The position numbers were made by a program, and so were the translations under genes. A stretch of 47,437 nt of DNA, from positions 1 to 47,437 of the forward strand of contig CABMIB010000014.1 of NCBI GenBank assembly GCA_902386135.1. The letters run 5' to 3'. Origin of the DNA: an uncultured archaeon. Lineage in GTDB: Archaea > Halobacteriota > Methanosarcinia > Methanosarcinales > Methanoperedenaceae. Below the pieces are notes generated by a model that worked only from the letters and a program-made list of their open reading frames with translations, made no database searches and was not told the origin of the DNA. Shown here piece by piece: positions 1 through 47,437 of this stretch. Each line of letters begins with the position of its first letter. Position 1 is the stretch's first letter.

Positions 1-5
1 AAGAG

Positions 6-61
6 CGCAAAGAACGCAAAGCATAACCATAAAACTCTTTGCGAGCTTTGCGTCCTTTGCG
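6..61. repeat. Inverted repeat with 17-bp arms
   Basis: The arms at 6-22 and 45-61 are complementary at 16 of 17 positions and separated by 22 nt. Each arm contains two spaced CGCAAAG-type words, so this is a palindrome of a repeated word. It lies upstream of the first gene. It may be a terminator of a gene outside the window or a dispersed genomic repeat; the sequence here cannot decide. Confidence 0.6.
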
Positions 62-381
62 GTGAGTTTACTATATGCCGCGACTGATCACACAAACAAA
101 AGCTAAATTTTGGGGCTAATTACTATATATAATTTTAGAAGCTGGAATTAATAGACGGGTTTGTATCTATCCGAAAACGATTGCACCAGGTTTAATTGCA
201 TCACAGTCAATAGATGATTATATATGATTTAAATGACTTTTAGTAGTATGTCAGTATCGACAGATGCCTAAAAATGATGATGAACATGACAACATTTAAA
301 TACATTATAATGATTATGATATGTTGAAGGCTGGACCGCAATATAATTTGCGGGCATCACCTCAATCGAAGGAGATGAATA

Positions 382-582
382 ATGGCGAAAATAATGCACG
401 TACAAACGGTTCTTGTGGTGGATGAAATTGAAGCCCTCAAGAAAAAGACGGGTGAAAGCAGCACCAAAGACGCCCTCGCTAAAGCGGTCCATCATTACCT
501 CGAATGTGAATATACACAGGTAGAGGACATGTGGGCTAAAAAGCTCGAAAAAGTAGTAAGTAGAAAGAAAGAGGAATTTTAA
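382..582 (+). CDS. Small DUF5371/RHH-like protein
   Basis: 66 aa, starting at an ATG with a good Shine-Dalgarno (AAGGAGAT, 369-376). The sequence has a short beta-like N-terminus (VQTVLVVDEIEALKKKTG) followed by helices, a layout seen in archaeal ribbon-helix-helix-like DUF5371 proteins. The family assignment is from memory. A TATA-like ATTTAAATAC lies near 293-302. The stop is 15 nt before the pilin gene, so the two are probably cotranscribed, and a DNA-binding role in pilin control is a reasonable inference. It lies just outside the left attachment core, so it belongs to the host. Confidence 0.65.
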   Translation: MAKIMHVQTVLVVDEIEALKKKTGESSTKDALAKAVHHYLECEYTQVEDMWAKKLEKVVSRKKEEF

Positions 583-597
583 CGGAGGAGAGTTAAT

Positions 598-1098
598 ATG
601 AGATTGTTTAGAAAGAATGAGATGGCAGTATCGCCTGTCATTGGTGTAATCCTCATGGTGGCGATCACTGTCATATTAGCGGCTGTAATTGCAGCATTCG
701 TGTTCGGCCTGGGCGGTCAGCAGCAGGCTGCACCGACAGCAAGTATAGTAGCAGCGAACCAGCCAGATACACCCGCGATTGATATGAAAATACAGCACAA
801 AGGTGGAGATACTCTGAAAGCAGGCGACTGGAAACTATCCATAGTTGCTGTTGGAGATTCACCTGCATATATACTTTCAAACTCAACCGGTGGTGCACTT
901 GCAGTTGGAAACCAAATAATAACAGGGTATCTGACAAATGACACAACGGTTGCGAACTATAATTTAAATAATAGTGCCTTAAATTTAAGCAATCCTATCT
1001 CGCAGTACATGATGGTGTCAGGTCAGAAGTACGATGTGAAGCTTGTTCACGTCCCATCCAACGCAATGTTGCTTGATACGGTAGTTGAAGTAAGGTAG
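598..1098 (+). CDS. Type IV pilin-like protein A1 (host/element hybrid)
   Basis: 166 aa archaeal pilin of the DUF1628 / archaellin N-terminal-like class. It has a short basic leader (MRLFRKNEM), then AVSPVIGVILMVAITV, the conserved hydrophobic helix that follows prepilin cleavage. The body is a beta-rich extracellular domain with repeated N-x-T/S sites, and the C-terminus (DTVVEVR) is shared with all four pilins in the window. The Shine-Dalgarno is GGAGGAG. The 67-bp attachment core (629-695) lies inside the helix-coding part. The leader and promoter are therefore probably host DNA, while the pilin body and the next gene came with the element. The paralogue at 37932-38440 has the same core but a diverged middle and no start codon. 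Confidence 0.85.
   Translation: MRLFRKNEMAVSPVIGVILMVAITVILAAVIAAFVFGLGGQQQAAPTASIVAANQPDTPAIDMKIQHKGGDTLKAGDWKLSIVAVGDSPAYILSNSTGGALAVGNQIITGYLTNDTTVANYNLNNSALNLSNPISQYMMVSGQKYDVKLVHVPSNAMLLDTVVEVR
629..695. other. Left attachment core (attL candidate)
   Basis: These 67 bp are identical to 37932-37998. After one mismatch (696 versus 37999) a further 27 bp match. Upstream of the core the two copies diverge at once. The core encodes the conserved pilin helix, so part of the identity could be kept by selection; however, identity at synonymous positions over 67 bp, next to an integrase at the other copy, points to a recombination site. Confidence 0.75.
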
Positions 1099-1130
1099 GG
1101 CAAATTTTTATGCCCTCTTTTTATTTTTTT
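1097..1130 (+). terminator. Hairpin plus T-tract between the two pilins
   Basis: GGGCA (1098-1102) pairs with TGCCC (1111-1115), followed by a T-rich run. It directly follows the pilin A1 stop. The ATG of pilin B1 (1110-1112) sits in the loop and 3' arm. The same structure follows pilin A2 at 38440-38475. Confidence 0.65.
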
Positions 1131-1646
1131 GGGGGGCAACTTGATTTTTATTTTAATAAATTTAAAACAAATTGCACTGCTGTGTCTCCCGTCATCGGAG
1201 TTATATTAATGGTGGCAATTACCGTGATAGTGGCAGCAGTTGTCGCTGTATTCGGATTTGGATTTGCTGGTGATTTTGGTCGTGCAGCTCCTAAACCACC
1301 TACTGCGGCTATTACGGTAGTAAACAATCCTGAGACTACTGGAATTATCGATATGAAGATAACGGATAGAGGCGGGGATACACTAAAAGCAGGCGACTGG
1401 AAATTATCCATAGTTCCTGTAGGGCAACCGCCCGTATATCAGACTTCAAGTACTGAATTCAAGGCTGGTGATATGATAATTACCACCAATCTGACAAGTG
1501 GTACTGGAAATTATACTATAACTAACAGTAGTGTTACTTCTGACGGTAATCCTGGCATACTCACCGCAGGCGAAAAGTACGATGTTAAAATAATCATCTA
1601 TCCTTTCCATAGCATGGTGCTTGATACGGTGGTTGAAGTAAGGTAA
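1110..1646 (+). CDS. Type IV pilin-like protein B1 (element-borne)
   Basis: 178 aa, second pilin of the tandem pair. It has an unusual N-terminal stretch of about 27 aa, then CTAVSPVIGVILMVAITV and a beta-rich body ending DTVVEVR. The only in-frame ATG upstream of the helix lies inside the terminator hairpin that follows pilin A1, with no clear Shine-Dalgarno. The B2 copy at 38452 has the same arrangement. Translation may depend on read-through of pilin A mRNA, or may use a non-ATG start closer to the helix. It lies inside the left core, so it is probably carried by the element. Confidence 0.8.
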   Translation: MPSFYFFGGQLDFYFNKFKTNCTAVSPVIGVILMVAITVIVAAVVAVFGFGFAGDFGRAAPKPPTAAITVVNNPETTGIIDMKITDRGGDTLKAGDWKLSIVPVGQPPVYQTSSTEFKAGDMIITTNLTSGTGNYTITNSSVTSDGNPGILTAGEKYDVKIIIYPFHSMVLDTVVEVR

Positions 1647-2029
1647 GCGGCTGAGTTGCTGAATATTGCTGTTAATAGAAGCCTTATTTTACTTATATCA
1701 TGAAATCTATAGACCTTCATGTTTTTGGGTAGTTTAACTTTATTTTCCTTCTAAAGCCTCACCTCTATTTGATTCACGCCAAACTCGAAGTTTGAATCGT
1801 GATAATTTTCATTATGGAACTAAGGAGTTATAAAGATATACTTTTAAAGTATTCAACGGATTGTAGGCTTGTTTGGGATTGTGGGGCGGGTGGGCGGGAT
1901 ATTTTTTAAGTATATCTGTACTTTTAACAAAGGTGGCAATGCAACACGTATGCCGAGCATACGGCGCGAGAATAGAGAATAGCCGAGAATAAAGAATGAG
2001 AATGGAGAATGGTGAGAATAAGAGGATAA

Positions 2030-2071
2030 CCTGTGGAAGGTCGGTTTTTGGGGTTAACTCACGATTTAAGA
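2030..2071. repeat. 42-bp direct repeat, copy 1
   Basis: Identical to 2760-2801. Similarity continues weakly for another 40 bp or so, including a GATATA box. The two copies bracket the iterons and the 70-aa gene at 2541. Confidence 0.8.
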
Positions 2072-2251
2072 GGCTTTAATTGCTCTTTGATATATAAACA
2101 TCATCTATTAAGAGAAAAGAGGAAAATGGAACTCTTTCCTTTGGGAAGTTTAAAGGGCTGCTCTTTTTTATTTGGTGATTCTTAATAGAGGGAAATACCA
2201 AAGCGAGCCTAAACGCAAGCGAGGGCGAGGTAGAGAACGAAAGATGAAATA

Positions 2252-2333
2252 CACTTCCATATTCTTCCATATGGTTATTCGAGTTTCCATTTGTTTCCAT
2301 TCTCTTCTATAATGCTTTCATTTTCTTCTATAG
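2252..2333. repeat. Left iteron cluster, about seven 10-bp units
   Basis: Tandem units fit KYTTCCATWT with 10-11 bp spacing (for example ACTTCCATAT, TCTTCCATAT, GTTTCCATTT, GTTTCCATTC, TCTTCTATAA). The helical-turn spacing suggests binding on one DNA face by an initiator, partition or recombinase protein. A sister cluster in the same orientation lies at 36845-36925. Both are preceded by a copy of AGAGAACGAAAG. Confidence 0.6.
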
Positions 2334-2403
2334 CCAGCAATCTAATAAAAAACCTATGTTTTGCTTATTAACCATTTTTATGCGTTTAAGCCAAATAGTG
2401 GAA

Positions 2404-2435
2404 AAAGGCTTTAAAAGCCTTTCTTTGTTTTAAAA
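2404..2435. terminator. Intrinsic-terminator-like hairpin
   Basis: AAAGGCTT (2404-2411) and AAGCCTTT (2415-2422) form an 8-bp stem with a 3-nt loop, followed by a T-rich tail. No gene clearly ends here on the + strand. Confidence 0.4.
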
Positions 2436-2540
2436 TTTTAAAAGTAGACCAAATAAAATTATCATAAATAGCTGATTGTCCACTTCACAACCGTATTTGA
2501 ACGGTTAGAATGGAAGTATACAATTATCACTTTATTTAAC

Positions 2541-2753
2541 ATGAGATCACTCAAGCGGGTTTTTGAAAAAATAAAAAGAGAGTATCCTTACTGGTCGGAT
2601 TATATTTGCTTCTTTCATGCAGTCTTCCGGAAGGGTTTTTCAGAAAAGACCATATCCCGAAATTTTAACAGATTAGTGGACAAGGATGATTATCCAAAGG
2701 AAAAGAAAAATGAGATTCTAAAGTGGCTCTTTAGATTTTCTCAAGGAGTATAA
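2541..2753 (+). CDS. Small hypothetical protein
   Basis: 70 aa, charged and aromatic-rich (YPYWSDYICFFHAV; FNRLVDKDDYPKEKKN). No known domain is certain. From memory, similar short proteins occur beside serine recombinases in Patescibacteria/CPR genomes, which would fit the bacterial look of the next genes; this is unverified. It lies between the two 42-bp direct repeats and is convergent with the serine recombinase. No strong Shine-Dalgarno is seen. Confidence 0.45.
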   Translation: MRSLKRVFEKIKREYPYWSDYICFFHAVFRKGFSEKTISRNFNRLVDKDDYPKEKKNEILKWLFRFSQGV

Positions 2754-2759
2754 AAGTAG

Positions 2760-2801
2760 CCTGTGGAAGGTCGGTTTTTGGGGTTAACTCACGATTTAAG
2801 A
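2760..2801. repeat. 42-bp direct repeat, copy 2
   Basis: Identical to 2030-2071. It lies between the small gene ending at 2753 and the recombinase terminator. Confidence 0.8.
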
Positions 2802-2841
2802 AGGTTTAATTGTTTTTCGGGATATAATGTCCTCTTATTAA

Positions 2842-2867
2842 AAATAGAGGCTAAAAAGCCTCTATTT
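2842..2867 (-). terminator. Strong terminator of the serine recombinase
   Basis: AAATAGAGGCT (2842-2852) and AGCCTCTATTT (2857-2867) form a perfect 11-bp stem with an AAAA loop at the 3' end of the recombinase gene. The flanking A/T runs would let it act in both directions. Confidence 0.75.
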
Positions 2868-4480
2868 CATTTTGCTAAAATCTCAGGATTAGGAACTGAT
2901 TTTAACAGATTTTGTACCAACCCAAATGAAGGAGAATCCATGGAGTCCATCAAATGTTCGAAGATATCCTTTTTAGTGGACTTAACAGGATAATGTTCGA
3001 ACACAAGATTCGGGAAAAGAGTATGGATTTTCTTGGCTTTGTCTTTTAGAAGAAAATCAAATGGCGGATTGAGTTCTATCTTGCTGATGGTTTTGTCCTT
3101 AACCCATATTCTTTTGAATATAGCTTTAGCTAAGTTCTTTTTCTGCCTGAAACTAAAGATTTTATTTAAACCTGATAGGGTTCCGGCTAGAATCATGCAT
3201 TTATCAATAAAGTCAAAGTTTGAGCTATAGTCCTTTTCCAAGACCGCTAATCTGTCCTGAGCATTCTTGATCTCTTTTTCATATTTCTGGCTGTATTTCT
3301 TGTATGTTTCAGAAGTAATGGTCTTTGTAGCTAAATTATCAACAAGGGTATCCATTTTAGCCTCCGTCTCTGATATTTTTCTCTTGAGGTTTGATAGCTC
3401 ATTTTTTGATTTGGTCTGGACGTTCTTCTGGGTCTCTTCTATTTCCAGCTTCAGGAGCTTTAAAAGTTTGTTTTCTGGCTCTAATAGATTATACAGTGTT
3501 TCAATCTGGCTTTCAAGAGCTTTAACCGGAATATATTTCTGGGAACATTTATGGTTTAGACTGCTCTGGCATCTGTAGTAGTGGCCTCTAGGATGGACTT
3601 CCGCGGTTAGCCGTCTCTGGCAATTCTGGCAGTAAACCAAGCCTCGTAAAAGAAAATCTCGTGTTTGCCATTTATCCTGAGTGATCTTTCTCTCTGAGAG
3701 AACATTTTGAACCTGGCTAAAAAGGCTTTCTTCAATAATTGGCTTGTGTATCCCTCGAATCTCTTTGCCCCATATAGCCATTTTGCCAATATAAAACTTG
3801 TTTTGAAGGATACTTTTCATCTGCTCAGGACCAATAAGGTTATCCGTCTTTGTTTTTAAGCCCCTTTTTCCCATTTCTTCAGATAGAGAGCCAAAAGAAT
3901 ATCTTCCAGTGGCGTAAAGCGTGAAAAGCTGTTTAATAAGATACGAGGTATTTTTATCCTCGATTACTTGGGAATGATCTTGCTTATCCCTTATGTTTTT
4001 GTAACCAAGGGGAGCTTTAAGAGGCCATTCTCCTCGTTCAAACTTTTCTTTCATTCCTTTTAGGACTTCTTCAGCCAGATTGGAGGAATAAAATTGAGCC
4101 ATGGAAATAAGCACGTTTTCAATAAATTCGCCGGATGGAGTTTCCTCGATATTTTCTGAAACTGATAAAAGCCTGATGCCTTCTTTTTTTAAGATGGCTT
4201 TGTAAGCAAAGAAATCAATGTTGTTTCTGGAGAATCTGTCAATCTTGTGGACAATCACCGCTTCAATGGTCTTGTCTTTCTGGCATCTTTTAATGAGCTT
4301 TCTGAACTCCGGTCTGTCGCTTGTTTTAGCAGATTCGCCTTCATCCCTGTATTCTTCTAAAATCCTAAAGCTATGGGAAGAAGCATATTCCCTTATGGCT
4401 TTGAGTTGAGCCGGAATGGATAAACCTTTTTCCGCCTGTTCTTTGGTTGAAACTCTCGCGTAAGCTAAGGCATTCTTCAT
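2867..4480 (-). CDS. Large serine recombinase
   Basis: 537 aa. The N-terminal resolvase domain has the nucleophile context YARVSTKEQ (Ser about residue 11), then SRNNIDFF in the catalytic fold. The recombinase domain covers about 155-265. A zinc ribbon at about 300-345 has paired cysteines (YCQNC ... RCQSS ... KCSQK). A coiled coil (about 370-450) and a basic tail follow. Length and order are typical of large serine integrases that catalyse directional site-specific integration or excision. Its att sites are not recognisable; the 42-bp repeats nearby are too long and identical to be typical LSR attL/attR. It may be the integrase of a nested bacterial-type element. Confidence 0.9.
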   Translation of the reverse strand: MKNALAYARVSTKEQAEKGLSIPAQLKAIREYASSHSFRILEEYRDEGESAKTSDRPEFRKLIKRCQKDKTIEAVIVHKIDRFSRNNIDFFAYKAILKKEGIRLLSVSENIEETPSGEFIENVLISMAQFYSSNLAEEVLKGMKEKFERGEWPLKAPLGYKNIRDKQDHSQVIEDKNTSYLIKQLFTLYATGRYSFGSLSEEMGKRGLKTKTDNLIGPEQMKSILQNKFYIGKMAIWGKEIRGIHKPIIEESLFSQVQNVLSERKITQDKWQTRDFLLRGLVYCQNCQRRLTAEVHPRGHYYRCQSSLNHKCSQKYIPVKALESQIETLYNLLEPENKLLKLLKLEIEETQKNVQTKSKNELSNLKRKISETEAKMDTLVDNLATKTITSETYKKYSQKYEKEIKNAQDRLAVLEKDYSSNFDFIDKCMILAGTLSGLNKIFSFRQKKNLAKAIFKRIWVKDKTISKIELNPPFDFLLKDKAKKIHTLFPNLVFEHYPVKSTKKDIFEHLMDSMDSPSFGLVQNLLKSVPNPEILAK

Positions 4481-4510
4481 AAATTTGCAAAATAGAAATC
4501 TTAATTGTTT

Positions 4511-5029
4511 TTAGCAAACAGAGTAATTGTTTAAAGTAAAAATATTTTTAAATTCCAATCTTTTTCTTGCTAACTCTTCTGGCACTTGGAATTCTTCTGC
4601 AAGGGTAGTAATTTGATTTGGTGACTCTCTAAACCAGTCTTCTGCTAAAATAGGGTTTAATCTCTCTTCTGGGATCAGGAAGTAGGCAGCAAATAGGTCT
4701 GCCTCTCTTTCTTTTCTGGCTAGTTCGCTCCTTCCGATCTCTAGGCTTCCCAATAAGCCATTCTCATGGAGATTGATATAATCTTGGTATAAACCTATTC
4801 TATGAAGAAGGTGATGACCTAAAGCATGGGCAATAAGGTAATTCCTCTCTCGAAAATCTAAATTTGGAACAATAGCAATGGCTTTTAGATCTGGAAAATA
4901 AACCTCTTTTATCTTTTCTGTGGAAAGAGCCTCATAAATGGTTACTCCGAATTTTTCAGCAATAAAATCAAGCTCTATTGAGCCATATTCTCTATAAATC
5001 TGGGTTGCTTTTTGAATTATCCCTATCAT
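4511..5029 (-). CDS. ImmA/IrrE-like metallopeptidase homologue, HExxH altered
   Basis: 172 aa of the ImmA/IrrE (DUF955) family. Proteins of this family cleave XRE repressors encoded beside them to derepress mobile elements. The zinc motif region reads LIAHALGHHLLHR, so the usual HExxH glutamate is alanine. The third-ligand region READLFAAYFLIP is intact. It overlaps the upstream XRE gene by 4 nt in the usual repressor-antirepressor operon. Because the general base is missing, proteolysis is doubtful; it might act by binding only. The family call is firm, the activity is not. Confidence 0.85.
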   Translation of the reverse strand: MIGIIQKATQIYREYGSIELDFIAEKFGVTIYEALSTEKIKEVYFPDLKAIAIVPNLDFRERNYLIAHALGHHLLHRIGLYQDYINLHENGLLGSLEIGRSELARKEREADLFAAYFLIPEERLNPILAEDWFRESPNQITTLAEEFQVPEELARKRLEFKNIFTLNNYSVC

Positions 5030-5367
5030 CTTTTATTTTTCTTCTCTTTTATTTTAAGATATGTTTTAATAATTTCTTTTTTTTCTCTTTTAGTCAATCG
5101 CGGATAATCTTTGAACATGCTGACAAAAGCCGGTTCTTTTATTCCCATGTCTTCAAGTTTTGATTCAAGTAAGAGGTCTTTCAGCCTTGCCAGAGGACTA
5201 TTGAAGACTTTGGCAATCTTTTTTAAATTGGCTTCAGAAGGAATAAACTGTCCTTTTTCCACATCAGATACATAACTGTTCGTAACATAACCCAGTTTTT
5301 CAGCTAATTCCTGCTGGGTTATGTGTTTCTCTTCTCTCAAGTTTCTTAGTTTTTGTCCGAAATTCAT
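5026..5367 (-). CDS. XRE-family repressor
   Basis: 113 aa. The N-terminal helix-turn-helix (about 5-60: LREEKHITQQELAEKLG, then YVSDVEKGQF) is a classical XRE/Cro-type domain, and the C-terminal tail is lysine-rich. It is paired with the downstream ImmA/IrrE homologue. It is transcribed from a sigma-70-like promoter (5408-5436) whose -10 lies inside the palindrome CTGATATTATCAG (5405-5417), so autorepression is likely. Confidence 0.88.
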   Translation of the reverse strand: MNFGQKLRNLREEKHITQQELAEKLGYVTNSYVSDVEKGQFIPSEANLKKIAKVFNSPLARLKDLLLESKLEDMGIKEPAFVSMFKDYPRLTKREKKEIIKTYLKIKEKKNKR

Positions 5368-5404
5368 AATACAATTTTAATTTTTAATATAATATCGTCT
5401 ATAA

Positions 5405-5436
5405 CTGATATTATCAGAGACAAAAGGATGTGTCAA
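5405..5436 (-). promoter_or_regulatory. Bacterial sigma-70-type promoter with operator
   Basis: Reading the - strand: TTGACA (5436-5431), exactly 17 nt, then TAATAT (5413-5408). The -10 is embedded in the palindrome CTGATA-T-TATCAG (5405-5417), a likely repressor site. The ATG of the XRE gene at 5367 would have a leader of about 33 nt. This is a bacterial promoter layout, not an archaeal TATA/BRE one. Confidence 0.75.
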
Positions 5437-5493
5437 GTGAAGCAACGAGGGGGATAATTATCAGTTATTGCTAATTGTCCACCGTTTTACTTA

Positions 5494-5541
5494 TTGACAT
5501 CGGTTGAGTACGATAATAAAATAAAGATAATATTATCGTAC
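5494..5541 (+). promoter_or_regulatory. Divergent sigma-70-type promoter overlapped by operator
   Basis: TTGACA (5494-5499), 17-nt spacer, TAAAAT (5517-5522). An inverted repeat with 11-bp arms, GTACGATAATA (5508-5518) and TATTATCGTAC (5531-5541), covers the -10 and the expected start. This is the geometry of a phage-like control region. A GATAATTATC palindrome near 5453 may be a further operator. Confidence 0.75.
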
Positions 5542-5558
5542 TTTTATGATGATAATTT

Positions 5559-5753
5559 ATGGAGCCAATAGCTAAAAACAAAATAAGGGAATTCAGGAAG
5601 GAAAAGAGAATGAAGCAGTTTACGCTGGCTCAAAAGGTCGGAGTTTTCCAATCCGAAATTTCGGAAATAGAGACCGGAAAGAGAAAGCCGAGCGTATACT
5701 TGGCGCTAAAGATAGCTGGAATTTTGGGAAAAAACATTAATGAGATATTTTAA
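5559..5753 (+). CDS. Small XRE/Cro-like regulator
   Basis: 64 aa, almost entirely one helix-turn-helix domain (FRKEKRMKQFTLAQKVGVFQ, then SEISEIETGKRKPS). It is divergent from the larger XRE repressor across the operator region, an arrangement resembling cI/cro. It leads the replication gene run. No strong Shine-Dalgarno is seen; the ATG is about 30 nt from the predicted start of transcription. Confidence 0.85.
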   Translation: MEPIAKNKIREFRKEKRMKQFTLAQKVGVFQSEISEIETGKRKPSVYLALKIAGILGKNINEIF

Positions 5754-5775
5754 TCTCGTTTGCCATATTTTATTT

Positions 5776-5946
5776 ATGCCAAAAAGGAAGAGAAAGGAAA
5801 ACTCAATCTATGATAAGTATCGGGAGATTCTGGAAGCGCCCGAACTTCGAGACGAAGAGATCGATAAAATGAGAACCCATGTCAGGCTTATGGCTTTAGC
5901 AATAACCGAGCATGTTACCAAATCCAAAGTTAACCAAATCTATTAA
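5776..5946 (+). CDS. Small basic hypothetical protein
   Basis: 56 aa starting MPKRKRKEN. I prefer the ATG at 5776, because an upstream in-frame ATG at 5740 overlaps the preceding gene and adds an unlikely N-terminus. The stop overlaps the ATG of the next gene by 1 nt, so translation is coupled. The protein is helical and charged with no recognised domain; a replication accessory role is only inferred from position. Confidence 0.55.
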   Translation: MPKRKRKENSIYDKYREILEAPELRDEEIDKMRTHVRLMALAITEHVTKSKVNQIY

Positions 5947-6665
5947 TGGACAAGATCAAGCATCTAGAGACCAAATACAGCATAGCCGGATACGAGCTTA
6001 TCAGAAGCTGTGAATCTGCCGAACTCCATTTGTACCTTTATCTAAAGCTTTACGCAATCAACAAGCATGAAGCCTTTCCAAGTTTCAGAACCATACAAAA
6101 AGATCTTGGCTGGAGCATGGATAAAATCAGTAGAACCGTAAAAAGGATGAAGCATCGTGGGCATTTAAAGGTTATTCCTGATAAAGGGAAAAACAATGTT
6201 TATGACATTACCTGGTACGATATAGCTAACCAAAGGGTGCTCCGGAAACCAGAACAGGGGTGTTCTGGAAATCAGAGCGGGGGCGCTCTGAAAAACAGAG
6301 CAGAACTAATAGATAATATAACGAATAGAAATATAACGATTAATATTGATTCTGATAAAGATAAATCAGAAAATCAATCAATAGTCAGAACTTCATGGAC
6401 AAAAGAGCTTCTTAAACGGCTTGAGGAAACTTATGGCAGTAAGCTTACCAGGCGAAGCATGGGCATTCAATTAAAAGCTTTATTAGAACTCAAGGATGCA
6501 GGTTATGCGCCAGAAGAGATATGGGAAGGATTGAAGCGCATGAAGGAAGACCGCTGGTGGAAAGACAAGAATCCCGACTACAGGAACCTGGCTCAAAACT
6601 CTTTGAAATTCATGCCCAGAAGACAAAAGGCGGGGAAGTACTCGCATTTAGCCATTAAAGATTAA
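5946..6665 (+). CDS. Replication initiator-like HTH protein
   Basis: 239 aa. Residues about 20-95 form a winged helix of the HTH_36 / RepA-N type (FPSFRTIQKDLGWSMDKISR, then VKRMKHRGHLKVIPDKGK), common at the N-terminus of plasmid and phage replication initiators. The C-terminal part (LLKRLEETYGSKLTRRSM and a W-rich tail) resembles primosomal/DnaD-like regions. A DnaC-like loader follows directly. The iterons at 2252 or 36845 are candidate binding sites by inference. It could instead be a transcription regulator. Confidence 0.7.
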   Translation: MDKIKHLETKYSIAGYELIRSCESAELHLYLYLKLYAINKHEAFPSFRTIQKDLGWSMDKISRTVKRMKHRGHLKVIPDKGKNNVYDITWYDIANQRVLRKPEQGCSGNQSGGALKNRAELIDNITNRNITINIDSDKDKSENQSIVRTSWTKELLKRLEETYGSKLTRRSMGIQLKALLELKDAGYAPEEIWEGLKRMKEDRWWKDKNPDYRNLAQNSLKFMPRRQKAGKYSHLAIKD

Positions 6666-6669
6666 AATC

Positions 6670-7476
6670 ATGCAAAAATTAGAAGAAGGGGTCATAGTCA
6701 AATTCAAAGAAAACGGAAAAGCTGGAAAGGCTCCTTCTTCCACTCCCTGCAAACGCTGTAAAAGGCCAGCAGAGCCAAAACTTGTTCCAATTATTGGCTG
6801 GAAAGAGCAGGAATATTGCAGAGAATGCCTGAATATAGTTCTAGCCGAAAAAGAGAAAGAGGCACAAAAAAGAATCAAAGAAGAAAAGATTAGCCGCCTT
6901 ATCAAAGAATCCGGAATCAGGGGAATCATGTATAACATGACTTTTGGGTCCTTTGAACCAAGATACAGAGGAGTAGCTTACAGTACCGCAAAGAAATACG
7001 CCGAAGATTTCGGGATTGGTACAAAGCATGGCCTTATGTTCTATGGACACGCAGGTTCAGGTAAAACCCACCTGGCAGTAGCAATTATAAAACAGATTAT
7101 TGAAGAAAAGCAAATTCGAGTTAAATTCGTGCGCATTGTAGATCTTCTTCTTGAAATTCGTAAAACCTTTGACGAAAATGAAAGCTGGAAAGCAGAGAAT
7201 GAAAGCGATCTTTTAAGAAAATACGCGCTTGTTCCTCTCTTGATTCTGGATGATATCGGATCAGAAAAAACGACTGACTGGGTGCGCCAGGTCTTGTACC
7301 AGATTATCGATGAACGGTGGATTGAGCAGAGACCCATCATTGTTACTTCAAATCTCACGCTTGATGAATTGGAAGCGAGATTAGGGGAAAGAATCGCTTC
7401 ACGTATTGCCGGTATGACTCAGTTAATCGAGATGAGAAGCAATGACTATCGAATTAAAATTAATCCTAAAATTTAA
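6670..7476 (+). CDS. DnaC-like helicase loader ATPase
   Basis: 268 aa AAA+ protein of the DnaC/IstB type. The N-terminal zinc-finger-like region (CKRCKRP ... YCREC, about residues 19-57) precedes the ATPase core. Walker A is GHAGSGKTHL (about 119-128), Walker B is LLILDDIG, and the sensor region TSNLTLDELEARLGERIASR carries the arginine-finger area. It starts 4 nt after the initiator-like gene. The pair is the standard helicase-loading module of phages and ICEs, and would recruit a host or element replicative helicase. Confidence 0.88.
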   Translation: MQKLEEGVIVKFKENGKAGKAPSSTPCKRCKRPAEPKLVPIIGWKEQEYCRECLNIVLAEKEKEAQKRIKEEKISRLIKESGIRGIMYNMTFGSFEPRYRGVAYSTAKKYAEDFGIGTKHGLMFYGHAGSGKTHLAVAIIKQIIEEKQIRVKFVRIVDLLLEIRKTFDENESWKAENESDLLRKYALVPLLILDDIGSEKTTDWVRQVLYQIIDERWIEQRPIIVTSNLTLDELEARLGERIASRIAGMTQLIEMRSNDYRIKINPKI

Positions 7477-7479
7477 ACT

Positions 7480-7755
7480 ATGACCCCCTACAAAAAAGGC
7501 TATCTCAAAGAATTAGAAGCCAAAAGAATCTTAAAAAGAAGAAAGAAGTTCCATACTATTTTTCGGGCTGCAAGCACTCACTCTCCTTTTGATATTGTGG
7601 CCATATCAGGATCAAAAGTTCTCTTCTTACAAGTAAAATCAGGTAAATTCAACATGAAAAGAGAGCTCAAAAGGCTCAGAAGAATTAAAGTTCCAGCATC
7701 AGTTGAAAAGCAACTCTGGTACATGAAGAAAGAATGGAAAGCGATCAATTGTTAA
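7480..7755 (+). CDS. Hjc-like PD-(D/E)XK nuclease
   Basis: 91 aa. It has the minimal resolvase-like core: basic N-terminal helix, STHSPFDIVAI (metal-binding Asp) and VLFLQVKSGK (Q-x-K motif). The fold matches archaeal Holliday-junction resolvase Hjc-like and other small PD-(D/E)XK nucleases. It is 4 nt downstream of the DnaC-like gene, so it is probably a recombination or replication-intermediate nuclease. The C-terminus is short compared with full Hjc (about 120 aa). Confidence 0.7.
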   Translation: MTPYKKGYLKELEAKRILKRRKKFHTIFRAASTHSPFDIVAISGSKVLFLQVKSGKFNMKRELKRLRRIKVPASVEKQLWYMKKEWKAINC

Positions 7756-7822
7756 TTTTTTGAAAGGTCTGGCAAAGCCTCCTTCCTCCGATTCAGTCCC
7801 TAAAATTTTGGAGCCTGGGTTG

Positions 7823-7851
7823 GTGGATTAAAATAATCCACTTTAAGGAGG
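7823..7851 (+). promoter_or_regulatory. Hairpin next to a strong Shine-Dalgarno
   Basis: GTGGATT (7823-7829) pairs with AATCCAC (7835-7841), four bases before AAGGAGG (7845-7851). The ATG is at 7861. It may insulate or regulate translation of the DUF932-like gene. Confidence 0.5.
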
Positions 7852-7860
7852 CAATAAAAT

Positions 7861-8874
7861 ATGAACATTGAAAACTTAGTCGCTGAACTTGAGCGACAAA
7901 AAGAGACGAATATAGATCTGGTAGTGGATTCGAGAACTCTCTTGGCAGTATCAGATTACGGAGGGTCGGTTAAAATCCAGATACCGGATTATGCAAGCTA
8001 CGGGTTAACTCAATATGCCCACAACCAGATGGCAGATAAACTTGGAATACCCAGAAAATACTACGACAGATTGCTTGAGGCTGGCAAGTCTGAATTACTG
8101 GCTCAAAACATCAATGCCTGGATAGGTGACAAAGAAAAACGCCTTGTAAGGATTCAGGACGGGGCTATTCGAGCCATTCTCTCAGACCGCTATAAAGTAA
8201 TGGATAACTATGATCTTGTATTCCTTGCTCTTGAGGAATTCAAGAAAAAAGAGACAGTGAGGATACTGAAAGCAACCGTGACCGAAACGATGCTTTACAT
8301 CAAAGCAATAGATACCACTCTTTTGGCTGAGATAAGAGAGGGCGACAATGTCCAAGGGGGCTTGATAATCCGAAATTCCGAGGTAGGAGCCTCAGCTTTC
8401 AGGGTTGAGCCATTTATTCTCCGCCAGATATGCTCTAACGGTTTAATCGGAGAATATGCTTTAAAAAAGGTGCATCTTGGCAAACAAACCGAACTTGGAG
8501 AAATAGACTGGTCAGATGAAACAAGAGACCTGGAAGACAAACTCATATGGACAAAAGCAAGGGATGTCGTCAGGCAAACCTTTGACCGGACCATCTTTCA
8601 ATCCTGGGTTACCAAACTTCAAGAAAGCACGGAAATCCCCATTGAAAAGCCAATACGCGCCGCAAACAACATCGCAAAAATTGCCTTTTTAAGCGAGCAG
8701 CAGAAGGAAAGTTTACTGGCCTATTTTGTGGAACACACTAAATACGGTCTTGTAAATGCAATTGCCTCTGTGGCGCGGGATGCCTCAAATCCGGATGAGC
8801 AGGTAAGGCTTGAGGAAGCTGCTGGCAAGGTTTTAAACACCGGGGATGAGGAATTCAAGACGCTGGTGGGATGA
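7861..8874 (+). CDS. DUF932 phage/plasmid-like protein
   Basis: 337 aa, matching the DUF932 (phage/plasmid-like TIGR03299) layout. The N-terminal part contains YAHNQMADKLGIPRKYYDRL and a central AILSDRYKVMDNYDL, both typical of the family, followed by a GLIIRNSEVGASAF-type beta region. The biochemical role is not established. It is abundant on phages and plasmids. The strong Shine-Dalgarno suggests high expression. Confidence 0.8.
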   Translation: MNIENLVAELERQKETNIDLVVDSRTLLAVSDYGGSVKIQIPDYASYGLTQYAHNQMADKLGIPRKYYDRLLEAGKSELLAQNINAWIGDKEKRLVRIQDGAIRAILSDRYKVMDNYDLVFLALEEFKKKETVRILKATVTETMLYIKAIDTTLLAEIREGDNVQGGLIIRNSEVGASAFRVEPFILRQICSNGLIGEYALKKVHLGKQTELGEIDWSDETRDLEDKLIWTKARDVVRQTFDRTIFQSWVTKLQESTEIPIEKPIRAANNIAKIAFLSEQQKESLLAYFVEHTKYGLVNAIASVARDASNPDEQVRLEEAAGKVLNTGDEEFKTLVG

Positions 8875-8878
8875 AAGA

Positions 8879-9334
8879 ATGGAACAAAGAATCAAAGACA
8901 AAATAAGACTGTACGGCGAAATCTACATTGAATGCCTTGCGCTCTCTATAAAAGCAAACCCCAATAATTCCAGATACATGGCTAATGAAATGTTCAGGGA
9001 AGTAGCAAAGGATATGAGAAGCGAACTCATATCCCGACTTCAGAATGGTTTACAAAATGAGTGTATGGAAATCAAGGAAGATAAAGCTAACGGCTCCGCT
9101 TTAGACGCCGTGGAATCTAAAGAGGAAAACGCCAAGCCCGCTACAGATAAACAGAGACACGCCTTGCATAAGTTCGGCATAGAGTGGATACCGGAAAATC
9201 TCGGGCTAAAAGAGGCCGGAGAGATTCTGAATATCCTCGTCTCTCACTCAAAAGAAGGAGACCATGAGGCCATAGCCGATCTGGTTGGAAAGTTCAATAA
9301 GGAGTGGGCTGAAAATCCAACAACTGTTCCTTAA
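8879..9334 (+). CDS. Hypothetical protein downstream of DUF932
   Basis: 151 aa if it starts at the ATG at 8879 (GGTGGG upstream), 4 nt after the DUF932 stop; an upstream in-frame start overlaps that gene. The N-terminal half is helical. The C-terminal part contains DKQRHALHKFGIEWIPENLG, a motif often seen in phage single-strand-annealing or replication accessory proteins (recollection only). It is probably translationally coupled to DUF932. Confidence 0.65.
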   Translation: MEQRIKDKIRLYGEIYIECLALSIKANPNNSRYMANEMFREVAKDMRSELISRLQNGLQNECMEIKEDKANGSALDAVESKEENAKPATDKQRHALHKFGIEWIPENLGLKEAGEILNILVSHSKEGDHEAIADLVGKFNKEWAENPTTVP

Positions 9335-9346
9335 CAAAATTCAAAG

Positions 9347-9395
9347 CCAGGGGAGTTTCTACTTTTAGCAATTGCTAAAGCTCCTCTGGTTATTT
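9347..9395 (+). terminator. Rho-independent terminator
   Basis: CCAGGGGAG (9347-9355) pairs with CTCCTCTGG (9381-9389), with one G-U pair. An inner AGCAATTGCT palindrome lies in the loop and a T-run follows. It closes the replication/DUF932 run before the ATPase gene. Confidence 0.75.
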
Positions 9396-9405
9396 TTTTC
9401 TTTTT

Positions 9406-10704
9406 ATGTCTCAAATCAACTTTTTTGCCAAAACAGATTTCAGAGGTGAAGGGAAAACCTTTGGAATAAAGAAGGAAGACAGACGGCTTCATATGTATGT
9501 TATTGGAAAAACAGGGATGGGAAAGACCACCCTTCTTTTAAATATGATTTTGAATGATATTTACGCAAATGAAGGAGTCTGTTTTATAGATCCACACGGG
9601 GATGCCGTAGAAAAGCTCCTTGATTATATTCCTTCGCATCGAGTTAATGATGTTATCTATTTCAATCCTGCTGATATTGATTATCCGGTTGCTTTAAATA
9701 TTCTGGAAAGCGTAGAACCTGAAAGGAAACATCTTGCAGTCTCAAGCCTTGTTTCAGTTTTTAGGAAACTGTATGCCGAATATTGGCAGCACAGGCAGGA
9801 ACATATCCTGAGAAATACGATTTTGGCTTTGCTCGATGAAGAAAAAAATTTGTTTAACTACAACAAAAGCAAAACTTTACTTGATATATACAGGATGCTT
9901 TCTGATTGGAGGTATAGAAATAAAGTAGTTGGGGAGGTAAAAGATCCGATCGTAAAATCATTCTGGAAAAATGAGTTCCCAAAATATCTTTATCAATTTA
10001 AGGGAGAAGCTTTAGCACCGATTCAAAACAAATTGGGAGCCTTTTTATCAGTTCCCTTAATCAGAAACATTACTGGACAGCCTGAGAATAAGATAAATTT
10101 CAGGGAACTGATGGACAAACAAAAAATCTTTCTTGTTAATTTGGCAAAAGGAAGGATTGGAGAGGATAATTCTTCTTTCCTTGGCTCTCTGATTATTACA
10201 AAACTGCAGCTTGCAGCGATCTCAAGGATTGATATTGCCGAGGAGCAAAGAAAGGATTTTTACCTTTTTGTTGATGAATTCCAGAACTTTGTCGCTACCG
10301 AGACTTTTGACGGTATTCTATCAGAGGCAAGAAAATACAGGTTATGCCTATCTCTTGCCCACCAGTATATTGGTCAATTAGACGAGAGGCTGAGCAAGGC
10401 AATATTTGGGAATGTAGGGACTATTATTACTTTCCCGCTTGGAGCGGAAAACGGAGAATCCCTCGAAAAACACTTCTATCCTGAATTTAACAGGCAAGAC
10501 CTGATAAATCACGGCAAGCATCATCTTTACCTGATGCTTGCTATAGATGGCAAAACATCTCAGCCCTTCTCTGCTATAACCCTACCTCCATTTTACAACT
10601 TCAAGCCTCAAGGGAATAAGGAGAAGATAATTATGGCATCAAGATTGAAGTATGCAGGCAAAAGAAAAGAAATAGAGAGGAAAATTGAAAAACAGAGTTG
10701 TTAA
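9406..10704 (+). CDS. VirD4/TraD-like DNA-translocating ATPase
   Basis: 432 aa. Walker A is GKTGMGKTTLLL (about residues 33-44), then VCFIDPHGDAVEKLL, Walker B is YLFVDEFQNF and the sensor is LAHQYIGQLD. This is a HerA/TraD-type coupling ATPase without transmembrane segments, similar in motif layout to the longer one at 33446-35719. Such proteins pump DNA in conjugation or in plasmid transfer. No relaxase is seen beside it. A decayed copy of its last 40 codons lies at 15866-15990. Confidence 0.85.
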   Translation: MSQINFFAKTDFRGEGKTFGIKKEDRRLHMYVIGKTGMGKTTLLLNMILNDIYANEGVCFIDPHGDAVEKLLDYIPSHRVNDVIYFNPADIDYPVALNILESVEPERKHLAVSSLVSVFRKLYAEYWQHRQEHILRNTILALLDEEKNLFNYNKSKTLLDIYRMLSDWRYRNKVVGEVKDPIVKSFWKNEFPKYLYQFKGEALAPIQNKLGAFLSVPLIRNITGQPENKINFRELMDKQKIFLVNLAKGRIGEDNSSFLGSLIITKLQLAAISRIDIAEEQRKDFYLFVDEFQNFVATETFDGILSEARKYRLCLSLAHQYIGQLDERLSKAIFGNVGTIITFPLGAENGESLEKHFYPEFNRQDLINHGKHHLYLMLAIDGKTSQPFSAITLPPFYNFKPQGNKEKIIMASRLKYAGKRKEIERKIEKQSC

Positions 10705-11693
10705 TTCTCCTTTAATTCAAAATAGTCCTTGCCATCAAAATAGGCGGCACTGATCCTTTGTAAGGGAATGCCGGTCCTTTCACTCAAAGCGAGCTTATAA
10801 AGATAAATCTGATGAAGGGATTTTACAGGATTGAACTTGGCATCCGGTTTATAGTCCAGAATCCAGACTTTATCCCAGCGGATTTGCAGGAAATCGATGT
10901 GGCCGCAGATCGGTTCCTTTATTCCTAATTCTGGAACTTCATTGGGATAAAGGTAAACCGGAACTTCTACAGCCACCGTAGCCGTATCGTTCTTCAGCAT
11001 AAAGTCTTGGATTGCAGGGTGTCTGTCTTTGTTTCGCTTTGCAAGGAGAAGAGCCAGCCTTGCCAATAAAACCGCATTGTTATCTTTTGTTCGCTCCCTT
11101 CTGAGGTGGATGTTTTCTATTAGCGTGCCGGAGCACCTTTGCCCTTGTTCAAAAATTTCGTCGGGACAGTTTTTGTAAATCTGATACAGGTATTTTCTGA
11201 TCTGAGGGAATTTTTTTGATAGGATGTTCAGCTTTAGGCGATGAAACTTGAAAGCATATTCCTGATGATGCTTGAAAACTTTCTCTGTTATTACTTCTTC
11301 TGGCGAAAAAGAGAGTTTGCGGCGGTATTTGGTGAAAGTGCAGATATTCTCGTATTGTTTAATCCAGGAATGAAGCGTACCTTTGGGAACCTTTTGCTTA
11401 AACTGGCTGTTTAATTTCTTGCGGGTGGCATCGAGTTTATAACCGAGATTGTAATAAGTGATGCCATTCAGGATTACTTTGGGAGAATAGGTTTTATGAG
11501 GCATAAGAGAGGATGAGAAGTATTTCTTGCAGGTTTTGCAGAAATATTTTTGCGCTGTTCCCTCTCGCTTTGTCCGCTGGCCGGCCTTGGCTGTGTTTTG
11601 TCCCTCACAAAAAGGGCAAGGGGTTTTTGGTTCAAAATTCAGGAGTTTTAGCGCTTGATTTTTGGTTTGGTTTTCGTCTGGTTTTTGAGGCAT
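10701..11693 (-). CDS. Zinc-ribbon PD-(D/E)XK nuclease
   Basis: 330 aa. The N-terminus carries a transposase-like zinc ribbon (PCPFCEGQ ... YFCKTCKKYF, about 20-60) followed by an HTH-like region. The C-terminal third has a Cas4/RecB-like nuclease core: ICGHIDFLQI, VWILDYKPD (Asp and E/D-x-K-like) and QIYLYKLALSERTG. It could be a DNA-end-processing or targeted nuclease using the zinc ribbon/HTH for DNA choice. The stop overlaps that of the convergent ATPase by 4 nt. The C-terminal fragment is duplicated at 15990-16107. Confidence 0.7.
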   Translation of the reverse strand: MPQKPDENQTKNQALKLLNFEPKTPCPFCEGQNTAKAGQRTKREGTAQKYFCKTCKKYFSSSLMPHKTYSPKVILNGITYYNLGYKLDATRKKLNSQFKQKVPKGTLHSWIKQYENICTFTKYRRKLSFSPEEVITEKVFKHHQEYAFKFHRLKLNILSKKFPQIRKYLYQIYKNCPDEIFEQGQRCSGTLIENIHLRRERTKDNNAVLLARLALLLAKRNKDRHPAIQDFMLKNDTATVAVEVPVYLYPNEVPELGIKEPICGHIDFLQIRWDKVWILDYKPDAKFNPVKSLHQIYLYKLALSERTGIPLQRISAAYFDGKDYFELKEN

Positions 11694-11945
11694 AATTGGT
11701 TTGAATTAGATGACTGATTTCGTACTTTTCAAGTAGTTAACAGACGAAAATCAGACAGGCGCGGATGCCTTGAAAAGCGAATTTCTGCTTAAACAATTGC
11801 TTATTAGCCTAGTTTTCTGGCTATTTGAATTCCGTCTGGTGCGCTATGTTCAAAATGCGTCTGGTAAGTGGATTTTGATATATTGCAAGAAAAAGGCCCT
11901 CGGGAAGAGGTTGTTTAGAAAAGGCTTAAAGGTGGAATGAAATTT
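11694..11945. other. Intergenic region with TTCGTCTGG-type motifs
   Basis: No gene. CGTCTGG words occur at 11675 (just inside the nuclease gene), 11833 and 11858. The stretch is similar, in the same orientation, to about 14750-14960. It lies upstream of the nuclease start, so it may contain its promoter and operators. Confidence 0.5.
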
Positions 11946-12359
11946 TTATCTGGCTCGGACTTTGGATTCGAGGGCTGCGACGCGTTTTTCGAGGACTGAG
12001 AATTCTTCGATATCGACTTTTCTTTTGAGGGAATTCTTTACCAATTCCATATCAGTCTTGATGATTTCCACATCTTCTTTCATTGAACCTAACATTTCGG
12101 TGTGGGAATTGAGAGTTTGAGTATGGGAATCCAAAGTTCCCTTGATTGAAGTAATAGCGGCTGTATGGGATTCAAGGGTCTTGGTATGGGAGTCCAAGAC
12201 TTTGGTATGGGAATCGAGGGTTTCTTTGATTGAGCTATATTGCTCGCCAATAAGCTTGACTTGGGAATGAAAATCTTCGGCCAGGGTGCTGACATGCCTT
12301 TTAAAGTCTTCGCTTTGCTCTTTTAAAATTTGTTTGAGTTTTTTGTCGTTGATTTCCAT
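11946..12359 (-). CDS. Coiled-coil protein with DSHT heptad repeats
   Basis: 137 aa. A central run of heptad-like repeats (LDSHTKV, LDSHTKT, LESHTAA, LDSHTQT, LNSHTEM) is followed by a classical coiled coil (SVLEKRVAALESKVRAR). The repeat is visible in the DNA as well, so unit number may vary by slippage. No enzymatic domain is present. It is likely an oligomeric scaffold, adhesin-like fibre or structural protein; the function is unknown. Confidence 0.7.
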   Translation of the reverse strand: MEINDKKLKQILKEQSEDFKRHVSTLAEDFHSQVKLIGEQYSSIKETLDSHTKVLDSHTKTLESHTAAITSIKGTLDSHTQTLNSHTEMLGSMKEDVEIIKTDMELVKNSLKRKVDIEEFSVLEKRVAALESKVRAR

Positions 12360-12395
12360 GGTAACGAATAGAATTAATTAAGGACGCTATGTTGC

Positions 12396-12430
12396 TTCAT
12401 TATAGGATAGCTGGAATGCGATGGCAAGGG
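12396..12430. repeat. Dispersed repeat (GGATAGCTGGAAT), copy 1
   Basis: Near-identical copies are at 39795-39829 and 40421-40448, and a decayed one at about 13232-13252. Two copies lie outside the element in the host flank. Confidence 0.7.
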
Positions 12431-12465
12431 TGATAGTTTATGCTCTGAGAGGCTGTGGGAAAACA

Positions 12466-12491
12466 GAAAATCCGCGTATCAGCGGATTTTC
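12466..12491 (-). terminator. Terminator of the methyltransferase gene
   Basis: GAAAATCCGC (12466-12475) and GCGGATTTTC (12482-12491) form a 10-bp stem that includes the stop codon of the gene on the - strand. A T-rich stretch follows in that direction. Confidence 0.7.
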
Positions 12492-13123
12492 TTAGTTGCA
12501 TAAACTACGTAATATTCTCCAGAAGCCTCCAGCCTTTCCCTAATGGTCTTTATATGATGTTCACTGAAATTTGGAAGCGTTTTGAGAAACAATTCTATTT
12601 CTTCCCTTGTAGGCATAAAGGAATACTGTTCTACAAACGTCTTATATTCCAAAGACTCAAAGGTGGTGACAATATTGTTTTTTACTCCCTGTTCCCTTTC
12701 TCTGTTGGCTAAGATTAGCATTCCGTTAACTCTGAGCAGAGAATCAAGTCTTTTGAGGGTTTTGGGAATGTCGTCGATGTGGTTGAAAACATCTTTGGAG
12801 ACTATCACATCGTATTGGGGAAGAGTGACCGAGAAAATGTCACCGGTGTAGAAATTGCTGTTGGGGCAGTTTATCCTGGCTTTTTCGATCATTTGGTTTG
12901 AAATATCTATACCGTCTATTTTCGCTTTTGGCAAATTCTCTGAAAGATACTTACAAAATAAACCGGTTCCGCAGCCAAAATCAAGGATAGAACATGACTT
13001 GTTTTTATCTAAGCGGGAAGCTATCTTTCGAAAAATCTCTTGCGTATATTTGGGTCTTGTGTTATCCCAGTTTTGGGACAGATCGTTGTAGAACTTTGTG
13101 GTGTCAATTTTCTCTTTATTCAT
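12479..13123 (-). CDS. Class I SAM-dependent methyltransferase
   Basis: 214 aa. SAM-binding motif I is ILDFGCGTGLFCKYL (about 42-56), motif II is IDGIDISNQMIEKA, and the later motifs are DVIVSKDVFNHI and GMLILANRE. It is a small-molecule-type Rossmann methyltransferase of the UbiE/Methyltransf_11/25 type; the substrate cannot be deduced. The N-terminus (FYNDLSQNWD) is typical of the group. It stands alone between repeat-rich regions, so it is probably cargo. Confidence 0.85.
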   Translation of the reverse strand: MNKEKIDTTKFYNDLSQNWDNTRPKYTQEIFRKIASRLDKNKSCSILDFGCGTGLFCKYLSENLPKAKIDGIDISNQMIEKARINCPNSNFYTGDIFSVTLPQYDVIVSKDVFNHIDDIPKTLKRLDSLLRVNGMLILANREREQGVKNNIVTTFESLEYKTFVEQYSFMPTREEIELFLKTLPNFSEHHIKTIRERLEASGEYYVVYATKKIR

Positions 13124-13365
13124 AAACGTAACTGGCTAATCTAATTTTAATCTTTCTAAGATATGATTTTAACCATTAAAACTATATCGAGATACGTTTA
13201 CTTTAAAAATTAATTAAGGCTGCTACGCTGCTTCATTATAAGATAACTGGAATATATTTTCAAGAGACGCTTTCCGAGGTGTATAACTATCCTTTTTGCT
13301 CATCGAGCCTCATTATTCTCTACCGAAAGTTTTATACATGATGATGAGAAAATAAAATTGGGGTT

Positions 13366-13590
13366 ATGCTGAATTCCAAGGTATATTTTATGATCGATAG
13401 ATTGGGAGCAGGCATTTCGCTCAAGATAGAGGAGAAATTACGAATGAGAATAAAAATGAAAAAATTAAAAGAGAAAAAATTAGAAGGTTACCCGAAGGTA
13501 GAAAGAAAAGAACATGGCAGCGTCTGCCAAGCCAAAGGCTTGCAGAAAATAGAGGAGGGGAGAGAAACGGTGGTTGTTCCTCCCCAATAA
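13366..13590 (+). CDS. Doubtful small lysine-rich ORF
   Basis: 74 aa, strongly K/E-rich, beginning with an ATG at 13366. A TATA-like stretch lies upstream, but the 3' part overlaps the GGGGAG hairpin element and no domain is visible. It may be chance. Confidence 0.2.
   Translation: MLNSKVYFMIDRLGAGISLKIEEKLRMRIKMKKLKEKKLEGYPKVERKEHGSVCQAKGLQKIEEGRETVVVPPQ
13557..13585 (+). ncRNA. GGGGAGA hairpin element, copy 1
   Basis: GGGGA...TCCCC arms with an imperfect AAAC/GTT inner stem, followed by AATAAAGTCCCACTCCC. The same block follows the hairpin at 41559-41583, and the hairpin recurs at 14109-14134. It may be a terminator or RNA element. Confidence 0.45.
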
Positions 13591-13626
13591 AGTCCCACTC
13601 CCTCCGTGCCCCACTTATCTATAAAC

Positions 13627-13653
13627 AGACAATCTTGTCTATTTTTAGACATG
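13627..13653 (+). promoter_or_regulatory. Mutually exclusive hairpins (attenuator-like)
   Basis: AGACA (13627-13631) can pair with TGTCT (13636-13640), which can instead pair with AGACA (13647-13651). A related palindrome is at 41824-41839, also between the GGGGAG hairpin and the GTGGGCAGG RNA. It could equally be a protein-binding palindrome. Confidence 0.35.
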
Positions 13654-13777
13654 TTTATACAAAACCTGCTAGCAATTAAGCTTTTCGATTAATAACTACG
13701 GATGCGAAACACTTGCATTTAACACATATTTAACAATCATAAGTTTTTAAGTGCAACAGAGTTGTTTAAGAACGCTA

Positions 13778-13838
13778 GTGGGCAGGTAAAAATTTTGTTT
13801 TTCAATACACGCTTTACCCACTCCCCCAACCTGTCCAC
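13778..13838 (+). ncRNA. GTGGGCAGG panhandle RNA candidate, copy 1
   Basis: GTGGGCAGGT (13778-13787) pairs with ACCTGTCCAC (13829-13838), with one G-U. The predicted product of about 61 nt has a conserved AAAAATTTT after the 5' arm and a C-rich 3' side. A TATA-like TTTTTAAG (13744-13751) lies about 30 nt upstream, and the upstream 22 nt are almost identical to copy 4. Confidence 0.6.
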
Positions 13839-13904
13839 TAAATTCTCTTGTAAATATCAAGCCGACCGCCAACGTTATATACGAATAAGTTGTTTGGCTT
13901 ACCT

Positions 13905-13959
13905 GTGGGCAGGCAAAAACTTTTTTAACACACTAACCCCCACTCCCCAGCCTGCCCAC
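13905..13959 (+). ncRNA. GTGGGCAGG panhandle RNA candidate, copy 2
   Basis: GTGGGCAGGC (13905-13914) pairs perfectly with GCCTGCCCAC (13950-13959). Compared with copy 1, the tenth pair changed from T-A to C-G, a compensatory change. A TATA-like TTATATAC (13875-13882) is about 27 nt upstream. Confidence 0.6.
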
Positions 13960-14108
13960 TATCTTTATTGTATCTTTTCCCGAATTAAAATAATTTTTTA
14001 AAGGTTATGCTCATAACTATCATTAGTATTTATACATAAATATATAAACTAAGCCGTTGTGTATTTGTGCCGGATATAGAAGAACAAAAAAACGAGAGTG
14101 GGATTATC

Positions 14109-14134
14109 GGGGGAGAAATAAATTGTTCTCCCCC
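14109..14134 (+). ncRNA. GGGGAGA hairpin element, copy 2
   Basis: GGGGGAGAA (14109-14117) pairs with TTCTCCCCC (14126-14134), an 8-nt loop. It precedes panhandle copy 3 by about 85 nt, as copies 1 and 3 of this hairpin also precede panhandle RNAs. Confidence 0.5.
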
Positions 14135-14219
14135 CTTCCTCTGAATAAAAACATATGCTAAATGCATATGTTTGACAATCACAGGTTTTTAAATATAACA
14201 AAATTATCTAAGAATGTTT

Positions 14220-14313
14220 GTGGGCAGGTAAAAATTTTTAAATACCGATAGCTTTATTCACGTATTTTCCTCACCCCTGCCCACCAAGCTCTATTGTGAT
14301 AAGGTAGCAATAG
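14220..14313 (+). ncRNA. GTGGGCAGG panhandle RNA candidate, copy 3, with second hairpin
   Basis: GTGGGCAGG (14220-14228) pairs with CCTGCCCAC (14276-14284). A second hairpin follows, CTATTG (14291-14296) with CAATAG (14308-14313), shared with copy 4. A TATA-like TTTTTAAATA (14186-14195) lies about 29 nt upstream. Upstream of that is a palindrome, ACATATGCTAAATGCATATGT-like, around 14150-14171. Confidence 0.6.
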
Positions 14314-14417
14314 GATGGCACCATTAGAGGACAGACTTCCCTTTATATATGGATTTCAGAACGGATTTTTAAGGTAACATCTGTCAATTAATGGGAATGT
14401 TTGTGCAGGTATGTCCA

Positions 14418-14522
14418 CTAATTCAGCAATGCAAGACCAAGTAAAATCAATAATAATCCAATTAAAATTTTAGCCTTGGTATCACTTTTTAAAAATGCAA
14501 TGTAATATTTTAACTTGCTCAT
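14418..14522 (-). CDS. Small membrane protein (KLKYYI family)
   Basis: 34 aa: MSKLKYYIAFLKSDTK followed by one hydrophobic segment (KILIGLLLILLGLALLN). The start is supported by GAAGGAT 6 nt upstream. It resembles the small protein at 46900-47034 (KLKYYI...LLIGLLLIVLGL), so two copies of a tiny single-span family are in this window. Function unknown. It lies just after panhandle RNA copy 3. Confidence 0.6.
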   Translation of the reverse strand: MSKLKYYIAFLKSDTKAKILIGLLLILLGLALLN

Positions 14523-14749
14523 ATCATCCTTCGCCTTTTATGATTTTCACTTTTTATATTTTCCCTTTATAGAGCCAACAATAGGCATGTCTTTTAGAAA
14601 TAATGTTTGAGGAACCAAAAAAAATTATTGATTTGAACGACAAGAAACTATAGGATAGGAATTCAGGTTCCTCAAAACATTAATGTAGCTCAGTACTTAA
14701 AGTGATTTTCCAAAATTATACCCAAATTATTGCCAGAATTAGCTTAACC

Positions 14750-15030
14750 TTGAGGTTCGAATTTCGTCTGGTTTTGGGCACATAATTGGTTTGAATTAAC
14801 TGACGGATTTCGTACACCTTGAGAGGGTAGCAAACGAAAATCGAACAAGGGTGGGAGCCTTGAAGATCGCTTCTCTGCTTAAATAACCGCTTATTTGCAC
14901 GGCTTTTTGGCTGTTCAGTTTTCGTCTGGCAGGCGAGGTTCGAAAATCGTCTGGCAGGTGGGTGCGCTGGCTGGGGAGGGGCACAGCAAAAACTGAGGGT
15001 TAGGTTCAAAATTCGTCTGGTGGGTATGCC
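14750..15030. repeat. Decayed copy of the 11.66-11.90 kb intergenic region
   Basis: It matches the region upstream of the zinc-ribbon nuclease in the same orientation (TTCGTCTGGTTTTGGGCA, CATAATTGGTTTGAATTA, GATTTCGTAC in order). TTCGTCTGG words are at 14763, 14921 and 15012 and CGTCTGG at 14948. About 45 bp at 14977-15023 match 40329-40375 in the host flank. Confidence 0.7.
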
Positions 15031-15165
15031 CATAGGATGAATGTCAACACAGAGTATCATAATAAGAATTTTATTTTCATCAAAACAGATACTTTAATAA
15101 ATGTATCTAGCATAGCTCTAAAAAAGATTAGTAGAGACAATTATAATACGGTATTGGGAGCGAAT

Positions 15166-15777
15166 ATGGCGGATGAATCTTCATGGGTAGAACGTTTTTA
15201 TACACATTTCCTTGGCCGCGATTTTGCTTATCTCTTTGCTGGCGGGCTATTTATCTGCATTATGGAGTATACATTCTATTCTAAAGTTTCTTTTCTAGAG
15301 AGATTTTCAAGCATTTCTTTAGAATTATTTGGCTTTCTTTTGGCTTCTTATTTCCTTGGTATAATGCTGAGAGGCTATGCTACTACAATCTTTCGTTCTT
15401 TAAATTATAAGCCCCGCGATTATCCGGGTGAGTTAATTTTAAAACAAATTCTTTTAAAAGATATCGATATGCCGGTAATCAATCAACGAGAAAGGTTTTT
15501 CTATATATTAACAGTCTATATTTCAATAGGAGCCTCACTTTTCTTTGGAGGGTTATCTATGGTAGGCGTTGCCTTCGGTCACTGGGTATACAAAGGGTTT
15601 CTTCCTCCTGGATGGGTCTTTAGGGGATATCTTCCTTATGGAAATTTCCTGTTGACAGGTGGATTAGTTATAGTAGGGTTGATCCTTTTCTATCGCGCTA
15701 ATTATTGGATTAAAAAGATTGATTCCGAAGATAAAGCTCTTATTAATTATATTAAATCTAAAAATAATAAAACGTAG
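15166..15777 (+). CDS. Multi-spanning membrane protein
   Basis: 203 aa from the ATG at 15166 (GGGAG 6 nt upstream). An earlier in-frame ATG at 15037 would add 43 aa without membrane character and overlaps a repeat. About four hydrophobic segments are seen: FAYLFAGGLFICIMEY, LFGFLLASYFLGIML, FFYILTVYISIGASLFFGG and NFLLTGGLVIVGLILFY. No known family is recognised. It is flanked by decayed fragments of the element's own ATPase/nuclease locus, so it looks like cargo inserted between backbone ends. Confidence 0.7.
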   Translation: MADESSWVERFYTHFLGRDFAYLFAGGLFICIMEYTFYSKVSFLERFSSISLELFGFLLASYFLGIMLRGYATTIFRSLNYKPRDYPGELILKQILLKDIDMPVINQRERFFYILTVYISIGASLFFGGLSMVGVAFGHWVYKGFLPPGWVFRGYLPYGNFLLTGGLVIVGLILFYRANYWIKKIDSEDKALINYIKSKNNKT

Positions 15778-15865
15778 CCAGATTCTTGCTGCCTCTAAGC
15801 AATCCCTGAAATAAACTAAATCTTGATCCATACTACCTAACTTCAAAACCGTTCTCGGCTGGGGC

Positions 15866-16107
15866 TTTGCCTCCGTTTTATAAATTCAAATTACAGGGAA
15901 ACAGGGAGAAAATAGTCATGGCATCAAGAGCAAAATATGCAGGTAAAAGAAAAGAAATAGAGAGGAATATTGAAAAACAGAGCTGTTAATTTTCTTTTAA
16001 TTCAAAGTAATCTTTGCCATCAAAATAGGCCGCGCAGATGCTTTTTAAGGGAATACCAGTCCTTTTACTCAAGGCGAGCTTGTAGAGGTAAATTTGATGA
16101 AGGGATT
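15866..16107. pseudogene. Fragments of the ATPase and nuclease 3' ends
   Basis: Closely similar to about 10584-10820: the last 40 or so codons of the VirD4-like ATPase (+ strand, ending EKQSC) followed by the C-terminal end of the convergent nuclease (- strand). No start or catalytic part remains. It marks an old duplication of the element backbone. Confidence 0.8.
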
Positions 16108-16171
16108 AAAAGATTTAAAGGATGATATTCGTAAAATTCAGATACCATCTTGGTTTTGTTTGAATTTGTTT

Positions 16172-16858
16172 CTACGCCCTACAGCTCTGTAGATTCGAGC
16201 ATTTTGAAAATATAACATATTTTAAAATTTCATATGCCATTTCGCCATATTCATTTATCATTTTTTGTTTATCATTAAGTATCCCGAGGTCGACTTGTCC
16301 AATCATATATCCCATCCTATGAGCAGTCAATAGCATAGCGATATCAAAAGCCCAATCGTTTGGAGTTTGTTGAAAATTAAAATAATTCTTCCGAAAAATA
16401 TAAGTTCCAGATAGAGGTATTTTAACATAGTCTAATTCAGGATAAAAAAGTTTTAAAATAGGCTTTGCCACCAAAGTACCAACTGGAAATTGATCATAAT
16501 CTGATTTATAAAATCCATTTGCAAAGATTATATTTTTCGCTAAAGAATTATATAGTAAGTATATCCATTGAGTTTTTGGGTCTTTAATATCACCATCTAT
16601 CTTAATAATTAAATCTGTTTGACACCTTTGGATCCCGTATTTCATTGCATGACCTAATCCTTGTTGCTTACAACAAAATACTGTTGCACCAGCTGATTTT
16701 GCCAATTCAAAAGTCCTATCATTAGAATTATTATCGATGACTATTACTTCAAGGACTAGTTTAGATTTTTTCATCTCTGAAACTACATTTTTTATCGTTT
16801 TTTCGACATTAAAAGCTGGAATTACAACAGATAATTTCGATTTTATAATCTTATCCAT
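16172..16858 (-). CDS. Family 2 glycosyltransferase
   Basis: 228 aa GT-A fold. It has VVIPAFNVEKTIKNVV (nucleotide-sugar binding), VIVIDNNSNDRT, then GLGHAMKYGI and the metal-binding IKIDGD (DxD-like). The length suits a minimal GT2 without membrane helices. It is the last gene of a compact four-gene operon. The sugar and acceptor are unknown; a polyprenyl-phosphate or cell-surface glycan role is common for this type. Confidence 0.85.
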   Translation of the reverse strand: MDKIIKSKLSVVIPAFNVEKTIKNVVSEMKKSKLVLEVIVIDNNSNDRTFELAKSAGATVFCCKQQGLGHAMKYGIQRCQTDLIIKIDGDIKDPKTQWIYLLYNSLAKNIIFANGFYKSDYDQFPVGTLVAKPILKLFYPELDYVKIPLSGTYIFRKNYFNFQQTPNDWAFDIAMLLTAHRMGYMIGQVDLGILNDKQKMINEYGEMAYEILKYVIFSKCSNLQSCRA

Positions 16859-16867
16859 AAATTCAAT

Positions 16868-17650
16868 TTATGATTTCTGTATTTTTTTGTGATTCTTGAT
16901 ATAAATTCTTGGAGCAAAACCAACTTCTCTTGCAGGAACTCCTAAATATAATTTTTTAGTTTTGGTTGATTTCGTTACTATTGCTCCAGCACCAACATAT
17001 GAGCCTTTTTCAATAACAATTGGCCCAATCACTAATGCTTTTCTGCCTATAAATGAATTGGCTTTAACAATAGGTGAAAGTTCCGATTTGAATGGCACAA
17101 TATCTTTAAACTTATGAATCAAATCTCCCTGAACAATTGAGTTTTTTTCAATTAAACAATCATTTGAAACGAAACCTGATATAAAACATCTATCTTGGAT
17201 GATAACCCTATCATAAATTTTTGCTCCATACTCGATAACACATTTTTTTCCAATAGTGGTCTCTTCGCCAATAAATGAAAGATAGTCTAATCTACACTCT
17301 TTGCCTATTTGTGTTCCCTTACAAATAATTGTATTCCCGTGGATAATTGATTTGTCCCCAATCTTTAAAGGCTTAACATTTTTGTTATTTTTTTTAATTT
17401 GATAACCAGAAAAGCCTAATGTACAGTTTGGTCCAATGTATACATTTTTACCTATTAAAACATTATTTGCAATAGCTGTATTGCTGAGGATAATTGATTT
17501 GTCCCCAATCTTTAAAGGCTTAACATTTTTGTTATTTTTTTTAATTTGATAACCAGAAAAGCCTAATGTACAGTTTGGTCCAATGTATACATTTTCTCCT
17601 AATTTAACATTATCCGCAATAACTGATGATTTATGAACGAATGCTTCCAT
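16868..17650 (-). CDS. Hexapeptide-repeat acyltransferase with internal duplication
   Basis: 260 aa left-handed beta-helix protein. Repeats such as VYIGPNCTLGFSG, VLIGKNVYIG, TTIGKKCVIEYGAKI and SYVGAGAIVTKS are followed by the usual LYLGVPAREVG end. It belongs with acetyl/acyltransferases of the WbbJ/LpxA-like fold. A 108-bp DNA segment is present twice in perfect copy inside the gene (offset 147 bp, 49 aa), which repeats the motif GYQIKKNNKNVKPLKIGDKS. It lies between the GT2 and hydrolase genes with gaps of 3-9 nt. Confidence 0.85.
   Translation of the reverse strand: MEAFVHKSSVIADNVKLGENVYIGPNCTLGFSGYQIKKNNKNVKPLKIGDKSIILSNTAIANNVLIGKNVYIGPNCTLGFSGYQIKKNNKNVKPLKIGDKSIIHGNTIICKGTQIGKECRLDYLSFIGEETTIGKKCVIEYGAKIYDRVIIQDRCFISGFVSNDCLIEKNSIVQGDLIHKFKDIVPFKSELSPIVKANSFIGRKALVIGPIVIEKGSYVGAGAIVTKSTKTKKLYLGVPAREVGFAPRIYIKNHKKIQKS
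17341..17595. repeat. Intragenic 108-bp perfect direct repeat
   Basis: 17341-17448 and 17488-17595 are identical, including long T runs. It is in frame and extends the beta-helix. Lack of any synonymous change suggests a very recent duplication or an assembly artefact. Confidence 0.85.
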
Positions 17651-17653
17651 TGA

Positions 17654-18406
17654 TTATTCTTCCAAGAAATTATCTAATTTATTAAATAATAAATCAATTT
17701 CTTCTTCAAGCCCATGAGATGATTTGGATAACTCCACAAGTTCTATATGCTTTGGCAATTGTTTTCGAACAAAATATTTTGAATCTTCTATCGAAACAGT
17801 TTGATCTTTGGTTCCATGAAAAATGACCATAGGGATATATGAGTTCCAGTTAGTATCTTGTGGCTTATAATAGTAGAATTCCACAGCCATTTCAGGGTTG
17901 AACTTAAATTTTTTTTCATTAATAATTATCTGTTTTTTCTTAAACACAGAATTTATTCCGCCTTGAGGAAAAAAGGATTTGCCCCATGGAACATTGGCAG
18001 ATGTAAATGTTGATTCATAACTAGTAACTGGATTTAATAATGCAACTTTCATTACTTTAGAGAATTTAATCTGTTGGCTTAGTAATAATAAAATACTTGC
18101 TCCAAAACTCGCGGCGACTATATAAATTTTATCATATTTACCATCCAAATAGTTAATTATAGTATTTAAATCAATTAACATACCAGCAATAGTTGCATTT
18201 TCTGAAGTAATTTTTGATTCTCCATGCCCTCTAAAATCAAACCGAAATGTATTGAAACCAATTTCTTCTAAATGTTTGGATAGCTCTATATAAAAGCCGC
18301 CCTCATCTTTTGATGATGTAATACCATGGCATAAAAGTACAACTTTTTTTGAGTTCGAATTGCCCTCCTTGTAAACAATGTTATGTCCATCCATAGTTAC
18401 TATCAT
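17654..18406 (-). CDS. Alpha/beta hydrolase
   Basis: 250 aa. Oxyanion region LLCHGITSSKDEGGFY; FDFRGHGES; nucleophile elbow AASFGAS (Ser about 97); acid FHGTKDQTV; catalytic His SSHGLEE. The fold is that of serine esterases/lipases or thioesterases. It starts 1 nt downstream of the membrane protein gene and ends 3 nt before the acyltransferase, so one transcript is nearly certain. It may remove or transfer acyl groups in the same pathway as the acyltransferase; this is inference. Confidence 0.85.
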   Translation of the reverse strand: MIVTMDGHNIVYKEGNSNSKKVVLLCHGITSSKDEGGFYIELSKHLEEIGFNTFRFDFRGHGESKITSENATIAGMLIDLNTIINYLDGKYDKIYIVAASFGASILLLLSQQIKFSKVMKVALLNPVTSYESTFTSANVPWGKSFFPQGGINSVFKKKQIIINEKKFKFNPEMAVEFYYYKPQDTNWNSYIPMVIFHGTKDQTVSIEDSKYFVRKQLPKHIELVELSKSSHGLEEEIDLLFNKLDNFLEE

Positions 18407-18407
18407 A

Positions 18408-19202
18408 TTATTCCTCCTTTATATTTTTCTGAGAATCATTCATTAATTTTATAACTTTTATAAATGTGATGGCAGATATATCATTTCCAATCATGTTACA
18501 TCGTACAACTGCAATAAAATCTTTATTTAAAATATGGTTTGTAAACCCGAAGTTTTTTTCAAAATCTTTTTGAATTTCTTTAAATTTTTTAGTTTTATTA
18601 AATAGCATAGAAGCAGCTAAAACGCCATGAGAGCCACAACCAGCAATAATTAACGCTTTCTTGGTCGTTGCAAATGGATTTTTTGCCCTAATAATTAACC
18701 CATAATCTATTTCATCATCTACTGATTTTGTATATATATGACTATTAACATGTAAGGCATCATTTTCATCAAAATATACTAAAGATTTCATATGTTTCAT
18801 GAGATCTTTAGTGCATGAATTGTGGACTGGACCACCAACACTTACAATATTCTCATCAATATAAATTGATTGGTTATTTGTTGAATACATATGTTTTATC
18901 TTTGAATCATTATATATATCTTCTAGTGTTCGATGAAGATTAGCAGCAGCACTTGCGTCCGGCCCCCTTAATAAAGCAATTCCACTAGTAGTTTCATCAT
19001 CAATTGAACCTGATACTATATAGATATCATCTTTATCTGCAAATGAAAATAATCGTCTGAGGTACCATCTTAAAGTTATAAAATATGTTATAAAGTTACT
19101 CACAGTTTGTACAGCAATCTGAAGCATTATTGTTAGGGTTGATGCTATAATACCTAATATTATAGTATCAGAGTTTTTATATAAATAATCAATAAAACTC
19201 AT
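18408..19202 (-). CDS. Membrane-anchored protein of unknown family
   Basis: 264 aa. The N-terminal membrane segment (TIILGIIASTLTIMLQIAVQ, about 13-40) is followed by a soluble alpha/beta domain with IYIVSGSIDDETTSG, LLRGPDASAAANL, IVSVGGPVHNSCT and ALIIAGCGSHGVLAAS. The glycine-rich loops suggest a Rossmann-like ligand-binding domain tethered to the membrane, a layout known for nucleotide-sensing effectors. I do not recognise the family. It is the first gene of the four-gene operon. Confidence 0.7.
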   Translation of the reverse strand: MSFIDYLYKNSDTIILGIIASTLTIMLQIAVQTVSNFITYFITLRWYLRRLFSFADKDDIYIVSGSIDDETTSGIALLRGPDASAAANLHRTLEDIYNDSKIKHMYSTNNQSIYIDENIVSVGGPVHNSCTKDLMKHMKSLVYFDENDALHVNSHIYTKSVDDEIDYGLIIRAKNPFATTKKALIIAGCGSHGVLAASMLFNKTKKFKEIQKDFEKNFGFTNHILNKDFIAVVRCNMIGNDISAITFIKVIKLMNDSQKNIKEE

Positions 19203-19637
19203 ATACCCCCAATTTGTTTTGTATATATATAATTTTTTACATGGTGCTGTCTGATTAGCTTACTTCGTTATTTGGAGTATCGCTATTTTAACATGATATA
19301 TTCGTTTACGTCTAAGACAAATTCTCACAAATTATTTATGGTATAGGTTATTATAACTGATTATGAAAATATCATGGAGGGTATTAATCGAAACCTTTCT
19401 GAGAGAACCTCATTTATCTATATATGGTGGAAAAAAATTATATTATATTAGATATTGTTTACAGAGGGTTCCCTCAAAATAGCAGTTAGATTATTGATGA
19501 TCACAAAATTGCCAAAGAATAACATATGGCCGGAACAATTCAGAATTGACGATGGAATATACTCCGAGAAATTGTCGAGTCAAATGTCAAAATTGTTTTC
19601 TAAATGGGGTTAAGCAATCCTTGGGAGCTAAAATATA
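19203..19637. other. AT-rich divergent promoter region
   Basis: No gene seen. It separates the - strand four-gene operon from the + strand radical SAM gene. TATA-like AT stretches lie near both ends, and a GAGGG/CCCTC near-palindrome is at about 19465. No clear operator. Confidence 0.4.
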
Positions 19638-21107
19638 ATGAACGTTCTTTTTATATATTCTTTATACAATTTTTCTATTTCCTCAACAGATATTTCTTCG
19701 ACCGAGAAGCCAATAAAAAGTTATGAATTAATTTATTTCGGCATATCCTATATATCTTCATTTTTGAAAGAACATGGTCATAGTACGAAATTAATTGTTT
19801 TGAATAGAATGACTGGCAAGAGAAACAAAAAAATAATTGATGAATATATAAATAAATTTAAACCAAAAATTATTGTCTTTACCGCAGTAAGCACTGAGTA
19901 TAATTTTATTACAACTATTGCAAAATATGTTAAAAAATATTTTCCAGATATATATTTATTAATTGGTGGCCCACATGTTTCTCTGAATCCAGAAGAAGTT
20001 TTGGGAAATTTTGATGCTTTATGTATTGGCGAAGGTGAAATTGCAATACTCAAATTAGTGTCGCAATTAGAAAAAAATATTAACCCTTCAAATATACGTA
20101 ACTTATGGATAAGGCATGGCTCGAAAATAGAGAAAAATCCAACACAACCATTTTTGCAAAATCTTGATATATTACCCTTCCCTGATAGAGAAATGTGGAA
20201 AGAATGGATAGAAAATCCGGATGCAAGATATTCTATACTTTTAGGACGAGGATGCCCTTTTGAGTGTACATATTGCTGCAATCATGCATTAAAGAAATTG
20301 GCATCCGGATTATATGTCAGATATAGATCCCCAGAAAATATCATAAAAGAAATTAGAGATATTTTAAAACAAAATACAAATATAAATGAAATATATTTTG
20401 AAGTAGAAACTATCGGAGTAAATAAAAAATGGCTCATGGATTTATGTGATAAACTACAACTTTTCAACATGACTCTGAAAAAACCTTTGTTTTTTGGAGC
20501 AAATATTAGAATTACACCCAATATGGATTTTAGGGAAATTTTCCAGAATTTGAAAAAGAGTAATTTCAGGTTTATTAACATTGGCCTTGAATCTGGAAGT
20601 GTGAGAGTACGCAGAAAAATACTTAATAGAAATTATTCAAATGAAGACATAGTTAATGCTGTGACTTTGGCGAGGGAAAATGGTTTACAGGTATCTTTTT
20701 TCAATTTGATAGGAATCCCTGGAGAAACCCTAAGTGATTTTAAAGAAACTATTGAAATGAATAGAAAATGCTTGCCCGATTGGCTAATGAATTATATTTT
20801 CTATCCTTACCCTGGAACAAAACTATTTGACTTATGTGAAAAACAAGGGTTATTAAAACAATCTCTTTCAACAGATGTAGAAAGAAGAAAATCTATCTTT
20901 GATATGCCAGATTTTAGCAAAAAGCAAATAGAGAGAGGTTATATTTGGTTCGAATACTTCGTATATAAAGGGCATAAGCCTACATATGAATTGCTGTTAA
21001 AAGTCACATTGAATAAAATATATTCAAATTATTACCTTCTTCGTTTAATAATAATGTATAAAACACTCCTTTTACGTTTTAAAGATAAATTGATTTTATC
21101 AGATTAG
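19638..21107 (+). CDS. B12-binding radical SAM protein
   Basis: 489 aa. The N-terminal cobalamin-binding-type domain (about 1-150; LLIGGPHVSLNPEEVL, CIGEGE) precedes the radical SAM core with the cluster motif RGCPFECTYCC (CxxxCxxC), then NIGLESGSVRVRRKI and FFNLIGIPGETLSDFK. The layout is that of class B / B12-dependent radical SAM methyltransferases and related enzymes (BchE, hopanoid or tetraether modifiers). The substrate is unknown. The context with a GT2, an acyltransferase and a hydrolase suggests lipid or glycan modification. Its codons are very AT-rich, like the divergent operon, pointing to joint acquisition. Confidence 0.88.
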   Translation: MNVLFIYSLYNFSISSTDISSTEKPIKSYELIYFGISYISSFLKEHGHSTKLIVLNRMTGKRNKKIIDEYINKFKPKIIVFTAVSTEYNFITTIAKYVKKYFPDIYLLIGGPHVSLNPEEVLGNFDALCIGEGEIAILKLVSQLEKNINPSNIRNLWIRHGSKIEKNPTQPFLQNLDILPFPDREMWKEWIENPDARYSILLGRGCPFECTYCCNHALKKLASGLYVRYRSPENIIKEIRDILKQNTNINEIYFEVETIGVNKKWLMDLCDKLQLFNMTLKKPLFFGANIRITPNMDFREIFQNLKKSNFRFINIGLESGSVRVRRKILNRNYSNEDIVNAVTLARENGLQVSFFNLIGIPGETLSDFKETIEMNRKCLPDWLMNYIFYPYPGTKLFDLCEKQGLLKQSLSTDVERRKSIFDMPDFSKKQIERGYIWFEYFVYKGHKPTYELLLKVTLNKIYSNYYLLRLIIMYKTLLLRFKDKLILSD

Positions 21108-21420
21108 ACAGTCAATATGGCCACAGATGTCGATTTTTACAAAATATTGGACTAATGTTGTCTTCCGGTGGCGATTCGGGCTGAAATGCGACAAAATCAT
21201 TGTAATTTTACCACTTTTTAGACTCAGAATCAAGTAGCTAAACCGCCATTTTTAGATTGTACCGATATATTAGTGCCAACCGTCTTTTGACGGTGAGAAT
21301 ATGAGTTTGGATCTTTTTCACTTATTCCCCACCTCGAACCAATCTTTGAAGCTGCTCTTTTTTAATTCATCAATGGTGGCTATTTTCACTGTTAAATCCT
21401 TATCAGATTTTTTCCTCCAA
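21108..21420 (-). pseudogene. Remnant of the TraG-like gene 3' end (copy 1)
   Basis: 21322-21412 on the - strand matches the last 30 or so codons of the ATPase at 33446-35719 (FKDWFEVGNK-type end; ATTCATCAATGGTGGC and AAATCCTTATC blocks). The stretch at about 21195-21275 (AATTTTACCACTTTTTAGAC, TCAAGTAG) recurs at 24698-24765 and about 30800. Confidence 0.6.
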
Positions 21421-21528
21421 TTTTTTAATATCAGCTTTAATTTCAGCCGCAAGTTTTTTTGCCGCATCTCCTGTCAGGTCCGCCAGCCTATCTACTTTGG
21501 CCATGATATTTTTCATATCTATCTCCAT
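21403..21528 (-). CDS. Small helical protein or fragment
   Basis: 41 aa: MEIDMKNIMAKVDRLADLTG then AAKKLAAEIKADIKKLEEKI. It is amphipathic helix/coiled coil. No Shine-Dalgarno. The stop lies at the junction with the TraG-like remnant, so it may be a broken end of a longer gene. Confidence 0.35.
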   Translation of the reverse strand: MEIDMKNIMAKVDRLADLTGDAAKKLAAEIKADIKKLEEKI

Positions 21529-21874
21529 AATACTAAATATTGATTATGAATTCAAACGGGAACGTTGATTTACGTTAAAGTTTGCTTCTTAGTTTGACTC
21601 TGTCAGATTAGCCCTCAGCGTATAAGAATTCTTCGCTGGCTCTCAAAACTATTTTTCAGATTAATGCAATATCCTCATTGGAGGCATTTGTCATGAATTT
21701 TTTTAATTTACCTTTATGTTTCTGCTATGGATTGATCCCTTAAAGGATATATTTCAGCTAATAGTGGCGTTTTTTATCAAATTCATATCAACTCTATCTC
21801 ATGTATGATATTTGTTTCTCTCAACTATCCCCCCCTAAAGCTAGAAATATGATGAAATTATAAAAAGGAAAAAT

Positions 21875-22043
21875 CATTACGATAACAACATGCTTAATTT
21901 TATGTATGCCTGCTACAGAAGATATAGGAGATATATCCTTACCCTGCATCTGCTTAATGCATCCTGATAAAGTAATCGTCGCTATAATTATTAAAAAAAG
22001 AATTTTCTTTTTTTTATGTGTTAATTTAATTCACGCTCCTCTT
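21875..22043 (-). pseudogene. 5' fragment of a lipoprotein phosphoesterase
   Basis: On the - strand a lipoprotein signal (ILFLIIIIATITLSGC, lipobox LSGC) leads to IHKIKHVVIVM. That matches the start of the phosphoesterase/acid phosphatase family, whose ENRSFD motif should follow but is gone. No ATG is present (an ATT follows the GAGGAG), so it is a dead remnant. Confidence 0.45.
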
Positions 22044-22380
22044 TTCTTTAGATTCAAAAGTGATAAGGAAATTATGCTTTATTGCATATTTAACATTTCT
22101 TTCTAAGCATATCTCATCAATATCCAGAGCATCTTAACCTGCATATGAGTGTCGCAGAAGCACCAGTGCGCAACATACTATCGTATCACATCGCATCTTT
22201 GTCATTGTGCGACTAAAAGATAAGCTTAGATATGTCAATAGAGCAAATATGTTTATATAGCCTAACGTTTATATATCTTGACAATAAGAACAATAACCAT
22301 TATACTCAGCATATGTCTGTTGGGCTTATAATTTCAGAAAATATGATATTAAAAATAAAGTTGGGGAAGGAGATGTAAAA

Positions 22381-22629
22381 ATGGAAAACCAAAATAAAGA
22401 CAAAGACATTAAATATACAGTGAATGACAAGGAGCAGGAAACGGATCAAAAAGTCATGACCCCAAGAGCAATATTGGAAAAGGCTGGTATTGATCCTACA
22501 CTGAATTACTTAGTGCAAATCGAAGGGAAAAAACAAATTTCCTATAAAGACAGCCCGGACCAAAATATAGAGATGCACAACAACATGAAGTTTATTTCTA
22601 TATCTACCGGACCAACACCTGTATCTTAA
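22381..22629 (+). CDS. Ubiquitin-like protein of conjugation system A
   Basis: 82 aa. A charged tail (about 1-25) precedes one beta-grasp-type domain: TPRAILEKAGIDPTLNYLVQ, GKKQISYKDSPDQ and MHNNMKFISISTGPTPVS. It matches the bacterial multiubiquitin/DUF2604-type Ubl found beside E2-like and JAB-E1 genes. It has no C-terminal diglycine; the end is TPVS. Strong Shine-Dalgarno (AAGGAGAT). A TATA-like TTTATATATC is at about 22269. It is the first gene of a three-gene operon; the E2-like gene begins 3 nt after its stop. It should be the protein activated by the E1 at 22992. Confidence 0.8.
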   Translation: MENQNKDKDIKYTVNDKEQETDQKVMTPRAILEKAGIDPTLNYLVQIEGKKQISYKDSPDQNIEMHNNMKFISISTGPTPVS

Positions 22630-22632
22630 CCC

Positions 22633-22995
22633 ATGAATTTATCCAATTTTTTAGAACAGCTCAAAGCTCTTGGGTACAACGATGCAATGTTAGAAGGTAA
22701 TCGAGTGAAATTCACTTACCAAGTAATGTCTGGAAGATTTAAAGACAAGACTATTACCATGGGATTTGAAATACCTCAAGATTTTCCTCTAACACCGCCG
22801 TCAGGGCCTCATATTTCTCCGCGCGTATTGCCGTTGAACCCTAGTGCAGCGACGCATCCAGAAAGAGTCGCAGAAAGTCCCTTCGGGCCAGAATGGGAGT
22901 ATTGGAGCAGGCCGTTTAATGATTGGCAAAACACGAATAAAACTGTCGAAGCATACATGACACGACATATATTTCATCTCTTTGAAACACAATGA
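22633..22995 (+). CDS. E2-like protein of system A, cysteine-free
   Basis: 120 aa, E2/UBC-superfamily-like (prokaryotic E2 family E type, from memory). The beta-meander (VKFTYQVMSGRFKDKTITMG) leads to GFEIPQDFPLTPPSGPHISP, the proline-rich turn of E2 folds, then PFGPEWEYWSRPFNDW and a C-terminal helix. No cysteine exists anywhere in the protein, so classic thioester carriage is impossible. It could use another nucleophile or act as a scaffold. The stop overlaps the E1 ATG by 4 nt (ATGA). Confidence 0.75.
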   Translation: MNLSNFLEQLKALGYNDAMLEGNRVKFTYQVMSGRFKDKTITMGFEIPQDFPLTPPSGPHISPRVLPLNPSAATHPERVAESPFGPEWEYWSRPFNDWQNTNKTVEAYMTRHIFHLFETQ

Positions 22996-24428
22996 GCTAT
23001 AGTATTGCATTTCCTGAGGACATAAATAAACTTGCTATAAATCATCTTTTACGAAATGATGCTCAGGAGGATTTGTGTTTTGCTCTCTGGAAGCCAAGCA
23101 GCGGTAGCAGTCGAAAAACTGCACTGATACATGAGCTAATTTTACCAAGAGAGAACGAGCGGTTAATACATGGTAATGCAAGTTTTTTACCGCAATACAT
23201 TGAACGGGTTATCGGAAAAGCGCTGGAGACAAATTCGGGTATTGCATTTATGCATAGCCATCTTGGTCCCGGCTGGCAAGATATGAGCTATGACGATTAT
23301 CGGGCTGAATACTCAAATGCTCCTGCAGTATTCGCGGCAACCGGATTACCGTTTGTAGGATTAACCTTAGGTACCGATGGAGCATGGAGTGGAAGGTTTT
23401 GGAACAAGAATCATAGGGGATTGTTTCAGAGAAATTGGTGTCAGAGTGTAAGAGTAGTAGGTACGAGTTTTAGTGTCACCTTTATGGATAAACTTCTGCC
23501 AATTCCGAAGTTTAAATCACATTTGAAAGAAACAGTCTCGCCATGGAAGCCAGAACAACAGGCAAAACTATCCCGGTTAAGAGTAGGAATAATTGGGACA
23601 GGAAGTGTCGGAAGCATTGTGGGCGAGGCCGTTTCAAGAATCGGTGTTAAACATATAAAACTTATTGATTTTGACACTGTTGAACTACGGAATTTAGGCC
23701 GACTGCTCCACGCTACACTTCGCGACGTAAAAAATCGTACTTCAAAGGTATCTATGCTTGCAAAAGCTTATAAAAAAATTGCAACTGCTGAAGATTTTCA
23801 GGTATCGGAAAAAGAGTGGAGTATTGTCGAGGTGGAGGGATTCCAAGAAGCGTTAGATTGCGATGTATTACTCGCATGTGTGGATAGGCCTTGGCCAAGG
23901 CAGGTTTTAAACTTCATTGCATATGCTCACCTTATTCCAGTAATTGATGTGGGAATTGCTGTCAATGTAAATCCTGAAGACAGAAACTTGCTTGGTGCAG
24001 ACTGGAAAGCGCAAATTATTGGACCCGGAAGACAATGTTTAGAATGTTCTGGACAATATAATGCCGGCTTTGTTTCAACAGAGCGCGAAGGGCATCTGGA
24101 AGATCCACGATATATACAATCACTGCCAAAAAACCATACATTGAGACAAAATGAAAATGTTTTTGCTTTTAGTCTTGCCGCCGCCTCTTTACAGGTTCTG
24201 CAGTTCTTATCTTTAGTAATTTCCCCTTTAGGAATCTCTGATATCGGACAGCAAAACTATCACTTCGTAACAGGAAGAATGGATATATTAGAAGATCAGC
24301 ATTGTAAACATAATTGTTTATATCCGTCAGTAATAGCCTTAGGCGATTTTGCAGGATTTACGGTAACCGGAAAGCACAATAAAGCAGAACTAGCAAGAAA
24401 ACAAAGAAAAATTTCTGGGTTTCCATAG
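22992..24428 (+). CDS. JAB (JAMM) peptidase - E1 (ThiF) fusion of system A
   Basis: 478 aa in two parts. Residues about 1-150 form a JAB/JAMM metallopeptidase: Glu in LIHELILP, and FMHSHLGPGWQDMSYDDY supplying the HxH...S..D zinc motif. Residues about 190-470 form an E1/ThiF adenylating domain: VGIIGTGSVGSIVG, LIDFDTVELRNLGR and LACVDRPWPR. A later GRQCLECSG holds candidate catalytic or zinc cysteines. The fusion joins Ubl activation and Ubl removal in one protein. It is coupled to the E2-like gene. Confidence in both domains is high; the target is unknown. Confidence 0.9.
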   Translation: MSYSIAFPEDINKLAINHLLRNDAQEDLCFALWKPSSGSSRKTALIHELILPRENERLIHGNASFLPQYIERVIGKALETNSGIAFMHSHLGPGWQDMSYDDYRAEYSNAPAVFAATGLPFVGLTLGTDGAWSGRFWNKNHRGLFQRNWCQSVRVVGTSFSVTFMDKLLPIPKFKSHLKETVSPWKPEQQAKLSRLRVGIIGTGSVGSIVGEAVSRIGVKHIKLIDFDTVELRNLGRLLHATLRDVKNRTSKVSMLAKAYKKIATAEDFQVSEKEWSIVEVEGFQEALDCDVLLACVDRPWPRQVLNFIAYAHLIPVIDVGIAVNVNPEDRNLLGADWKAQIIGPGRQCLECSGQYNAGFVSTEREGHLEDPRYIQSLPKNHTLRQNENVFAFSLAAASLQVLQFLSLVISPLGISDIGQQNYHFVTGRMDILEDQHCKHNCLYPSVIALGDFAGFTVTGKHNKAELARKQRKISGFP

Positions 24429-24589
24429 CAAAACTTTTTTCTTTTTTTAATGGGAGGAGGTAATTCGTTTTTTTCATGAATTATTAGGTGAAAGTAAACA
24501 AACAGGGCAAATGCGCCATGAAATTTTTTTCATTCCCTTTCCCTATAGGTTACTCTAGCATAATGGTTAGCGGTTTTTGTATTAAGAGT

Positions 24590-24765
24590 CAATCCCCACC
24601 TCGAACCAATCTTTGAAAATGATCAGATTGAGTTCATTAATGGCGGCTATCTTAAATCCATATCAGCTCTAACTCATCATTGAATGGGTATCTTACTGTA
24701 ATTTTAGCGTTTTTGGACTCAAAATCAAGTAGCAAAGCCGCCATTTTTATATTGTACCGAGATGT
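24590..24765 (-). pseudogene. Remnant of the TraG-like gene 3' end (copy 2)
   Basis: TCCCCACCTCGAACCAATCT matches the 3' end of the gene at 33446. The following about 150 bp are shared with 30692-30835. It lies between the converging Ubl operons A and B. The rest of 24429-24872 shows no gene. Confidence 0.6.
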
Positions 24766-24872
24766 TAATTATTCGTCTTTTAACGATCCGGGAGAATCAA
24801 TCGTATTTTATAATTATGGCAATGTGATTTTACATTGTTTTATAAAACCCACCGAAGATCCATCAGAGGGGG

Positions 24873-26165
24873 CTATAGCAATGGCCGCAATAATGGCTTT
24901 GCACCTAAATATACTGCAACAATTAAATCCCTCTCATTTTGATAAATCCTAATTTCCGAGACTTTATTTATATTATCACAGAATTCACTTTCAAGCATAT
25001 TTTTAATTGCTCTTATCAACGAATATTCTGTTATATTGTTATCAATGTAAGTCGCAAGATTTCTCAGAGGTTTTTCAAAATCTGGTTCGGTTCTATGTAA
25101 ACCCTGCTCTATTCCCAATGCGTTCGTGACTCCTGCTGTTAGTCTTTCAGTATCTATTTTAGGAAGGGAGGTTGTTGGACTTCCAGCTATCCTTTTATAT
25201 TTGCCATGTTCGCTGAAATCCACACTCACTGGAGTTCCATTTGGATCTCTTAAGACTTTAGAGATGAAGATATCCGCATCTTTTTGATGCCACCTCATTA
25301 ACCACCCATCTATCGTCAGAATCGGTAAACGTTGATCAAGTACATAATAGGCATTGTTAACCTTAACAGCTACTGCAACATGCCATGGGATTGTAATGAA
25401 ATAGACCTCAATATCTGGATTCAGATTAAAAAGTAAAGAAGCTGTCAGATTTGCATAATCCCGGCAAATTGCCATTCTATAACTTAGAATCCTCTCTATC
25501 GGTAAACTAATCTTGAAAGTATCGAGTATAATCCTATAGAGTTTTTGAATTTTGCTTTTTCTGGTTTCTCTTCGATAAATGGGCGAATAGCTAGCCCATA
25601 AATAAATTAGAGTAAATAGTGATGCGCCGAATAGCACCCCATTCAATAATACTAATATTAGTCCTGAATCAATGGAAGAGGCATTTGAAAGTGATTGATG
25701 GACTGATAATTTTATAATTATAAAGGCAGGAAACGATAGCAATAGGACAAATATAACCCTTATTATGGTGCTTTGAAATAGTGACAATAGTACGAATATA
25801 ACAGCAGCCGCTGCTCCAATATATACTGACCATACGGATCCTAAAAAAGGTAAACTAATTAAATAAAATAAAGCATAAACAAACAGAGATACAATAATAG
25901 AAAGGAAAAGGTAAAGTGGTGTTAAGAGCCGCAGAGGCAGATCTAATATCCATCTTTCCATCCAATAATTTATATTTCTATGCTGCCACTCCAAAACATT
26001 AGTAAGGGTTTCTTTATCGGAGTTTCCTTTCAGTCTTTTTGCTAAGTCTCCCAACTCTTTATTTTCTAAATCCTCTAAAGTAGAGCAAACTTGTCTTTTC
26101 AGGTTCCATACTTTTATGTTAGATATCATGCCCATCGTTATCCATCCTTTAATAACCCATCTCAC
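24873..26165 (-). CDS. Membrane transglutaminase-like cysteine peptidase
   Basis: 430 aa. An N-terminal helical region (about 1-70) is followed by about five membrane segments (about 80-210; LFLSIIVSLFVYALFYLISL and others). The soluble transglutaminase-like domain carries the triad: Cys in SYRMAICRDYANL, His in TIPWHVAVAV, Asp in YYVLDQRLP. A C-terminal tail of about 120 aa is unassigned. It overlaps the upstream small membrane gene by 4 nt and ends the system B Ubl operon. It might be an effector, a Ubl-processing protease or an unrelated surface enzyme; the coupling favours a link to the Ubl system. Confidence 0.8.
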   Translation of the reverse strand: MRWVIKGWITMGMISNIKVWNLKRQVCSTLEDLENKELGDLAKRLKGNSDKETLTNVLEWQHRNINYWMERWILDLPLRLLTPLYLFLSIIVSLFVYALFYLISLPFLGSVWSVYIGAAAAVIFVLLSLFQSTIIRVIFVLLLSFPAFIIIKLSVHQSLSNASSIDSGLILVLLNGVLFGASLFTLIYLWASYSPIYRRETRKSKIQKLYRIILDTFKISLPIERILSYRMAICRDYANLTASLLFNLNPDIEVYFITIPWHVAVAVKVNNAYYVLDQRLPILTIDGWLMRWHQKDADIFISKVLRDPNGTPVSVDFSEHGKYKRIAGSPTTSLPKIDTERLTAGVTNALGIEQGLHRTEPDFEKPLRNLATYIDNNITEYSLIRAIKNMLESEFCDNINKVSEIRIYQNERDLIVAVYLGAKPLLRPLL

Positions 26166-26479
26166 GGAGTATATTTTAGCTTTGAGACATTAACTGCTAA
26201 TGAGTAGATTTCTTGGGATTGTTTTCCAATCTCTGAATTGCCAAAAATAAACCCTATTACGACAAATACAAAAAAAATGAAGAAGCAGATCGCACTTGCT
26301 TTGAGAGAATTATCATCTTTTGAAAAATACCACAATACTAAAAAAACGATAGCAAAAAATAAAGCCGGTAAGGCCAATGCTTGTGCAATTTTAATTATGA
26401 AACCAATAAGAATTAAAAGACCTAATATCAACCAAATTATTTTTTCGTCTGTTGAGCTTCCTCTTGGTATAGTAATCAA
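26162..26479 (-). CDS. Small three-span membrane protein
   Basis: 105 aa with hydrophobic segments IIWLILGLLILIGFIIKI, LPALFFAIVFLVLWYFS and SAICFFIFFVFVVIGFIFG. No known family. It sits between DUF6527 (12-nt gap) and the transglutaminase-like gene (4-nt overlap), so it is probably its membrane partner. Confidence 0.7.
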   Translation of the reverse strand: MITIPRGSSTDEKIIWLILGLLILIGFIIKIAQALALPALFFAIVFLVLWYFSKDDNSLKASAICFFIFFVFVVIGFIFGNSEIGKQSQEIYSLAVNVSKLKYTP

Positions 26480-26491
26480 CTCCTAACTTCA

Positions 26492-26839
26492 TCACCGCTT
26501 TTTATTCTTGTAATAAGCTTTTTTATTCTTCTCGTCTTTCCTTCGGTTATATTCGATCTGTTTTTTTGTCCATTTAGGTGCCCACTCGACTTCGTTATTT
26601 GTAATCCAATAATGTGATTGGCATGCGAAGCTCCAATTTCCTATCGATGGATATAAGGAAACCGTTTCGCCATCAAATATCAACATCCAATCGGTTGGAG
26701 AAAGAGGTGTAACTACCTCATTTCCGCATCCGCAACAACATTTATGGATAACCGTAGAGTAATCTATGGAGATGTATATAATCCCGTTTTCAATATGCTC
26801 AGGGATACTTTTTACAAATTTATGGGACAGCTTCATCAT
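26492..26839 (-). CDS. DUF6527 protein of Ubl system B
   Basis: 115 aa with the DUF6527 signature: [15 protein letters not shown], then [28 protein letters not shown] and a lysine-rich tail. The cysteine cluster and CxSHYW look like a metal site. DUF6527 proteins are linked to multiubiquitin operons and, as I recall, are called BubE in work on bacterial ubiquitination-like pathways, with a proposed Ubl-processing role. It overlaps the upstream E1 gene by 20 nt. Confidence 0.85.
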
Positions 26840-27998
26840 TCACCAATTTATTAGTATTAATTTCGTAAACCGTATGATGTTCCTTATCTAAATCATGGTA
26901 AAAGCCAAATAATTTCTTCCATTTTATAACGGCAAGAGCAGCATTTAATGCATTGATCTCAGCTATCTGAATATTTTTGTTATAATCATCAACGCCGCCG
27001 TCGATAAAAGAAATCCTTTTATTAATATGATCGTTTTTCTTTGAAGTGCTGGCCGTTACCCTAGCGCTTCCAGTCAGCAATCCATCCACAACATTGATCC
27101 CTATCCCAACATCCACAAATGGTATCGCGGCTCCTATTAATTTTTCAATTATTAACTTCTTAGCCTCTCCATCATCAATGCATATAAAAACAAAATTCAT
27201 TCCTGATAATTCCCCCAGAACAGAAGAGGTTAGATGATACTCATGCGGAAAGATATGTTTGTGCATTTTTGAATACAGATCATGCAGATAGGCAACTTTT
27301 TTCGGCTGTTTTCGTAATGTATCAATTGAAGCAGCTCCGGGAGCACGAAAGGCGTTATGTGAGAGGAATTTGTCTTCATCAAAGAGATGAATTTCTTTTA
27401 CCGGTGTTTTTGCAACGAAGTCCAACACATATGAACCCGTACCGCCCAAACCTATAATGGCTACTTTTAAATTTTGAAGCTTGGCAGAAATGGCTTCAAT
27501 TTCCGCCCTACTTGAGTTTGTATCTAAATAATTGAAAACGATATCCGGATCGGTTGGATCAATGACTTTGAAAGTCTTTGCTGTAACAGCGCGATTAATT
27601 GCTTGTGCTTGCGAGGCAATTATCCCTATATAAGTTGTCACTTTTTCATAATAATCTGCATAGCCATTCGATGGTTTGTTAGAAAAGGAGTGATCAACCT
27701 CTACCCCCTCTGCCAAAGTTATTCTTCCACTCGAATGCTGAATCCCCTTTATTATATTACCCTCTTTATCGCAAGGATGTTCACCTGCAAAATAAATCAC
27801 ATGGGTCTGTGGTCTTGTAGTTCTATCACCTGCCAAGTTATCAAGCGGTGTTACAAGCGTACCCAAGGCGATTTCTCTTCTTGAATTTACATACGGAACA
27901 CTATGCACTAGTAGATGTGCACTTTTTACTTCGATCTCATATCCTTCATCCCTGAGCCTCTTTAGATCGGGGCTATGACTTATTAGTCTGTGTGACAT
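26820..27998 (-). CDS. E1-like (ThiF) protein with DUF6791-type N-terminus, system B
   Basis: 392 aa. Residues about 1-165 form a DUF6791-like domain ([34 protein letters not shown]). Residues about 170-380 form the ThiF adenylating domain: [32 protein letters not shown] and [11 protein letters not shown]. No separate E2 gene is present; the N-terminal domain, which holds the conserved PCDKEG cysteine, could supply the E2-like step. That is inference from known E2-E1 fusions. Its sequence differs greatly from the JAB-E1 of system A. It overlaps the Ubl gene by 26 nt. Confidence 0.85.
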
Positions 27999-28257
27999 TG
28001 AATATCATTCCATTTTTAACCCTCACACTGTCTCCCTTCACCATCGATCCCTCATGATGCGATTCCGGGCCTCTTGAGAAGGTAACCGTATAAACGATAT
28101 TCTCATCACTAGAATAAGAGCCGAAAGCTAACTCGATAACTTCCTGGTATGAGATTTCTTTCTTATTCCAGGTTTTCTCTCGTGCATTTACGATTATTGT
28201 GTATTCTTTCTGTTCTCCCTGAATACCGGGATCATGTTCTTCATTATTCTTGTTCAT
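27973..28257 (-). CDS. Ubiquitin-like protein of conjugation system B
   Basis: 94 aa. A short charged tail is followed by one multiubiquitin-type domain: EYTIIVNAREKTWNKKEISY, VIELAFGSYS, YTVTFSRGPESHHEGSMVKG and [13 protein letters not shown]. It differs clearly from the system A Ubl. It has no diglycine; some processing step (perhaps DUF6527) would be needed to expose a conjugating end. Shine-Dalgarno AAGGAG lies 9-10 nt before the ATG. It is the first gene of the - strand operon and divergent from the TrmB regulator. Confidence 0.8.
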   Translation of the reverse strand: MNKNNEEHDPGIQGEQKEYTIIVNAREKTWNKKEISYQEVIELAFGSYSSDENIVYTVTFSRGPESHHEGSMVKGDSVRVKNGMIFNVTQTNKS

Positions 28258-28334
28258 AAAATTTTTCTCCTTTAGTTCTTATTTCCACTATATCAGTCTC
28301 CATATTTTATCACGGCGCTTTATAAGCACGCGAA

Positions 28335-28420
28335 ATATTTATATATTGTCAAATCAACTGTTAGTTGAAGTATCAAAAATAAACCTAAAAATGGTGGTAT
28401 ATTTAAACAACTCAAAGTTG
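28335..28420. promoter_or_regulatory. Divergent promoter with two CAACT-N3-AGTTG operators
   Basis: TCAACT-GTT-AGTTGA (28354-28368) and CAACT-CAA-AGTTG (28408-28420) are matching palindromes 53 bp apart. The second lies between a TATA-like TATATTTAAA (28398-28407) and the regulator ATG at 28428, which would be leaderless. The first adjoins the AT-rich TATA candidate (28335-28347) of the Ubl operon on the - strand. They are likely the regulator's own sites. Confidence 0.7.
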
Positions 28421-28427
28421 ATGTAAT

Positions 28428-29177
28428 ATGAAACAACTTGAAGAGGTACTCAAAGGCTTCGGATGGGAAAGTTATGAAGTAAAAGCCTACTGTACATTGG
28501 TAAAGCACGGCGCATCAAAAATAAAAGATCTATCCTTTAGATCAAAAGTTCCAGAGGGAAAAATATATTCTGTAATGTCGCAACTTGAGAAAAGAGGAGC
28601 AGTAATAAAATCAGGGAAAAGGCCGCAAAAATATGATGCACAAAACCCCAGATATTTACTTGAGCAAGAGCAGAATCAATTGAGAGAAAAATGTGGATTG
28701 GCTTTAGCGGGGGTCGAACAAGCTTGGGAACTCAGGAATGAAAAAATGGAAGAAACAGAAAAAGTATGGCAGATTACTGGGATAAGTGGCATTTTTAGCG
28801 AAATCCGCAAACTGCTTGAAACCAACTGCACCTCGATTATAATATCAGCCCATGATCTGGAATGGCTCACCTCCAAAGATATCGATAGGATTAAAAAATG
28901 CATTAGTAGAGGAGTAGCAATCAATGTTGTAACCTTAAATGGTTCAAATACAAGCATTATACATCAGCTTGTAGATGCCGGGATAAGTGTCCGGATTACA
29001 AATAATCAACCGATGAATTTTTATATATTTAACAATAAAGTTATTATATGGATTTGCGGCAATTATGAAATAGCCTCAATAATTGCGGATGAGAAGATGG
29101 CTGCTGTACTTGAAAAGGAATTTAATAATATGTTTGAGAAGGGATTAAAACCAGGAAGTGATATACTTGCTACTTAG
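28428..29177 (+). CDS. TrmB-family transcriptional regulator
   Basis: 249 aa. The N-terminal winged helix is typical of TrmB (FGWESYEVKAYCTLVKHGAS, then VPEGKIYSVMSQLEKRGAV). A helical linker follows, and a C-terminal phospholipase-D-like effector domain (IIISAHDLEWLTS; VRITNNQPMNFYIFNNKVII). TrmB proteins are archaeal sugar or metabolite sensors. Here it probably controls the divergent Ubl operon and itself through the two palindromes. Confidence 0.88.
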   Translation: MKQLEEVLKGFGWESYEVKAYCTLVKHGASKIKDLSFRSKVPEGKIYSVMSQLEKRGAVIKSGKRPQKYDAQNPRYLLEQEQNQLREKCGLALAGVEQAWELRNEKMEETEKVWQITGISGIFSEIRKLLETNCTSIIISAHDLEWLTSKDIDRIKKCISRGVAINVVTLNGSNTSIIHQLVDAGISVRITNNQPMNFYIFNNKVIIWICGNYEIASIIADEKMAAVLEKEFNNMFEKGLKPGSDILAT

Positions 29178-29622
29178 ACAAGTGATTCCTCTTCTCTTCC
29201 TATACGCCAATAATGGCGGAAGTATATACGGTAGGACAAGATTTCAAAAAATGATTTTTTTAGCGCAAAAAGAGGAAGAGGGCGTTAAGGAATGGTATAA
29301 CTTCTATCCTCATGACTTCGGCCCGTATTCGACTGAACTACAAAATGATTTAGATATTCTTGCTATGGAAGGGCTCATAAGAGAAAGTCCAGAGGAATAC
29401 GGAGAGAAGATTCGATACCAGTACCTTTTAACCAGAAAAGGGACTGCTATAATTGAGAAGGTCTTAAACAACCCCGAGCATCGAAAAGACCTAAATACTA
29501 CTTTAAAAGCACTCACGACAATTAAAAGTAAATACAGTAAACTACCTTTAGAAAAACTCATAAATCATGTGTATCTAAAATACCCTGAATATGCAATTTT
29601 CAGTAAGTTTACTAATTATTAG
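29158..29622 (+). CDS. Panacea/DUF4065-like (YwgA-type) protein
   Basis: 154 aa from a GTG at 29158, overlapping the regulator by 20 nt. The core motif RTRFQKMIFLAQKEE, FYPHDFGPYS and LAMEGLIRES matches the DUF4065/Panacea or YwgA-like winged-helix families, some of which are antitoxins or phage-associated. It is probably cotranslated with the regulator, so it may modulate it or form part of a toxin-antitoxin-like switch. The family call is moderate. Confidence 0.6.
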   Translation: MIYLLLRQVIPLLFLYANNGGSIYGRTRFQKMIFLAQKEEEGVKEWYNFYPHDFGPYSTELQNDLDILAMEGLIRESPEEYGEKIRYQYLLTRKGTAIIEKVLNNPEHRKDLNTTLKALTTIKSKYSKLPLEKLINHVYLKYPEYAIFSKFTNY

Positions 29623-29729
29623 ATAACAAATATTTTGATATAGGACTGTTTTATTTGTTGCTATATTACAGAGATGAGGCAGAGGGCGGTAATCTAATCC
29701 CCAACCAAATTATCAATCTGCTCTCCTCA

Positions 29730-29775
29730 TCTATTCCCCACCTCTAACCAATTTTTAAAACTGCTCCACTATAAT
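29730..29775 (-). pseudogene. Remnant of the TraG-like gene 3' end (copy 3)
   Basis: ATTCCCCACCTCTAACCAAT followed by TTTTAAAACTGCTC, a short decayed copy of the 3' end of the gene at 33446. Confidence 0.5.
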
Positions 29776-29806
29776 ACATTTTTTTTGAACTGATTCCTAC
29801 CTACGA

Positions 29807-30643
29807 CTATTTTCCCTTCTTTAAGCAGCATTTCTTGTACTTCTTGCCGCTTCCACAAGGGCACGGAGCATTACGGCCTATTTTCTTCGACTTCTTTTTC
29901 GTAGTTTTTGTTTCAGGATAAGAAATCTCCCTGAGATAGTCGATATTCTCTTTAGAAAAATGGTCTAAAGGATTCTTCATAAATTTGCTATAGCTTTGTT
30001 CTTCCTCCGGCAGATTGAAAACCCAGTCCACATCATCTCGCCTTATTACCTCGGTATCAATCTTTCCTTTTTCGAATGCCATATCTACCTGAGGTAGAAG
30101 GTTCTGGTCTTTGAATGAAAGCAGTTCGTCTACCAGGAATGCTGCAAACGTCGGGTCATTGGTATCCTCTAAAAGCTTTAAAAGGAAGGCTTTTATATCC
30201 TCTTTTCTAGCAGGATTCTGATGAGCAATCATATTTAAAGCAGTAGCAACTGAGATGCGAATATATCGGTCAAGTGTCTCATCGAGAATATATTCCTTCA
30301 GCCTTTCTATTGCATCTTCACCGAAGGCAGCGAGAAGAGTCGGTGTGTCCTCCGTTATCCAATCGCCTAAAGCGTCCCTCTCATCCCTCATTATATCAAG
30401 TAAAAGTTCAAGAGCTTCTCTTGTTTTTATTAGAGGCAGTATGTGAATAACATGAATCGGCGCCCATGCATCTCCTAGCCCACCTGGATACCAGTATTTA
30501 TCACCCTGAAGTATGCGCCTTAGATAAAAAATAGCATCCTTTCTTGATGCTATCTCTTGGGCAAGATTGGGCGGAACATCCAGATTAAGAGATATCATCT
30601 CATTTATCAAGCTCTCTGTATCCATTTCCTTATACTTAGACAT
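29807..30643 (-). CDS. HEAT-like repeat protein with SEC-C metal-binding tail
   Basis: 278 aa. Helical repeats (DUF1186/HEAT-like, about 20-200) are followed by a K-rich linker and a C-terminal SEC-C motif (RNAPCPCGSGKKYKKCC) that binds zinc. SEC-C-tailed proteins are common on mobile elements and in stress loci; their roles are mostly unknown. It lies alone between two TraG-like remnants. Confidence 0.8.
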   Translation of the reverse strand: MSKYKEMDTESLINEMISLNLDVPPNLAQEIASRKDAIFYLRRILQGDKYWYPGGLGDAWAPIHVIHILPLIKTREALELLLDIMRDERDALGDWITEDTPTLLAAFGEDAIERLKEYILDETLDRYIRISVATALNMIAHQNPARKEDIKAFLLKLLEDTNDPTFAAFLVDELLSFKDQNLLPQVDMAFEKGKIDTEVIRRDDVDWVFNLPEEEQSYSKFMKNPLDHFSKENIDYLREISYPETKTTKKKSKKIGRNAPCPCGSGKKYKKCCLKKGK

Positions 30644-30691
30644 AGTTATTTACTTTCGTTGGATTTCTAAAGTATTTTTCGCTTATTCTTA

Positions 30692-30835
30692 CTTATTCCC
30701 CACCTCGAACCACTCTTTTAACTGATCAGCTTGAGATCATCAATGGTGGCTATTTGAAACCCATATCAGCTCAATCTCATCATTGAATGGGATTTCGCTG
30801 TAATTTTACCAGCTTTTAGCTGGGAGTCAAATAGT
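30692..30835 (-). pseudogene. Remnant of the TraG-like gene 3' end (copy 4)
   Basis: TATTCCCCACCTCGAACCAC plus about 120 bp shared with 24590-24765. The following 30842-31090 is open on the + strand (82 codons) and contains a GGCATT/AATGCC hairpin, but I recognise nothing in it. Confidence 0.6.
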
Positions 30836-31200
30836 CGAAAGGTGATCCTTCGAGCGTTACCCTTATTAGTAAGGTTAGCAAAGGAAGCAATGGAGACCGA
30901 GGATAGGATGGCGCACGAATGGCTGGAATGCATAACTGGTGGAGACAATCGAGATTTAAGGGATAGCTTGGGGCAACGTGTAGCTATGGGATACTTCAGC
31001 AAAGGTAGAACTGGGCTTATGATACGGTCGAAGGAGAGGGCATTTTGCAGCCACGAATGCCCCCTTCCTTTCCCCCTAACAAAATATTAGTTGGTAACCT
31101 CCTTTTGACGGTTAGAGAGTTATTCGTTATTTTACGATTATAGCGATGAATCCTTACTCATCCCTTAAACCGTTTTTTACATACTCATGACAGGCGATAT

Positions 31201-31536
31201 TTATTCTGCAAATCTAAATTGCCTCTGGCTCTGCAGGCTTTTTAGCCTCTGTTTTTGATAAGCCGCTATCTTATCACTTAAAGGATGATCGGGCTTTATT
31301 ATTAGATGAGTTAATGAAATAACAAGTCCCTGCTTTTTATCTCCCTCAATAGCGCAAATTATACCGCCCATATCCCCGGAATCAAATACTTCGATTATAC
31401 TTAAATCGAGGTTCACGTCGATATGTATTCCTTTTTGGCGAAGGAATCGAGATAATTCTTTAGTAGGGCGGGCTGGAATAGGCAAATATTGTTTCATTTC
31501 CTCAACGAGAGTCCCACTTCCTTTCTTTAGTTTCAT
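31201..31536 (-). CDS. Hypothetical protein
   Basis: 111 aa, soluble, mixed alpha/beta (IDVNLDLSIIEVFDSGDMGG; GLVISLTHLIIKPDHPLSDK). No family recognised. The beta-strand pattern is like that of a small single-domain protein. It lies upstream of SEC-C and downstream of the pRiA4b-like gene on the same strand, with gaps over 70 nt. Confidence 0.55.
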   Translation of the reverse strand: MKLKKGSGTLVEEMKQYLPIPARPTKELSRFLRQKGIHIDVNLDLSIIEVFDSGDMGGIICAIEGDKKQGLVISLTHLIIKPDHPLSDKIAAYQKQRLKSLQSQRQFRFAE

Positions 31537-31609
31537 ACAAGATTGAATTTCCCTGAAAGATTATATTTTTATTCCTCTGCTGCTTGACTTTCGAATTTAC
31601 TATAAGTCC

Positions 31610-32137
31610 TCATCTGACTTTTCTCAACTTTTGGTTGATATCACTAAGATCAAAAGCTTCAGGATCAAAGCTTCCGCCGACCCATTCCAGCATGTGGTCA
31701 TGTTCTGGATGAGATGGATCTTGGATTGTCTTCAGGAAATCGTAATAGCCCCAAATTCCGCCGCAATCTTCAGGAGGGCAGGCGCGTTTGCCTTTAAGGC
31801 AAATAGGATAGTGCTTATCCGACTCCGGCGACAGAATCTTTTCAACCAGGATTTTATGATACCAGTAGTCTCCAAAATCGTATATATAGGCAAACTTAGC
31901 CCCCTCTTCAGAAACCACTTGACTCAATTTCACTGTTTTTTCATTATTCATTTTAAAGTCATAATCCGGGCTCGGTTCACCGTAATGCATATCATCAATA
32001 ATGAATTCGTGGAGATGGTAATCGCTCCATCCCATGACCACCTGTAAAATCTTGTGAAGCCTATATAAGGTAGTGGCGCTTGTAACCTGAATTCTTCTCC
32101 AGATAGGCGGTTTACTATCTTCGAGAGTTACTTTCAT
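31610..32137 (-). CDS. pRiA4b ORF-3-like protein
   Basis: 175 aa with the full family signature: KPPIWRRIQV, LHKILQVVMGWSDYHLHEF, FAYIYDFGDYWYHKI, CPPEDCGGIWGYYDFL and HMLEWVGGSFDPEAFD. The family is widespread on plasmids and mobile elements; function unknown. The family's N-terminal strand continues in frame upstream of the ATG (DIYVYQ) with no ATG/GTG/TTG before it that has a Shine-Dalgarno. The original start may have been lost, leaving the ATG at 32137. Confidence 0.85.
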   Translation of the reverse strand: MKVTLEDSKPPIWRRIQVTSATTLYRLHKILQVVMGWSDYHLHEFIIDDMHYGEPSPDYDFKMNNEKTVKLSQVVSEEGAKFAYIYDFGDYWYHKILVEKILSPESDKHYPICLKGKRACPPEDCGGIWGYYDFLKTIQDPSHPEHDHMLEWVGGSFDPEAFDLSDINQKLRKVR

Positions 32138-32261
32138 CTGATAAACGTAAATATCCGTAGGCTGTTTTATTTTAGCCGTATTCGTTCTCCCCTATAATAG
32201 GTAATTAGTTTCTGCTTATTAAAACTTTATCCAAGTGACGAATGTTAACAAAAAAAGCCAA

Positions 32262-32660
32262 TTATTCTTTCAATGATGCGCTTACTACTGCTCCCGTTGC
32301 TAAAGCCTGCTCAACCCACGCCATATCTTTCAGTATAAACACTATTTTATCACGTACGGGGTAGCTCTCTACCGAGTTCTTGAGAAGCTCGCCATATTTC
32401 TGGGACTTGCTAACCTCCACAGTATAAGGTGCTGGGTCTTCAACTAACGTGGGGTCATAGCCCTTCCTATCGAGTAGCTTCATGACCTTATTTCTCTCCC
32501 CTGCGGTTGGCATTTTAAATCTGTACCTCTGCTTCTCATAAAACGGCTCAAGCTCCCTGAATAGTTCTGAATCATCGAAGAATTGCTTGAAATAATAGGC
32601 GCCGTCGATCTTGAAGATGTTGATGCGGGGGCGCTTTTGTGTTATGTCGAAGGAGGGCAT
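32262..32660 (-). CDS. Hypothetical protein
   Basis: 132 aa from the ATG at 32660 (MPSFDITQKRPRINIFKIDG); an upstream in-frame start gives a hydrophobic extension I consider unlikely. The sequence is charged, with YYFKQFFDDSELFRELEPFY and VRDKIVFILKDMAWVEQALA. No family recognised. Confidence 0.55.
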   Translation of the reverse strand: MPSFDITQKRPRINIFKIDGAYYFKQFFDDSELFRELEPFYEKQRYRFKMPTAGERNKVMKLLDRKGYDPTLVEDPAPYTVEVSKSQKYGELLKNSVESYPVRDKIVFILKDMAWVEQALATGAVVSASLKE

Positions 32661-32801
32661 GACTATAATTTGGACTGGAAAGCAGATAAACAATTCGATA
32701 CCGATAGACATGGTCTTAAAAAATATTTAGATAACTTTTTATACTATGTGGTAAAGTTATATAGTATAGAAAACTGTAAAATTAAAAGGGAGTGGGATAA
32801 C

Positions 32802-33206
32802 ATGAGAATAAGGGTTGTTAGTTCAAAAGAAGAAATAAGTTCTCTCAGTAAAGGTGAAAAAATAGTTCATCTCGGTTTCAGACCATCAGACAAAGACATT
32901 TTCACATTAGTAAAGTCGTGCCCAGATGTGAAAGCCATACATATACCCAATTCTTATATAAGGACAATATCAAACTCTACGAAGATGTTCCTTAATATGC
33001 AGGGTATTGCGTTACTTGAGGGCGATTTATGGGGTCATAGAACAGATATTAACGAATACTCTGAGATAGAACCTGAAGTTTTTGATAGAATTAAGGAACG
33101 CAGAAAAGAAGGTTTATCTGAGTCTGCCCTTCTGGGGAAATTGGAAAGAGAGACGCACCTTAATAAAGATTTACTGAAGTTCTTGTTAAAAGAAAAGGTA
33201 AAATAA
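32802..33206 (+). CDS. DUF1699 family protein
   Basis: 134 aa starting MRIRVVSSKEEISSL, with EKIVHLGFRPSDKDIFTLVK and KAIHIPNSYIRTISNSTKMF. It matches DUF1699, a family of Methanosarcinales. The C-terminal half (YSEIEPEVFDRIKERRKEGL) is HTH-like. The ATG at 32802 is preferred (GGGAGTGGG upstream) over an upstream in-frame start that overlaps the opposite gene. It is one of the clearest taxonomic markers inside the element. Confidence 0.8.
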   Translation: MRIRVVSSKEEISSLSKGEKIVHLGFRPSDKDIFTLVKSCPDVKAIHIPNSYIRTISNSTKMFLNMQGIALLEGDLWGHRTDINEYSEIEPEVFDRIKERRKEGLSESALLGKLERETHLNKDLLKFLLKEKVK

Positions 33207-33296
33207 ATACCTTCATTTCTTTTTTTTTAGCAAAGATATATATCTTAAGAGTTATTATATTATTCTGATTCTCATTGAATCAGGAGGGTAAATCTT

Positions 33297-33356
33297 ATGG
33301 CAACAAAGGAGAAGAAATCAAAAGGGAAACCAAAGCCAGCAACGCATAAGAAGTGA
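33297..33356 (+). CDS. 19-aa basic microprotein
   Basis: MATKEKKSKGKPKPATHKK, nine lysines in 19 residues. It has a good Shine-Dalgarno (AGGAGGG), a TATA-like AGATATATATC (33234-33244) and a terminator directly after the stop. Promoter, ribosome site and terminator all fit a gene this short. Function unknown; nucleic-acid binding is plausible. Confidence 0.55.
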   Translation: MATKEKKSKGKPKPATHKK

Positions 33357-33384
33357 TATAATCAAGGTTAACTTCTTCTTTTTT
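33348..33384 (+). terminator. Terminator of the microprotein gene
   Basis: AAGAAGT (33348-33354) pairs with ACTTCTT (33371-33377), followed by CTTTTTTA. The stem overlaps the last codons. Confidence 0.55.
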
Positions 33385-33445
33385 ATGGCAAAAGGAGTTT
33401 GCCCATTTTTTATTTCTTTGGTTTTTAAGGTTATAGCAATGGTTC

Positions 33446-35719
33446 CTATTTATTCCCCACCTCGAACCACTCTTTAAAGCCGCTCTTCTTTAATTCATCT
33501 ATAGTGGCGATTCTTACTACTAAATCCTTATCCGGCCTGTCTTTTCTCAGTCGGAACATTGTCTTTAAAGCCACCTGAATCAGTTTCTTTTTAGCTGTCT
33601 CATCACTGGCTATCTCGTAGAGAGTATCAGAGTATTCAAGGTTTTTCCTGATGTTCTTCTCGATTTGGTCTTTTGTTGTACGATGTTCGATTTCGATTCT
33701 AAGGATTTGGCCGTCTTTTTCAGCTACAAGGTCGGTATAGCCTCTCTCGCTTATGTTTAAATCAGTTGCGATTGCGTCCTCTTTCCTTACCTTGTATCCT
33801 TCTGGCTCAAGCCAGTTTTTAATAAGTTCCAAGGAGACCGCTTTACCCAGTTTTCCCCCGCCCCCAAGTTCGTTTATCGCCCGATCTGATGGAATGCTGA
33901 ATTTTTCGGCAAAAGCCATCTCTCCCCATTGAGAAAGCCAGTAATAGGAACTCCTTCCTCTTTTTACAAATTCAACTAAGCCTTTGCCTTCAGGAGGGAG
34001 CTTGGACAGTTCATAAAACTTCGTTTTAAACTCGGAATAATGGCAGGTCGAAGCCCCAAGAGATTTCAGCTTCTTGTTGGCTTCTATAAAGATATCTGAA
34101 GCTTGGTAATTACCTGTGCCAATTGCCCAGAGCATTGCTTTTTCAAGAGGGATAAGAGAAGCGGTGATCTCTTGGAGGGTTTTTGATTTTGTTTTTTCCT
34201 CGGTTTTTGGCTTTGTCGTCTCTTCAAGCTTTGCTATTTCTTCGGATTTGGGTTTTTCATCTTTTTCCTTTACTTCTTCCAGTTGCGGCTTTTTTCTCGG
34301 TTTTAGATACTTAAGCCCAAAACGATGGTTCTCAAGAATTTCATCATATGTTTCTTTACTAACCTTGGCCAGTTCGTAGCTAGGGGCAATGCTATGTGTT
34401 TTTAGCGGAATTACTCCGCCTTCTATCTTGTGCTTGATATAGAAAAACCTGTTCTGTAGGGATTGGAGTTCCTGAAAGTACTTCTCCCACTCTTCCTGGT
34501 AAGAATAGAAATCAACATCATTTGACTCTGGAGAGATCGAATAGGATTTGACTTCCGTGCCGGTAGTTTCAAAGAACTCCTTGGCCATTATTTCCGTATC
34601 TTTTCTGGAAATCCGAAAGCTTGCCTGGATTCCGCAGTTAGTGAGGATTGAATCTTGTAAGTCCTCCGGCAGTTGGGAGAGATTCTGATGGGCGAGTATC
34701 AGGGATAAGCCGTATTTTCTGGCTTCAGATAAAAGCTCAATAAAGGTCTTGGTGGCAAAGTTCTGGAATTCGTCAATGTAAAGATAAAACTGGATTCTTT
34801 GTTCCTTGGGAATATCAGAGCGGGAGAACGCGGCGAGCTTAATCTTAGTCATGAAAAGAGAGCCGATGAGATCAGCGTTTTCTTTTAATCTCCCCCGGTC
34901 AAGCTTTAAGAGAAGAATCTGGCTATTATCCATGATTTCTCTTAAGGAAAAAGAGGATTTCTTGAATGAGAACATATCTCTCAGCCTATCGTCTGAAAGA
35001 AAGGCATTAACCTTGTTCAGGGTTGATTCCATCCATTCATCCCTAGTTTTAGGCGAAAGATTATTGAAACGCTGGAAATATTGCTTTGTGATAGGGTGTT
35101 TTACTTTATCCAAAGTATTCAGCCTGAAGTCTCCATTTATGAGAAATTGTGGCAGGTCAACCAGAGTAAGGTCAGCTTCGATTAGAGCGATAAGCGTATT
35201 TCTGAGAAGATCCTCCATTCTTGCTCCCCAGGAGTCATGCCAGATTTTCTTGAAGGCTTCAATAAGCTCGGCAGCTATTTCAGCAGACGAAATCCCTTCG
35301 GTTTTCTCTAGAGGATTGAAGGCTATGGTGTATTCTTCGTTGGCCGGATCAACATAGACTATCCTTTCATTTATTTCTTCTTCTGATAAAGCCAGAAGAA
35401 GAAAGCCCTTGATTTCCTCGGCCAGATCGCCGTGAGGATCAATTAATCCGAATCCTTTTCCTTTTAAAATGTCCTGCCTGATTAAGAATTCCAAGAACTT
35501 GGATTTCCCGGCGCCGGAAGCTCCAACCACGTAGAGATGAGTACTCCTATCCTTCTCCTGGATCTTTGCCATCTGCATTTCATCTTTATTCTCGCTCCAG
35601 TACCAGCCAAGATCTAAGGCATCCTCTTCCGGGATCACTCTAGGCTCTATTTTTGGCTTCTCAGCTATCTCTAGTTTGGCTTCTTTTTTGTTTCCTTTAA
35701 GCCAGTCTAAAAGCCCCAT
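33446..35719 (-). CDS. TraG/TraD-like DNA-pumping ATPase with C-terminal extension
   Basis: 757 aa from the ATG at 35719 (MGLLDWLKGNKKEAK); an upstream in-frame start would overlap the previous gene. Walker A is VVGASGAGKSKFLEFL, then FGLIDPHGDLAEEI, Walker B is FYLYIDEFQNFA and LILAHQNLSQL. After about residue 450 come a K/E-rich linker, a winged-helix-like part and a C-terminal domain (ILRIEIEHRTTKDQIE) possibly nuclease-like. The motor resembles the shorter one at 9406. Four decayed copies of its last codons lie at 21.3, 24.6, 29.7 and 30.7 kb. Confidence 0.85.
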   Translation of the reverse strand: MGLLDWLKGNKKEAKLEIAEKPKIEPRVIPEEDALDLGWYWSENKDEMQMAKIQEKDRSTHLYVVGASGAGKSKFLEFLIRQDILKGKGFGLIDPHGDLAEEIKGFLLLALSEEEINERIVYVDPANEEYTIAFNPLEKTEGISSAEIAAELIEAFKKIWHDSWGARMEDLLRNTLIALIEADLTLVDLPQFLINGDFRLNTLDKVKHPITKQYFQRFNNLSPKTRDEWMESTLNKVNAFLSDDRLRDMFSFKKSSFSLREIMDNSQILLLKLDRGRLKENADLIGSLFMTKIKLAAFSRSDIPKEQRIQFYLYIDEFQNFATKTFIELLSEARKYGLSLILAHQNLSQLPEDLQDSILTNCGIQASFRISRKDTEIMAKEFFETTGTEVKSYSISPESNDVDFYSYQEEWEKYFQELQSLQNRFFYIKHKIEGGVIPLKTHSIAPSYELAKVSKETYDEILENHRFGLKYLKPRKKPQLEEVKEKDEKPKSEEIAKLEETTKPKTEEKTKSKTLQEITASLIPLEKAMLWAIGTGNYQASDIFIEANKKLKSLGASTCHYSEFKTKFYELSKLPPEGKGLVEFVKRGRSSYYWLSQWGEMAFAEKFSIPSDRAINELGGGGKLGKAVSLELIKNWLEPEGYKVRKEDAIATDLNISERGYTDLVAEKDGQILRIEIEHRTTKDQIEKNIRKNLEYSDTLYEIASDETAKKKLIQVALKTMFRLRKDRPDKDLVVRIATIDELKKSGFKEWFEVGNK

Positions 35720-35756
35720 AATCAAAAAAAATTCTCGGCGGTATGAGCCGCTGCTA

Positions 35757-36410
35757 CTAGGATATGCCCAAGAAACCTTTTGATTTTCTGTCAATCTTCG
35801 AAGGGTCTTGATCAAGAGCGAGCATTAACTTTCCTACTGCCTTTAAGGTAGAATGATGGCAAACCGTGGTATAGGCAGTCAAATCCTGCAATTCAAAAAG
35901 GTCAAGTTCGCTCAAAGCAAGAGCCGATCCTCCAAGACGGAACAGGGAAAGCAAAGCCTCTAAGATTGATGGTCTATAGGTTAAATACCAAGAGACATCA
36001 AGATTATTGCCGTAGTCCCTTGCATTAACGAAAATCTGATAGGGCTTGAGCATTGAGCTTTGTTGAGCTTTAACCACTAGGAAATCTCTTTTTTCACCAA
36101 AGAAACTCCCGATTATTCCTGGCGCCATTTGATCTTTCCAAGTCTCAAGAGATGGGGCTTTGCTTTCTTCGATAAAATTCTCGGTATCCTGAAAAACTTT
36201 ATCGTATTTACCCTGACCGTTCTCAATTAACATTCCCCAGCTCTCCAAAACCTGCTCTTTTCTTAAAATCCCTCCTGGCCTTAAGCCCAGATAAAGACCC
36301 GCTCCGATAAGGATAAGCCCCAAATATGTAAAAATTCCGGATACAAAACCAATGAGTAAAAAAAGAATGCCAAAGATTATTAGAGCCCAGATTTCTGCTT
36401 TTGATGGCAT
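35757..36410 (-). CDS. Membrane protein partner of the TraG-like ATPase
   Basis: 217 aa. Two adjacent N-terminal membrane spans (IWALIIFGILFLLIGFVSGI; YLGLILIGAGLYLGL) are followed by a soluble domain (VVKAQQSSMLKPYQIFVNAR; LDVSWYLTYRPSILEALLSL). The Shine-Dalgarno GGGAGG lies upstream of the ATG. It ends 37 nt before the ATPase start. It may anchor the ATPase, like a TraB/VirB10-type partner, but no known family is recognised. Confidence 0.7.
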   Translation of the reverse strand: MPSKAEIWALIIFGILFLLIGFVSGIFTYLGLILIGAGLYLGLRPGGILRKEQVLESWGMLIENGQGKYDKVFQDTENFIEESKAPSLETWKDQMAPGIIGSFFGEKRDFLVVKAQQSSMLKPYQIFVNARDYGNNLDVSWYLTYRPSILEALLSLFRLGGSALALSELDLFELQDLTAYTTVCHHSTLKAVGKLMLALDQDPSKIDRKSKGFLGIS

Positions 36411-36411
36411 T

Positions 36412-36504
36412 TTATCCTCCCAGCCTTGAATCCTCTTCCTTTTCAGTCAAAATGCTCAAATTATTCACTACCTGTTTTTTAGTAAGAATTCCATTCCTGA
36501 ACAT
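36412..36504 (-). CDS. 30-aa leader ORF
   Basis: MFRNGILTKKQVVNNLSILT then EKEEDSRLGG. The Shine-Dalgarno AGGAGAGGTGAG lies 8 nt upstream, and a TATA-like TTTATATATC is on the - strand near 36560. Its last codons contain the Shine-Dalgarno of the next gene, so it may be a leader peptide for translational coupling or a real small gene. Confidence 0.45.
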   Translation of the reverse strand: MFRNGILTKKQVVNNLSILTEKEEDSRLGG

Positions 36505-36652
36505 GTTTTTCACTCACCTCTCCTAAGGTACTGGCGCTTAGATATTATCGGGTAGATATATAAATTGCGGAGAGGGGGAAATTGGACTTTTTTAGTTTTA
36601 AAAATTGAAAAGCGATATTCCCTTGTTTGGGAGGCTTGGTTTACAAAGAACT

Positions 36653-36680
36653 GGGCAATCTTTAGATTGCTCTTTTTATT
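36653..36680 (+). terminator. Intrinsic-terminator-like hairpin
   Basis: GCAATC (36655-36660) and GATTGC (36665-36670), then CTTTTTATT. No gene ends here on the + strand; it lies in the non-coding right arm (36505-36988). Confidence 0.5.
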
Positions 36681-36844
36681 GGTATTTTAATAATGTAAAA
36701 TGCTAACCGAGCCCGAGCGGAGCGAGGGCGAGGGGGAAGGGTATACATAGTTTAGTTCTCTGGTGCATTCGGTAATTTTTATTGTAGATACAGAAACAGT
36801 ATGAGTAAAGGGATATGAAAGCTAGAGAACGAAAGACAGAGTAA

Positions 36845-36925
36845 GCTTTCATATTCTTCCATATAGGTATTCGGGTTTTCATATTCTTCCATTTTCTTCC
36901 ATATTGTTTCCATTTTATTCTATTT
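36845..36925. repeat. Right iteron cluster, about seven 10-bp units
   Basis: Units GCTTTCATAT, TCTTCCATAT, GTTTTCATAT, TCTTCCATTT, TCTTCCATAT and so on have 10-11 bp spacing and the same orientation as the left cluster. The upstream AGAGAACGAAAG and GCGAGGGCGAG words are also shared. It lies between the integrase stop and the TraG-like operon. Confidence 0.6.
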
Positions 36926-36988
36926 TCAAAATAAGCCTTAAAAATTCATGTATCAATCATTTTCCTTGCAAGTTTTGCGTTGATAAAT

Positions 36989-37840
36989 TTAACTTGGCAG
37001 TATTGCCTTTATCCTATCCTCCACATCAATCTCCTGGTTTTTCTTCAGCCGAAAAGCAAGCCCGCATTTAGGGCACTGAACTTTAATATGATCAGGTTTA
37101 GTGCCGAATACCTTGTCGTAAGCCTTTTTACGGTCATCTACTGCAAACTGTAGGTAAATGGCAGTAGTACCCAGGTCTTCATGTCCTAACTGCTGTTGCA
37201 GCGTTCTTAAGTCCATTCCATGCTGAATACAATAGATAGCATGTCCATGCCTGAATTTATGGGCACTGACCCACGACAATCCTACCTTTTCCCTGAGCTT
37301 CTCGATAAACAGTTTTGCACCATTCTCATTAAGATTGATGATTTTATCGTTTACCTTCAAAGAATATCTCTTTATATGCTCTTGAATCAGGTTCAAGGTA
37401 TCCGAATCTATTACTATCGTTCTCGGTTTTAGTTCGCAAGATTTTACATTTTTACCATATATCGCAATAATCCTATCCTTAAAGACAATGTCTTTAACCC
37501 TGATGCCGTGATGCTCTTTTTGCACATAGGTAACAAGATAAGGACATTTACTATCTATGCAAATCTTATCATCCTTTATGGCACTCCATTTTGGACATCT
37601 TCCTTTTCGTTTGTTAAAGCCAGGAAAAAGGCATTGTGTATATGGTCTTTTTGGTGTGCCTACAATCTCAGCGATTCTTGCGCCAGTAAAGAATAAGAGT
37701 CGAATAAACAGAGAATACTCACCTTTTCTGGCACGTTTTAATACTGCACTGTTCTCATAATCTTTGGCAGTCTGTTCTAGTTTTAAGAAGTCCTCATACT
37801 TTACATAAGTACTTAAATTTTTCATTGCGTCTGATACCAT
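36989..37840 (-). CDS. Tyrosine recombinase (integrase) with zinc-binding insert
   Basis: 283 aa from the ATG at 37840 (GAAGG 7 nt upstream); an in-frame ATG at 37894 would extend it by 18 aa. Catalytic landmarks are GARIAEIV (first Arg), HKFRHGHA (HxxR), LGHEDLGTTAIYLQF (Gly-His, and Tyr nucleophile). A cysteine-rich insert (CLFPGFNKRKGRCPKW ... CIDSKCPY) and a C-terminal CPKCGLAFR suggest zinc ribbons. The gene starts 92 bp from the right core, the usual place for an integrase beside its att site. Confidence 0.9.
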   Translation of the reverse strand: MVSDAMKNLSTYVKYEDFLKLEQTAKDYENSAVLKRARKGEYSLFIRLLFFTGARIAEIVGTPKRPYTQCLFPGFNKRKGRCPKWSAIKDDKICIDSKCPYLVTYVQKEHHGIRVKDIVFKDRIIAIYGKNVKSCELKPRTIVIDSDTLNLIQEHIKRYSLKVNDKIINLNENGAKLFIEKLREKVGLSWVSAHKFRHGHAIYCIQHGMDLRTLQQQLGHEDLGTTAIYLQFAVDDRKKAYDKVFGTKPDHIKVQCPKCGLAFRLKKNQEIDVEDRIKAILPS

Positions 37841-37915
37841 TTTGCAGCCTTCTAACAATTTTAAAGGCTTAGAATGGGAATATAAGGTATACACTGCCTT
37901 TAATAAGTAAAATAA

Positions 37916-38440
37916 GGCTTATTAAAGGCTATATCGCCTGTCATTGGTGTAATCCTCATGGTGGCGATCACTGTCATATTAGCGGCTGTAATTGCAGCGT
38001 TCGTGTTCGGCCTGGGCGGTCAGCAGTCTGCTGCACCGACTGCAAGTATAGTGGCAGCAAATAACCCAGATACAACCAGCATAGACCTGAAGATACAGCA
38101 CAAAGGTGGAGATACACTGAAAGGCGGAGACTGGAAGTTATCCATAGTCCCTGTTGGGAAATCGCCTAATTTCGTGATTTCACAGACAGGAAACAATCTG
38201 GCAGTTGGAGCGCAGATAATAACTTCAAATGTAACAACAAATGGCAGTTGGGTAGTGACCACTAACCCCCAGGGCGTTAATGTAACCAACACAAATGTAT
38301 ACATTGGTGGTGCATTGGGTAATGGTGGTGATGTTACGTTACCAGGAAACGACTTGGTATCAGGTCAGAAGTACGACATTAAGCTGGTTCACGTCCCGTC
38401 CAACGCAATGTTGCTTGATACTGTGGTTGAAGTAAGGTAG
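37916..38440 (+). pseudogene. Pilin A2, headless host pilin body
   Basis: Open frame from a stop at 37913-37915, but no ATG/GTG/TTG before the conserved helix (codons ...KAISPVIGVILMV). The body is intact through DTVVEVR. It is closely similar to pilin A1 in the first 30 and last 30 residues and diverged in between. It has no leader peptide and no promoter in place, so it should be silent unless the element leaves or rearranges. A start at the internal ATG (37958) would lack the prepilin leader. Confidence 0.75.
37932..37998. other. Right attachment core (attR candidate)
   Basis: Identical to 629-695 over 67 bp, and after one mismatch over 27 bp more. Excision between the two would rebuild one intact pilin gene with the A2 body and release a circle of about 37.3 kb. 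Confidence 0.75.
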
Positions 38441-38475
38441 GGCAAATTTTTATGCCCTCTTTTTACTTTTTTCGG
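38440..38475 (+). terminator. Hairpin plus T-tract after pilin A2
   Basis: GGGCA (38440-38444) pairs with TGCCC (38453-38457), followed by a T-rich tract. The same as at 1097-1130, and again holding the ATG of the next pilin. Confidence 0.6.
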
Positions 38476-39000
38476 GGGCAACTTGATTTTTATTTTAATA
38501 AATTTAAAACAAATTGCAATGCTGTATCTCCAGTCATTGGAGTTATACTGATGGTAGCAATTACTGTGATCGTGGCGGCAGTGGTTGCGGTGTTTGGATT
38601 TGGATTTACTGGTAGTTTCGGCGGTGCAAGTCCAAAACCACCTACTGCGGCTATTACAGTAGCAAGTATTCCTGAAACTATTGGAATTGTCGATATGAAA
38701 ATAACGGATAGAGGTGGGGATACCTTGAGAGCAGGTGATTGGGAGTTGTCCATAGTACCTGTAGGACAGCCGCCTGCATATCGGGTTTCAAGCACTTTAT
38801 TCAAAGCTGGAGACCAGATAATCACTACGAATGTGACCAACTATCCAGGTGCTACGTATAATGTAACCAATGCGGTGGTCAACATAACCGCTGGCGACGA
38901 TCCTTCTGCAAGGCTTGTGTCCGGGCAAAAGTACGATGTTAAGATGATAGTCTATCCGTTCAAGAGCATGGTGCTTGATACGGTGGTTGAAGTAAGGTGA
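38452..39000 (+). CDS. Type IV pilin-like protein B2 (host copy)
   Basis: 182 aa, paralogue of B1. Same N-terminal stretch, CNAVSPVIGVILMVAITV helix and DTVVEVR end, with a diverged middle (TNYPGATYNVTNAVVNIT). The ATG lies in the terminator hairpin after pilin A2. In the present state no promoter upstream is evident, so expression is doubtful. The intergenic DNA between A and B is almost identical in both pairs even though the bodies differ. Confidence 0.75.
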   Translation: MPSFYFFRGQLDFYFNKFKTNCNAVSPVIGVILMVAITVIVAAVVAVFGFGFTGSFGGASPKPPTAAITVASIPETIGIVDMKITDRGGDTLRAGDWELSIVPVGQPPAYRVSSTLFKAGDQIITTNVTNYPGATYNVTNAVVNITAGDDPSARLVSGQKYDVKMIVYPFKSMVLDTVVEVR

Positions 39001-39110
39001 GAGGGATTCTCTTTATTAAGGGAAATCCAGCAACCTTCCAGCTAGTTTTTAGCAAGCGTTCAGGAAGGCAGAAGTGTAAAATTGATAGAAAGATAAGGAA
39101 TAATTATTTT

Positions 39111-39365
39111 TCACTCGTATACATAGTCGTGGTGCTTAAAGGAGATAAATATAACAGTTGATTCTCGTATCTGGAAGGTTATAACAAATGATCCTATATG
39201 AGCCCTTCTTAACCCCTTCAATTCATTCCTTAAAGGCTTGTAGTGATCTGGATTCTCCTGAATTTCTTCAACCTTAAGTTCCAACCTCTTAAATAGCGAT
39301 TTATCTTTACTTTTTAGTTTCTTAAGTATTTTGAGAAACTCCTTAGTGAACTCGCTCTGATACAT
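39111..39365 (-). CDS. RelE/ParE-type toxin
   Basis: 84 aa: FTKEFLKILKKLKSKDKSLF, NPDHYKPLRNELKGLRRAHI and FISFKHHDYVYE, the RelE/YoeB-like pattern with C-terminal H-D-x-x-Y. It would cleave mRNA on the ribosome. It follows its antitoxin by 6 nt on the - strand. It is in the host flank just outside the element. Confidence 0.85.
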   Translation of the reverse strand: MYQSEFTKEFLKILKKLKSKDKSLFKRLELKVEEIQENPDHYKPLRNELKGLRRAHIGSFVITFQIRESTVIFISFKHHDYVYE

Positions 39366-39371
39366 TTCTGA

Positions 39372-39614
39372 TTACAGCGATTCAAAGAGTTTTTTCCTGT
39401 CACGGCTACCTTTGCATTTCACGGTATCTCCGCTCTCAGCCTCACGGATGCCTTTTTTAATGCTTGCCATAAATTCGGGATCACTATAAATTAGCAGATC
39501 ATCTTTTAACATCTCAAGCTCTTCCTTTCTTTTCTCAAGTTTATTTATAAAATCCTCAAAGTCGTATATAAGGTCAAGCAACACGCTTTTATGAGTGGTT
39601 TTCATCTCAGCCAT
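39372..39614 (-). CDS. Antitoxin of the RelE pair
   Basis: 80 aa from MAEMKTTHKSVL; upstream in-frame starts add an unlikely cysteine/phenylalanine-rich stretch. Helical (LIYDFEDFINKLEKRKEELE) with EFMASIKKGIREAESGDTV, like archaeal RelB-type antitoxins. A TATA-like AAATATTTAAGTG lies about 35 nt upstream. Confidence 0.75.
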   Translation of the reverse strand: MAEMKTTHKSVLLDLIYDFEDFINKLEKRKEELEMLKDDLLIYSDPEFMASIKKGIREAESGDTVKCKGSRDRKKLFESL

Positions 39615-39794
39615 TTTATCACTTATCATTAGATTAACTATTATACACTTAAATATTTGTGAGGAAAAGTTAAAAAGGCATTTGTGGACTGACTCCTTCA
39701 CTCTATTTTTATCTAATAATCATTAGTACCGGCAGAGCCGAATCATCTCGTAAAAAATACGCCCGGATACCTCACCAATTGTTGTGAGGTCGGA

Positions 39795-39829
39795 TTCATT
39801 ATAGGATAGCTGGAATACAATGGCAAGGG
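39795..39829. repeat. Dispersed repeat (GGATAGCTGGAAT), copy 2
   Basis: Nearly identical to 12396-12430, but located in the host flank outside the right core. Confidence 0.7.
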
Positions 39830-39947
39830 AGCATCTAACAACTTAAAAGAAATTACGAGGATTTTGTCATGATAAGCAACGTTATATATTCCAAAAACGT
39901 TATTTTAATTTGTAAATTTTGGGAGAAATTCAAAGGGAGGTGATTAA

Positions 39948-40235
39948 ATGACAAAGTTTCTAACACTTTGGGAACTTGATAGAACCAGAATCCCCGATAG
40001 TCCTGAAGAGCAAATGCAATATTATGCAATGTTGCTGAATATGATTAAGGAGGATATGAAAAATGGCAGAACTCTGGAGTTCGGAGCGTTTGTTGGCGGA
40101 TTTAAGGGTTATGTAATCCGCGAGGGAACAGAGCAGGAGATCCATATGGAAATATCGAAGTACGCAAAATTCACAAAATACAAGACATTCCCATTTCTGG
40201 AAGTTAGCCAGTTAGAGGAAATGTTCAAAGCTTAA
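39948..40235 (+). CDS. Conserved archaeal hypothetical protein
   Basis: 95 aa: FLTLWELDRTRIPDSPEEQM, then EDMKNGRTLEFGAFVGGFKG and YKTFPFLEVSQLEEMF. It has a strong Shine-Dalgarno (GGGAGGTGA) and a TATA-like TTATATATTC near 39884. It looks like a short alpha/beta protein of a Methanosarcinales family I cannot name. Highly expressed by its signals. Confidence 0.7.
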   Translation: MTKFLTLWELDRTRIPDSPEEQMQYYAMLLNMIKEDMKNGRTLEFGAFVGGFKGYVIREGTEQEIHMEISKYAKFTKYKTFPFLEVSQLEEMFKA

Positions 40236-40297
40236 TCACAAGTTTGAAAATGTGCTACGGTGATTTTGATAATCTTCTCCTTTCTTTTTTTGGAGAA

Positions 40298-40448
40298 TTC
40301 GTCTGGTTATTGGGTGTGCCAACTGGGGAGTAGCATAGCAAAAACTGAAGGTTAGGTTTGAAATTCGTCTGGTGGAGTTTATAATTGCAAGAAAATTTTC
40401 TCCTTTGGAAAGAGATCGTTTAGGATAGCTGGAATACAATGGCAAGGG
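40298..40448. repeat. Mosaic of element repeats in the host flank
   Basis: Contains TTCGTCTGG at 40298 and 40364, a stretch matching 14977-15023 (GCAAAAACTGAAGGTTAGG), ATTGCAAGAAAA as at 11882, and the GGATAGCTGGAAT repeat (copy 3). It looks like the scar of an earlier related insertion. Confidence 0.6.
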
Positions 40449-40591
40449 TGGCCTTCAAATTGTATAAACCTCTCCGTCTGTTGGGAGCCGGCAAAAAACA
40501 TTAAGCTACTGCGAATACCGCTAGTGTAGAAAGCTTCATATGTATCTTAGAACCTTTAATATATTACAGCGGTATTTGGGGAGGAATACTC

Positions 40592-41125
40592 ATGAGATCT
40601 AACGTGGGAAGTATGCTAACCGAAATAAAAGATATGAGCCGGGGGGAAGCTATTGCTGTCGGCGTTGGCGGACTGCTGATAGGTTCTACGATAACTCACG
40701 GTGAAATGATTTATACCATGTCGTCCATTATTACGAAAGCTTTTGAGATCGGGATTGGGATGTGGCAGAATAATATAACTATTGACCCGAATGCGGGTAA
40801 ATTAATAGTTGCCAGCGCCAGCCCGGGAACTATCCTTATATACCAGAAAAACAAGGAGAGTGGAGGGATGAGAAAAGAAAGAAGTAGATTCGAAATAATC
40901 GAAGACATGCTGGCGGTGTTAACGGAAGAGAAATCGGTGAAAAAGACACGGATTATGCAAAGAGCATACCTTAACTGGAGAGGGCTACAGAAATACTTTG
41001 ATTTCTTGATAGAAGAGAGTTTTATAGTTGAAAGCAATAATCCTGGAACGGGAAGCTACGCAATTACGGAAAAAGGAAAGGAGCTATTGAAAAGGTTGAA
41101 AAACGTGAAAGAGATACTGCGCTAA
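40592..41125 (+). CDS. Winged-helix protein with hydrophobic N-terminal region
   Basis: 177 aa. The N-terminal part has a glycine-rich hydrophobic stretch (AIAVGVGGLLIGSTITHGEM). The C-terminal part (about 93-177) is an ArnR1-like winged helix: FEIIEDMLAVLTEEKSVKKT, LQKYFDFLIEESFIVES and YAITEKGKELLKRL. An internal ATG at 40868 has its own AAGGAG 9 nt upstream and would give the HTH domain alone, so two products are possible. Convergent, 4-nt overlap, with the next HTH gene. Confidence 0.7.
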   Translation: MRSNVGSMLTEIKDMSRGEAIAVGVGGLLIGSTITHGEMIYTMSSIITKAFEIGIGMWQNNITIDPNAGKLIVASASPGTILIYQKNKESGGMRKERSRFEIIEDMLAVLTEEKSVKKTRIMQRAYLNWRGLQKYFDFLIEESFIVESNNPGTGSYAITEKGKELLKRLKNVKEILR

Positions 41126-41325
41126 GATTTAAGTTGCAAAAATTTCAGTCCGGTGTATGTTATCTTCAACATCTCATCTTTTATATCAATGAGCGCCTGT
41201 TTTTGGAGGAAGTAAAGTGCCTCATTTAACTTATCCGATGGCATGGAGACAATTAATTTTATCTCATCAAGACTGTGCCATTGTATATCTTGAATTAGCT
41301 CCAATATTCTATCAAGAGAAATCAT
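41122..41325 (-). CDS. Small winged-helix protein
   Basis: 67 aa: MISLDRILELIQDIQWHSLD, MPSDKLNEALYFLQKQALID and ITYTGLKFLQL, a single archaeal winged helix. It overlaps the convergent gene's end by 4 nt. A + strand open frame over it (41217-41474) with two hydrophobic runs is less likely. Confidence 0.7.
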   Translation of the reverse strand: MISLDRILELIQDIQWHSLDEIKLIVSMPSDKLNEALYFLQKQALIDIKDEMLKITYTGLKFLQLKS

Positions 41326-41558
41326 ATCTGGATAATTCTTCTCCTATTTATGATTTAATTTTGCTATTTATCTTATTTATAGCTATGGTTTTCCTGCTCA
41401 GTTTAGTTTCTACATATTTTTACTATGTATTGTTGCTATATGCTCTTGCGATGGCTCCTATTGAAATACAATAGTAACAGGTACTTTTGTCCTAATAAAA
41501 AAGAAAAAGATGTAGTGACGTCCACTCGGCTAAAAACTTATGGTAAATGAATAGGAGG

Positions 41559-41583
41559 GGGGAGAAACGATTTGTTTCTCCCC
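41559..41583 (+). ncRNA. GGGGAGA hairpin element, copy 3
   Basis: GGGGAGAAAC (41559-41568) pairs perfectly with GTTTCTCCCC (41574-41583), 5-nt loop, followed by AATAAGGTCCCACTCCC as after copy 1. It could also be the terminator for + strand transcription or part of the 3' end of the opposite small gene. Confidence 0.5.
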
Positions 41584-41623
41584 AATAAGGTCCCACTCCC
41601 TTCGGTTAAATATAATCTAATAT

Positions 41624-41797
41624 TCAGGTTAGCCGTGATACAACTCTTTTTTCAGAGATCTTGTATGCCCAGCCGCTGAAACTGTTTATGTAGAGAATGC
41701 TCTCATCACGGCTCTCTTCCACTACCTGAACTTCTCCTTCCTGTATCTCATCTCTTCCAATTTTGAATCTTACAACATCTCCTGTAGAATATTTCAT
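41624..41797 (-). CDS. 57-aa hypothetical protein
   Basis: MKYSTGDVVRFKIGRDEIQE, then GEVQVVEESRDESILYINSF and GWAYKISEKRVVSRL. It is beta-rich, like a small SH3/YodC-type domain (GDVV.F.IG, then INSFSGWAYKISE). No strong Shine-Dalgarno is seen. The DNA reads cleanly as codons. It lies between the hairpin element and the panhandle RNA. Confidence 0.55.
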   Translation of the reverse strand: MKYSTGDVVRFKIGRDEIQEGEVQVVEESRDESILYINSFSGWAYKISEKRVVSRLT

Positions 41798-41967
41798 ATT
41801 CACTCCAATCCCTGCCTAAAACATGTCGATTTTTAGACAAGCTTTACTTTATATCTATTGACTACTTAAACTTTTCTATTTGTTTCTAAGGGTGTGAAAT
41901 ACGTGTATTTAACATATATTTGACAATCATAAGCTTTTAAGTGCAACAGAGTTGTTAAATGGTGCTC

Positions 41968-42061
41968 GTGGGCAGGTAAAAATTTTTAAGTACCGATAGC
42001 TTTATTTACTCACTTTCCCCATCCCTGCCCACCAAGCTCTATTGCAACAAGGTAGCAATAG
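41968..42061 (+). ncRNA. GTGGGCAGG panhandle RNA candidate, copy 4, with second hairpin
   Basis: GTGGGCAGG (41968-41976) pairs with CCTGCCCAC (42024-42032). The second hairpin is CTATTGC (42039-42045) with GCAATAG (42055-42061). A TATA-like CTTTTAAG (41934-41941) lies about 30 nt upstream. It is outside the element, so the family belongs to the host lineage as well. Confidence 0.6.
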
Positions 42062-42212
42062 GATGGCACTATGTCGGGATCCGACAGAGAAGTACAATTG
42101 TAATAGACACTTTCGATAAGTCCTGAAAAACGAAAAATCAATTGGAGTAACCATAAACTATAAATGACAATGCTTTCTTTTAGACGCAATCAGTTTAACA
42201 GGAGATGGTCAG

Positions 42213-42683
42213 ATGGTTAATAGCAAAAAAATCCTGATAGCCTATGCGTCTGGAGTAGAAAGTATTGGAAGACTTGCACAGGTTATCGCAGATGGGATAA
42301 AAAAAGTTGATGGTGTATCCGTCGACGTGAAAAGGGCAAAGGACGTCGCACCAGACGATGCAGTTTCAGCCGATGGGTATGCTTTTGGCTCACATTCTGC
42401 TTCTGAGTACATGGAAGGAGAACTTAAAATTCTCTTTGAAGAACTTTACCATGTCAGGGCTAAGGTGAGTTGTAAACCTGTATTGCTTTTTGTTACAGGT
42501 CATGGAGGTCAAGTCAATGTACTTGAATACATGGAAAGCGCAGTGGGCAAGTTCAATCCTCACTGGATTAAACCAGACGTAGCTGTTGAAGGTATGCCAG
42601 GAGAGGCAGATAAAGCAAAGGCTATCGGGATGGGGATGAAACTCGCATATGGAGCAAGGAAATACGAATATATCGTCGCGTAA
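42213..42683 (+). CDS. Flavodoxin-like protein
   Basis: 156 aa. The FMN phosphate-binding-like loop is IAYASGVESIGRLAQ; then GYAFGSHSASEYMEGELK and VLLFVTGHGGQVNV. The fold is flavodoxin-type, probably an FMN electron carrier or quinone reductase-like protein in the cytoplasm. The Shine-Dalgarno GGAG lies upstream. It is a monocistronic host gene near the cytochrome. Confidence 0.75.
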   Translation: MVNSKKILIAYASGVESIGRLAQVIADGIKKVDGVSVDVKRAKDVAPDDAVSADGYAFGSHSASEYMEGELKILFEELYHVRAKVSCKPVLLFVTGHGGQVNVLEYMESAVGKFNPHWIKPDVAVEGMPGEADKAKAIGMGMKLAYGARKYEYIVA

Positions 42684-42779
42684 CAAAAAAGCCTCTAAAA
42701 TAAGATGAGACCACTTTAAATTGCAATCAAGCGCCGGAACTGAAAAAAGAAAGTAGATAAAACCGATTTAATAGAGGAA

Positions 42780-42838
42780 GGACTTCCCCTTTTATATTTC
42801 AGTTACGAATTTCAAAAAACCGAAGGAGAGAGAAGTCC
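42780..42838. repeat. GGACTTC inverted-repeat element, copy 1
   Basis: GGACTTC (42780-42786) and GAAGTCC (42832-42838) bracket about 45 nt. The related element at 42950-43012 has longer arms. Could be an RNA, an operator pair or a tiny repeat. Confidence 0.45.
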
Positions 42839-42949
42839 ACCAATATTTTACATGATGCGATACATATTTTATCGCTTAATTGTTTTTTCTTCTGATTATC
42901 TGCTTTTATTTTCTAGACAAATAGCGCAAATTTAATCCAAAGGATATGC

Positions 42950-43012
42950 GGACTTCCCCACTTTTTCGCCAGGTGGAGGCGTTAAAAAAAGTTTTGGTGA
43001 AAGGGGAAGTCC
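42950..43012. repeat. GGACTTCCCC inverted-repeat element, copy 2
   Basis: GGACTTCCCC (42950-42959) pairs perfectly with GGGGAAGTCC (43003-43012). An inner CGCC/GGCG stem is at 42967-42981. The architecture (about 60 nt closed by 7-10 bp) is like the GTGGGCAGG family but unrelated in sequence. Confidence 0.5.
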
Positions 43013-43070
43013 ATACATATTTCTTGGAATCATTTATTTAAATAGAGTTGTGAGGTAGGTGTGAAGGGAT

Positions 43071-43193
43071 ATGTACCAGCACAGAAGGTGGTTGAGGTTA
43101 GCATTAAAAAGGTCGTATGAACGCATGCCAGTGATTGTTGTAAATTTGTCTAACTCATATGCAAGGTATGCGAGTAGGAGAGAGAAAATATAG
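43071..43193 (+). CDS. 40-aa basic microprotein
   Basis: MYQHRRWLRLALKRSYERMP followed by VIVVNLSNSYARYASRREKI. Eight arginines. A TATA-like TTTATTTAAA (43033-43042) and GAAGGGA near the ATG support expression. It is convergent with the cytochrome gene. No family recognised. Confidence 0.4.
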   Translation: MYQHRRWLRLALKRSYERMPVIVVNLSNSYARYASRREKI

Positions 43194-43217
43194 GGAAAAA
43201 TTAAAAAATGGAGATGT

Positions 43218-44141
43218 TTATTTCTCCATCTTATCTTTCATGTCTTGAGCTGGCATATGTAAGACGTGGCACTTATAGCACTGTATCCCCAGTTCTTGTT
43301 GAATTGCCCCGGCATTCTGTAAATTGCCCGCTGTTATATTTTCTCCCATCTGATCTATCTTTGCGAATACATCGTCGCTGACGTAGTAAAATCTTGGTGA
43401 ATCATGGCAATTGTCACATGCAGTCTTAACATCTGTGTATAAAGCCTTGAACTGGTTGAAGCTGTTATTTGCTTCATTTTGTTTGCCTTCGGCAGCATTT
43501 ACCCCTATGCCATCAAATGCTCCTGCGAGAGCGAACATTGCAGGTGTCCAAGAAAGGTTTCCTTGAGATGTGCTGACATTTACTGTATCAAAGTTTCTCC
43601 AGTAATATTTTGCCCATACTTGAGGCTGATGGTCTCCGTGGCATTTACTGCATGTAGCTCCGATAGTTCCTATATCCTGGAACGAAGCATTTACATCTTT
43701 AGCTTTAAGGTCTTTTCCAAGTTTATCTACTGCTGCAACATCGAAATATCCTTTCCATTCCGGGACCTTCATGGAGATTTTCTTATATTCGTTTGCGAAT
43801 ACATTGTAGGATACTGTAGCATTAGCCATATCGCCTTCTTGCAGGTTCGTCGCAATTCCTTCAAATGCTCCTGCCTGTACGAACATTTCGCCTACCCATT
43901 CATTTCCTGGGATTTCAGGTTTTTGTGTCTGAAAGAACTTATTTAAAGACTCTGGAAGAGATAATCTCATGAAAAGTCGATAGAAGTTTTCAAACACCTG
44001 TATAAATCCACTCATCCCTTGCTGAATAGCGTGCTGAGAGATTTGTTCAGCATTTGGTATATCTGTATTTACGCTTGCAGTAGCTATTCCCATTCCTGTC
44101 AATAGCATTAACAGGACTAATACACATATAGTTTTTTTCAT
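43218..44141 (-). CDS. Secreted triheme c-type cytochrome
   Basis: 307 aa. The signal peptide is ICVLVLLMLLTGMGIATASV. Three heme-binding motifs are seen: CSKCH, CDNCH and CYKCH. The protein looks like two related helical domains in tandem (LNKFFQTQKPEI... and the half after the first CxxCH), like cytochrome c'-type or tetraheme precursors. It acts outside the membrane in electron transfer, as in ANME and multiheme-bearing Methanosarcinales. Strong Shine-Dalgarno AGGAGG. The convergent strand is empty. Confidence 0.9.
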   Translation of the reverse strand: MKKTICVLVLLMLLTGMGIATASVNTDIPNAEQISQHAIQQGMSGFIQVFENFYRLFMRLSLPESLNKFFQTQKPEIPGNEWVGEMFVQAGAFEGIATNLQEGDMANATVSYNVFANEYKKISMKVPEWKGYFDVAAVDKLGKDLKAKDVNASFQDIGTIGATCSKCHGDHQPQVWAKYYWRNFDTVNVSTSQGNLSWTPAMFALAGAFDGIGVNAAEGKQNEANNSFNQFKALYTDVKTACDNCHDSPRFYYVSDDVFAKIDQMGENITAGNLQNAGAIQQELGIQCYKCHVLHMPAQDMKDKMEK

Positions 44142-44651
44142 ATATCCTCCTTATCCACTCATAATCCAATATTTTCTTTTGTAAAGCTTGCACCGCCCCA
44201 TCACCAAATGTAAGCGGAGCATCGCTATCGCCCCCGATAGATTGCGTAGTCACCCCTGAGAGCGCTAGTTATCGTAAACAGCTATACTGTAAAATGATTT
44301 TCCCAAATTATCCCCAAATCTCACCAATTTTTTTAATCTCGTACCTGAATTAAGAAATTGAAATCACTCAAATTGGCAGAGATGTAAAGCCGTGAACAGT
44401 GGCGCTATATCCCCTCTTTCAAAACAAGATTATGTGGTATCTGATTCAAACTGGCCATAAATGGAGTTCAATTTTCGTCTGGCGGGTGGGTTTTTGGGGC
44501 TCATAGATCAGGGGTATTGAGGGGATGCTTGGGTTTTTTATTCCTTCTTTATCTTCTCAACTGCCTGCCTGATTCTTCTTCTTTCACTGTTCTTATGTTC
44601 TCCAATAATATGGCAAAAAGATATATTTAAGTAGCGAATACTGTTCAGTGC
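44142..44651. other. Intergenic region with a TTCGTCTGG motif
   Basis: No gene seen. TTCGTCTGG is at 44474-44482, outside the element. A TATA-like ATATTTAAG (about 44621-44629) lies near the -25 position of the next gene, which would be leaderless or nearly so. Confidence 0.45.
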
Positions 44652-45086
44652 ATGAAAAACCTGGTACTGGTACTTTTCACAGTACTTTTACTTACAGCGA
44701 TCCTTACAGACGGGAAAACAGGAAGACAATCGCTGCAGATAACTTCACTCATCATCAAATTTGACAGGGCTGATGCAACATTCACTGTGAATTATGATAT
44801 TGGAGATCTGCCAAGATTGTATATTCTTCTTCTTGGGAGTAAAAGCCTTGAGCCAAAATTAAATTTAGTATTCTCAAACTTTGATTACGAAATAATTAAA
44901 ATGGACCAGGATAAATCAATCCTATTGGTCAAAAATATCTCAAGGCTGGACAAGGGTTATTATTTACACGATTCGCGCAGGTTTGGCGAGACGATAAACA
45001 CCGTATATATTTACACTCCGGATTCTCCCCGGGCTAAAGAATATTTCATGATCAATTCAACGCCTCCTTTCTTCTACCGCTCGTGA
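44652..45086 (+). CDS. Small exported protein
   Basis: 144 aa. Signal or anchor segment LVLVLFTVLLLTAILT, then a beta-rich extracellular domain (LQITSLIIKFDRADATFTVN; INTVYIYTPDSPRAKEYFMI). No cysteines. It resembles exported proteins of Methanosarcinales, but I do not recognise the family. The preceding TATA box fits a leaderless message. Confidence 0.65.
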   Translation: MKNLVLVLFTVLLLTAILTDGKTGRQSLQITSLIIKFDRADATFTVNYDIGDLPRLYILLLGSKSLEPKLNLVFSNFDYEIIKMDQDKSILLVKNISRLDKGYYLHDSRRFGETINTVYIYTPDSPRAKEYFMINSTPPFFYRS

Positions 45087-45252
45087 TGTTTCTTTTTCTC
45101 GAAATAAGGTCTAAGTACGGTCATGCCAATTTTCTTAAATATTCCTTCTGCATCCAGAGCTTATAATAATACCATGCCCGCGATTATCGCAATTTTAAAA
45201 TTAAGCGCTCTCCCCAAAATATCTAATTTTTTACAGGCATATCATAATCTTT

Positions 45253-46176
45253 TCAAAGGAGCCGCCATATTAAAAGGAATATTACTAAAGCTACTGCTAT
45301 AACTACGAACGGCATCTTCTTATTCAATCTGATTCCTCGTTCTTCTTCCTGACGGAAAAGGTAAATTGACACGATAATAATAAAACCCTGAGTGATGTAA
45401 TTGGTGACCATTATTGCGTCAATCAGCGTCAGGTACGGAGCAGGGGGTATTGTCCCGCTCACAGCCAGGTGGTGCTGGAATGAGCCCAGGATGACTGCTA
45501 TGAGAAGCCCAAGCCTTTCGAAGAGGTCAGCGGGCGGTATAAAGAAGGCAAATAAGCCGAGTATCAGTAACAGCATAGCCGGCAGCACTGTTTTGAAAAG
45601 GATAGAGGTGGATCTGGCTATATTTACCTGATAGACCAGGCGAGTATATGTCTCGCCAAATGTCGGGTATATGTGGTCTTTTGTATAGATTTCAAAGCTT
45701 TTGATCACCCAGCCGAGGACCTCAACATCTTTATCCAGTGAACTTTCCTTTGTATCAGCGACATAAACCAGTTGAGTGTTGTTGAGGTTTGAGTTCTCAA
45801 GCTCTATGGTCAGGGTCTGTGTATCTGCCGGGTAGTCTTTTAGGTCCACCCGTTTGTTAAATGTGCCTGAAACTTGAAGCCAGATATCACCCGGGTCACT
45901 GGATATGGTCTTCTGGCTATCGATTCGCCCGTTCATAAGGTCAAACGATGTTACCTGGTCAGAGATATTCTTCGGGACATCGTCCGCGTTCCATTTAAAA
46001 TGAATATAGAAATCAACGTCATACTGACCTGTAGAGACATCAAAGCCACGTATGTTATAAACGTAAATTGAGGTGTTTATTTTGGAAGGTGCAACTTCAG
46101 CATAACCCGGATTCGATAGCATCGTCAGGGATATCAGGATACCGGCTAATAAGAGTACATTGAAACCAGCACGCAT
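45253..46176 (-). CDS. Pentameric ligand-gated ion channel homologue
   Basis: 307 aa. Signal peptide (LLLAGILISLTMLSNPGYAE); extracellular beta-sandwich with DLKDYPADTQTLTIELE replacing the Cys-loop region; four membrane helices: TVLPAMLLLILGLFAFFIPP (M1), FERLGLLIAVILGSFQHHLA (M2), LIDAIMVTNYITQGFIIIVS (M3), and a C-terminal M4 (FVVIAVALVIFLLIW). It has no Cys-loop cysteines, as in GLIC/ELIC-type prokaryotic channels. It would form a pentamer gated by an unknown ligand. Uncommon in archaea but known in Methanosarcinales. Confidence 0.88.
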   Translation of the reverse strand: MRAGFNVLLLAGILISLTMLSNPGYAEVAPSKINTSIYVYNIRGFDVSTGQYDVDFYIHFKWNADDVPKNISDQVTSFDLMNGRIDSQKTISSDPGDIWLQVSGTFNKRVDLKDYPADTQTLTIELENSNLNNTQLVYVADTKESSLDKDVEVLGWVIKSFEIYTKDHIYPTFGETYTRLVYQVNIARSTSILFKTVLPAMLLLILGLFAFFIPPADLFERLGLLIAVILGSFQHHLAVSGTIPPAPYLTLIDAIMVTNYITQGFIIIVSIYLFRQEEERGIRLNKKMPFVVIAVALVIFLLIWRLL

Positions 46177-46359
46177 GAGTTTTTTAAGATATAATTACCT
46201 TAAAATATAACTTTCGCTACACTTTTCTGAAATAGTACAAAAAATTCTTACATTTAAATTCGTTATAAAATAACATTTAAATATAATGCGAAATTGGTTT
46301 ATAGCTTAATGAAACGGGCTTGCACCTGCTAAAATTGTTATGGCTTGGATGGAAAATTT

Positions 46360-46833
46360 ATGAACAAGAGGTTTAAAAAAATCTTAATAGCAACGGACGG
46401 ATCAGAGCACGTTAAAAAGGCAGTAACCCATGCAATCGAACTTGCTAAGCTTTCCGGGGCAGAGCTTCATGCTGTTTATGTGATGGATATAAAAGCCGAT
46501 TGTGCCAGAGAGCTTTATACTGACAGGTCTACCGGGGGTCTAAAAAGGGTTTTGAGAAATGAGGGTGTTTGTATTGATATATACAGAAAAGAGGGTGAAA
46601 AGGCTATAAAATACATTGAGGATATGGCAAAGAAAGAAGGTCTGGATATTAAAAAATGGATTGTGCAGGGGCATCCGGCAGAGGAGATTCTCAAACTTGC
46701 GCAAGAGCAATCTATAGACCTGATAGTAATGGGTACATTGGGTAGAAGCGGGATAGAAAAATTTTTACTCGGAAGCGTGGCTGATAAAGTGTTACGAAAT
46801 TCAGGGATTCCGGTGTTGACTGTAAGAAAATAA
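46360..46833 (+). CDS. Universal stress protein (UspA family)
   Basis: 157 aa from the ATG at 46360 (MNKRFKKILIATDGSEHVKK); an in-frame TTG at 46345 is less likely. The ATP-binding motif is present: VMGTLGRSGIEKFLLGSVAD (G2xG9GS/T) with VLTVRK at the end. A nucleotide-binding stress protein. A TATA-like ATTTAAATATA (46275-46285) lies upstream. Confidence 0.9.
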   Translation: MNKRFKKILIATDGSEHVKKAVTHAIELAKLSGAELHAVYVMDIKADCARELYTDRSTGGLKRVLRNEGVCIDIYRKEGEKAIKYIEDMAKKEGLDIKKWIVQGHPAEEILKLAQEQSIDLIVMGTLGRSGIEKFLLGSVADKVLRNSGIPVLTVRK

Positions 46834-46899
46834 TTCATCGAGAGAAAGGTTTTTAAGAGTGGAAATGCAATAAGAATGTTTGAGATGAATGGAGCTATA

Positions 46900-47034
46900 A
46901 TGAAGGGGATAATTAAAATACGCAAGTTGAAATATTATATTTCAACGCTGAATCATTACATCTGGACGAATCCCAAATCTGAGCTCTTGATAGGCCTTTT
47001 ATTAATTGTGCTTGGTCTTACAATATCGACTTAG
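46900..47034 (+). CDS. Small membrane protein (KLKYYI family), copy 2
   Basis: 44 aa from the ATG at 46900 (GGAG 5 nt upstream): MKGIIKIRKLKYYI, then a linker and LLIGLLLIVLGLTI. It is similar to the 34-aa protein at 14418-14522, with the same KLKYYI and LIGLLLI-x-LGL blocks. One membrane span. Possibly cotranscribed with UspA. Confidence 0.55.
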   Translation: MKGIIKIRKLKYYISTLNHYIWTNPKSELLIGLLLIVLGLTIST

Positions 47035-47142
47035 AGTGCATATCGATATATAAGATATCATCCGAAAGACCATAGAAAAAATCGAGGCAGCGTGCTCTAT
47101 AACAACGATAATAAGGCCACCGCAGAGAGAAACAGGAATGAT

Positions 47143-47437
47143 ATGAATAACGGAACATCTGCAATAAGTTACAACCCCAATTACAAAAATCCGGCTCCTT
47201 CTTTTGATACAGGCAGGATTATATTGGTCGGAACCGCTCACGTTTCAGAAAAGAGCGTAACTGAAGTCAATGAAGTAATTGAAAGAGAGAAGCCCGATAT
47301 CGTGGCTGTAGAACTCTGCAAGGGAAGGTATAAAGCATTAAAAGGGGAAGAAGAAATCAAAGAAGTAAATGTTAAGGATCTGCTCAGCGGAAACAAGTTC
47401 TATCATTTTTTAATGCACTGGCTTCTCGCTTACGTCC
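47143..47437 (+). CDS. TraB/PrgY family protein, N-terminal part (cut by window)
   Basis: About 98 codons seen. After a linker (YNPNYKNPAPSF) comes IILVGTAHVSEKSVTEVNEV and IVAVELCKGRYKALKG, the TraB/PrgY/GumN-type start with GTAHVS and the E-L-C region. An alternative start is a GTG at 47092 with GAGG just upstream, which would add 17 aa. The gene continues past the window. Membrane helices expected in the C-terminal part are not visible here. Confidence 0.85.
   Translation, partial: MNNGTSAISYNPNYKNPAPSFDTGRIILVGTAHVSEKSVTEVNEVIEREKPDIVAVELCKGRYKALKGEEEIKEVNVKDLLSGNKFYHFLMHWLLAYV

Follow-up and report, generated by a model that had tools for sequence, protein, structure and literature searches.

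The analyzed window is an entire contig of 47 kb (47,437 nt) from a 3.24-Mb genome of the genus Ca. Methanoperedens. It contains four plus-strand copies of a short repeat that fold as terminal panhandles, with z-scores of -2.3, -4.3, -4.3, and -3.6 for copies 1 to 4 relative to dinucleotide shuffles. An earlier note, made from the letters of this contig, had described these four copies with their pairing arms, and all of them are present where it placed them. Copy 1 (13778..13838; 61 nt; E 5.3e-9) forms 10 bp, including one G-U at pair 5, and its loop has diverged in part. Copy 2 (13905..13959; 55 nt; 10 bp; E 6.3e-12) is the only one of the four with a canonical loop, which contains ACTAACCCCCACTCCCC. 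The loops of copy 3 (14220..14284; 65 nt; 9 bp; E 6.5e-8), which has G and a weak internal hairpin, and of copy 4 (41968..42032; 65 nt; 9 bp; E 9.1e-9) are diverged. The G-U pair of copy 1 and a compensatory change, U-A in copy 1 to C-G in copy 2 at pair 10, were both read correctly in the note; copies 1, 3, and 4, which it had taken as typical, are degenerate in their loops.

Each copy is preceded on the same strand by a TATA-like box, identified from its sequence and from the class-wide TATA peak described below: TTTTTAAG at 13744..13751 for copy 1, TTATATAC at 13875..13882 for copy 2, TTTTTAAA at 14186..14193 for copy 3, and CTTTTAAG at 41934..41941 for copy 4. The box is centered at about -26 for copy 2 and at about -30 for the others, in agreement with the claim of a TATA-like box at every copy. 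In the gap between the TATA box and the RNA, copies 1 and 4 have an inverted repeat AACAGAGTTGTT (13755..13766 and 41945..41956, plus strand), a putative operator. These two copies have 121 bp of upstream sequence in common. A cassette of about 160 bp, duplicated with 83% identity, contains copies 3 and 4. The second hairpin reported for copies 3 and 4 does exist: CTATTG pairs with CAATAG 3' of copy 3 (14291..14313, plus strand) and, by sequence and cassette comparison, 3' of copy 4 (42039..42061, plus strand). However, it is common to these two copies only, shows no covariation, and lies inside the cassette, so it is inherited duplicate sequence and adds no independent evidence.

Other repeats are found in the same contig. 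At 14098-14140 the repeat GAGAGTGGGATTATCGGGGGAGAAATAAATTGTTCTCC forms a strong hairpin, which also occurs 3' of the RNA copy of L017 and thus stands beside two different RNA copies. Five direct repeats with TTATTCCCCACCTCGAACCA (21306, 24573, 29715, 30677, and 33434) are scattered between genes at 21-34 kb. Two archaeal type IV pilin gene pairs, at 598-1646 and 37927-39004, are about 37 kb apart and show 87-89% identity across stretches of 240-300 nt. Genes for a serine recombinase (2867-4480, minus strand) and a tyrosine integrase (36989-37894, minus strand) suggest that the region is mobile or recombining. The earlier note had assigned three copies to an element and one to its host; this split is uninformative, because the family is spread over the whole genome and the whole class.

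The genome contains 49 occurrences of the arm GTGGGCAGG and five of the reversed word; this excess, together with arm pairing at sites selected by the loop core (see below), shows that the copies are not chance occurrences. A first covariance model, built from 17 copies, gave 25 matches in this genome at E < 0.001, i.e., about 25 copies, and matched 58 of 60 related genomes. For a second model, 27 diverse sequences were used, the internal loop repeat being shortened in two rows before alignment. Such a search had been proposed in the note; it yielded matches in 224 of 238 Methanosarcinia genomes, representing 36 of 39 genera, and in 150 of the 151 high-quality genomes of the class (at least 90% complete, at most 5% contaminated). 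In a sample of the phylum, 84 of 393 genomes matched, and all 84 belong to Methanosarcinia. The four copies thus belong to a family that ranges over the whole class, a scope that the note had underestimated. Genomes without a match include every one of the six from a small-genome genus in the Methanosarcinaceae-like family and both genomes of a separate family (f6).

Contigs with matches include those named as Methanothrix, Methanomethylovorans, ANME-2, and Methanoperedens, and some matching genomes are presumably those of M. acetivorans, M. burtonii, Methanosalsum zhilinae, and three Methanothrix species. Most genera have one to five copies per genome, and Methanoperedens has up to 25. Four paralogues of 58, 73, 73, and 91 nt are found in Methanosarcina, all four being present in M. 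acetivorans, M. barkeri, and a M. mazei-like genome. In the 5,751,492-bp record of M. acetivorans they lie at 4771642-4771714 (minus strand), 5721755-5721812 (plus), 2227633-2227705 (minus), and 2226939-2227029 (minus). Orthologous copies in Methanosarcinaceae-type genomes keep their neighbors, whose names were read from protein N-termini: one lies between top6B and rfcL, one has a Sua5-like gene on one side and the Mrp antiporter operon on the other, and one lies beside cofD. The RNA genes are intergenic, stand alone, and occur on either strand relative to their neighbors, an arrangement that speaks against a cis-regulatory leader.

Noise in the model reaches up to about 27 bits, the highest score of palindromes in 56 viral contigs that have exact arms by chance and that we rejected as family members. 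Since chance palindromes reach this level, first-model matches scoring less than about 30 bits are doubtful, except for C61:18738 with its MsvR promoter. A search of plasmids found no relative.

The predicted RNA is 46-92 nt long and consists of a 9-bp terminal panhandle closing a long C-rich loop. Among the 27 sequences of the alignment, 98.4% of stem cells are paired, both sides change in five of nine pairs (39 cells, compared with 11.3 in shuffled alignments), and the covariation score is 0.458, compared with 0.224 +/- 0.021 for shuffles, none of 500 being as high. To select sites blindly with respect to the stem, we took 90 non-redundant sites solely by the exact loop core CTAACCCCCACTCCCC: the arms match perfectly (9/9) at 77, compared with 15 when the 3' arm is reversed and 1.4% in shuffled sequence. 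Arm types include GTGGGCAGG/CCTGCCCAC, GTGAGCGGG/CCCGCTCAC, GCGAGCGGG/CCCGCTCGC, ATGGGCAGG/CCTGCCCAT, and ACGAGCGGG/CCCGCTCGT. The analysis supports the view that these repeats are a structured non-coding RNA family. The earlier note had held that many copies genome-wide without covariation would mean a simple repeat; the copies are indeed many, but their covariation is strong.

The loop contains about 1% G, as measured by a script that admits two G at most. It includes a U4-U7 tract, followed by a C-rich core that is either a near-invariant ACUAACCCCCACUCCCC or an array of C-boxes; Methanosarcina, Methanomethylovorans, and Methanohalobium have repeats of the C-box unit. The 17-nt core of the loop hardly varies across the class, whereas the stem is free to drift in sequence. 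In some paralogues the CCCCCACUCCCC core is absent and the promoter, the panhandle, and the G-free loop are kept.

Transcription signals were analyzed for 122 upstream-distinct copies by scoring the best TATA-like 8-mer. In 76 copies its center lies 29 to 27 nt ahead of the first base of the stem, and in 104 it lies within -40 to -22, a range reached by 20% in shuffled sequence. Positions -29 to -27 match the TATA-to-start spacing usual in archaea, and the stem is therefore the expected start of transcription. A TTTT run occurs within 45 nt downstream of the stem in 78 of the 122 copies, compared with 20 upstream, and these T-runs would be compatible with oligo-U termination. A scan for bacterial promoters and terminators was uninformative. 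The placement of the TATA box, along with the covariation of the panhandle, supports the proposed family of RNAs, each with an archaeal promoter of its own. A small leaderless ORF was considered, as 55 of the 122 copies begin with GTG and 28 with ATG. This reading was rejected because the RNA lengths are distributed over all three residue classes modulo 3 and reading frames often end early, after the third codon in 28 copies.

A subset of the Methanoperedens copies has in the gap between the TATA box and the RNA a palindrome GTTCGYRTATATACGAA that matches the MsvR box TTCGTAN4TACGAA. This box was published for Methanothermobacter and M. acetivorans, where MsvR is a redox repressor that represses when reduced (PMC3729527). 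The Methanoperedens genome that contains the window has three distinct perfect MsvR boxes, all of them at promoters of these RNAs; when up to two mismatches are allowed, about eight of roughly 15 distinct sites are RNA promoters. Eight strict boxes (TTCGTAN4TACGAA or TTCGN7-9CGAA) were found at RNA promoters, at -22 to -4, against a background of 0.0027 per 45 nt; these cases include M. nitroreducens ANME-2d and a second genus. Copies 1 and 4 of the window have a different palindrome (AACARARTTGTT / AACAGAGTTGTT) at -23 that also occurs at copies on other contigs. Part of the family thus appears, from these putative MsvR sites, to be under oxygen-stress control in Methanoperedens. The published targets of the MsvR regulon are protein genes, and control of small RNAs was not described there (PMC3729527). 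The remaining MsvR-type boxes of the genome lie at C1:37604 (a radical-SAM gene beside flavodiiron proteins), at C49:15210 (a DUF1858 gene), and at C62:10577 (near the methyl-coenzyme M reductase D gene, mcrD). The boxes at the flavodiiron, DUF1858, and mcrD loci are consistent with a candidate redox regulon of Methanoperedens. We know of no small RNA previously assigned to an MsvR regulon, and RNAs with MsvR boxes would be the first; the boxes point to oxygen or redox stress as a condition in which they can be tested.

Most likely, the family represents stand-alone, stress-controlled regulatory RNAs that act in trans through the loop. Under the proposed mechanism, RNA polymerase would start at or next to the first stem base of each copy, and the 46-92-nt transcript would close on itself, the panhandle sealing both ends and holding out a single-stranded, nearly G-free loop with the U-tract and the C-rich core. 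The U-tract is a plausible Lsm/SmAP site. The loop would act in trans; most likely, it would base-pair with certain mRNAs at stretches rich in G. Because promoters and loops differ between copies, the paralogues may serve different signals, and the RNAs of the MsvR-box subgroup would be made once MsvR is oxidized and off the DNA. To the whole of this reading, i.e., a non-coding RNA gene of its own that starts at the stem, has an MsvR-linked subgroup, and acts in trans by base-pairing of the loop, we assign a probability of about one-half. For prokaryotic sRNAs, pairing with mRNA sites rich in G is favored a priori, and we place it slightly ahead of protein binding.

Several complementarity tests bear on the partner of the loop. 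The complement of the loop showed no enrichment at 901 starts when the core was compared with 60 shuffles, a test with low power for a few specific targets, and the words enriched near starts are ordinary Shine-Dalgarno (SD) words. Perfect 10-nt loop complements are few and common to no gene between genomes, a search that a handful of specific targets would escape. For the MsvR subgroup, whose loop complement contains ATG, candidate targets show little excess over the reversed control and were rejected; near-perfect complementary sites are mostly the RNA genes themselves.

A possible alternative is that the loop is a protein-binding site and the RNA a scaffold or sponge for a protein that reads the U-tract and C-boxes. 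The negative outcome of the generic complementarity tests agrees with it, as do the near-invariance of the core over a freely drifting stem and the repetition of C-boxes inside one loop in Methanosarcina and Methanomethylovorans; moreover, at 17 nt the core exceeds most pairing seeds in length, a point in favor of a protein partner. Its logic is paralleled by CsrB/RsmY RNAs, with a repeated motif, and by Y RNAs, with a panhandle and a protein. Like the CsrB/RsmY-type sponges, the panhandle RNA uses structure to expose a short single-stranded motif in repeated form, but its boxes are C-boxes rather than GGA, it has one closed loop, and there is no known or candidate protein. The paralogues without CCCCCACUCCCC, which retain promoter, panhandle, and G-free loop, fit changing RNA targets better. 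A fuller version, somewhat doubtful in our view, is a class-wide archaeal ribonucleoprotein or sponge RNA in which the U-tract and C-box array bind an RNA-binding protein, with promoter-specialized paralogues in Methanoperedens and one set controlled by MsvR; if true, it would be an RNA layer of redox control in methane-oxidizing archaea.

The preferred base-pairing reading has its own parallels. C-rich-loop sRNAs that act in trans by pairing with the SD sequence are represented by the Staphylococcus UCCC-loop sRNAs and the alphaproteobacterial cuckoo RNAs. These resemble the panhandle RNA in being small, with their own, stress-linked promoters, several paralogues, and a stable stem with an exposed C-rich loop. 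In contrast, the panhandle RNA is archaeal, has a far longer loop and a terminal panhandle, and shows neither anti-SD enrichment nor an intrinsic-terminator hairpin.

To our knowledge, few archaeal small RNAs have been found in more than one genus. The panhandle RNA occurs in nearly every sequenced member of Methanosarcinia, archaea that produce methane from acetate or methyl compounds or oxidize it anaerobically, and its carriers include the genetically tractable Methanosarcina. As the earlier note supposed, this high-copy structured family is absent from Rfam: for the window, Rfam release 15 gave no match at the gathering score and weak unrelated hits only (E up to 5), and there was none on the family members of M. 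acetivorans, Methanothrix, ANME-2, and Methanosalsum, with only tRNAs and an M-box found elsewhere. The latter, a magnesium riboswitch (RF00380; 137 bits), is at L105:3349-3522 (minus strand) in a Methanosalsum-like archaeal genome. No paper describing the family or its core sequence was found in a literature search.

It is nevertheless conceivable, if unlikely, that the family includes an already described sRNA such as M. mazei sRNA41, the new parts being the class-wide distribution and the MsvR link only. More than 200 sRNAs have been mapped in M. mazei, sRNA41 among them as an anti-ribosome-binding-site regulator (PMC5867862), and a Methanosarcina-type genome has four paralogues of the panhandle RNA. 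Nine conserved cold-induced sRNAs are reported for Methanolobus psychrophilus (PMC5378194). Individual copies of Methanosarcina or Methanolobus may already be listed in published dRNA-seq tables, either without a name or as sRNA41. The M. mazei sRNA154, sRNA41, and sRNA162 are likewise small RNAs from the class Methanosarcinia. The loops of sRNA154 and sRNA41 were proposed to mask ribosome-binding sites (PMC5867862), and sRNA154 carries a 20-aa ORF (PMC11456600). Identity with sRNA162 fails, as it is a 191-nt primary transcript found in Methanosarcina only (PMC3510493), in contrast to the short, class-wide panhandle RNA. Against sRNA41, the ACDS ribosome-binding sites are no special partners of the loop, although the RNA does lie near the one ACDS locus found, and the core sequence is not printed in such a context in the literature searched.

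A miniature mobile element or functionless inverted repeat is highly improbable and as a general explanation is refuted: many copies per genome, a terminal inverted repeat, some clustering and duplication, and one viral-contig copy beside an integrase gene would fit it, but stem covariation, a TATA box at fixed distance, presence in nearly all good genomes of the class, often as one to three copies in conserved synteny, and the low scores of same-arm viral palindromes do not.

Two single copies deserve mention. The only viral-contig copy, on L236 (IMGVR_UViG_3300037264_009246, about 41.3 kb), lies at 2053-2109 with its own TATA box and directly adjoins a gene of the integrase family (2121-3512, minus strand) at that gene's 3' end; proviruses may integrate at this RNA gene, as they do at tRNA genes. 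In a M. barkeri-like genome (L411, about 691190, minus strand), TTTAATAACCCCCCAACACCCCCACTCCCCAATAACCGGATGCCC contains a C-rich core without the usual stem and is perhaps a decayed or differently closed relative.
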